41,721 nucleotides of DNA from Candidatus Gastranaerophilales bacterium (GTDB lineage Bacteria; Cyanobacteriota; Vampirovibrionia; Gastranaerophilales; Gastranaerophilaceae): positions 1 through 41,721 of the forward strand of contig CANPWQ010000013.1 in NCBI GenBank assembly GCA_947584965.1, written 5' to 3'. Positions 1-41,721 of this stretch are shown here, piece by piece. The notes under the pieces were generated by a model. The model did no database searches and was not told where the DNA came from. It saw nothing but the letters and a program-made list of their open reading frames with translations. The translations under genes and the position numbers were made by a program. How positions within the stretch are numbered: position 1 is the first letter of the stretch; the number at the start of each line of letters is the position of its first letter.

Positions 1-3000
1 TTTTTGCCGAATTACACTTTTGATAATCCAAAATATTCTTTGGAAGAAGCAAGAATACACGACGCTACATACGCAAAACAATTACGCGTTATGGCTCGTT
101 TAGTTAACCGTGACACCGGTGAAATTAAAGAACAGGAAGTTTATATCGGTGATATTCCGACAATGACAAACAAAGGTACTTTTATTGTTAACGGTGCCGA
201 ACGTGTTGTTGTATCACAAATTGTTCGTTCTCCCGGTATTTACTATAAAAGAGAAATCTCCCCAACGGGTAAACGCTTATTTAACGCAACCTTAATTCCA
301 AACAGAGGTGCATGGTTAAAAATAGAAACGGATGCTAACGATATAATTTACGTTAAAATCGATAAAAACAGAAAAATCTTAGCAACCACTTTATTAAAAG
401 CATTGGGTATAACAGTAAGCGAAATGGAAACATTGTTTACCCACTTTGAATTTTTAAAGAAAACACTTGAAAAAGACACGGCAGAAACAACCGATGAAGC
501 ATTAATTGAAGTTTATAAAAAACTGCGTCCGGGAGATCCGGCTTCAGCAGCAGGCGGACGTTCAATTATTGAATCACGTTTCTTTGATGATAAAAAGTAC
601 GATATCGGCAGAGTCGGACGTTATAAATTAAATAAAAAATTAAATTTAAACGTAGCTGAAACACAAAGAACACTTACAATTCAAGATTTGGTTGCAGCTG
701 TTGAATACTTAATTAACTTAACTTATGACGAGGGAAGCTGCGATGACATCGACCACTTAGGTAACAGAAGAATCCGCAGCGTTGGTGAATTATTACAAAA
801 CCAGTTCAGAGTCGGTTTATCAAGAATTGAAAGAATTGTTAAAGAAAGAATGACACTTCAAAATTCCGAAACATTAACACCTTTGAACTTATTAAATACA
901 AAACCGTTAATAGCTTCGTTAAAAGAGTTCTTCGGTTCATCACAGTTATCTCAGTTTATGGACCAAACAAACCCGTTAGCAGAGCTTACTCATAAAAGAC
1001 GTATATCAGCTTTAGGGCCGGGCGGTCTGGTTAGAGAACGTGCAGGGTTCGCGGTTCGTGATATTCACCCGTCACACTACGGAAGAATATGCCCCGTAGA
1101 AACTCCCGAAGGTCCTAACGCAGGTTTAATAGGTTCATTAGCTACTCACGCAAGAGTTAATGATTACGGATTTATTGAAACACCATATTTCGTTGTAAAA
1201 GACGGTGTAGTAACTAATGAAGTACACTATATGAGTGCCGACGAGGAAGAAAACTTCCGTGTAGCTCCTTCTGATTTGACATTAAATAAAGACAGAAGCA
1301 TAAAAGCACAGTACGTACCTATTCGTTATAAATCCGAATTTACAATGGGCGAATCAAAAAGAGTCGACTATATGGGTGTATCACCGATACAGATTATATC
1401 GGTAGCTACCTCGGTTATTCCGTTTATCGAACACGACGACGCAAACAGAGCCTTAATGGGTTCAAACATGCAAAGACAGGCAGTACCGCTTTTAATAACA
1501 GACAGACCTGTTGTAGCAACAGGCTTAGAAAAGAGAGCTGCTAAAGACTCTTGCATGGTTGTTGTATCCGATGTAGACGGAACCGTTGAAAAAGTAGTCG
1601 GAGAAGAAATTTGGATTAAAGATAAATCAAATAAATTACATAAATATCAATTAATGAAATATGTAAGAAGCAACCAAGATACTTGTATTAACCAAAAACC
1701 AATCGTAAACGAGGGTGATAAGGTTAAAGCGGGCGATGTAATCGCTGACGGTGCTTCAACTCACTACGGCGAGCTTTCACTCGGTAAAAACGTATTGGTT
1801 GCATATATGCCTTGGGAAGGATATAACTTCGAAGATGCTATTCTTTTAAGCGAAAGATGCGTTCACGATGATGTATTTACTTCTTTGCATATTGAAAAAC
1901 TTGAAATAGAAGCAAGACAAACAAAACTCGGCCCTGAAGAAATAACAAGGGAAGTACCGAATGTATCCGAGGACTCATTAAGACACTTGGATGAAAGAGG
2001 TATTGTCCGTATCGGTGCAAGAGTTTATGCAGACGATATTCTGGTAGGTAAGGTAACACCGAAAGGTGAATCCGAACATCCGCCGGAAGAAAAACTGCTT
2101 CGCGCAATCTTTGCTGAAAAAGCAAGAGATGTAAAAGATAACTCGTTAAGAGTTCCCCACGGAGAGGGCGGACGTGTAGTCGATGTTAAAGTATTTGACC
2201 GTGAAAAAGGCGATGAGCTTCTCCCCGGTGCAAATACATTAATAAAAGTATATATCGCTCAAAAACGTAAAGTATCAGTCGGTGATAAACTGGCAGGAAG
2301 ACACGGAAACAAAGGTATTGTTTCAAGAATACTTCCTAAGGAAGATATGCCTTTCTTACCGGACGGAACACCAGTTGATATAGTCTTAAATCCTCTGGGC
2401 GTACCCTCACGTATGAACGTAGGACAGACTTATGAATGCTTGCTTGGTTTAGCTTCATACTTAACGGGCGATTATTACGAAGCACCTCCGTTTGATGAAA
2501 TGTACGGAGAAAACAAATCAGAAATATCAACTAAATACGAGTTGTTGAGAGGTATTAAAGAATCCGGCTGCGACTGGGTAAGAGAAGACGGAAAAGTAAT
2601 ATTATACGACGGAAGAACCGGTGAACCCTTTGACAGACCTGTTTCCGTAGGTATTACATACTTCTTAAAACTGGTTCACTTAGTAGATGATAAGATACAC
2701 GCAAGGTCAACAGGACCGTATTCGTTAGTAACTCAGCAGCCTTTAGGCGGAAAAGCTCAGTTCGGCGGACAAAGGTTCGGAGAAATGGAAGTTTGGGCTT
2801 TAGAAGCATACGGAGCAGCTTATACATTACAAGAAATGTTAACTATCAAATCTGATGATGTAAACGGACGTTCACGCGCTTATGAAGCAATAGTTAAAGG
2901 CGATAACATTCCAAGACCGGGTATCCCCGAATCATTTAAAGTTCTTGTAAGAGAACTTCAAAGTATCGGTTTGGATATATCGGTATCGAAAAAGAGCGGT

Positions 3001-3129
3001 GAAGAAGTTGATTTGATGTCTGATACCGACGATTTAAGAAAAGCAGCACCTAAGAGAATATTATCAGATATTGACTCTGAGCTGTTAAACATCAATTTTA
3101 TGGAAACACCAAGCTCATTTAAGGAATAG
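1..3129 (+). CDS. rpoB: RNA polymerase beta subunit (5' end missing)
   Basis: Catalytic beta subunit of RNA polymerase. The frame is open from base 1; by comparison with E. coli RpoB, about 70-90 N-terminal residues lie outside the window, so the TTG at base 4 is not the true start. The rifampicin-binding cluster is readable ([11 protein letters not shown], then [14 protein letters not shown], about bases 930-1030) with the usual Asp, His and Ser positions kept, so no resistance substitution is apparent. The C-terminal half carries KVTPKGE, GRHGNKG and the [19 protein letters not shown] block. rpoC1 follows after an 18-nt gap and then rpoC2 on the same strand, so the three should be one transcript. 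Identity is certain; only the start is unknown. Confidence 0.98.
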
Positions 3130-3147
3130 AAAAAAGGAGATATAAAA

Positions 3148-4866
3148 TTGTCTACGAGTATAGATTATTTTGATTATATAAGAATAAGTATAGCCTCTCC
3201 CGAGCGCGTACTTAAATGGTCATACGGTGAAGTAACAAAACCGGAGACAATAAACTACCGCACATTAAAGCCCGAACGCGACGGATTATTCTGCGAAAGA
3301 ATTTTCGGGCCGACAAAAGACTGGGAATGTTTTTGCGGTAAGTACAAAAGAGTAAGACACAAAGGTATCATCTGCGAAAGATGCGGTGTTGAAGTTACCG
3401 ATTCAAAAGTAAGACGTCACAGAATGGGTCACATTAAACTTGCAGCTCCCGTTAGCCATATATGGTTCTTAAAAGGAATACCGAGCTATTTGGGCTTGCT
3501 TTTGGATATGACATTAAAAGATCTTGAACAGGTAATTTATTTCAACAATTACGTTGTAATAGACCCTGCAGACAGTGAATTTAAGAAATACCAATTACTT
3601 TCGGAAGAAGAATACGACGATTATATGCTTGAGCATGAAGATTCTCAATTAAAAGTAGGAATAGGCGCTGAAGCAATAAAAGAATTATTGGGCGAAATTT
3701 CACTTCAAGAAATGGCAGAGCAAATAAGAGGCGAACTTTCCGGATTATCGGGCAGTGTTCAAAGACGTGCTAAATTAATAAAAAGATTAAGACTTGTTGA
3801 ATCACTTCTTGAAAGCGGAACAGAACCTACTTGGATGATAATGGATGTACTGCCTGTTACGCCTCCTGATTTAAGACCTATGGTTCAATTAGACGGCGGA
3901 AGATTTGCAACATCCGACTTAAACGACTTATACAGACGTGTAATAAACAGAAATAACCGTTTATTAAGACTGCTTGAAATGGGAGCACCCGAAATCATTG
4001 TAAGAAACGAAAAACGTATGCTTCAAGAAGCGGTTGACTCATTAATAGATAACGGAAGACGCGGAAGAACGGTAGTAGGACCAAGCAACAGACCGTTAAA
4101 ATCATTAAGCAACATTATAGAAGGTAAACAGGGACGTTTCAGACAAAACTTATTAGGTAAACGTGTTGACTACTCTGGACGTTCTGTTATCGTTGTAGGT
4201 CCGAAATTAAAACTTCATCAATGCGGACTTCCTAAAGAAATGGCAATTGAGTTATTTAAACCTTTTGTAGTTAATAAATTAATTGAAAGAGGTTTTGTTC
4301 AAAATATAAAATCAGCTAAAAAGAAAATCGAGCGTTCTGAGGCAGTAGTATGGGATATCTTAGAAGAAGTAATCGATGGACACCCCGTATTATTAAACCG
4401 TGCTCCTACGCTTCACAGATTAGGTATACAAGCATTTGAACCCGTACTTGTTGAGGGACGTGCAATACAATTACATCCGCTGGTATGTACCGCATTCAAC
4501 GCAGACTTCGACGGTGACCAGATGGCTGTTCACGTACCGTTATCAATTGAAGCACAATCGGAAGCAAGAATGTTAATGTTGGCAACAAATAACATTTTAG
4601 CACCCGCAACGGGGAAACCGATAATAGCAGCTTCGCAAGATATGGTTCTTGGTATGTACTACTTGACATTAATGAACAATGAAGAAACCGATAAAGAATT
4701 AAAATACTTCTACAGTTTTGAAGATGCAATATCAGCTCACGAAACGGGCATAATAAAACTTCATGACAGAATAGTAGTCCGCGATGAACACGGCGAAAGA
4801 CTGGAAACAACCGTAGGAAGAATAATTTTCAATGAAACGGTAAGAAATTCAATTTTAGCATCGTAG
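3148..4866 (+). CDS. rpoC1: RNA polymerase gamma subunit (N-terminal part of beta')
   Basis: At 572 residues this is the N-terminal part of what most bacteria encode as one beta' chain; a separate gamma subunit is a hallmark of Cyanobacteria and their non-photosynthetic relatives. The first zinc site is visible as C61, C63, C76 and C79. The catalytic magnesium loop NADFDGDQM lies at about residues 451-459. The start is TTG, chosen because AAGGAG (3134-3139) sits 8 nt before it and the conserved N-terminus follows directly. The frame ends normally at TAG and rpoC2 begins 22 nt later with its own ATG, so this is a genuine two-gene arrangement and not a recent frameshift. Confidence 0.98.
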
Positions 4867-4888
4867 TTAAAAGTAAGGGTGAAAATAA

Positions 4889-7800
4889 ATGGATACATTA
4901 ATGCATAAAAATACAAAAACATTCGATTTCATCAATGAACAGGTGAATAAGAAATCAATAAATAAGTTATTAGCACAAGTATACCTTGAATTTGGCGGTG
5001 CTAAGACTGCAACACTGGCAGATAACTTAAAAAACTTAGGATATCATTACGCAACAAAATCCGGTACAACAATATCTATTGCAGATTTGTCGGTACCCGA
5101 AGATAAAAAAGAGCTTTTAAATGATGCTGAAAAAGAGATTGAGAAATCAACTCACAGATATTTAAAAGGCGATATTACCGAAGTTGAAAGATACACAAAA
5201 GTTATTGACACTTGGAGTGAAACAACATCAAAATTAACGGAAAGAGTTGTTGAAAACTTTGACAGATTAAACCCCGTATATATGATGGCGTTCTCAGGTG
5301 CAAGAGGTAACTTATCACAGGTATCACAATTAGTAGGTATGAGAGGTTTGATGGCAGATGCGCAAGGACAAATCATTGACTTACCTATTAAATCAAACTT
5401 CAAAGAGGGATTATCCGTTACGGAATATATTATTTCATCATACGGAGCAAGAAAAGGATTGGTTGATACAGCGTTAAAGACAGCCGATTCGGGATATTTA
5501 ACAAGAAGACTTGTTGACGTTGCTCAAGATGTAATCATCCGCGACCACGACTGCGGAACAAAACGCGGTATTATGATGACAGATATTTCAGACGGAGAAA
5601 AAATCGTTGCCCCGTTAACCGAAAGACTGCTCGGAAGAACAATAGCGGAAGACATAAAGGATAAAGACGGAAATGTTATAATCCCCGCAAATACAACAAT
5701 AAACAGAGATGATATAAGAAAGATAAAACCGTTAGATATACATCAATTAAAAGTACGTTCACCTCTAACTTGCGAACTTGAATACGGAATTTGCCAAAAA
5801 TGCTACGGCTGGGCAATGACAACACAAAAGCTGGTTGATGTAGGTGAAGCAATCGGTATTATTGCAGCACAATCAATCGGTGAACCCGGAACACAGTTAA
5901 CAATGAGAACATTCCACACCGGCGGTGTATTTAAAGGCGCAGGTGCGATGAAAGAAATCATCTCAGATGTAGACGGTAAAATAATAACAAAGATATTTAC
6001 AAGAGATTTAAGAACCCGTCATGGTGATAATGTTGCAATAACGGTTCAAGAATCCGATATGGAAATTAAATCAGGAAGTAAAACAAAGAAATATCATATT
6101 CCCTCGGGTGCAATTTTATATGTTAACGAAGGACAGGAAGTTAAAAAAGGCGATAAAATAGCAGTATATGAACCTGTTTCGGGCGGAGACGGAAGCCGTT
6201 TAACGGAAAAAGCAACAAAAGATATTACCTCCGATTTATCGGGTGAAATAGTTTTTGAAGACTTTGTAGCTGACGAAAAGAAAGACAGACAAGGTAACAT
6301 TTCAAGAACCGCAAGTAAAAACGGTATTGTATGGGTATTAGGCGGTGATGTATACAATCTCCCCGGCGGTTCAAGCATACTTGTTGAAGACGGTAAAAAC
6401 GTAAAAGAGGGTGAAAAACTCGCTGAAATTCATATTATATCAGAACACGGCGGTGAAGTCAGACTTGGCGATAATCTCAAAGTGGAAGATGTAAAATTTG
6501 AAGGAAAGAAAATCAAAAAAATCGTTCAAGGTAAAGAACTTACCATTGTAATAGCTTCAATAAGCGCAGCTAACGCTAAATTTGAACAAACAAAGAAAGA
6601 ACAAATTTGGACGGTAAATAAGACAGGCGAAAAATATATCGTTAAAGCTCCTATTGATACGGTAGTTGAAAGCGGTATGATTATTGCCGAACTTATGGAT
6701 GAAGAATATACGGTTCCCTCAAGCGGTGAAATTCGCTATAACGGCGTTGAAGTAGATGAAAACCAAATCATTACAAAACCCGGTGAAGTAATATTTATTC
6801 CTGATGAAATTCATCAGGTAAATAAAGATTCGGCATTAAAAATGGTTGAATCGGGAACATTTGTAACGGCGGGAACTGAAGTCGTAAAAGACTTATATGC
6901 TCACATCGACGGTATCGTTGAGATTAAAGAATTTAACGATATGATACACGAAGTAGTAATCCGTCCGGGTGAAATATACAACTTAAGCGGAATAGGCGAG
7001 CTTAAAGTTGATGAAGGTGAAGTTGTTAAGAAAGGAACGGAAATCGCACCAAAAATAAAAGCTAAGGCAGATTCAATCGTTACAATACTTGACAATGAAA
7101 AAGATACTCTTGAAATCGACGATTTAGAAGAAGATTTAGGGGTAGCTACACTTGATGAAAAATCAATATCAAATCAACCGATACAAATATTGGTAAGACC
7201 GGTTCAAAGATTTAATATTGAAACAAAAGATGTTTCAATTAAATTCAATTCAACCGATGAAGCAATAGATTTAGTGCCGGTAACTCAGCTACAATATAAA
7301 GACGGAGCAAGAGTAAGAAATCTTGACGGAAGCGTACTTACAAGAACCAGTTTGGTACTTCAAATGCAAGGATACTTAAGCCACTTAAAAGGTTTAGTTG
7401 AACTTGACGGTGACAACAATTTAAAAATTGTAGTCCTTGAAAATTTAATTGTAAGAAGAGAAGCAGAGGGACAATCGAAAACATCAGCTTCAATGCAGAC
7501 CGAATTACTGGTTAAAGACGGTGAAATTATAGCACCAAAGACACCTGTTGCGAAAACGCAGGTACTTGCTATAAGCGACGCTGTTGCAAGCATAAAAGAA
7601 AACAATCAGGATGTAAGAAGATTGTTACTTGTATCAGACAGCAGTGAAGTAAAAATTGATTTAAAATCAAAACCAACCGTTAAAAAGGGTGATTTAGTCA
7701 AAATGGATGCCGTAATATCAACAAGCGGAGAAACCTCAGAATATTCGGGTTTAGTTGTTGCCGTTGATAAAAATTCAATAAAATTAAGAGCAGGCCGTCC

Positions 7801-8737
7801 TTACTTAATCAGCCCCGGAACAATGCTTCAAGTAGCAAACGGCTCACTTGTAAACCGCGGTGATATGATAGCAACCTTAGTATTTGAAAGACAAAAAACA
7901 GGTGATATCGTTCAAGGTTTACCTCGTGTAGAAGAGTTATTGGAAGCAAGAAAGCCGAAAGACTCTGCCGTTGTCGCAGAATATCCGGGAAAAGCTGAAA
8001 TAGAGATTGAAGACGACATTCCCCGCCTATACTTAAACGGAGAAAACGGGCGTCAAGAGGTTAAATACTCAATCGATTCAAATATTATAGTAGCAAACGG
8101 ACAGGATATAAAAGCAGGTCAAGCACTAACGGGCGGGCCGTTAAATCCTCACGATGTTATAAGATTGAATGGTGTTGAAGCTGCACAACAATACTTAGTA
8201 GACGAAGTACAAAGAGTATACCGTTCACAAGGTGTTGAAATTGCCGATAAGCACGTTGAAGTTATCGTACGTCAGATGACAAAGAAAGTAAAAATCTTAG
8301 AATCGGGCGATACCAAATTACTTCCGGGCGAATTCTTGGAATTAAAAGAAGTAGAACAAGAAAATGCGGCAGTTAAAGAAGCAGGCGGACAAGAGGCAAC
8401 CTATGAAGCCGTATTGTTAGGTATAACAAAAGCAAGTTTAAATACCGAAAGTTTCATATCGGCAGCATCATTCCAAGAAACGACGAGAATATTAACCGAG
8501 GCTGCTGTGGAGGGTAAACGCGACTTATTAAGAGGCTTAAAAGAAAATGTTATTATCGGTAGATTAATCCCTGCAGGTACAGGTTTCTATCATTTAACAA
8601 ATGCTTCAGAAGAAAAAGACCGAGAAGCGCAAAAACGAGCTTCCGAAAAGAATAACGCAAGAAAACCGTCTGCAATCTTGGAAGAAATAGAAGGAATGTT
8701 TGGGACTCCCGAATTAACTGACTATACTATTGAATAA
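4889..8737 (+). CDS. rpoC2: RNA polymerase beta' subunit (C-terminal part)
   Basis: The C-terminal part of beta', 1282 residues. The second zinc site is visible as C222, C295, C302 and C305. The bridge-helix/trigger-loop block (GEAIGIIAAQSIGEPGTQLT, then MRTFHTGG) is at about residues 318-345. Between it and the conserved QGLPRVEELLEARKPK (about residue 1009) lies an insertion of roughly 640 residues, rich in beta-hairpin/barrel-like repeats (for example GxxVKKGDxI units). Its position and size match the large SI3 insertion of cyanobacterial polymerases. The upstream ribosome site is weak (AAGGGTG, 4874-4880). The gene ends at a clear intrinsic terminator. Confidence 0.98.
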   Translation: MDTLMHKNTKTFDFINEQVNKKSINKLLAQVYLEFGGAKTATLADNLKNLGYHYATKSGTTISIADLSVPEDKKELLNDAEKEIEKSTHRYLKGDITEVERYTKVIDTWSETTSKLTERVVENFDRLNPVYMMAFSGARGNLSQVSQLVGMRGLMADAQGQIIDLPIKSNFKEGLSVTEYIISSYGARKGLVDTALKTADSGYLTRRLVDVAQDVIIRDHDCGTKRGIMMTDISDGEKIVAPLTERLLGRTIAEDIKDKDGNVIIPANTTINRDDIRKIKPLDIHQLKVRSPLTCELEYGICQKCYGWAMTTQKLVDVGEAIGIIAAQSIGEPGTQLTMRTFHTGGVFKGAGAMKEIISDVDGKIITKIFTRDLRTRHGDNVAITVQESDMEIKSGSKTKKYHIPSGAILYVNEGQEVKKGDKIAVYEPVSGGDGSRLTEKATKDITSDLSGEIVFEDFVADEKKDRQGNISRTASKNGIVWVLGGDVYNLPGGSSILVEDGKNVKEGEKLAEIHIISEHGGEVRLGDNLKVEDVKFEGKKIKKIVQGKELTIVIASISAANAKFEQTKKEQIWTVNKTGEKYIVKAPIDTVVESGMIIAELMDEEYTVPSSGEIRYNGVEVDENQIITKPGEVIFIPDEIHQVNKDSALKMVESGTFVTAGTEVVKDLYAHIDGIVEIKEFNDMIHEVVIRPGEIYNLSGIGELKVDEGEVVKKGTEIAPKIKAKADSIVTILDNEKDTLEIDDLEEDLGVATLDEKSISNQPIQILVRPVQRFNIETKDVSIKFNSTDEAIDLVPVTQLQYKDGARVRNLDGSVLTRTSLVLQMQGYLSHLKGLVELDGDNNLKIVVLENLIVRREAEGQSKTSASMQTELLVKDGEIIAPKTPVAKTQVLAISDAVASIKENNQDVRRLLLVSDSSEVKIDLKSKPTVKKGDLVKMDAVISTSGETSEYSGLVVAVDKNSIKLRAGRPYLISPGTMLQVANGSLVNRGDMIATLVFERQKTGDIVQGLPRVEELLEARKPKDSAVVAEYPGKAEIEIEDDIPRLYLNGENGRQEVKYSIDSNIIVANGQDIKAGQALTGGPLNPHDVIRLNGVEAAQQYLVDEVQRVYRSQGVEIADKHVEVIVRQMTKKVKILESGDTKLLPGEFLELKEVEQENAAVKEAGGQEATYEAVLLGITKASLNTESFISAASFQETTRILTEAAVEGKRDLLRGLKENVIIGRLIPAGTGFYHLTNASEEKDREAQKRASEKNNARKPSAILEEIEGMFGTPELTDYTIE

Positions 8738-8751
8738 AACAATAGTTTCAT

Positions 8752-8798
8752 AAAAAATGGCAGTAACTTTAAGAAATTGAAGTTACTGTTATTTTTTT
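8752..8798 (+). terminator. Intrinsic terminator of the rpoBC1C2 operon
   Basis: A perfect 9-bp stem (CAGTAACTT at 8761-8769 with AAGTTACTG at 8780-8788) and a 10-nt loop are followed by TTATTTTTTT. An A-run at 8752-8757 could extend the stem against the T-run. It begins 15 nt after the rpoC2 stop. Confidence 0.9.
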
Positions 8799-8808
8799 GG
8801 GAGAAACT

Positions 8809-9273
8809 ATGAAAAAATTATTATTTTTGTTTACGATTGGAATGATATTACCGTTAGCCTCATTTGCCGATGATATAGAAGATGTGGAAAATTTTTTTAA
8901 TGAATATGTAAATGCGGCAAACAGTTACAGCAATGATTATTTTAAATATTACAGCAATAATGCAAAGATAGTCAGAGTAGTAGAAAAGCCCGACGGTACA
9001 GAAGAAGCCGTAAACATTCCGCTTGAGCGATATAAAAGCGAAGCGAAAAAATCAACAAAATTAATGAAACTTCGCAAATACAAAAACAAGTATTTCAATA
9101 TAAAAATTACAAGACAAGGAAAAGACTACAAAGTTGCTGCACTTCGCATGCCCTCAACAAGTGATTATAAAATACCTGCTCATTTTATAATAGGAAAAGA
9201 TACTAACGGGGATTGGAAAATCAAAGAAGAATCCATGAATACAAAAGTACAGCGTTTTTTAGATAAAGACTAA
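8809..9273 (+). CDS. Small exported protein, NTF2/SnoaL-like fold suspected
   Basis: A 154-residue protein with a typical signal peptide: a Lys-Lys start, a hydrophobic stretch to about residue 17 and a likely cleavage after ASFA, before an acidic mature end ([10 protein letters not shown]). The mature part has an early amphipathic helix, NNAKIVRVV, a central basic stretch and a closing [10 protein letters not shown]. This pattern is common in NTF2-like domains, but the fold call is an inference. The ATG at 8809 is preferred to the upstream in-frame TTG at 8797 because GGGAG (8799-8803) is 5 nt before the ATG. It follows the rpoC2 terminator and its stop codon overlaps that of the convergent panD by 4 nt. 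Function is unknown, probably periplasmic or envelope. Confidence 0.75.
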
Positions 9274-9617
9274 ATAATATTGTTATTATCATCGAGCTTA
9301 ACAATAGAGGGCTTAAAGTTCTTTGCTTCATCAGCGCTCATAAGCGCATAAGCGCAGATAATAATTTTATCTCCGACTTGAGCTTTACGTGCAGCCGCAC
9401 CGTTAAGACAAAAGTCTTTTTTACCACGCTCTCCGGCAATAATATATGTTTGAAAACGTTCACCGTTATTAATGTTTAAAATATCAACTTTTTGTCCCTC
9501 GGACATATTGGCTTTTTCTAAAATTGCCGCATCAACAGTAATAGAACCGACATAATTAAGATTAGCGTCGGTTACTGTTGCTCTATGAATTTTTGCATAT
9601 AAAAACTCAAGTAACAT
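9270..9617 (-). CDS. panD: Aspartate 1-decarboxylase proenzyme
   Basis: A pyruvoyl enzyme that turns L-aspartate into beta-alanine for pantothenate and coenzyme A synthesis. At 115 residues it is close to the usual length. The self-cleavage site is Gly24-Ser25 (YVGS), where Ser25 becomes the pyruvoyl group, and the family's Lys9 and Tyr58 are in place. The NGAAAR and [10 protein letters not shown] blocks are conserved. No other pantothenate gene is nearby. It converges on the small exported protein with a 4-nt overlap. No ribosome site precedes the ATG; instead a good promoter lies so close that the leader would be about 3 nt. Confidence 0.96.
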
Positions 9618-9626
9618 AATAACTTT

Positions 9627-9656
9627 ATTTTATCAAAAACAAAATTTTATATTCAA
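9627..9656 (-). promoter_or_regulatory. panD promoter with extended -10 and a very short leader
   Basis: On the minus strand, TTGAAT (9656-9651), an 18-nt spacer and TAAAAT (9632-9627), the latter preceded by TGA (extended -10). The expected start of transcription is about 9620, only 3 nt from the panD ATG at 9617. Confidence 0.65.
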
Positions 9657-9674
9657 GAATCTTAAAAAATTATT

Positions 9675-10139
9675 TTATTGATTTATAACCTCATGCAAGA
9701 TTTCATCCATATTAACTTTTAAATCAATTTTTTCCTGAACTGAACATAGGCGCTTTTCTATATTATAGTTAATTGATTTTTTATCCTTATCAGATTGAAG
9801 TCCTTTTGATATTTCATCAAAAACAATATATGAATTTAATTGCATATAAGATTTAATATTTTTTATTTTTTTATTTAATTTAACAAGATTTTCACTTTTT
9901 TCAAGAGTATATTTGAATATTGAATCAATAATATATTTATCCGCAGACCAAGACTGCTTTGTTTGTTCATTAAACAAAGTATTTAAAAGTATGCTTAAAT
10001 GGGTATTTATTGTATTAAAAATACTTTTACTTTGAATCCATGGAAGTGATTGCAATAAATTTTTCCTGTATTTATTTAATTTATATTTAGCATAATTAAC
10101 AATTAAGTATTTTTTCAAACTATCATTTAATTCATTCAT
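9675..10139 (-). CDS. Unrecognised helical protein
   Basis: A protein of 154 residues that I do not recognise. It is rich in Lys, Asn, Ile and Leu, looks almost wholly alpha-helical, and has no signal peptide, membrane segment or cysteine motif. The ATG is preceded by AGGATGTGAG, a usable ribosome site, which supports real translation. It stands alone on the minus strand, downstream of the rluB terminator and upstream of panD. The leader holds a 9-bp inverted repeat. With no recognisable motif it could be a fast-evolving or lineage-specific protein. Confidence 0.6.
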   Translation of the reverse strand: MNELNDSLKKYLIVNYAKYKLNKYRKNLLQSLPWIQSKSIFNTINTHLSILLNTLFNEQTKQSWSADKYIIDSIFKYTLEKSENLVKLNKKIKNIKSYMQLNSYIVFDEISKGLQSDKDKKSINYNIEKRLCSVQEKIDLKVNMDEILHEVINQ

Positions 10140-10152
10140 TTCGGCTCACATC

Positions 10153-10187
10153 CTATAAAATATATCTAAAATATATTAATTTTATAG
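10153..10187. repeat. 9-bp inverted repeat in the leader of the helical protein gene
   Basis: CTATAAAAT (10153-10161) and ATTTTATAG (10179-10187) are perfect inverted copies 17 nt apart. On the minus strand the first-read arm contains a -10-like TATAAA and the second arm abuts the AGGAT ribosome site. It could be an operator or a leader hairpin, or chance in AT-rich sequence. Confidence 0.4.
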
Positions 10188-10196
10188 CATAAACTC

Positions 10197-10224
10197 AAAT
10201 AAAATCCCTACTCCGTTTAGAGGG
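10197..10224 (-). terminator. Probable intrinsic terminator after rluB
   Basis: Read on the minus strand, CCCTCT pairs with AGAGGG-like bases (10224 down to 10206) with one bulged T and an AAACGG loop, followed by ATTTTATTT. It lies about 25 nt past the rluB stop. The stem is short, so strength is uncertain. Confidence 0.55.
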
Positions 10225-10248
10225 TATATTATTAAAATTAAGAAAAAA

Positions 10249-10986
10249 TTACTCTTTGTTTAATTTTTTCAAATAGGCTTTAATTTGCTGAATTTGTTTG
10301 GATTTAATATATTTAAACTGTCCTTTTTTAAGCCCCTGCAGGTCAACAGGTCCCATAGAAATTCGCTTTAGAGAAATAACACTGTGTCCAAGTATATCAA
10401 GCATTTTTCGGATTTGCCTATTCAAGCCTTGATATAAAACAATTTCAAGCACGGTATTTTTGCCCTCAAAATCAATAATGTTAGCAAAAGCGTAGGCGAT
10501 TTGTCCTTTTTCAATTTCAATACCTTTTTCCATTAAAGTTAAATCGTTAAGATTAAGTTTACCCTGCGCGCACACTCTGTATGTTTTAGGCACTTTAATT
10601 GAAGGGTGAGCAAAAGCGTTAATAAAGTCGCCGTCATTAGTAAGAATTAACAATCCAGTAGAGTCCTTATCGAGTCTGCCGATAGGTTTTAAGTTATGAA
10701 CTTCCTCGGGCAAAATGTCATATATGGTTTTTCTACCCTTTTCATCATCTGTTGTAGTAATATATCCAGCGGGTTTATAAAATCGGATATATTTAAGCTC
10801 CTGCGGTTCAACCAAATCACCATATACAGATACTTTATCTTTAGGACTTATAAGTAACCCGAGTTCTTTAACAACATTTCCGTTTACTTTAACTTTACCT
10901 GCCTCTATAAGCTCATCAGCCTTACGGCGCGAGCAGTAACCAGTTGAAGCAATATATTTATTAAGTCTGACTTTTTGAGTTTTCAT
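10249..10986 (-). CDS. rluB: 23S rRNA pseudouridine synthase, RluB/RsuA family
   Basis: Converts a uridine in rRNA to pseudouridine. It is 245 residues with an N-terminal S4 RNA-binding domain (about 6-65, RLNKYIA and CSRRKADELI) and the catalytic domain after it. The family motif GRLDKDSTGLLIL puts the catalytic aspartate at D106; NRQIRKML lies in the C-terminal part. RluB, RluE, RluF and RsuA are hard to separate by eye; RluB is the best fit. It lies 20 nt downstream of the small XRE regulator on the same strand. No Shine-Dalgarno is seen, and a TATTAT box ends 6 nt before the ATG, so it may be made from a leaderless transcript as well as by read-through. Confidence 0.9.
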   Translation of the reverse strand: MKTQKVRLNKYIASTGYCSRRKADELIEAGKVKVNGNVVKELGLLISPKDKVSVYGDLVEPQELKYIRFYKPAGYITTTDDEKGRKTIYDILPEEVHNLKPIGRLDKDSTGLLILTNDGDFINAFAHPSIKVPKTYRVCAQGKLNLNDLTLMEKGIEIEKGQIAYAFANIIDFEGKNTVLEIVLYQGLNRQIRKMLDILGHSVISLKRISMGPVDLQGLKKGQFKYIKSKQIQQIKAYLKKLNKE

Positions 10987-10992
10987 AATGTA

Positions 10993-10998
10993 ATAATA
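10993..10998 (-). promoter_or_regulatory. Candidate -10 box giving a leaderless rluB transcript
   Basis: TATTAT on the minus strand is followed by 6 nt and then the rluB ATG, so transcription would begin on the A of the start codon. No convincing -35 was found. Confidence 0.4.
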
Positions 10999-11006
10999 AC
11001 TGAAAT

Positions 11007-11225
11007 TTACAAAGTTTTAAACAACTCTTCCATAGAAATTTCAAGAGCATTAGATATTTTCAACAAAGAAATTAATCCGGGGCGATTTATACTCACCTCA
11101 ATTTTTCCGAGATAATCTAAACTTATTCCTGACTTTTCCGCCAACTTTTCTTGAGTATATCCTTTCTCAATACGCAACTTTTTTATTCTAATGCCTAATT
11201 TTTTATAAAAGTCTTTAATTTGCAT
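11007..11225 (-). CDS. Small XRE-family transcription regulator
   Basis: A 72-residue protein that is essentially one Cro/CI-type helix-turn-helix domain. The core is at about residues 9-64 (IKKLRIEKGYTQEKLAEKSG, then ISLDYLGKIE, the recognition helix, and SMEELF at the end). There is no sensor domain, so it is probably a simple dimeric repressor. It is transcribed toward rluB and diverges from a small broken gene; the 54 bases between hold a dyad operator whose half-sites touch both -10 boxes, which suggests it represses itself and its neighbour. TAAAAT is followed by exactly 6 nt and the ATG, so the message is probably leaderless. This shape is common as a chromosomal remnant of a mobile element or toxin-antitoxin pair. 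Confidence 0.85.
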   Translation of the reverse strand: MQIKDFYKKLGIRIKKLRIEKGYTQEKLAEKSGISLDYLGKIEVSINRPGLISLLKISNALEISMEELFKTL

Positions 11226-11231
11226 TTACTA

Positions 11232-11281
11232 ATTTTACTGGATATATTAACATATTATTACTGGATAATTTCCAGTAGAAT
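11232..11281. promoter_or_regulatory. Divergent promoters with a TCCAGT dyad operator
   Basis: ACTGGA (11260-11265) and TCCAGT (11271-11276) form a perfect dyad with a 5-nt centre. A further TACTGGATA half-site lies at 11236-11244, 23 bp away and in direct repeat with the one at 11259-11267. On the minus strand TCCAG runs straight into TAAAAT (-10 of the XRE gene); on the plus strand TCCAG runs straight into TAGAAT (-10 of the small gene). Both promoters therefore carry a half-site at the same place, a good layout for autoregulation. Confidence 0.65.
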
Positions 11282-11291
11282 GGAGATAAAA

Positions 11292-11519
11292 ATGAATGTA
11301 AGATATGGCATAATTGAAGATAAATTAACAGAAACATCATTAATAATCGGAAAAATGGGTACCATAATTAAATTAATTGACCAACTTGTATGGGAAGAAA
11401 ATATAAAAGAAAATATGGATGATTAAAAAAACTCCTACGAAATTTTATCCGAAAATTATAAAACACTAAAAGCAAATTTTTCAGAATTAGATAAATTATT
11501 AAAAGATAATTTATCTTAA
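11292..11519 (+). pseudogene. Small gene interrupted by an in-frame TAA
   Basis: The ATG at 11292 has TGGAGA 5 nt upstream and encodes 44 residues (MNVRYGIIEDKLTET onward, ending NMDD) before TAA at 11424-11426. The same frame then runs another 30 codons (KNSYEILSENYKTL onward, ending KDNLS) to a second TAA at 11517-11519. Both parts have the same charged, coiled-coil-like character, so one change at the TAA (for example from a Tyr codon) would restore a 75-residue protein. I read it as a nonsense-broken gene; a functional 44-residue protein or read-through remains possible. It is divergent from the small XRE regulator. The product is not recognised. Confidence 0.55.
11503..11517. repeat. 15-base perfect palindrome upstream of ffh
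   Basis: AAGATAA-T-TTATCTT, a 7-bp perfect dyad around a single T, lies at the 3' end of the broken gene and about 65 nt before ffh. With no loop it suits a protein-binding site better than a hairpin. No partner is known. Confidence 0.35.
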
Positions 11520-11568
11520 CGAAGTGAAACAATTTTTTAACAGTAAGGTTTTAAGCTCATATTTATAG

Positions 11569-11574
11569 TAAAAT
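11569..11574 (+). promoter_or_regulatory. Candidate ffh -10 box
   Basis: TAAAAT ends 9 nt before the ffh ATG, placing the expected start of transcription about 3 nt upstream. There is no Shine-Dalgarno in between and no well-spaced -35. Confidence 0.4.
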
Positions 11575-11583
11575 TTTATTGTT

Positions 11584-12945
11584 ATGTTTGAAAATTTATC
11601 GGATAAACTGCAAGAGATTATAAAAAAGGCTTCGGGAAATGCTAAATTAACCGAAGAAAATATGCAAGACGCTTTAAGAGAAGTGCGCCGTGCGCTTTTA
11701 GAAGCCGATGTCAGTTTAAAATCAGTCAAAATATTTATGACGAATTTAAAAGAAAAGGCGCTCGGTGAAGATGTACTTAACGGAGTAAATCCTTCTCAGC
11801 AGTTAATAAAAATAGTACATGATGAGCTTGTAAATATACTTGGCAAAGAAAACAGCCCGTTAAATTTAACAGGGCACCCCAGTTTAATAATGATGTTAGG
11901 CTTACAAGGTTCAGGGAAAACCACATCGGCAGCAAAACTTGCAGTAAAATTAAAAAAAGAGGGAAAAAATCCTCTGCTTGTTGCAGCGGATGTATACCGC
12001 CCCGCAGCAATTAATCAGTTAAAAACGCTTGGTGAACAGACTCAAACGCCTGTATTTACAATAGAGGGTTCAACCGATGTGCAAAAAATAGTATCGGACT
12101 CTATTGAATACGCAAAAACTAACAGCTTTAACGTAATTATTATAGACACGGCAGGCAGACTGCAAATAGATAACGAAATGATGGCAGAGCTGTTATTAAT
12201 AGACAGAGCCTTTAATCCGCAGGAAAAACTGCTTGTAATTGATTCAATGCTGGGGCAGCAAGCCGTAAGTGTAGCGGAAAACTTTAACACTCAGCTTGAT
12301 ATAACAGGTATAGTTTTAACAAAACTTGACGGCGACTCACGCGGTGGCGCGGCTTTAAGCGTAGTTCAATCATCTGGAAAACCGATTAAATTAACGGGAA
12401 CAGGCGAAAAACTTGACGCATTAAATGATTTCTACCCGTCAAGAATGGCAGACAGAATACTCGGAATGGGCGATATTGTATCTTTAGTCGAAAAAGCGCA
12501 GGAAGTTTTTGATGAAAAACAGGCTAAAGAATTTGAAAAGAAAATGGAAAAAGCCGAATTTTCGTACAACGACTTTTTAAAAATGCAAAAACAAATGAAA
12601 ATGTTCGGGTCGCTGGATAATATACTGGGAATGCTTCCAATCCCCGGGTTAAACCGAGATACTAAAGAAACAATAGCAAATGAGGGCGAAAAACAAATGA
12701 AACGTATTGAAAGTTTCATATCCAGTATGACCGCGGAAGAAAGAGCAAATCCGAATATAATAAATACGTCAAGGAAACGGAGAATATCGGCAGGCAGCGG
12801 TATTCCGATACAAGAAGTAAATCAAATAATATCACAGTTTGAGCAAATGCGAAAAATGATGAAAGGTTTTTCCGATATCAAACAAAAAGTAAAAAAAGGT
12901 AAATTAAAAATCCCTAAAAATATGGGTGCAAAATTTCCGTTTTAA
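11584..12945 (+). CDS. ffh: Signal recognition particle GTPase Ffh
   Basis: Binds the signal sequence of nascent membrane and exported proteins and delivers the ribosome to FtsY. It has 453 residues: an N-domain helical bundle (1-95), then the GTPase with P-loop GLQGSGKTT (106-114), DVYRPAAINQL, DTAGRLQ and TKLDGDSRGG. The methionine-rich M domain closes the protein (MRKMMKGFSDIKQKVKKGK). It is the first gene of a plus-strand run with the pyrophosphorylase, aroF and the helicase. The M domain is expected to bind SRP RNA, but no SRP RNA gene is seen in this window. No ribosome site is visible. Confidence 0.97.
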   Translation: MFENLSDKLQEIIKKASGNAKLTEENMQDALREVRRALLEADVSLKSVKIFMTNLKEKALGEDVLNGVNPSQQLIKIVHDELVNILGKENSPLNLTGHPSLIMMLGLQGSGKTTSAAKLAVKLKKEGKNPLLVAADVYRPAAINQLKTLGEQTQTPVFTIEGSTDVQKIVSDSIEYAKTNSFNVIIIDTAGRLQIDNEMMAELLLIDRAFNPQEKLLVIDSMLGQQAVSVAENFNTQLDITGIVLTKLDGDSRGGAALSVVQSSGKPIKLTGTGEKLDALNDFYPSRMADRILGMGDIVSLVEKAQEVFDEKQAKEFEKKMEKAEFSYNDFLKMQKQMKMFGSLDNILGMLPIPGLNRDTKETIANEGEKQMKRIESFISSMTAEERANPNIINTSRKRRISAGSGIPIQEVNQIISQFEQMRKMMKGFSDIKQKVKKGKLKIPKNMGAKFPF

Positions 12946-12964
12946 TAAAAGAGCAGGTGAAATA

Positions 12965-13981
12965 ATGATAAAAAAAGCAATGATAATGGCAGCAGGAGTA
13001 GGTTCAAGGTTAGAACCCTTATCAAGTATAGTACCTAAACCGTTAGTACCGCTGGCGAATGTACCTGCAATGGATATACTGGTTAATCATTTAAAATCGT
13101 TCGGAATAAAAGACATTATTGCAAATACCTACTATAAAGCCGAGGATATAAAAAATCATTATAATCAAAATAACTATGGTATAAACTTTTGCTTTATTAA
13201 AGAAGAAGAATTATCAGGAACGGCAGGCGGAGTAAAAAAATGCGAATTCTTTTTTGATAAGAATGAAGATTTTATTGTTATGTCGGGTGACGGGTTAACC
13301 GATATTGATATAAATGAGGCGTATAAATCACACAAAAATTCTAATGCCATAGCGACAATTGTTTTAAAAGAAGTACCAAATGACGAAATACATAAATACG
13401 GAATTGTTGTACCTGATACAAACGGATACGTTAAAAGTTTTCAAGAAAAACCCCAATTAAGCGAGGCAAAATCTAACTTAGCGAACACAGGAATTTATAT
13501 ATTTAAGTATGATATTTTTAATCATATTCCGCAAAACACGTTTTATGATTTTGCAAAAAATGTATTTCCGTCATTATTAAAACAAGGACTAAATATAAAT
13601 ACATTTATACATAAAGGCTACTGGTCCGATATAGGTTCATTAAATCAATATCATCAATCAAATATAGATATATTGAACAATAAGATTAAAAGTGTTAAGG
13701 CAAAAACGAATATAACTGCAACAGGAGCCTTTATTATAGGTAACAACTCGGTAATTTCGGGAAGTACATCCATAGACGGGTACTGTTTAATTGGAAATAA
13801 CTGCAGTATAGGCAAAAACACAAAAATAACAAATTCAATTTTATGGGATAATGTAATCATCTCGGACGATGTTATGATAAAAGATTCAATCATTTTAACG
13901 GGAACAAGAATAGAAAAATCCATAAATCATCAAATAGTAAGTGAAAATCAATTAAAAGAACACACAATAGTGGGAGTATAA
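12965..13981 (+). CDS. Sugar-phosphate nucleotidyltransferase with left-handed beta-helix tail
   Basis: A 338-residue NDP-sugar pyrophosphorylase, most like mannose-1-phosphate guanylyltransferase or glucose-1-phosphate thymidylyl/uridylyltransferase; the exact sugar cannot be read from sequence alone. The nucleotide-binding signature is AAGVGSRLEPL followed by PKPLVPL, and MSGDGLTDID holds the metal-binding Asp. After about residue 240 come hexapeptide-type repeats (FIIGNNSVISGSTSI, CLIGNNCSIGKN) forming a left-handed beta-helix. The start is ATG 12965 with AGGTGA 4 nt upstream, not the in-frame ATG at 12926 inside ffh. It fits supply of activated sugar for LPS or another surface glycan. Confidence 0.88.
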   Translation: MIKKAMIMAAGVGSRLEPLSSIVPKPLVPLANVPAMDILVNHLKSFGIKDIIANTYYKAEDIKNHYNQNNYGINFCFIKEEELSGTAGGVKKCEFFFDKNEDFIVMSGDGLTDIDINEAYKSHKNSNAIATIVLKEVPNDEIHKYGIVVPDTNGYVKSFQEKPQLSEAKSNLANTGIYIFKYDIFNHIPQNTFYDFAKNVFPSLLKQGLNINTFIHKGYWSDIGSLNQYHQSNIDILNNKIKSVKAKTNITATGAFIIGNNSVISGSTSIDGYCLIGNNCSIGKNTKITNSILWDNVIISDDVMIKDSIILTGTRIEKSINHQIVSENQLKEHTIVGV

Positions 13982-13992
13982 AGGAATAAAAT

Positions 13993-15039
13993 ATGATAAT
14001 AATAATGGAACCAAATGCTACAACGCAGCAAATAGAAACGGTAGTAAGAGCACTTGAAAACAAAGGATTTAAAACAGTATTAAACCACGGCGACGTAATG
14101 ACCGTAATAGCTGCAATAGGTGATAAAAGGCTTATAGAACCGCATGCATTCCAGTCTTATGAGGGAGTAAGAAGCGTAAAATTAATACAGGAGCCGTACA
14201 AATTAGCTTCAAGAGAGGGAAAGCAAGATGATACGATAATTGAATTTTCTAACGGAGTGAGAATAGGCGGTTTAGAAAAGCCTGTAATGATAGCAGGTCC
14301 TTGCTGTGTAGAAAAAGATATAGAAGGATTACTCCAAGTGGCCGAAGCCGCAAAAGAAATGGGCTGTCAATTTTTAAGAGGCGGAGCATTTAAACCCCGT
14401 ACATCACCTTATGATTTTCAAGGGTTGGAGGAAAAAGCACTTGAATACCTTGCAATTGCAAGAGAAAAAACAGGGCTCCTTGTTGTAACGGAGTTAATGG
14501 ATACAATGGATTTGGACATGGTATGCAACTATGCTGATGTAATACAAATCGGGGCAAGAAATATGCAGAATTTTAAACTGTTAAAAGCAGTCGGAAAGTG
14601 CGATAAGCCCGTAATACTAAAACGCGGAGCGGCAGCTACAATTAGAGAATTTTTACTTGCTGCAGAACATATTATGTATAACGGTAACGATAAAGTAATA
14701 CTATGCGAACGCGGTATAAAAGGCGTAGATAACACATCAACAAGAAACACCCTTGATGTTGCGGCAATTCCCGTAATAAAAAAATATTCACATCTTCCGA
14801 TTATAATAGACCCGAGCCACGGAACGGGCAGAAGATACTTGATAGAACCTATGGCAAAAGCAGGATTAATAGTAGGCGCACACGGAGTAATGATGGAAGT
14901 TCACCATGATCCCGAAAATGCTTCATCTGACGGCGCTCAAAGTTTAAGTATTCCTATGTTTAAAGATATAGCAAAACGCTTAAACAAATTAATCGGCAGA
15001 ATAGACTACGATAATAAGCATTCAATGAGTATGGTGTAA
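13993..15039 (+). CDS. aroF: 3-deoxy-7-phosphoheptulonate synthase (type I-beta)
   Basis: First enzyme of the shikimate pathway: it joins phosphoenolpyruvate and erythrose 4-phosphate. It has 348 residues. The N-terminal 70 or so resemble the ferredoxin-like regulatory domain of the Thermotoga-type enzymes, which can confer feedback control by aromatic amino acids. The barrel carries AGPCCVE, LRGGAFKPRTSPYDFQG, QIGARNMQN, LKRG, IDPSHGTGRR and a late VGAHGVMMEVH. The metal-site Cys is in AGPCCVE and a metal His in DPSHGTG. No chorismate mutase domain is fused. AAAGGAA stands about 7 nt before the ATG. The downstream helicase starts 2 nt after the stop. Confidence 0.95.
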   Translation: MIIIMEPNATTQQIETVVRALENKGFKTVLNHGDVMTVIAAIGDKRLIEPHAFQSYEGVRSVKLIQEPYKLASREGKQDDTIIEFSNGVRIGGLEKPVMIAGPCCVEKDIEGLLQVAEAAKEMGCQFLRGGAFKPRTSPYDFQGLEEKALEYLAIAREKTGLLVVTELMDTMDLDMVCNYADVIQIGARNMQNFKLLKAVGKCDKPVILKRGAAATIREFLLAAEHIMYNGNDKVILCERGIKGVDNTSTRNTLDVAAIPVIKKYSHLPIIIDPSHGTGRRYLIEPMAKAGLIVGAHGVMMEVHHDPENASSDGAQSLSIPMFKDIAKRLNKLIGRIDYDNKHSMSMV

Positions 15040-15041
15040 AA

Positions 15042-17336
15042 TTGTATAAATTTGATTTTGAACCCGATGAATTTCAAAAAGAGGCTTTTGAATGTATAGA
15101 TAAAGGCAAAAGCGTAGTAGTATGCGCCCCGACAGGTGCGGGCAAAACCTGTATAGCAGAACACGCAATTCATAATGCCTTGAATAATAATGTCAGATTA
15201 TTTTACACAACACCGTTAAAAGCCCTATCAAATCAAAAATTTTATGATTTCGGCGAAAAATACGGAAAAGGAAACGTAGGACTTTTAACGGGCGATACTT
15301 CAATAAATCGCGAAGCCCCTATTGTTGTAATGACAACCGAAGTATTCAGAAATATGCTTTATAACACTAATTTCGGCTCTGCAAAAGACAATATGCGCGA
15401 TGTAAAATACGTAGTACTTGATGAAGTTCATTATATGAACGATGAATCACGCGGCACCGTCTGGGAAGAGAGCATAATATACTGCCCCGTTAATGTTCAA
15501 ATAATAGCACTAAGCGCAACAGTAGCAAATTCTCAACAGTTATGCGACTGGATAAATACCGTTCACGCTGGAACAGAGCATATATATACCGATTTTCGCC
15601 CCGTTCCGTTAAGGCATTATTATTATGATTCATCAAAACCTTATGATATATTACCCCTGCTTACGCCCGAGGGCAGATTAAACCGAAAAATCAAGCCCGA
15701 AAAGAAAATGAATTTTCACTCCCGCCAAGCAAAAAAACAAAACAGCGTTAAAGATTTAATAAGCGTATTACACAAAAAGGACATGCTTCCCGCTATATTT
15801 TTTACATTTTCACGTAAAAAATGCGATGAGAATATGGAAAAATGCGCAGGAATACATCTTATAACAGATGAAGAAGCAAAACAAATAAGAAAAGAAATAC
15901 AAGAATTTTTAAAAGACCACGAATATTTAGAAAATAATAAAAATCTGGAATATTTATATAACGGAGTAGCCTCGCACCATGCCGGATTACTGCCTGCGTG
16001 GAAACTGTTGGTTGAAAGATTATTTCAAAAAGGATTGATAAAAGTAGTATTTGCAACAGAAACACTAGCTGCAGGAATAAACATGCCGGCAAGAACAACG
16101 GTTATAAGTGCAATAAGTAAAAGAACCGACTCAGGGCACAGAATGCTGACGGCTAATGAATTTTTACAAATGTCGGGACGTGCAGGCAGACGGGGCATGG
16201 ATAAAATAGGCTACGTAGTAGTAATGGGAACACAATTCCAATCTCCCGAAGAAGTTGCAGATCTTGTAAAGAGTTCATCAAACCCATTGGAAAGTCAATT
16301 CTCCCCGGGGTACTCAATGGTTTTAAATCTATTACAAAATTTAGAGCTTGAGCAGGCAAAAGAGCTTATTTTAAAAAGTTTCGGCTACTTCTCATCAAAT
16401 GACAGATTAAAACCGATAATTCTCCAGCAGATTAACTGCGAAAAAACTCTGGCAAAATTAAAAGATGAAAAATGCCCGTTTGGATTATCAAATGAGGATT
16501 TTCTTGAATTTAACAAATTAAAAGATAAATTTATAGTATATAGAAAACTAACAAGAACACTTCAAAAGCAGGCAAAACAAAAAGGACAAAAATCCGCACC
16601 CGAAGTTGAAGAATATTTAGGCAAAACAAGAGAATTAAGAGAAACACTAAATAAATATCACTGCGAAATATGCAGAGGATATAAAAAGCACATGAAAAAT
16701 CTTGAAATAATAAACAGATATGAAAAAAAATACAAAGAAACATGCAAAAATATAGAAAAACAAAAAGACATATACTGGAATAAATTTTTGGCACATAAAG
16801 AAGTCCTTGAGCGGATGGGATATATAGTAAACGGTTCACCGACGCAAAGCGGAGTAACATGCTCAATGATAAGAGCCGAAAATGAACTGTTTATTTCTGA
16901 AATCATTTTAAGGGGCGTACTTGATGAATTAAAGCCTTATGAACTTGCCTCTGTAATTTGTGCTCTTGTTACTGAAGATTTAAGAGCAGATGTATACCCA
17001 AATCAACCTATAAGCCGAAATACAAGGCAAGCTCTGAATAAAATAAAAGAAATCAGAAAAAAAACAGCAATAATCCAGCGAGATTATGATATTAATACCG
17101 AAATGTACATAAACTCATACTATTCTCCGTTAATGGAACAATGGGTAATGGGAACTCCTTGGGAAGATATCGCGAAACAAGCGGAGTCCTCAGAAGGCGA
17201 CATAGTAAGGATATTTAAGCGCACGGTAGACTTATTACGCCAATTAACAATACTTCCCAATATAAGCGAAGAACTGAAACAAAGCGCAAAAAACGCTGTG
17301 ACATCGATATTAAAAGAACCCGTCGATGCCGATTAA
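15042..17336 (+). CDS. Ski2/Mtr4-like DExH-box RNA helicase
   Basis: A superfamily 2 helicase of 764 residues, like the HelY-type proteins of Actinobacteria and Cyanobacteria. Motif I is CAPTGAGKT (about 29-37), motif II is DEVH, motif III is LSATVAN; the second RecA domain has FATETLAAGINMPARTTV and motif VI QMSGRAGRRG. After that come KSSSNPLESQF, SYSMVLNLL-like and a helical, Lys-rich arch-like region, then a C-terminal helical domain. It probably unwinds structured RNA in decay or ribosome assembly. The start is TTG 15042, since the family's N-terminal F-x-F-E-P-D-E-F-Q-K-E-A begins at once and GGTG lies 5 nt upstream. It is the last gene of the ffh run. Confidence 0.9.
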   Translation: MYKFDFEPDEFQKEAFECIDKGKSVVVCAPTGAGKTCIAEHAIHNALNNNVRLFYTTPLKALSNQKFYDFGEKYGKGNVGLLTGDTSINREAPIVVMTTEVFRNMLYNTNFGSAKDNMRDVKYVVLDEVHYMNDESRGTVWEESIIYCPVNVQIIALSATVANSQQLCDWINTVHAGTEHIYTDFRPVPLRHYYYDSSKPYDILPLLTPEGRLNRKIKPEKKMNFHSRQAKKQNSVKDLISVLHKKDMLPAIFFTFSRKKCDENMEKCAGIHLITDEEAKQIRKEIQEFLKDHEYLENNKNLEYLYNGVASHHAGLLPAWKLLVERLFQKGLIKVVFATETLAAGINMPARTTVISAISKRTDSGHRMLTANEFLQMSGRAGRRGMDKIGYVVVMGTQFQSPEEVADLVKSSSNPLESQFSPGYSMVLNLLQNLELEQAKELILKSFGYFSSNDRLKPIILQQINCEKTLAKLKDEKCPFGLSNEDFLEFNKLKDKFIVYRKLTRTLQKQAKQKGQKSAPEVEEYLGKTRELRETLNKYHCEICRGYKKHMKNLEIINRYEKKYKETCKNIEKQKDIYWNKFLAHKEVLERMGYIVNGSPTQSGVTCSMIRAENELFISEIILRGVLDELKPYELASVICALVTEDLRADVYPNQPISRNTRQALNKIKEIRKKTAIIQRDYDINTEMYINSYYSPLMEQWVMGTPWEDIAKQAESSEGDIVRIFKRTVDLLRQLTILPNISEELKQSAKNAVTSILKEPVDAD

Positions 17337-17354
17337 GTATAAATCTAAATCAAA

Positions 17355-17777
17355 CTAACCGTATATAGCCTTAATTCCCTGCAAATTACACAAAAGGCTT
17401 TCAAGTGCGTCTTTATTGCCTCGTTTAATTTGAATGAATTTAAGCACCATATCCCTGCTTGCATCAGATTCAAGAATGTCAATTAATCCCTTAACTTCTT
17501 CTTCGGTAAGATTAAACCTTTCTTGGATTTTAGTTATGTAATTAATATCCAATTCCATTTTTTTTGAAATGAACATATTACCTTTACCCGATAGAAGCCA
17601 GTTAATATTAATATGGCACTTCTCGATTAAAGCACTTAAGAATTTAGGTCCGGGCTGAGCTTCTTCGCGTTCATAGCTGCCGATAGTCCGCACCGGAATG
17701 TCTAACTTAATTGCCAGTTCTGCTGATGTCAGCTTTAGATTTTTTCTAATCTCTTTAATTCTTTTGCCTAACGCCAT
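17355..17777 (-). CDS. XRE-family repressor, phage CI-like
   Basis: A 140-residue regulator. Residues about 4-60 form a helix-turn-helix of the Cro/CI class (ALGKRIKEIRK, then TSAELAIKLDIPVRTIGSYE). NINWLLSGKGNMF follows, a motif typical of CI-like repressors from temperate phages and their domesticated relatives. The remainder is helical (RFNLTEEEVKGLIDILES) and may dimerise; no autoproteolytic peptidase domain is present. The ATG at 17777 is chosen because AGGA lies 7-10 nt upstream; an in-frame extension to 18020 would be non-conserved, hydrophobic and overlap the divergent gene. It faces two small unknown genes across a 207-base region with paired palindromes. Confidence 0.85.
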   Translation of the reverse strand: MALGKRIKEIRKNLKLTSAELAIKLDIPVRTIGSYEREEAQPGPKFLSALIEKCHININWLLSGKGNMFISKKMELDINYITKIQERFNLTEEEVKGLIDILESDASRDMVLKFIQIKRGNKDALESLLCNLQGIKAIYG

Positions 17778-17799
17778 AGTAATTCCTGCTTTAAATTTT

Positions 17800-17817
17800 G
17801 TTACATTATATAGTAAC
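17800..17817 (-). promoter_or_regulatory. Repressor promoter -10 inside a GTTAC/GTAAC dyad
   Basis: On the minus strand TATAAT (17810-17805) would start transcription near 17798, about 21 nt before the repressor ATG. The same bases lie between GTTAC (17800-17804) and GTAAC (17813-17817), a 5-bp dyad with an 8-nt centre that could be the repressor's own low-affinity site. Confidence 0.5.
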
Positions 17818-17890
17818 ACTTCTTGTATATTTGTACATGATATTGTAATATAAATTTTATAATTTATAATAACATGTAACTTCCAACTAA

Positions 17891-17903
17891 TTGTATTATA
17901 CAA
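17891..17903. promoter_or_regulatory. Palindromic operator, copy 1
   Basis: TTGTATTATACAA is a perfect dyad (TTGTAT / ATACAA around one T). It is identical to the copy 39 bp away at 17930-17942. The position between a CI-like repressor and its divergent neighbour suggests a repressor binding site. Confidence 0.7.
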
Positions 17904-17929
17904 CAGATTACATTTTATTGCACTATTTT

Positions 17930-17942
17930 TTGTATTATACAA
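17930..17942. promoter_or_regulatory. Palindromic operator, copy 2, overlapping the forward -10 region
   Basis: A second exact TTGTATTATACAA. It contains TATTAT (17933-17938), a candidate -10 for the 97-residue gene starting at 17985, so occupation would block that promoter. Centre-to-centre spacing to copy 1 is 39 bp, nearly four helical turns, so both sites would lie on about the same face of the DNA. Confidence 0.7.
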
Positions 17943-17984
17943 TTTAATGAAGTAAAAAAAAAGAAAAAAAGGAGTGGGAAAACT

Positions 17985-18278
17985 ATGAAAAAGAAGCATT
18001 TGAGACTTATTGTATCTCATGATCGCAATTGTACAAAAAAAGCAATAATTGAAGATTTAAAAGAAAAAGTAAAAAATCTTTTTATTTCTAAAAGAGAAAA
18101 AATTTATATTTTAAAAGACATCTTAATAAAAATTTATAGAGATTATGAAATTACAACAGGTTACGACTTTGAACCATACTATATAAGAGCCGAAAATAAA
18201 CTTCAAACAATAATTAGGGATAAAAAAGTAGATTATTACTACAATCTTTTAAAAAAATTTCAAAAACAATATATATAA
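17985..18278 (+). CDS. Small basic protein of unknown function (97 aa)
   Basis: Not recognised. A strongly basic, Lys- and Tyr-rich protein: a short N-terminal beta-like stretch (HLRLIVSHDRN) followed by long helices (IIEDLKEKVKNLFI, YILKDILIKIYRDYEI) and a Lys-rich end. There is no membrane segment or signal peptide. AAAGGAG (17968-17974) lies 10 nt before the ATG, so it should be well translated. The next gene begins 18 nt after its stop. Both sit under the repressor-controlled region, so they are probably made together when the CI-like regulator lets go. A nucleic-acid-binding role would fit the charge but is a guess. Confidence 0.7.
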   Translation: MKKKHLRLIVSHDRNCTKKAIIEDLKEKVKNLFISKREKIYILKDILIKIYRDYEITTGYDFEPYYIRAENKLQTIIRDKKVDYYYNLLKKFQKQYI

Positions 18279-18296
18279 CTTGGCAGAGGAACGGGA

Positions 18297-18593
18297 ATGG
18301 ATTGTGTATTGGAAAGGTATAAAAAATTAGCGGAATTAAATTCATTAATAATAAAAACAGAAAAAGTGAACGGAAAATTAATCTTTAACAGGTATTTTAA
18401 TGAAAATGAAGTAAAAATAAGCATAAATGCAATAGCATGGAAAATTACGGACTGGAAAAAATATCAAAAATACAAAATTGAACTTATTATACCTATTGAA
18501 AATATTAAAGATTACTCTGAAAAAAATTTAAAAAAAGAGTTATTAACTTTACTATATAAGGAAATTATGGAAAAAAATAATATAATGATATAA
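18297..18593 (+). CDS. Small protein of unknown function (98 aa)
   Basis: Not recognised. The 98 residues begin with a helix (VLERYKKLAELNSLI), continue with beta-like segments (GKLIFNRYF, VKISINAIAWKI, YKIELIIPI) and end with a Lys-rich helix. AGAGGA (18285-18290) is 6 nt before the ATG. It is 18 nt downstream of the 97-residue gene and probably in the same transcript. Its stop codon lies within the extended -10 box of smpB, 7 nt before that gene's ATG. The alpha-beta-alpha order is compatible with a small RNA- or protein-binding domain, but nothing in the sequence proves this. Confidence 0.7.
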   Translation: MDCVLERYKKLAELNSLIIKTEKVNGKLIFNRYFNENEVKISINAIAWKITDWKKYQKYKIELIIPIENIKDYSEKNLKKELLTLLYKEIMEKNNIMI

Positions 18594-18594
18594 T
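18586..18594 (+). promoter_or_regulatory. smpB extended -10, leaderless
   Basis: TGATATAAT is a perfect extended -10 (TGnTATAAT). Its last T is at 18594, so transcription is expected at 18601, the A of the smpB start codon. No Shine-Dalgarno is present. It overlaps the stop of the preceding gene. Confidence 0.65.
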
Positions 18595-18600
18595 TTTTCT

Positions 18601-19053
18601 ATGAGTAAAAAAGTAATAGCAAAAAATCCTAAAGCGTTTCATGAGTATCATATATTTGACAAATTTAATGCAGGTATGGTGCTGACGGGAACTGAAATTA
18701 AATCAATACGCAAAGGCGGAATAAATTTAAAAGACAGCTTTGTAAAAGCCGAAAATGGCGAAATATACTTATATAATTGCCATATCAATGCTTATGAACA
18801 AGGCAACAGATATAATCATGAAGAAAAAAGAGTCCGAAAACTGTTATTAAATAAAAAAGAAATAAATAAAATAGCAGGAAAAATTAAAAAAGACGGATAC
18901 GCAATAACGGCGCTTGAAGTATATCTGGAAAACGGCTGGGCTAAAATAGAAATAGCTCTGGCAAAGGGCAAAAAATTATACGACAAGCGTGAGGATTTGG
19001 CAAAAAAATCTCAAAATCGCGATATAGCAAGGGCTGTAAAATTTAATAAGTAA
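18601..19053 (+). CDS. smpB: SsrA (tmRNA)-binding protein SmpB
   Basis: Partner of tmRNA in rescue of stalled ribosomes. It is 150 residues, the usual length. Conserved blocks: AKNPKAFHEYHI, GMVLTGTEIKSIR, LKDSF, YLYNCHI, EKRVRKLLL, and near the end GKKLYDKREDLAKK with a basic tail (NRDIARAVKFNK) that enters the mRNA channel. The tmRNA gene itself is not in the window. It lies 3 nt from the convergent dnaX. Because it appears to have its own leaderless promoter, it need not depend on the small genes before it. Confidence 0.97.
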   Translation: MSKKVIAKNPKAFHEYHIFDKFNAGMVLTGTEIKSIRKGGINLKDSFVKAENGEIYLYNCHINAYEQGNRYNHEEKRVRKLLLNKKEINKIAGKIKKDGYAITALEVYLENGWAKIEIALAKGKKLYDKREDLAKKSQNRDIARAVKFNK

Positions 19054-19056
19054 ATA

Positions 19057-20883
19057 TTAATTTATAATTTTTCCGTCAAACAGCTGTTTAACCATTTCAG
19101 CTTGTGAAGAAACTTCTGCACCCTCGGTCGGAGCTTCTTTTTCCTTATTTTTCATTTGTGAATATGTTTGATAATCTTCTTCTTCCTGTTTTTTTATATC
19201 TGCTTCCTCATTATTTTTAACGGGTTCAGTGGCAGGCAATGTAACCTTTTTTGATAAATCAATATTTTCCGACAAAATAATTTCAATTTTAGGGTTGGAA
19301 ATACCCATATATTTAGAAACAGCGTCAACAAGTGCTTGTTTTTTAGCGCCTTCACCTGCCTGTTTAATAAATAATTCCTTAGAAAACGCTATGACGATTT
19401 TATCTTTTGAAATTTGAACGGGCCTTGCCAAACCTGTATAAAATGCTTTGTTTGGAGGACTTTCTATACTTTGAAGTATTGAAATCCAAAGCGTGTGCAT
19501 ATCATCCTGTGTATTATTAACGGAATTATTTGGAATTTGCTGATGTGTTTCGACATGCGTATTTTCTTCCGCCACTTGTTTTGGTTTCATTTCCGGATGA
19601 GTTATATGTTCATCCTGTTTTAGCTGCGTCTGCGGAGTTTGCATAGTCGGTGCAGGATTTGAAAGGGTTTGTTTAGATGCTTCAATAGAAACAGGTTTTA
19701 CCTGACGTACTTGAGGCGATACATTCCCCGATTCAAGCTGTTCTATTCTTTTTAATAAGTTTTCCGCAGAAGGAAGATTTTTATAATTAGTCAAATCTAT
19801 AATACAAAGTTCCAGCCACAAGTATTTATTAGTTGTATCTTTAATTTGTGTTGCGTAATAGCTTAATCTGTCAATAATTGTAATAATTTCCGATACCGTA
19901 AATGCCTGCGATTGTTCTTTTGCCTTGTCAAAATTAGTTTCGTTAAGAGCTGTAAGCGAATATATTAACTCTTTATCGCTGCAGTTTTTGGCAATCATTA
20001 AATCTCTGAAATACTGAATTAAGTTTGTAACAATTTGCACGGGTTCGTTACCTTTTGAATATATTTTATCTATCAAAGGAACGGACTTTGTGCAATCGGA
20101 GTCAATAATATACTGAGTAATTTCAGATAAAGTTTCATAAGAAATTTTACCTAAAATTTCGTTAATATCTTCAACCTCAATTTGTTTATTTACGCCCAAA
20201 ACACTTATCTGGTCTAATAAAGCAAGCGCGTCACGCATACCGCCTTGAGAATTTTTTGCAATCGCAAAAAGTGCTTCTTTTGAAATATTAATATTTTCCT
20301 GCTGTGAAATATATTCAAGCCTTTTAACTATGTCATCAGTGGTAATTCTTCTGAAATCAAACCTTTGACATCTTGATATTATTGTATCAAGCACCTTATG
20401 AGGCTCGGTCGTTGCAAGAATAAAAATAACATTTTCAGGCGGTTCTTCCAGTGTTTTTAATAAAGCGTTAAAAGCATGGTTAGAGAGCATGTGAACTTCA
20501 TCTATCACATAAATTTTATATCTTCCGTTAACGGGAACATACTGGATTTTTTCCAATATAGCTTGAGTATCCTCAACGCTTCTGTTGCTTGCAGCGTCAA
20601 TTTCAATAACATCAACGGGAATAGAGTTCATAATATCAAGGCATGCCGGACATTTACCGCAAGGAGTAAGAGTCGGTCCTTCTTTACAGTTTAAAGATTT
20701 AGCCAAAATTCTTGCCGAAGATGTTTTACCCGTACCTCTCGGACCGCATAAAAGGTAAGCATGCGCTATACGGTTTAATTTAATGGCATTGCTTAAAGCG
20801 TGTACTATATTTTCCTGTCCGATAAGGTCATGGAAAGTCTGAGGTCTGTATTTACGGTATAATGGTATATATTTTGTTTCCAA
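19057..20883 (-). CDS. dnaX: DNA polymerase III subunits gamma/tau
   Basis: Clamp-loader ATPase of the replicative polymerase, 608 residues. Walker A is GPRGTGKTS (47-55); the zinc module is C66, C75, C78, C81; Walker B is VIDEVHML; the arginine-finger region ISRCQRFDF follows. Residues from about 375 form a variable, Gln/Pro-rich linker and the C-terminal tau part. The start is TTG with GGAG 7 nt upstream. No intein is present, unlike some cyanobacterial dnaX genes. An in-frame A-AAA-AAG slippery heptamer near codon 545 is followed, in the -1 frame, by six codons and TGA, so a slightly shortened product is conceivable. Confidence 0.97.
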   Translation of the reverse strand: METKYIPLYRKYRPQTFHDLIGQENIVHALSNAIKLNRIAHAYLLCGPRGTGKTSSARILAKSLNCKEGPTLTPCGKCPACLDIMNSIPVDVIEIDAASNRSVEDTQAILEKIQYVPVNGRYKIYVIDEVHMLSNHAFNALLKTLEEPPENVIFILATTEPHKVLDTIISRCQRFDFRRITTDDIVKRLEYISQQENINISKEALFAIAKNSQGGMRDALALLDQISVLGVNKQIEVEDINEILGKISYETLSEITQYIIDSDCTKSVPLIDKIYSKGNEPVQIVTNLIQYFRDLMIAKNCSDKELIYSLTALNETNFDKAKEQSQAFTVSEIITIIDRLSYYATQIKDTTNKYLWLELCIIDLTNYKNLPSAENLLKRIEQLESGNVSPQVRQVKPVSIEASKQTLSNPAPTMQTPQTQLKQDEHITHPEMKPKQVAEENTHVETHQQIPNNSVNNTQDDMHTLWISILQSIESPPNKAFYTGLARPVQISKDKIVIAFSKELFIKQAGEGAKKQALVDAVSKYMGISNPKIEIILSENIDLSKKVTLPATEPVKNNEEADIKKQEEEDYQTYSQMKNKEKEAPTEGAEVSSQAEMVKQLFDGKIIN

Positions 20884-20947
20884 TTGCCTGCTCCAAAAAT
20901 GTTTGCTAATATCAATTATATATTATTTAAAGAAAAAAGTGTGCGAC

Positions 20948-21859
20948 ATGCAAATAATAAAACCAAAAAAATTAAAAAAAGGTGATACAATAGGCATTTT
21001 AGGAATATCAGGAGCAATCAAAGAGTATGAAAAAATAGAAAATGCCAAATTTTTTTTGGAGAACCAAGGCTATAAAGTAAAAATATCAAACACCTGTAAA
21101 AATTCTCATCGTTATATGGCAGGCAATTGCGATGACGAGTGCATAGAAGCTCTGCACGATTATTTTTCCGATACAAACATTAATGCAATACTCTGCGCAA
21201 GGGGCGGATACGGGACTTTAAGACTTTTAAAAAAAATTGATTGGGAAATAATAAAGAAAAATCCGAAAATATTTGCAGGTTTTTCTGATATAACAACATT
21301 GCTGAATATGATATTAAAAAAAACGGGATTAATTACCTTCCATAGCGCAATGGCAAAGGGTGATTTCGGCGGTGAGGTACAACAATACACTCAAGATAGT
21401 TTTTTTAAAGCCTTAGAGGGCAATTTAACTCAAATTAAGGCAGAAAAACCTGAAATAATAAAAGCGGGAAGCGCACAAGGTATACTTTGGGGCGGAAATC
21501 TTGCTACATTAACATCACTTTGCGGATTAGATTTTATCCCCGAGGAAGATTTAATATTAACAGCGGAAGACTTAAACGAACCTGTTTATAAGATTGACAG
21601 AATGTTTACCCAGCTTTTTAATACGGAAGATATAAGAAAAAGAGTAAAAGGAATTGCAATAGGTGAATTTCAAGATATTGAAAATGAAGAAAGTTTAAAT
21701 CAAGTCTTAAAAGAGATTGCAAATGAATACAAAATCCCTGTTTGCAAAGGGTTTAAAATAACTCACGGTAAAATAAAAGACACAATTCCGATAGGGGTAA
21801 AAGCAGAGCTAAACAGTGAAAAAGGGCTGATAACTTTAAAAGAAAAATATACCGAATAA
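20948..21859 (+). CDS. ldcA: LD-carboxypeptidase (peptidase S66)
   Basis: Cytosolic serine peptidase that removes the terminal D-Ala from murein tetrapeptides during cell-wall recycling; the microcin-immunity protein MccF belongs to the same family. It is 303 residues. ARGGYGTLRLL is the family oxyanion/strand motif; the nucleophile is Ser113 in GFSDIT; the catalytic Glu lies in AEDLNEPVYKIDRM and the His in GFKITHG. The ATG at 20948 gives the normal family N-terminus (IIKPKKLKKGDTIGI); GTG 20939 is an alternative. Its neighbour is an Opp-type ATPase on the same strand 48 nt later, which supports a peptide-recycling role. Confidence 0.92.
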   Translation: MQIIKPKKLKKGDTIGILGISGAIKEYEKIENAKFFLENQGYKVKISNTCKNSHRYMAGNCDDECIEALHDYFSDTNINAILCARGGYGTLRLLKKIDWEIIKKNPKIFAGFSDITTLLNMILKKTGLITFHSAMAKGDFGGEVQQYTQDSFFKALEGNLTQIKAEKPEIIKAGSAQGILWGGNLATLTSLCGLDFIPEEDLILTAEDLNEPVYKIDRMFTQLFNTEDIRKRVKGIAIGEFQDIENEESLNQVLKEIANEYKIPVCKGFKITHGKIKDTIPIGVKAELNSEKGLITLKEKYTE

Positions 21860-21894
21860 TCATAGAGAGTAATTAAAAAAATAAAAAAAATCAG

Positions 21895-21900
21895 TATAAT
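21895..21900 (+). promoter_or_regulatory. oppF -10 box, near-leaderless
   Basis: A consensus TATAAT ends at 21900; the expected start of transcription is 21907, one base before the ATG at 21908. There is no Shine-Dalgarno. The 50 bases upstream are A-rich with no clear -35. Confidence 0.55.
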
Positions 21901-21907
21901 AAAATTT

Positions 21908-22888
21908 ATGAGTAATTTATTTGAAATAAAAAACTTAAATATGCACTATCCCGTAACAGACGGGTTGATGGGCAATATAAAAGGATATGTATATGCTCTT
22001 AATAATGTTAATTTAGATATAAAAGAAAATGAAATCCTTGGTTTAGTAGGTGAGTCTGGGAGCGGCAAGTCGACATTGGGAAACTGCATATTAAAATTAA
22101 TAACCCCGACAAGCGGAGAAGTTTTATTTAAAGGTGAAAATATACTGAATAAAAAGAAAAATGAGTTAAAAGAGTTTAGAAAAAACGCTCAAATGATATT
22201 TCAAAACCCATATATGAGCCTAAATCCAAGAATGAAAATATATGATATTTTAAAAGAACCTTTAATTGTAAATATAATAATAGACAAAAAAGAAATAAAT
22301 CACAAAATAAAAGAAATAATAAACCTAACAGGCATAAGAGAAGAAGATTTAAACCGGTATCCGCATGAGTTTTCGGGCGGACAAAGGCAGAGAATAGCAA
22401 TTGCACGGGCAATAATAACACATCCGATATTTATCGTTGCGGATGAACCCGTAAGTGCATTGGATGTGAGCATACAGGCTCAAATAATAAATCTTATGCT
22501 TGAACTAAAACAACATTTAAACCTCACAATGCTTTTTATATCACACGATTTAAGCGTAATAAAATACATCTCGGACACAATTGCGGTAATGTATTTAGGC
22601 GAAATTGTCGAAATTGCGGAAAAAGATGAACTTTTTAATAATCATAAACACCCTTATACCGAGGCTCTGTTAAACGCAGTTCCCGTAATTTCCGAGGATA
22701 AAAAGAGTAAAAAAATAATATTAAAAGGAGATATCCCCTCACCTCAAAATCCGCCTCAAGGGTGCAAATTCCATACAAGATGTCCTTATGTTATGGAAAA
22801 ATGTAAAACTCAAGCACCTGAATTTTTTGAAATATCACAAAATCACAGAGTAAGGTGCTTTTTGTGCGAAAATCATAATATTTATTAA
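21908..22888 (+). CDS. oppF: Oligopeptide/dipeptide ABC transporter ATP-binding protein (OppF-like)
   Basis: ATPase of a peptide importer, 326 residues. Walker A GESGSGKST (48-56), Q-loop FQNPYMSLNPR, signature FSGGQRQR, Walker B IFIVADEPVSALD, H-loop FISHDLS. The C-terminal extension typical of Opp/Dpp ATPases is present (PYTEALLNAVP, then GCKFHTRCP with clustered cysteines, CRF-like end). Normally such a protein pairs with OppD and two permeases; none of these is in the window, so it is an orphan here and must work with partners elsewhere. Its position after ldcA suggests uptake of murein peptides. Confidence 0.92.
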   Translation: MSNLFEIKNLNMHYPVTDGLMGNIKGYVYALNNVNLDIKENEILGLVGESGSGKSTLGNCILKLITPTSGEVLFKGENILNKKKNELKEFRKNAQMIFQNPYMSLNPRMKIYDILKEPLIVNIIIDKKEINHKIKEIINLTGIREEDLNRYPHEFSGGQRQRIAIARAIITHPIFIVADEPVSALDVSIQAQIINLMLELKQHLNLTMLFISHDLSVIKYISDTIAVMYLGEIVEIAEKDELFNNHKHPYTEALLNAVPVISEDKKSKKIILKGDIPSPQNPPQGCKFHTRCPYVMEKCKTQAPEFFEISQNHRVRCFLCENHNIY

Positions 22889-22904
22889 TAAAATTTTAAA
22901 ATTA

Positions 22905-22913
22905 TGATAAAAT
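22905..22913 (+). promoter_or_regulatory. mlaE extended -10, leaderless
   Basis: TGATAAAAT matches the extended -10 pattern TGnTAnAAT. Its last base is 22913, so transcription is expected at 22920, the A of the mlaE ATG. No Shine-Dalgarno precedes the gene. Confidence 0.6.
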
Positions 22914-22919
22914 AATGTT

Positions 22920-23732
22920 ATGGCAAATATAAGGGTATTTATACAGGAAACCATAACTTATCAGCTGATAATAATGTTTCTAAACCACGTTAGGGAGTTT
23001 TGTGAAACATTCGGTGATATTTCATACAGATTTTTACAGGTTTTAAAATACCTGTTTTCTTTTCAAATTAACCGAAAACAGCTGATAGAACAAGCATCAC
23101 GCTTTGCTGTGGACTCTTTACCCATAACACTATCAATCGTATCATTAACGGCAATAATACTTGCGATGCAGGTAGCCCCCGAAATGGTAAAGCAGGGCGG
23201 AAAAGACTATATAGGACTCCTTGTAGCGTTAACAATGGTGCGCGAGATAGGTGTTATAATGTCAGGTTTCGCCATAATATCAATGATAGGTTCATCACAG
23301 GCAAGTGAACTTGCAACAATGCGAGTAACAGAACAGATTGACGCAATGAATGCACTCAAAGTATCACCTTTTAAATATTTGTTTTTACCGCGGGTACTTG
23401 CAGGGTTTATAATGATGCCGTTTGTAGTAATCATAGCCACAACAACGGGAATACTTGCGGGCGGATTAACGGCAATGAGCGCCGCAAAAGATGTAACGTG
23501 GCTTTGTTATATATCATCAGTCTGGCAGGGATTGTACATAAGAGATATAAACATAATGCTTTTAAAAGCAGCGTGTTTTGGCGGAGCAATCAGTTTAGTA
23601 AGTTCAAGCTGCGGATATGACGCAAAAGGCGGGGCAAAAGGTGTCGGTATCGCAACAACAAAAGCAGTTGTCTGGTCTTTTGTTACAATAGTTATAATAG
23701 ATGCAATATTTGCGGCAGCATTTTATTTTTAA
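22920..23732 (+). CDS. mlaE: Lipid-transport ABC permease MlaE
   Basis: Inner-membrane permease of an MCE/Mla phospholipid transporter (Cyanobacteria and chloroplasts have the TGD1 equivalent). It is 270 residues with an N-terminal amphipathic helix and about five membrane segments. Family features include a long hydrophobic run ITLSIVSLTAIILAMQ-type, LVALTMVREIGVIMSGF, the cytoplasmic coupling-helix motif ASELATMRVTEQIDAMNAL, and KVSPFKYLFLPRVLAG. The ATPase begins 13 nt after the stop and the MCE protein after that, so the transporter core is complete. Confidence 0.95.
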   Translation: MANIRVFIQETITYQLIIMFLNHVREFCETFGDISYRFLQVLKYLFSFQINRKQLIEQASRFAVDSLPITLSIVSLTAIILAMQVAPEMVKQGGKDYIGLLVALTMVREIGVIMSGFAIISMIGSSQASELATMRVTEQIDAMNALKVSPFKYLFLPRVLAGFIMMPFVVIIATTTGILAGGLTAMSAAKDVTWLCYISSVWQGLYIRDINIMLLKAACFGGAISLVSSSCGYDAKGGAKGVGIATTKAVVWSFVTIVIIDAIFAAAFYF

Positions 23733-23745
23733 AAAGAAGGTAAAT

Positions 23746-24474
23746 ATGTCAATACAAGTAGAACACTTAACAAAAATATTCGATGATAAAAAGGTGCTGG
23801 ATAATATATCTTTCAACGTGGAAGACGGAGAAGTACTTTCAATTGTAGGCTTCAGCGGTTCGGGGAAAAGTACGATATTAAAGATATTATGCGGACTTTT
23901 AGAAGCTGATGAGGGTTCAATAAAAATCAGCGAGGGCGATATCGCCATGGTGTTCCAGTATTCGGCATTATTTGACTCGTTAAACGTATTTGATAACATA
24001 TCCTTTGCCCTGCAGGAAAGAAAAGAATTTAAAGGTATGTATACAAAGCAGGATTTAAAAGACATAGTAAAAAAGAGCCTTAATACAGTAGGTTTATCGG
24101 GAATAGAGGAAAAGTTTCCGCACGAACTGTCAGGGGGAATGCAGAAAAGAGTCAGCTTAGCACGTGCGATAGTAACGAAACCCCGATATATTTTATATGA
24201 TGAACCGACAGCAGGCTTAGACCCCGTTGCCTCCACCGTTATAGAAGACTATATATTAAGGCTTCGGGATGAAACAAAATCAACATCTATCGTTGTAACA
24301 CACCAAATGTCAACTATAAAAAGATGCTCGGATAAAGTAATTATGCTCTATGACGGGCATATAGTATTCAGAGGAACCCCGAATGAACTGTTATTGCAGG
24401 ATAACCCTTATACAAAACAGTTTGTTTCCGCGTCAATAGAAGGTCCTATGAAAATAACGGCAGACAGTTTTTAG
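23746..24474 (+). CDS. mlaF: Lipid-transport ABC ATPase MlaF
   Basis: ATP-binding subunit of the Mla system, 242 residues. Walker A GFSGSGKST (35-43), a short Q-loop AMVFQYSALFDSL, signature LSGGMQKRVSLARAI, Walker B ILYDEPTAGLDP and H-loop VVTHQMS. The ATG at 23746 has AGAAGG 5 nt upstream; the longer in-frame reading from 23701 lies inside mlaE and is rejected. The run mlaE-mlaF-mlaD matches the usual gene order. No mlaB (STAS) or mlaC (periplasmic shuttle) is seen, as is usual outside Proteobacteria. Confidence 0.95.
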   Translation: MSIQVEHLTKIFDDKKVLDNISFNVEDGEVLSIVGFSGSGKSTILKILCGLLEADEGSIKISEGDIAMVFQYSALFDSLNVFDNISFALQERKEFKGMYTKQDLKDIVKKSLNTVGLSGIEEKFPHELSGGMQKRVSLARAIVTKPRYILYDEPTAGLDPVASTVIEDYILRLRDETKSTSIVVTHQMSTIKRCSDKVIMLYDGHIVFRGTPNELLLQDNPYTKQFVSASIEGPMKITADSF

Positions 24475-24516
24475 TTTTAAATTTTTATTGTAAAATGGAT
24501 TTAGAAAAGGAAAAAT

Positions 24517-25854
24517 ATGAAATTCACATCATCATTTAAAGTCGGTATATTAGCACTATCAGCATTAGTGATATTACTTTTTACAATAATGTGGGTTAAC
24601 GGGAAGTCACTTTCAAACGCAGACAGACAAACCGTTACATTTAAAGATGTTAACGGAATGCGCACGGGAAGCGGAGTGCAGATGATGGGCGTTAGAATAG
24701 GGCAAGTTGAGGAAATAAAACCGCACATTGAACCCGATAAAAGTTATGTTGATGTTAAATTTGTAATAACGGAACCTGATATAAAAATCCCTAAAGCGTC
24801 TGAAATATCCATTCAGCAATCGGGAATAATAGGCGAGCAGTTTTTGGAAATAACTCCTCCGCGCGAAAGGGTTATATATTTACCTGAGCAGGGTAAAACA
24901 GATATTCTCCACGCTGATGATAAAGTGCAAATGGAATTAGACGGTAAATATTACGATATCGGAATTGTAAAAAAGATTGAAATTGTTGAAACCAATATGC
25001 TTCCGATAATAGTTAAAGAAAATATCAAAACCAAAAATGCTTATAAAATAAAATACATAATCAATTTACCCGGATTAATTACTCCCGCAAATTTAAACGG
25101 TAAAATTGTAAAAGATGAGAACGAGAAAAAATTAAGAATAGCCCCGCAAGAAGATATTAAAGTTCCATATCCGAAAACAGACTCACCATATACGGTTATA
25201 GAGCCCATGAGAATAGCAGATTTCCTTGAACTTCAATACCGCAGTGCAGAATCACTTGTTGAAACCAATGAAAGAATAGCAATGCTGTTAACCGATGATG
25301 TTATTGAAGAATTAAAACAATCAGCATATAACATAAACGATTTAACGGAAAATACAAATATTACAATGGCAAAAGCACAAGAGCTTATTGATTTATCAAA
25401 GAGCGAATTAGAAATGTTATCTTCCGAAATCAATGAATTAACAGCAAATATAAATAAACTTGCAGGAGATGAAAATTTTGCAAAAAGCGTTGCGGATGCT
25501 ACAAAATCATTTGAAAGATTATCAAACAACGTATCATGCCTGTTAGAAGACCCGACAACGAAGCAGACACTTGCTAATTTAGATATTACAATAAAGAATG
25601 TAGCTGAATTATCAAGCTATGTAAACGATATGAGCAAAGACGCCAAGTTAAAGAGCTATGTAAAAGAGTCTGTTGTTAAATTAAACAAAGCATTAGACAA
25701 ATTAACTATAACATTAGATACAGTTAATTATGCAACAGAGGATGAAGAAAAACTTAAACAAACAATGGATGATATAAATGCAACATCAGAGAACCTTAAA
25801 AAATTCTCGGAGAAATTAAATAAGAGATTTTTACTGTTCAGATTAATGTTCTAG
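24517..25854 (+). CDS. mlaD: MCE-domain lipid-binding protein MlaD
   Basis: Substrate-binding subunit, anchored by one N-terminal membrane helix (about 7-27, FKVGILALSALVILLFTI). The MCE domain follows (FKDVNGMRTGSGVQMMGVRIG, then IGEQFLEI). At 445 residues it is more than twice E. coli MlaD and nearer the long TGD2-like proteins. After about residue 130 comes a non-MCE stretch (NMLPIIVKENIKTKNAYKIK) and from about 240 long helices with Asn/Leu heptads that should form a coiled coil reaching across the periplasm. AAAAGGA lies about 6 nt before the ATG. lpxK begins 7 nt after the stop. Confidence 0.92.
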   Translation: MKFTSSFKVGILALSALVILLFTIMWVNGKSLSNADRQTVTFKDVNGMRTGSGVQMMGVRIGQVEEIKPHIEPDKSYVDVKFVITEPDIKIPKASEISIQQSGIIGEQFLEITPPRERVIYLPEQGKTDILHADDKVQMELDGKYYDIGIVKKIEIVETNMLPIIVKENIKTKNAYKIKYIINLPGLITPANLNGKIVKDENEKKLRIAPQEDIKVPYPKTDSPYTVIEPMRIADFLELQYRSAESLVETNERIAMLLTDDVIEELKQSAYNINDLTENTNITMAKAQELIDLSKSELEMLSSEINELTANINKLAGDENFAKSVADATKSFERLSNNVSCLLEDPTTKQTLANLDITIKNVAELSSYVNDMSKDAKLKSYVKESVVKLNKALDKLTITLDTVNYATEDEEKLKQTMDDINATSENLKKFSEKLNKRFLLFRLMF

Positions 25855-25861
25855 GCGTATT

Positions 25862-26926
25862 ATGAAACTGTTTATATCAAAACTCCATTATAAAAAAAAT
25901 CCAAACATATATGAAAAAACAATAATATGGCTGTTAAGAGCAGTAAGTTTACCGTATAATTTGGCAGTAAATGTAAGAAATAAAATGTATGATAAAAAAA
26001 TACTTTGCTCATACGGTTCAAAGTCATTTGTAATATCAGTCGGGAATATAACAACGGGAGGCGTTGGCAAAACTCCGTTTACACTTGAAACTGCGAAATA
26101 TTATTTAAGTTTAAACAAAAAAGTAGCGATACTCTCGCGCGGGTACGGGGGAGAATTATCCAACAAAGAACCAAGGCTTATTTCAGACGGCTCAGGTGCG
26201 AAATACAGCGCTAAAATGGCGGGGGATGAACCTGTTTGGCTTAGTGAAAATTGTAAAGGGGCTTATGTTGTTACGTGTTCAAGCAGAATAAAAGCTGAAA
26301 AATTTGTGCAGGAACAATATTCGCCAGACATAATAATTCTTGACGACGGATTTCAACACCGCAAAATGAAGCGGGATTTGGATATAATGCTTATTGATGC
26401 AAAAAACAAATTCGGAAACGGTTATACACTGCCCGCAGGACCGTTAAGAGAAAATATATCTAATGTACGGCGCGCAGATAAAATAGTTGTTGTTAATAAG
26501 AGTTTTGAAACAAAAAAAGCACTAAAATACTGTGATTACTTAAAAAAAAGATTTAAAAAAGAAATATATTTATGCAAAATAGTTCCAGATTATGCTTATA
26601 ACATTTTTACGGGTGAAAAACTGGAAAAAGAAGAAAAAATAATGGCATTTTCTGCAATTGGGCAAGCGGGCGGGTTTTATGATTTTCTGAAAACCGACTA
26701 TCGGCTCATTGCGGTGTTGGAGTTTGAAGACCACCACACTTATGACACTGATGATATATCCCAAATAATTCATTTTGCACAGGAGGAAAATATAACGCAT
26801 ATAGTCACTACGGAAAAAGACGCGGTAAAATTAATTGAAGTAATAAACAATATAGAACTGCCCGTCAAAATATATGCGCTCAAATTAAAAGCATTTGTAG
26901 ATATTAAAGAGGTATGCGGGGTATAA
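25862..26926 (+). CDS. lpxK: Tetraacyldisaccharide 4'-kinase
   Basis: Phosphorylates the 4' position of the lipid A precursor at the inner membrane; its presence argues for lipopolysaccharide. It is 354 residues with an N-terminal hydrophobic helix (IIWLLRAVSLPYNLAV), the P-loop GNITTGGVGKTP (61-72), and the LSRGYGG and DEPVWL blocks, then IIILDDGFQHRKMKRD holding the catalytic Asp-His region and LPAGPLRE. The C-terminal domain contains FSAIGQ and DHHTY. The stop TAA overlaps the ATG of the heptosyltransferase by one base, indicating translational coupling. Confidence 0.95.
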   Translation: MKLFISKLHYKKNPNIYEKTIIWLLRAVSLPYNLAVNVRNKMYDKKILCSYGSKSFVISVGNITTGGVGKTPFTLETAKYYLSLNKKVAILSRGYGGELSNKEPRLISDGSGAKYSAKMAGDEPVWLSENCKGAYVVTCSSRIKAEKFVQEQYSPDIIILDDGFQHRKMKRDLDIMLIDAKNKFGNGYTLPAGPLRENISNVRRADKIVVVNKSFETKKALKYCDYLKKRFKKEIYLCKIVPDYAYNIFTGEKLEKEEKIMAFSAIGQAGGFYDFLKTDYRLIAVLEFEDHHTYDTDDISQIIHFAQEENITHIVTTEKDAVKLIEVINNIELPVKIYALKLKAFVDIKEVCGV

Positions 26927-27972
26927 TGAAAATTCTTGTTGTAAGATACCGTTTTATAGGCGATATGATATTGACAATTCCGTTTTTAAGGAATTTAAGA
27001 TACGCATATCCTAATGCGCAAATTGATATGCTTGTTTCGCCAAATTCAGGTGAAGTAATAGAAAACTGTCCTTATGTAAATAATTTTATATATTTTGATA
27101 CAACAAGAAAACACAAATATGAAATAGGAGAAGGCAAAAAAAAATCATTTTGGCACTACGTTAAACTGTTGCACAGAGAAAAATACGATAAAGCCTATGT
27201 ATTAAAGCGTTCATTATCAAGTGCAATGCTATGCTATTTCGCGGGAATAAAAGAAAGAATAGGCTATGACTGCGAAAACAGAGGATTTTTACTTACAAAA
27301 AAAATAAAATACGATACTCAAAAACATGAATCAGAATGTTTTCTTGATGTTTTAAAAGCGGATAATATCTTTATAAAAGATAATTATCTTGAAAACTGGG
27401 TAAGCGAATACAATAATCAAAAGGCAGATGAACTGTTTAAATTAAACAATATAAATAACGAACACATAAAAGCCGTAGTAAGTGTAACCGCTTCAGATGA
27501 CAGAAAGGTTTGGAATATAAATAACTATGCACGCATAATTGAATATTTATCAAATGAAAAAGGTGTACAGGTAATTTATATAGGCGCGCCTTCCGATAAA
27601 GCAATATATGATACATTGCAGATAAAGGAGAATTTAAAAATACCTGCCGTAAATTTATGTGAAAAAGTAACATTAAAAGACAGTCTGGCAGTACTAAAAA
27701 AAGTTGATTTTATAGTGGGCAATGACTCAGGGACACTTCACATGGCGTCATCCGTCGGAACAAAAGTAATAGGACTATACGGGCCTATGCCGGCAGAAAA
27801 ATGGCGTGCAATCGGAGATGATAATATTATTATAAAATCTGATTTAGAATGTATACCCTGCTCTTTAAGAGGAAAATGTAAAAATAACATAGCCTGCATG
27901 GAAAATATAACAATTGAACAGGTAAAATCAGCAATAGATACGGTACTGAATAAACGGTTTTCAAGAGTTTAA
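26926..27972 (+). CDS. waaF: ADP-heptose:LPS heptosyltransferase family protein (GT9)
   Basis: A glycosyltransferase of family 9, 348 residues, probably adding a heptose or similar sugar to the LPS core. The N-terminus KILVVRYRFIGDMILTIPFL is the family's acceptor-side start; the C-terminal donor motif is VGNDSGTLHMASSVGTKVIGLYGP. Near the end there are four cysteines (CIPCSLRGKC and CM). The exact acceptor is unknown, so WaaF is a family-level name. The ATG at 26926 overlaps the lpxK stop (TAATG) and is preferred to 26914. Its 3' end overlaps the convergent gspF gene by 4 nt. Confidence 0.85.
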   Translation: MKILVVRYRFIGDMILTIPFLRNLRYAYPNAQIDMLVSPNSGEVIENCPYVNNFIYFDTTRKHKYEIGEGKKKSFWHYVKLLHREKYDKAYVLKRSLSSAMLCYFAGIKERIGYDCENRGFLLTKKIKYDTQKHESECFLDVLKADNIFIKDNYLENWVSEYNNQKADELFKLNNINNEHIKAVVSVTASDDRKVWNINNYARIIEYLSNEKGVQVIYIGAPSDKAIYDTLQIKENLKIPAVNLCEKVTLKDSLAVLKKVDFIVGNDSGTLHMASSVGTKVIGLYGPMPAEKWRAIGDDNIIIKSDLECIPCSLRGKCKNNIACMENITIEQVKSAIDTVLNKRFSRV

Positions 27973-29012
27973 AACATATTAAAAAGATTTGTATAATAAG
28001 AGCTGTAAGCATTGACAGCAACATAAGCAACAATAATTCCTGCTAAAATAAGCATAAGAGGCTCAATAATTTTTACAAGAACTTTTAATGATAAATCCAG
28101 TTCGCGTTCATAGTCTTTAGAAACAAGCGAAAGCATTTTATCAAGCTCGCCCGCTTTTTCACCCGCCGAAATTTGCGACATTGCATAAGATGAAAATAAA
28201 TCGGAACATTGAAGTGCAGATGATATTTCATTACCAGCGGATACAAGTTTAAGCGAATTATTTAATTTTAATTTAACCTTTGGAATACTTATTACGGAAT
28301 AAGCCAGCTCAAGCGATTTATAAGCATTAACCCCCGCTTCATAAGCAAGTGCAAGTACCGCAAAAAAATTACTGAAATTATAATTCCTAACTATTTTAGA
28401 AATCAACGGCAGTTTATTTAATATGTTAAAAACAGTATTAATAAACTTCTTTTGTTTTGAAACAAATAAAACAATCCCGCCTAAAACAGCAAAAACAATA
28501 ACAATTTTGAATACTGCCCCAATCAGCAGATTACTCGTTTCAAAAGAGCTTATTCCCTCACCCATATATGAAAACATTTTTAAAACAAAAAATTTAAAAA
28601 ACAAAAATACCGCAATTGCCATACAAATAATAATAACCGGATAAGTTAAAGAAGATAAAACAGATTTTTTTAACTCATCTTCGCGTTTAAGATTATTTAT
28701 AATATTAAACAGCATTTTATCAAGTTTTCCGGATTTTTCGCCCGCAACAATAAGTCCTGTATTAGCCAAACCTAAAATATTTTCATAATGCAAAAAGGCT
28801 TCCTCAAGCGAACAGCCCTTTTCAATTTTTTTTATTAAATGAAAACAAAGTGCCTTTATATTATCATTTTTTGTTGATGTATAAATTGAATTAAATATTT
28901 GCAAAAAAGAAAAAGCAGAACGAAACAGAACATAAAAAGAATTAAAAAATTCCATTTTTTCTTTTGAAGAAAATTCAATAATATTTGAATGACTTTGTGA
29001 ATAATTACTCAT
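27969..29012 (-). CDS. gspF: GspF/PilC-family inner-membrane assembly protein
   Basis: Polytopic platform protein of type II secretion or type IV pilus machines, 347 residues. It has the two repeated helical T2SF domains (about 20-145 with GLIVAGEKSGKLDKML, and about 205-325 with MSQISAGEKAGELDKMLS), each followed by a membrane segment (YPVIIICMAIAVFLFFKFFV; IIEPLMLILAGIIVAYVAV). The GEKxGxLDKML pair is diagnostic. No GspE, GspD or pilin gene is nearby, so it is an isolated member, and whether it serves secretion, pili or DNA uptake cannot be told. A good promoter places its transcript start exactly on the ATG. Confidence 0.9.
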   Translation of the reverse strand: MSNYSQSHSNIIEFSSKEKMEFFNSFYVLFRSAFSFLQIFNSIYTSTKNDNIKALCFHLIKKIEKGCSLEEAFLHYENILGLANTGLIVAGEKSGKLDKMLFNIINNLKREDELKKSVLSSLTYPVIIICMAIAVFLFFKFFVLKMFSYMGEGISSFETSNLLIGAVFKIVIVFAVLGGIVLFVSKQKKFINTVFNILNKLPLISKIVRNYNFSNFFAVLALAYEAGVNAYKSLELAYSVISIPKVKLKLNNSLKLVSAGNEISSALQCSDLFSSYAMSQISAGEKAGELDKMLSLVSKDYERELDLSLKVLVKIIEPLMLILAGIIVAYVAVNAYSSYYTNLFNMF

Positions 29013-29018
29013 AAAACA

Positions 29019-29048
29019 ATTATATATTTTTTAATAAGCGATTGTAAA
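29019..29048 (-). promoter_or_regulatory. gspF promoter, leaderless
   Basis: On the minus strand TTTACA (29048-29043), an 18-nt spacer and a perfect TATAAT (29024-29019). Counting 7 nt from the last T gives 29012, the A of the gspF ATG. This is the best-defined leaderless promoter in the window. Confidence 0.7.
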
Positions 29049-29057
29049 TATTTTTTG

Positions 29058-29066
29058 TGATAGTAT
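29058..29066 (+). promoter_or_regulatory. zupT extended -10, near-leaderless
   Basis: TGATAGTAT fits TGnTAnnAT. The expected start is 29073, one base before the ATG at 29074; there is no Shine-Dalgarno. It is divergent from the gspF promoter, with 9 nt between the gspF -35 and this element. Confidence 0.5.
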
Positions 29067-29073
29067 AAAAACT

Positions 29074-29859
29074 ATGAACGCATATATACTACCGTTAATA
29101 TTAACCTTGTTTGCAGGCATGTCAACGCTTTTAGGCGGATTTATAACATTTTTTGTAAAACGCAATAACTTAAAAGCACTGTCAGTCGGCTTAGGATTTT
29201 CCGCAGGAGTAATGGTTTATATAAGTTTATGCGAGCTTATGAATGAAGCTCCGCAAATGCTAAACGGCGGATATGGTTTAATAACATCAAAAGCACTGGC
29301 ATTTGGCGGATTTTTTGCGGGAATAATAATTGCCATATTAATAGACTATTTTGTTCCCGACCATATAGAATCTGATTTTTTAAGCACTTCAAAAAGATGT
29401 CATCAAAGGCATCAAATAAGACGGGCAGGGTTAATAACCGCAATAGCAGTAACAATGCACAATTTCCCCGAAGGTATGGCAACATTTTTAGTATCCTCGC
29501 AGGATATAATGCTTGGAATACCTGTTGCAATAGCAATAGCAATACATAATATACCCGAGGGTATTGCAATAGCACTACCGATATTCCATGCAACAGGGAA
29601 AAAACGGCTTGCAATATTATATTCGTTTGTATCAGGTATTTCTGAACCCATAGGAGGATTAATTGGAGTTTTACTTTTAAAAACAATAATGCCCGCTCAA
29701 TCAATAGGCATAATGACAGCAGCCGTAGCGGGAATTATGGTTTATATTTCTTTTGATACCCTGCTCCCCTTAGCAAGAGAATACGGCGAAAATCACCACG
29801 TAATAATCGGAATAGTATCGGGTATGCTGATTATGGGGTTAGGATTAATTTTCCTGTAA
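29074..29859 (+). CDS. zupT: ZIP-family metal transporter (ZupT-like)
   Basis: Imports divalent metal ions such as zinc, iron or manganese; specificity cannot be read with certainty. It is 261 residues with about eight membrane helices. The metal-site motifs are HNFPEGMA in the fourth and HNIPEGIA in the fifth helix, followed by EPIGGLIG. A short His/Arg-rich loop (KRCHQRHQIRR) lies in the cytoplasmic region between helices three and four, as usual in ZIP proteins. It is divergent from gspF and ends 15 nt inside the convergent GNAT gene. Confidence 0.93.
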   Translation: MNAYILPLILTLFAGMSTLLGGFITFFVKRNNLKALSVGLGFSAGVMVYISLCELMNEAPQMLNGGYGLITSKALAFGGFFAGIIIAILIDYFVPDHIESDFLSTSKRCHQRHQIRRAGLITAIAVTMHNFPEGMATFLVSSQDIMLGIPVAIAIAIHNIPEGIAIALPIFHATGKKRLAILYSFVSGISEPIGGLIGVLLLKTIMPAQSIGIMTAAVAGIMVYISFDTLLPLAREYGENHHVIIGIVSGMLIMGLGLIFL

Positions 29860-30345
29860 ATTATACTCCATAATATAATCATCCATAACAAATCCGCAGC
29901 CTATATCGGTTACAACAGATTTGACATTTTTAAATCCCCATTTCAAATAAGCGCAAATCGCTGTTTTATTATTTTTATTTACCGTTAAATAAATAATTTG
30001 TTTATTTAAAGTTCGTGCAATTTCTAATATATGTTCAAAAGCAGACTTTCCTATACCGCAATGTCTGTAATCTTTTTTTACATACAATTTTGACAAAAAT
30101 AATTTGTTATCCTCGGAGCAAACTCCAAAATATCCTGCATTTTCGCCATTATATCTTATAATTTTATATATATAACCTTTATTTTCAATAGCAGACTTAA
30201 CAGCTTCATAAGATTGAAAAAGATTAACCATATAATTTATTTGTTCGGTAGTTAACAAGCAAGGCCAGTATTCATGCCAGATTTCGGAAGCAAGAATTGT
30301 GAGCTCATTAATTTGATTATCTGTTTTAATATTTAAAAAATCCAT
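29845..30345 (-). CDS. GNAT-family N-acetyltransferase
   Basis: A 166-residue acetyl-CoA-dependent acetyltransferase; substrate unknown. The acetyl-CoA pocket is at FLSKLYVKKDYRHCGIGKSAFEHIL-type positions, where YRHCGIGK is the Q/R-x-x-G-x-G/A loop (about residues 97-104). Further motifs are IIYLTVNKNNKTAICAYLKWGF, the typical motif B. The protein ends by about 166 with a short acidic tail. It starts 3 nt after the stop of the histidine phosphatase gene, so the two are one transcript. The 15-nt overlap with zupT lies at the 3' ends. Confidence 0.88.
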   Translation of the reverse strand: MDFLNIKTDNQINELTILASEIWHEYWPCLLTTEQINYMVNLFQSYEAVKSAIENKGYIYKIIRYNGENAGYFGVCSEDNKLFLSKLYVKKDYRHCGIGKSAFEHILEIARTLNKQIIYLTVNKNNKTAICAYLKWGFKNVKSVVTDIGCGFVMDDYIMEYNLQEN

Positions 30346-30348
30346 AAT

Positions 30349-30975
30349 TCACTCTATCGGTATGTATGCACTGTAAACAAGACTGGCGAAGCCCTCAAAA
30401 TAGCTTATTTGGGTAGCACTTCCCGTTGGAATATAAACTTTAAACTGATTGCAAGGCGGAATAGAAAGCGCATTAGCGACAGCCGACTGAATTACATCAC
30501 CATGCGTTATAATAATAATTCTTTTACCCAAATTTTGCTCAACAATATTGTTTAATGCCTCCGCAACACGTTTATTAAGTTCAACCGTGGTTTCACCGCC
30601 CTCGGGCCAGTAATGTTCGGGATTTTTATGATATTCTTCAAGCATGTGCGGAAATTTTTGTTCAATATCATCAAAAGTCATACCGCTCCAAACCCCTGCA
30701 AGTCTGCTTCTTAACTGCGGAATTATCTCAAAATCATGCGAGCAGATTTTAGATAATATTTCAGCACTCTGAACAGTCCTAAGGGCAGAGCTTGTATAAA
30801 TTTTATCAATTTTTAATCCCTTATTTTTAACCCAATTAGAAATTCTATCCATTTCAAATCTGCCCAAAGCGTTGAGTGCAGGATATGATTCATCATCAAA
30901 TAACCTGTTTTCTTCGGTGTTAATTGTTGCACCGTGCCTTATAAATGTAATTTTACATTTTCTTTTAAAAAACAT
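30349..30975 (-). CDS. Histidine phosphatase superfamily protein (phosphoglycerate mutase-like)
   Basis: A phosphatase of the branch-1 histidine family, 208 residues. The catalytic His14 is in IRHGATIN; the second phosphate-binding Arg and His lie in YTSSALRTVQSA and IIITHGDVIQS; the acid residue is in the PEGGETTVEL stretch. Members include CobC, GpmB and sugar phosphatases, and the true substrate cannot be decided. GGAG (30986-30983) is 7 nt before the ATG and a TATAAT box lies at 30998-30993. It is divergent from gyrB and co-transcribed with the GNAT gene. Confidence 0.88.
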   Translation of the reverse strand: MFFKRKCKITFIRHGATINTEENRLFDDESYPALNALGRFEMDRISNWVKNKGLKIDKIYTSSALRTVQSAEILSKICSHDFEIIPQLRSRLAGVWSGMTFDDIEQKFPHMLEEYHKNPEHYWPEGGETTVELNKRVAEALNNIVEQNLGKRIIIITHGDVIQSAVANALSIPPCNQFKVYIPTGSATQISYFEGFASLVYSAYIPIE

Positions 30976-31023
30976 AAAGTGACTCCGGTAATATTATACC
31001 CAAAATTAACAACTTTTACTAAT

Positions 31024-31052
31024 TTGGCACAGGTTTTATTTTGTAGTACAAT
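31024..31052 (+). promoter_or_regulatory. gyrB promoter
   Basis: TTGGCA (31024-31029), a 17-nt spacer and TACAAT (31047-31052), with a second TATAAT overlapping at 31052-31057. The expected start is about 31059, giving a leader of about 24 nt with a TGGGGA ribosome site (31070-31075). It is the clearest standard promoter in the window. Confidence 0.75.
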
Positions 31053-31079
31053 ATAATAGACGAGAAGATTGGGGAATAA

Positions 31080-33527
<2,448 letters not shown>

Positions 33528-33549
33528 ATCCTTAATTTCGGAGTAAAAA

Positions 33550-34602
33550 GTGGATTTTATAATAAAACTGCTTAAATTAAAAGTTACAAAGGTGTTTTTA
33601 TGTATTCTAATGATTACATTTATAGCATCTTTGTATTTTTATCGCGATTGGTATTTCAGACAATATCACAAATGTATAGGATTTTATTATGTAAATAAAG
33701 GTGATAAAGCATACAGAGATAAGAAATATCAAAAAGCAATAGATATGTATAAAACGGCACTGAGGCATTATCCGGAGCATTCAAGGGCAGGATGTAACCT
33801 TGGCAATATATATGTAAGTTTTGAAAACTATTATGAAGCGGTAAATGCTTATGAGCAGGCACTTAGATACAGTCCGAATTTTATGATATGCAGAATGGAT
33901 TTAGGTATAATACTCTCCGAAAAACTTGCCGACTACGATAAAGCAATACAGGAGTATGGCAGAGTAGTAAATTCAAATCCTTTTACACTCAACATTCCAT
34001 TAATATTTAATAATAAAGAAACTACAAAAGTAAATAAAGGTTTGGCATATTATAATATGGGGCTGGCATATCGCGGGAAAGCAGTGTATATGGGCGACAG
34101 GACTCAAACTGCCGTTAAATACTTAAAGAAAGCCGAAGAAGCATATACAAATGCGGAAAAATATTTAAAAAATGATTATGATAATACCTATAACCATGCT
34201 TTGACAAATCATTTATTGGGCGATTATAAAAAAGCGTCACTTGAATATTGCGACGCAATTAATATAAAGCCCGAAAGTTTTGAGGCTCATTATAATTTTG
34301 CCCTGCTTTTAAGAAGTATGAATATGAATAAAGAAGCTCTGAATGAATTTGAAAAATCCGCAATGCTGTTGGATTACGACGGAAAATACAATAAAAACAA
34401 GTATATTTTCGGTATAATATCGGAAATAAAAAGAAGAATTATTAACGAAGAAGGCGGATACGATTATTTAATAACCAGAACGGACGTAACTTCGCTTCCA
34501 AAAGATGAAATTACATATACAAAAGGTAAAGTAGTTCCTAAAGATTTTGATATGGAAAAATTATTAAAATGCACTTATAAAAAACAATTAGAAGAAATGT
34601 AA
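33550..34602 (+). CDS. Membrane-anchored TPR protein
   Basis: A 350-residue protein with one N-terminal membrane helix (about 13-29, KVFLCILMITFIASLYF) and several tetratricopeptide repeats: AYRDKKYQKAIDMYKTALRHYP, NYYEAVNAYEQALRYSP and DYKKASLEYCDAINIKPE are typical. It should act as a protein-binding scaffold facing the periplasm or the cytosol. The start is GTG with GGAG 6 nt before it. It lies 22 nt after gyrB and 1 nt before the diguanylate cyclase gene. The function is not recognised. Confidence 0.85.
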   Translation: MDFIIKLLKLKVTKVFLCILMITFIASLYFYRDWYFRQYHKCIGFYYVNKGDKAYRDKKYQKAIDMYKTALRHYPEHSRAGCNLGNIYVSFENYYEAVNAYEQALRYSPNFMICRMDLGIILSEKLADYDKAIQEYGRVVNSNPFTLNIPLIFNNKETTKVNKGLAYYNMGLAYRGKAVYMGDRTQTAVKYLKKAEEAYTNAEKYLKNDYDNTYNHALTNHLLGDYKKASLEYCDAINIKPESFEAHYNFALLLRSMNMNKEALNEFEKSAMLLDYDGKYNKNKYIFGIISEIKRRIINEEGGYDYLITRTDVTSLPKDEITYTKGKVVPKDFDMEKLLKCTYKKQLEEM

Positions 34603-34603
34603 T

Positions 34604-36040
34604 ATGAACAAAACCAATAATTTGAAATTTTTAAATATTTTATCGGAAATACTTTCAAAAAGGTTGTCACCGATAAATACAATGAACTCAATAAACAAGT
34701 TATTTAAAGATTATTTAAACGCGGAAGAAATAAGGTATATAATCTGGGATAACAATAATATGAGCCTAAAAGATTTTAACGCGGATATAATATCGGAAGA
34801 ACATTTAACCGAAAATCAAATTATAAATTATGTATATACAAACTTCTCAATAAATAAAGGAAAAACATTTTATTTTAACGAAAAAGAATACCACTGCGAA
34901 ACAACAGAAGAAGAAATCAATGAAATACAATCAGAGAATGACGAAATAAACACTTTAATGTACCCGATAATAGCAAACGGAGAGGTATTCGGGCTGATAA
35001 AATTAAAAATAAAAAATACAAAACCCGATAAAGACTTATTAGCTCTAATAAAAATAAGTACAATGTTAATTTCGGGGTCAATAATAAACTATTTACTGAA
35101 TGAACAAATGGAAATAAGTTTAAATTTTTATAAGGCAATGAAAGATATAGCAAAAATAATAGAAAGCCAGTATGAGCTTTCATATATTATTCCGCTAATC
35201 GGAGAAATGATAGACCGCTTTATAAGCTCACATTTAATATATATATTTATAAAAAAAGAAAACGAATATAAACTTGTATGGCCAAAAGCGTGCAAAGATA
35301 AACAAATATATAAATTACTTGAAAAATTAACTGATAAAACAGAATATAAAATATCAAAAGACGGAAAAATAGGAGTTTTCCCCATAACAAACAATGAAAC
35401 AATACAAGGCGCAATAGTGGCATACAGTAATATAGAAAAACTGCTGCAAAAAGATATAGATTATTTAACGCAATTAACAAGACAATCGGGACTAACGCTT
35501 CAGCGGGCAAATATGTATGCTGAAGTATTAAAATATGCAACCATGGACGCTTTAACAGGGTTAAACAATCGCAGACAATTTGAAATCAGGTTAAATCAAG
35601 AAGTTGCAAACAGCAAAAGAAACAACATTCCAATGTGCTGTATGATGCTGGATGTGGATTACTTTAAAAAAGTAAATGACACATACGGACACGCAGCAGG
35701 TGATTGTGTGTTAAAAGATGTAGCTCAAATAATAAAAAATGAAATAAGAGAATATGATATAGCTTGCAGATACGGCGGAGAAGAATTTTTTATAATTCTG
35801 CCACAAACACAAATAAAAGAAGCAAGCCTTGTGGCACAAAGGCTTCGAAAAGTAATTGAGGAGTCAAATATAGACATAACAGGTACAGGTGTAAAGAATA
35901 TAACAAGTATAAATATAACGGTAAGTATAGGAGTATGTGCGTTCAATTCAAATATGAGCGCGGATGAAGTAGCCCAAAAGGCTGATAAGGCCCTATACAA
36001 AGCAAAAACGACAGGAAGAAACAGAGTCATTATTGCTTGA
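34604..36040 (+). CDS. Diguanylate cyclase (GGDEF) with GAF-like sensor
   Basis: Makes the second messenger c-di-GMP from two GTP. It has 478 residues. The C-terminal domain (about 315-478) is complete: DALTGLNNRRQFE, MMLDVDYFKKVNDTYGHAAGD and the active signature GGEEF (about 391-395). REYD, a product-inhibition I-site RxxD, lies just upstream. The N-terminal part (1-150) is not recognised; residues about 170-305 resemble a GAF sensor (IYIFIKKENEY, GVFPITNNETIQGAIVAYS). There is no membrane segment. It is nearly fused to the TPR gene (1 nt gap). Confidence 0.93.
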   Translation: MNKTNNLKFLNILSEILSKRLSPINTMNSINKLFKDYLNAEEIRYIIWDNNNMSLKDFNADIISEEHLTENQIINYVYTNFSINKGKTFYFNEKEYHCETTEEEINEIQSENDEINTLMYPIIANGEVFGLIKLKIKNTKPDKDLLALIKISTMLISGSIINYLLNEQMEISLNFYKAMKDIAKIIESQYELSYIIPLIGEMIDRFISSHLIYIFIKKENEYKLVWPKACKDKQIYKLLEKLTDKTEYKISKDGKIGVFPITNNETIQGAIVAYSNIEKLLQKDIDYLTQLTRQSGLTLQRANMYAEVLKYATMDALTGLNNRRQFEIRLNQEVANSKRNNIPMCCMMLDVDYFKKVNDTYGHAAGDCVLKDVAQIIKNEIREYDIACRYGGEEFFIILPQTQIKEASLVAQRLRKVIEESNIDITGTGVKNITSINITVSIGVCAFNSNMSADEVAQKADKALYKAKTTGRNRVIIA

Positions 36041-36087
36041 TATTTTAGTTTGTTTTATTCTGTTATAAAAGGACTTAAGAATAGATT

Positions 36088-38067
36088 ATGAAATTATTAA
36101 AATATATAGTAATAAGTTTAGCCGTAATAGTTCCGTGTATAATTACAATATTAATATATAATGATAAAATCACTCAAAATTCGCCCGTATATTATAAACA
36201 GGGCGTAGAATTTTATAAAAACGGAGATTATCAAAAAGCATATTATAATTTTGGTAAAATACACAGAATAAGCCCTTTGTATTCAATGGCAATATATAAA
36301 CAGGCAAAATCAGCTCAAAAAGCGGGAGATTATAATACTGCAGTATTGAAATACAATGTTTATTTAAAAAGAAACCCCAATTCACTGTTTTCGCAAACAG
36401 CAAGATATAATTTAGCAAAATGTTATTATTATTTAAAAGATTATGAATCTGCAAAGAAATTGTTTTTAGAAACAAAATCAAAAATGAAAGATACTGCTTC
36501 AACTGCCGATTACTATTTGGGCTTAATAGAGAAAACAACCGATAAAGAAGCAAGTGCAAAATATTTTACCCGATATTTAAAAGCAAAAGATAATACAAAC
36601 AGAAATTATGAATTATCGGCAGCACAAGAACTGTCAACAATAGGCAGAGAACTAACTGATGATGAAAAATTAATAGTCGGAACTACTTTTTACAATAACA
36701 AAAAATATTCCAAAGCCATTGAATACTTATCTGTATTACCAATGGATAAATGCTGGGATTATCTTGTTTTAGCAAATCATTATGCAGGGAATAAAGTTAT
36801 TGCAAAAAAATTATTTGAACAGGGAATAAGTTTATATTCTTATAAAATAAATAAAGAAAATCTGCACAAGATATATGATATTTATACCTCTTATATGACG
36901 GGAAACAAATTAAAAAATCAAGCACAAATGCTGAATTTAATTGAAAAGCACAATCTTGCCGGTGCGGATTATGCCATTTATAAACTTGCAAATATAAGTA
37001 ACAAAGATAGAGCTTTAATTTTATATAACGAATTAATAAATAAATATCCCGAGTCTGATTATGCACCGGAAACATTATGGAAACTGTTTTGGAATAAATA
37101 TTCGTTAAAAAATTATCAAGAAGCCGAAAATATGGCAATACAACACTTAAAATCATATAAAAATGTAAAATCAACTCCGAGAATAATGTTTTGGCTGGCA
37201 AAAACAGAAATAAAACTGAATAAAATATCCGAAGCAAATAATATTTTATCAAAATTAATAACAAAATATCCTGATGATTATTACGGGCTAAGAGGCGAAT
37301 ATCTAAGCAATAAAAGGTCTGATTTCTGGCAAACCTCTCAAGGCAAAAAACTGCCGATAAATAAAGAAGAAATAGTATTTCCAATATCATTGTCACATCT
37401 TGAAATTAAAGATTTAAAACTGATAAACAGTTTATTTGCAATGGGCGATTATGAAATATGGCTGGACGCGGATTTTGATAATAAAATCACCCAAAGCTGG
37501 TTTGAACAGAGAAAAAACAAAAAATCACGCTCAATTGTCTTAGCGCGCGATGCAATAAAAGAAATGGAAATAAAACCTTCCATATTAAGTGCAGGTTATA
37601 AATTGGCTTATCCGATACACTACGGAGAAGAAATAAATATTGCAGGAGAAAAATTAAACCTTGACCCGTATTTAATAATATCAATAATAAGGGAGGAAAG
37701 CTATTTTGATGAATTTGCAAGAAGTGCAACGAATGCGGCAGGTTTAATGCAATTAATGCCCATAACTGCAAATTTTATGATATCTAAATTATCCGAAGAT
37801 ATACCTGTGCTAGCGGATTTAGACAATCCTAAAGTCAACCTTTATATCGGATGTAATTATTTAAAATATTTAAAAGAACGCCTTAATAATGATTTATACG
37901 CTGTTGCTGCCTACAACGGCGGAGAAGGCAACATTAATAAATGGATTAAAAACTTTAATTCGGGTGACTACGATGAATTTATAGAAAATATCCCGCTTGA
38001 CGAAACAAGAAATTACGTTAAAAAAATATTCAGAACATTTCACATGTATAAGAAAATATATCAATAA
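36088..38067 (+). CDS. slt: Soluble lytic murein transglycosylase with TPR-like N-terminus
   Basis: Cleaves the MurNAc-GlcNAc bond of peptidoglycan. It has 659 residues. An N-terminal membrane helix or uncleaved signal (about 5-23, YIVISLAVIVPCIITILIY) is followed by a long helical, TPR-like superhelix (about 30-400, with AYYNFGKIHR, YNTAVLKYNVYLKRNPN) as in Slt70. The catalytic domain starts near residue 510: SIIREESYFD holds the catalytic Glu537 and Ser538, then SATNAAGLMQLMP, and AAYNGGEGNI. AAAGGAC lies upstream of the ATG but 13 nt away. It is 47 nt after the cyclase gene and converges on the large zinc-ribbon gene with only 1 nt between. Confidence 0.92.
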   Translation: MKLLKYIVISLAVIVPCIITILIYNDKITQNSPVYYKQGVEFYKNGDYQKAYYNFGKIHRISPLYSMAIYKQAKSAQKAGDYNTAVLKYNVYLKRNPNSLFSQTARYNLAKCYYYLKDYESAKKLFLETKSKMKDTASTADYYLGLIEKTTDKEASAKYFTRYLKAKDNTNRNYELSAAQELSTIGRELTDDEKLIVGTTFYNNKKYSKAIEYLSVLPMDKCWDYLVLANHYAGNKVIAKKLFEQGISLYSYKINKENLHKIYDIYTSYMTGNKLKNQAQMLNLIEKHNLAGADYAIYKLANISNKDRALILYNELINKYPESDYAPETLWKLFWNKYSLKNYQEAENMAIQHLKSYKNVKSTPRIMFWLAKTEIKLNKISEANNILSKLITKYPDDYYGLRGEYLSNKRSDFWQTSQGKKLPINKEEIVFPISLSHLEIKDLKLINSLFAMGDYEIWLDADFDNKITQSWFEQRKNKKSRSIVLARDAIKEMEIKPSILSAGYKLAYPIHYGEEINIAGEKLNLDPYLIISIIREESYFDEFARSATNAAGLMQLMPITANFMISKLSEDIPVLADLDNPKVNLYIGCNYLKYLKERLNNDLYAVAAYNGGEGNINKWIKNFNSGDYDEFIENIPLDETRNYVKKIFRTFHMYKKIYQ

Positions 38068-38068
38068 A

Positions 38069-41000
38069 TTACCTGACAGGATTTAATCTGCAAAAATTAT
38101 TAAAATCAGCTTTAGCTCTTAACGCCTTATCATAAAGATGGTTAATTTTAATTTCATTGGAACAGTTCAATGCTTTTTCATAAAGTTGAGAAGTTAAAGT
38201 AATATTATCATCCGTATAATTTTCAGGAATTTTCATAAAGTTTTCAATACATTTACCCCAAGCCAAATAAAGTTCAACAAGCTGATAGCGTAAATTATAA
38301 TCTTTTGCAAGTGAAGCAGCTTTCTCAAAATACATAACCGCAGCAGTAAAATCACCCTTTAACATATAAATTTCCGCAATATATTTTTCAAAACTAATAA
38401 TAAAGAAATTATTATTTATTTTAGCACTTTGCGCAATTTCAAGCGCTTTAGACGCAGTATTTAAAGCAGTATCCAAATCACCGGATTCAAAATTTAATTG
38501 AATTATAAATAACCATGCTAAAAGTGCGCCTACTGCAACTTTTTCTTTCGCGAAATAAGCTATTTCATCATTATATATATCTACCGCTTTTTTCAAATCG
38601 CCTTCTTCTTTGAGAATATACCCCAGAAGCAATTTTAAAATGTTTTTTATAAAATGCTCGTTAATATTATTTGAAAACGTCGTAAGTTCAAATAAATCCT
38701 GTTTTAATGAACTGAAATCCTTTAAAAGAAGCCTGTTTATAATATTTATCAAATTCCATTCGCATAACAATTCGGGAAGCAAAACAGATTCTTTTGTTAA
38801 TGTATGAATTTGGGTTAATTTTTCATTAGATTTATCAACATCACCTGATATAGTATCTGCAATTGCCTCAATTAAATTAATTTGAATATTATAATACTCC
38901 AAATTATATTTATATTTATTTTCAAAATCTTTTAATTCATTAATAGTATCAAATATTAAATTATTACCTTGAACAGCAAACGCCTTAGCAAGAATTAGTT
39001 TAGAATTTAACCATGCTTCAATTAAAATGTTTTTATAATCAGAATCTTTAATATAAGAATTTAAATCTCTTTCAATATCCAGAATAATATCCTCGTTAAC
39101 CAGATTAATTATTTGCTCGCAGTTACCGATATTCAACAAGGCTTTAAGTTTTCTTGTTTTAATTAAAGCAATATCAACATCACTAATTTCATTTCGATTT
39201 GCACTGACAACCGCAACAACAGCATCAACAGCTTCTGCTGCCCCAAAATAATTACCCGCCAAATAACAACTGTTAATAAAATAACTTGATAAGTCTATTA
39301 CTTTTTTAACATCTTCCGCCTTAATTCTGTCATCAAGAATATTTGACAGGTATGAAATTGCTTCTTGAGGCGATATTTTATATAATAATTTACCCAATTG
39401 TTCGTATATTAAAGATTTTAACTCTTCAGAATCTTGCAGATTTTGCTTATCTATTAATTTTAAACACTGTTTTTGAGCAATTATATATAAATTAGTATCA
39501 CCAAGTTTCGCACAAATACTTGCAGTATCCTGCCAAATAGTAAATTCTTCATCTTTACTTAACGCTTCGGTACAAGAAATTAATTTTTGCAAATTACTTG
39601 ATAATATTAACGGCTTTAATACATTATATAAACGCTGAGAATTTTCCTTATACAATAAATCATTTTGAGCCTGTTTAAATATTATTTTCCATAATTCCAG
39701 ACTTTTAAATTCATAAGTATATGCGTCAACTTTTATTATAAATAATTCATGAACCAAGTAATCAAGTATTTTTGAAAATTTATCGGAAGATAATGCAGCG
39801 GCAGAGCGCAAAATTCCGCCAGCAAACCGGTAGCCCATTATTGCAGCGGTAAATAACACGTTTTTAACACCCGGAGTGAGTGAATTTAATCTTAATTTTA
39901 TTAATTCTTCATAAGTTTCAATATTTATATCAGGTTTATTTTCTTCGTTTATAACAATATTATTGTCACAAACGGAAATATAATCCATATTAAATAAAAG
40001 CGCTATTTCCTGCTCAAATCTTAAAGCATTCCCGTTAGATTTATCGATAATTTCATCCAAATATGTTTGAGGCATAATATCTTTAATATCAATAGCTAAA
40101 GAATGATTAACCGACTCAATCATTTCCTCGGCAGGTAATTTTTCCATATTTATCATTTCAAATATGTTTTCATTTACATTGTTTAAATCAAAATAACTTT
40201 GTATTTTTTTATTCTCTTGATATGCAGCTATTAATTTTACTCGGTCATTAAAGTAACCTTTTTCAAGCATATAAACGATAAAGTCATAAGAAGCACCGTC
40301 TAATAACTCAAAATTATCTATGGCTATAATTAAATTAACATTTAAAGAAAATGATTTTATTACTTTTTCTAAAATAGAAAACATAACCTGTTTATTTACA
40401 AGTATATTTTCAAATTTATCTTTTTGAACAGGATAAAAAATATTTAAAAATAATTCAAGCTCCTCACTGTTAAGAAAACTGAACATTGAATAGAAATGAC
40501 TTTTCTTAAAATCTTTAAAAAATGATTCGGTAGTTTTTGTGTAAGGAGGAAACCCCATAATTCTAAGAAAAGCATCTTGAAAAAATCCAAAACTGGTAAT
40601 TTGAAGAAGCGGAGTGCAGCTTCCGTATAAGAATAAAAATCCGTCATTTTGAAGGATATCCGCCGTTTGCTTAAGAACAGCAGTTTTTCCGCAGCCCTCA
40701 CTACCCTGCAATGCTATAATATGTTTAGTAATCGAGGTTTTTAAAGAAGTTGTAACTTTTTCAACAACCTCCTGCTGAATTGAAATGGAACTAAAATCCT
40801 TAACATTTTCAGTATTAATTATTTCCGTATCGTCATCAAAATCTTCTTCAAAGTTTTGACTGTCAATATCTTCCTCCAGAGGCTCAAATTCTTGAATTTC
40901 AACAGGTTCTTGATTATCTAAAGAATTATCTTGTTCTTGAGCGGTATTCAAACTATCTTTCGGTTCTTCATTAACAATTGAATTTTGTGCTTCAGTTTCG

Positions 41001-41467
41001 ACAGGAACAAAAGTTTTTAATTCTTCGTCCTCCTCAATTTGAACAGTTTCATCAGGTTCTTGAATACTCTGAGATATATCCCTCTCATTTGAATTATCAT
41101 TATAAACATCAGCCGAAAAAGGTTCTACCACTTCATTCTCAATTTGTTTTTCAACCGGTTCTTCCTGTTCAATAATTATTTTTTCATTATTTTCAATGTT
41201 AGTCGAAATTTCTTGAGCAACAGGCTTTTTTTCCTCCGGCGCAGAAAAACTGTGGTTACACTTTCTGCAATTAACTGCGGAATAAATATTAACGGCGCCG
41301 CAAACAGGACATTTTTTCAATAAAGCGAACCCGCATTCAGTGCAAAATTTATTGCCAAACAAATTAGAAGCCCCGCAATTCGGACAAGTCATGGCAATTT
41401 TTATACCGCAATTAGGGCATCTAACAGAATTATCAGGTATCTGAGCTGCACATTTACGACACTTCAT
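38069..41467 (-). CDS. Zinc-ribbon / STAND-like ATPase / TPR protein
   Basis: A 1132-residue multidomain protein of unknown role. Residues 1-75 hold three zinc ribbons of the CxxC type (C3/C6/C17/C20, CPNCG with CTECG, CPVCG with CRKCN). About 80-235 is a very acidic, Gln/Glu-rich linker. The ATPase follows: Walker A GSEGCGKTA (about 250), Walker B LIIAIDNFELLDG (about 380) and a sensor-like AAYQENK. From about 560 the protein is helical, with TPR-like repeats to the end. This order resembles MalT-like/STAND regulators and the AAA+TPR part of some adenylate-cyclase fusions, but there is no cyclase or DNA-binding domain. It begins 8 nt downstream of a sigma-like gene. Confidence 0.85.
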   Translation of the reverse strand: MKCRKCAAQIPDNSVRCPNCGIKIAMTCPNCGASNLFGNKFCTECGFALLKKCPVCGAVNIYSAVNCRKCNHSFSAPEEKKPVAQEISTNIENNEKIIIEQEEPVEKQIENEVVEPFSADVYNDNSNERDISQSIQEPDETVQIEEDEELKTFVPVETEAQNSIVNEEPKDSLNTAQEQDNSLDNQEPVEIQEFEPLEEDIDSQNFEEDFDDDTEIINTENVKDFSSISIQQEVVEKVTTSLKTSITKHIIALQGSEGCGKTAVLKQTADILQNDGFLFLYGSCTPLLQITSFGFFQDAFLRIMGFPPYTKTTESFFKDFKKSHFYSMFSFLNSEELELFLNIFYPVQKDKFENILVNKQVMFSILEKVIKSFSLNVNLIIAIDNFELLDGASYDFIVYMLEKGYFNDRVKLIAAYQENKKIQSYFDLNNVNENIFEMINMEKLPAEEMIESVNHSLAIDIKDIMPQTYLDEIIDKSNGNALRFEQEIALLFNMDYISVCDNNIVINEENKPDINIETYEELIKLRLNSLTPGVKNVLFTAAIMGYRFAGGILRSAAALSSDKFSKILDYLVHELFIIKVDAYTYEFKSLELWKIIFKQAQNDLLYKENSQRLYNVLKPLILSSNLQKLISCTEALSKDEEFTIWQDTASICAKLGDTNLYIIAQKQCLKLIDKQNLQDSEELKSLIYEQLGKLLYKISPQEAISYLSNILDDRIKAEDVKKVIDLSSYFINSCYLAGNYFGAAEAVDAVVAVVSANRNEISDVDIALIKTRKLKALLNIGNCEQIINLVNEDIILDIERDLNSYIKDSDYKNILIEAWLNSKLILAKAFAVQGNNLIFDTINELKDFENKYKYNLEYYNIQINLIEAIADTISGDVDKSNEKLTQIHTLTKESVLLPELLCEWNLINIINRLLLKDFSSLKQDLFELTTFSNNINEHFIKNILKLLLGYILKEEGDLKKAVDIYNDEIAYFAKEKVAVGALLAWLFIIQLNFESGDLDTALNTASKALEIAQSAKINNNFFIISFEKYIAEIYMLKGDFTAAVMYFEKAASLAKDYNLRYQLVELYLAWGKCIENFMKIPENYTDDNITLTSQLYEKALNCSNEIKINHLYDKALRAKADFNNFCRLNPVR

Positions 41468-41475
41468 AACTCTGC

Positions 41476-41721
41476 CTATCGTTTACTGTTATCTAAAAAT
41501 TTACTGATTAATTTTGATAATTGCATTAAACGCTTGCTGATTTCAGATTGAGAAATATTAAGAGATTGAGATATTTCGGTTTGTTTTAATCCTTTTACAT
41601 ACCTTAAATAAAAAATATGCAAAAAGTTTTGCGAGGGTAATTCTTTATGTATTACACAAACCGCATCAGCGATACGCTGCAAACATTCTTTTGTTATCAA
41701 AACTTCTTCAACCGATTCTTG
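41476..41721 (-). CDS. Sigma-factor region 4-like protein (5' end missing)
   Basis: Only the C-terminal 81 residues are in the window; the frame is open to the edge, so the apparent start at 41700 is not real. The visible part looks like sigma-70 region 4: a helix (IADAVCVIHKELPSQNFLHIF), LRYVKGLKQTEISQSLN and a recognition helix SQSEISKRLMQL, then a short basic end. It may be the tail of an RNA polymerase sigma factor; a LuxR-type HTH protein cannot be excluded. It lies 8 nt before the large zinc-ribbon ATPase gene on the same strand, so the two are probably co-transcribed. Confidence 0.65.
   Translation of the reverse strand, partial: QESVEEVLITKECLQRIADAVCVIHKELPSQNFLHIFYLRYVKGLKQTEISQSLNISQSEISKRLMQLSKLISKFLDNSKR

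Follow-up and report, generated by a model that had tools for sequence, protein, structure and literature searches.

A probable domesticated temperate-phage lysogeny switch beside smpB in a genus of uncultured gut Vampirovibrionia

Introduction

Cryptic-prophage switches are, to our knowledge, known mostly from Escherichia coli. In one of them, DicA/DicC-dicBF, small products that affect the host and infecting phages are kept down by a phage repressor, and release occurs through an antirepressor or by chance switching (PMC10448788, PMC6832061). Another, PaaR2-YdaS-YdaT of CP-933P in E. coli O157:H7, is a lambdoid-type switch that controls small genes and includes a toxin-antitoxin pair together with Cro- and CII-like regulators (PMC8630535). 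Small XRE repressors without a Peptidase_S24 domain, such as ImmR of ICEBs1 and DdrO of Deinococcus, offer a further point of comparison. Both are cleaved by an ImmA/IrrE protease.

Here, we analysed a repressor gene, rep, and two small genes, orfA and orfB, in a stretch of 41,721 nucleotides (the window) on contig CANPWQ010000013.1 of a Candidatus Gastranaerophilales bacterium. Our literature searches turned up nothing on the rep-orfA-orfB locus. Weighing its origin, selection and loss together, we assign a probability of roughly 0.7 to the reading that it is a domesticated temperate-phage lysogeny switch, or immunity region; as part of this reading, the module has probably been kept by vertical descent at a single chromosomal site of the genus.

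Locus organization and comparison with known switches

The first-pass annotation of this DNA described a 140-residue helix-turn-helix repressor with the motif NINWLLSGKG, separated by 207 bp from two small, well-translated genes on the opposite strand. The motif, the reading frames, the coordinates and the strong ribosome-binding site of orfA were all confirmed in the sequence:

17355 to 17777, minus strand: rep, XRE/CI-type repressor of 140 residues
17970 to 17977, plus strand: orfA ribosome-binding site AGGAGTGG, identified from sequence and kept in most relatives
17985 to 18278, plus strand: orfA, 97 residues
18297 to 18593, plus strand: orfB, 98 residues

Integrase, lysis and structural genes, reported as absent, were indeed not seen among the neighbours read. 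The flanking genes are core genes across the genus (aroF-like, Ski2-like helicase, smpB and dnaX), so that the locus does not qualify as an intact prophage. No tRNA or tmRNA gene is present in the window, and a search for a tmRNA/tRNA attachment site or a known RNA adjoining smpB found none. At positions 18580 to 18605, immediately ahead of smpB, ATAATGATATAAT encodes the C-terminal ...IMMI that is conserved in many orfB proteins, and the -10 box of smpB probably overlaps the end of orfB.

By analogy, DicA-DicC-dicBF would be the closest working model for this locus, which is not itself a member of that system. Like the switch of the Qin cryptic prophage, it has a small XRE repressor over an operon of small phage-derived products and no phage production. 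The repressors are of similar length (the DicA model has 135 positions), and the head of Rep matches NCBIfam PRK09706 at E=2e-8, below the cut-off of that model. In contrast to dicBF, the effectors are unrelated, no Cro-like DicC or Rem antirepressor was seen at the rep locus, and the locus has shrunk to two or three genes, which occupy one fixed position in most of the genus. The PaaR2-YdaS-YdaT switch resembles it in logic as well, but the toxin-antitoxin pair and the Cro- and CII-like regulators of that switch were not seen at the rep locus. The likeness to ImmR and DdrO (structures 7t8i and 6rmq) covers the Rep head.

Predicted operators and promoters in the 207-bp gap

We aligned 25 orthologous rep-orfA gaps, to which one gap from outside the genus was added for the operator scan. 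The alignment shows blocks that are far better conserved than their surroundings:

Block 1: GTTACATTAT
Block 2: TTGTAT-17 bp-TAATAT, with TTACAT-N4-ATGTAA across the spacer
Block 3: ATGTAAC
Block 4: TATTATAC
Block 5: TTACATTTTATTGCAC

The conserved dyads follow the pattern TTACAT-N4-ATGTAA. Together with two facing promoters, they give the following predicted regulatory features, in which dyads and palindromes carry no strand:

17801 to 17816: O1, TTACATTATATAGTAA, predicted repressor operator; most relatives, and also two other genera, match TTACAT-N4-ATGTAA here at 9 or more of 12 positions
17823 to 17851, plus strand: predicted orfAB promoter, with -35 TTGTAT at 17823 to 17828, a 17-bp spacer and -10 TAATAT at 17846 to 17851
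17833 to 17848: O2, GTACATGATATTGTAA, predicted operator inside the orfAB promoter, with 9 to 12 of 12 matches in 25/25 gaps
17864 to 17879: O3, TTATAATAACATGTAA, predicted operator with a degenerate left half and a conserved ATGTAAC half-site
17895 to 17923, minus strand: predicted rep promoter, with -10 TATAAT at 17895 to 17900, a 17-bp spacer and -35 GTGCAA at 17918 to 17923
17908 to 17923: O4, TTACATTTTATTGCAC, predicted operator in a conserved alignment block, overlapping the rep -35
17937 to 17952: O5, ATACAATTTAATGAAG, weak predicted operator, TTACATGTTAATGAAG-like in about one-third of relatives and weak in the window
17891 to 17903: palindrome copy 1, containing the rep -10, exact in 3/25 orthologous gaps
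17930 to 17942: palindrome copy 2, not conserved, exact in 2/25 orthologous gaps

O2 is exact in 6 of the 25 gaps and also in G320, G333 and G349, genomes in which the spacing of O1 and O2 is identical as well. Wherever both sites are seen, in this genus and two others, their starts lie 31 to 32 bp apart, about three helical turns. Across the 25 gaps and the one from outside the genus, 104 windows match TTACAT-N4-ATGTAA at 9 or more of 12 positions, versus a mean of 18 in shuffled sequence (maximum 30 in 300 shuffles), mononucleotide shuffles being a generous control. Half-sites number 79 versus 18 in dinucleotide shuffles (maximum 28 of 200), and, the 25 gaps being mutually related, these operator counts reflect excess and conservation alike. 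Taken by itself, the window shows a modest half-site excess (3 versus 0.8, P about 0.04), so the case for the operators rests on the cross-genome comparison. Exact matches are few across 24 genomes, which gives no indication of a wider Rep regulon; those found elsewhere look like chance or terminators, including one downstream of a mutS2-like gene in G000, G027 and G033 that resembles a terminator hairpin.

The first-pass annotation had placed the operators elsewhere, in two exact copies of TTGTATTATACAA lying 39 bp apart, one of them over the likely forward -10. Both copies exist, at 17891 and 17930, but the comparison of the 25 gaps rules them out as operators: they are missing in relatives that retain the repressor, and the predicted dyads listed above would account for the switch instead. 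Copy 1 is exact in G000, G027 and G022, its left arm having drifted elsewhere, and an exact copy 2 is confined to G000 and to G027, the genome closest to it. Within copy 1, TATTATAC contains the minus-strand -10 TATAAT, which is near-invariant over the 25 gaps while the left arm drifts; copy 1 therefore covers a reverse -10, most likely that of rep, rather than a forward one. A separate GTTAC/GTAAC dyad (17800 to 17817), assigned to the repressor's own -10, is real and conserved in most relatives, but it is better read as the first TTACAT-N4-ATGTAA site.

Natural variation helps to assign the blocks. The orfAB promoter block is conserved apart from two genomes that lack both orfA and orfB (G026 and G019); these retain blocks 1, 3 and 4 but not block 2, the pattern predicted by assigning block 2 to orfAB and block 4 to rep. 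The predicted layout is thus that of a phage-type immunity region, in which a repressor gene and an early gene diverge around shared candidate operators and facing promoters. The proposal of a repressor-centred divergent switch is upheld, with operators other than those first suggested.

Distribution and evolution of the module

In most sampled congeners, rep and orfA lie between the Ski2-like helicase gene and smpB, and the loci readable across this site share the order helicase, rep (reverse), orfA, (orfB), smpB. The conservation of the trio beside smpB, which the earlier annotation had proposed to look for, was therefore found as a pair or a trio across most of the genus: orfA is present in most of its genomes (24 orthologues), orfB in about half of them. 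An initial search of 58 relatives placed orfA and orfB in this genus alone, and full-length rep likewise, apart from partial or more distant matches; later searches added G320, a genome of another genus that carries rep and orfA. Most of the named relatives in public databases are Candidatus Gastranaerophilales genomes obtained from gut samples, of rabbit and goat among others. In G021, a lone full-length rep relative with 50% identity (L137, about 6668 to 7096) is situated close to a gene for an amino-acid permease and has neither orfA nor orfB with it.

Several genomes carry reduced forms of the module. G026 and G019 have rep only, G032 has rep with a C-terminal remnant of orfA, and in its sister G008 the helicase and smpB are 50 bp apart, a clean empty site. 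One genome ending at a contig edge (G006) and two unreadable across the site (G015 and G018) were counted neither as present nor as empty, and, the genomes being drafts, some of the apparent losses could be assembly gaps. In the midpoint-rooted helicase tree, many forks of which are weakly supported, G009 and G021, in which no module follows the helicase, fall on one side and the remaining congeners on the other. The module therefore looks ancestral to the sampled congeners except these two, with later loss of orfB, of orfAB or of the whole module. Multiple losses show that it is dispensable.

The remnant in G032 beside the empty site in G008, together with a GC content of only about 20.5% in orfA and orfB (rep 35.9%, window 33.7%), could be taken as signs of a decaying fossil without current function. 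We regard this as improbable, as the ORFs, promoter, ribosome site and operators are intact across most of the genus and dN/dS is about 0.07-0.22 for orfA. For orfB, dN/dS is mostly 0.09-0.22, with values of 0.42 and 0.61 in two close pairs. All three genes are under purifying selection. Between the loci L063 and L064 (G020 and G017), orfA and orfB are identical, with zero synonymous change, while the synonymous divergence of rep, helicase and smpB is 0.13-0.24; recent recombination of the orfAB operon is possible in this pair.

The apparent order of loss, orfAB first and rep last, would also suit an arrangement of the toxin-antitoxin kind: orfA or orfB would be the toxin, Rep a transcriptional safety catch and addiction the reason for persistence. 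Small basic proteins under tight predicted control would be in keeping with it. No toxin family match and no dedicated antitoxin gene were found, however, and orfB has been lost repeatedly while orfA stays, which makes this explanation as doubtful as that of a fossil.

The repressor and its ancestry

Rep consists of a helix-turn-helix head (residues 1-72) and a conserved tail of about 70 residues. HTH_3 matches at E=1e-9 with 38.7 bits, versus a cut-off of 23, which makes it an XRE/CI-type protein, and 28 homologues aligned over their full length share 50-99% identity. In PADLOC, Rep gave generic HTH matches only. No match to Peptidase_S24 was found in its 140 residues, so it lacks the C-terminal self-cleaving peptidase of a lambda-type CI. 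The tail, although highly conserved, gave nothing useful in comparisons with solved structures.

The head is 61% identical to that of a 219-residue CI-type repressor of another genus (L170 in G333), which has Peptidase_S24, and the two share the operator sequence and the O1-O2 spacing. They differ in that Rep carries its conserved tail where the S24 domain would be. Opposite the gene of the S24-containing repressor lie other small genes, and the intervening gap has a matching operator and matching spacing. In L170, L171 and L172 (G333, G349 and G341), such a CI-S24 repressor faces a 77-residue gene and further small genes, with TTACAT-N4-ATGTAA operators spaced as in the present genus, among apparent chromosomal genes; the 77-residue gene was not supported as an orfA homologue.

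An ImmA/IrrE-type protease was considered as an inducer. Peptidase_M78 (PF06114) gave no match in G000 (94.6% complete), a point of difference from ImmR and DdrO, and passed the cut-off in 4 of the 16 genomes searched. Because Rep has no S24 domain and no M78 protease was found in G000, RecA- or ImmA-driven cleavage of Rep is unlikely.

No full-length rep homologue, and hence no exact parent phage, was found in viral contigs. This bears on the idea that the locus confers superinfection immunity alone, Rep silencing incoming phages with the same operators while orfA and orfB are passengers. That rep exceeds orfA and orfB in conservation and stands alone in G026 and G019, and that its operator is common to the CI-S24 repressors of other genera, speak for this idea. 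Nevertheless, orfA and orfB are themselves under purifying selection, among viral contigs none was found to carry a rep homologue, and the switches of G333, G341 and G349 lie among apparent chromosomal genes and not in obvious phages. Moreover, the rep branch is very long (0.67) where orfAB is gone, which suggests relaxed constraint. Immunity alone thus seems unlikely, and the domesticated switch with selected effectors remains our preferred reading.

The orfA and orfB proteins

Pfam, PHROGs, NCBIfam and PADLOC yielded no significant family for orfA or orfB, neither has a solved-structure relative by sequence at a useful E-value, and their fold searches returned no confident fold match. The earlier description of both proteins as unrecognised thus holds for curated libraries; it does not hold for orfA beyond them, as orfA has relatives among phage early proteins.

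The orfA protein is basic and helical, with a conserved N-terminal [HY]L[RK]L[VI] motif, a flexible linker and a helical core. AlphaFold2 predicts four helices, confident at about residues 41-90 (core pLDDT about 91), and a low-confidence stretch after the N-terminal motif, which loosely resembles a sliding-clamp-binding peptide. A first scan of viral contigs found no close relatives, and a profile search reaches relatives in other genera. One relative lies on an IMG/VR viral contig (L131) with large and small terminase genes, in a repressor-facing operon upstream of a replication-protein-like gene, which gives orfA a homologue in a real phage. Another, in a prophage-like region, adjoins a small Cro-like gene, a divergent repressor, a serine integrase and RecT. 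Shorter relatives of the core occur near SSB, a DnaC-like loader and a clamp-like gene, and in G238 near a Cas4-like exonuclease and a DnaD-like helicase loader. In Dulem virus 31, a core relative lies upstream of an exonuclease and a replisome organizer; it is 40% identical to the G238 protein (E 4e-10), and its direct profile link to orfA is weak. The position of these relatives is early, before recombination and replication genes. Judged by sequence comparison, orfA comes from a phage early region and belongs to a small phage early-protein family.

Two observations concern other carriers of orfA-like genes. In genus g22 (L228 and L229 in G168 and G268, also L221 and L226), a short orfA-like gene is kept together with a DnaD-like gene and the gene of an S24-type CI/LexA-like repressor among apparent core genes, possibly as a second, independently domesticated stub. 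Dulem virus 31 (PP511318.1, L237) is classed in Microviridae despite a genome of 35.8 kb with a CI repressor, an exonuclease and a replisome organizer.

The phage link of orfB is weaker than that of orfA. AlphaFold2 gives a confident alpha-beta4-alpha fold (pLDDT 91.6), for which the best fold-search rows are RAD52/Mgm101 (Z 5.0-5.9), tied with LptE-like lipoproteins; among many unnamed viral rows, a few are annotated as recombinase or Erf. A profile search found a 299-residue phage protein in G238 (E 2e-4), which in a reciprocal single-sequence search returned the orfB of G025 (E 9e-4) as one of three matches in 382 genomes. The hhalign probability between orfB and this protein was 71% with the single sequence and 10% once a distant phage protein had been added to make a two-sequence profile. 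Both the 299-residue protein and its relative in phage MW202801 adjoin Cas4-like exonucleases, next to which an annealing protein usually sits. Compared with the phage annealing proteins (RAD52/Redbeta/Erf), orfB is much shorter and has no sequence-family match to RecT, Erf, Sak or Rad52 in Pfam or PHROGs; the similarity of its model to RAD52 rings is weak. We treat an annealing-protein-like domain in orfB as a tentative assignment, somewhat short of even odds. Two other candidates for orfB relatives, the 139-residue third gene of G320 and a 305-residue protein of Dulem virus 31, were not supported.

Proposed function

The domestication suggested in the first-pass annotation agrees with a phage-derived switch that has no other phage genes and is conserved beside smpB in most of the genus. 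For its operation, we infer binding, promoter activity, induction and effector action from the DNA and protein sequences. Repressor dimers would bind the TTACAT-N4-ATGTAA array, whose two core sites lie three helical turns apart. With O2 between the -35 and -10 of the orfAB promoter, Rep binding would shut this promoter, and O3 and O4, which flank or overlap the facing rep promoter, may allow rep to regulate itself. Since the nearest CI relatives of Rep have an S24 self-cleavage domain and Rep does not, its release would be expected to depend not on RecA-dependent cleavage but on an antirepressor, a host signal or stochastic switching. On release, the basic, helical orfA product and the alpha-beta4-alpha, possibly annealing-like orfB product would be made, with phage or host DNA replication or recombination as their probable target.

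A narrower version of the domesticated switch is a repressor-gated anti-phage module, in which an antirepressor or early protein of an infecting phage relieves Rep, and orfA and orfB, as pared-down versions of early replication or recombination proteins of phages, decoy or poison the phage machinery. The phage origin of orfA, the fast evolution and patchy distribution of orfB and the protection of E. coli from lambda by DicB (PMC6832061) are in its favour, and no orfA without rep was seen in the genus, as expected if unrepressed orfA is costly. Set against this, no defence-system neighbour was recognised in the window and PADLOC gives no match for orfA or orfB, so that we hold this version to be rather unlikely, if less so than immunity alone. 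More speculative still, and in our view a long shot, two phage early proteins, stripped down and one of them possibly a minimal strand-annealing domain, may be kept silent by a non-cleavable phage repressor and induced to poison phage replication or recombination, with other genera of the family keeping other repressor-early-gene stubs on the same operator.

Conclusions

The probable domesticated switch centred on rep comprises two or three genes at one site that is fixed in most of this genus of uncultured Vampirovibrionia from the gut. Genomes that have rep only or an empty site provide the natural variation through which its regulatory DNA can be read. The locus yields concrete predicted operators and promoters, and orfA represents a previously unlisted family of small phage early proteins that is now named. 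If orfA and orfB interfere with phages, the locus would show a repressor-gated early operon becoming a defence.
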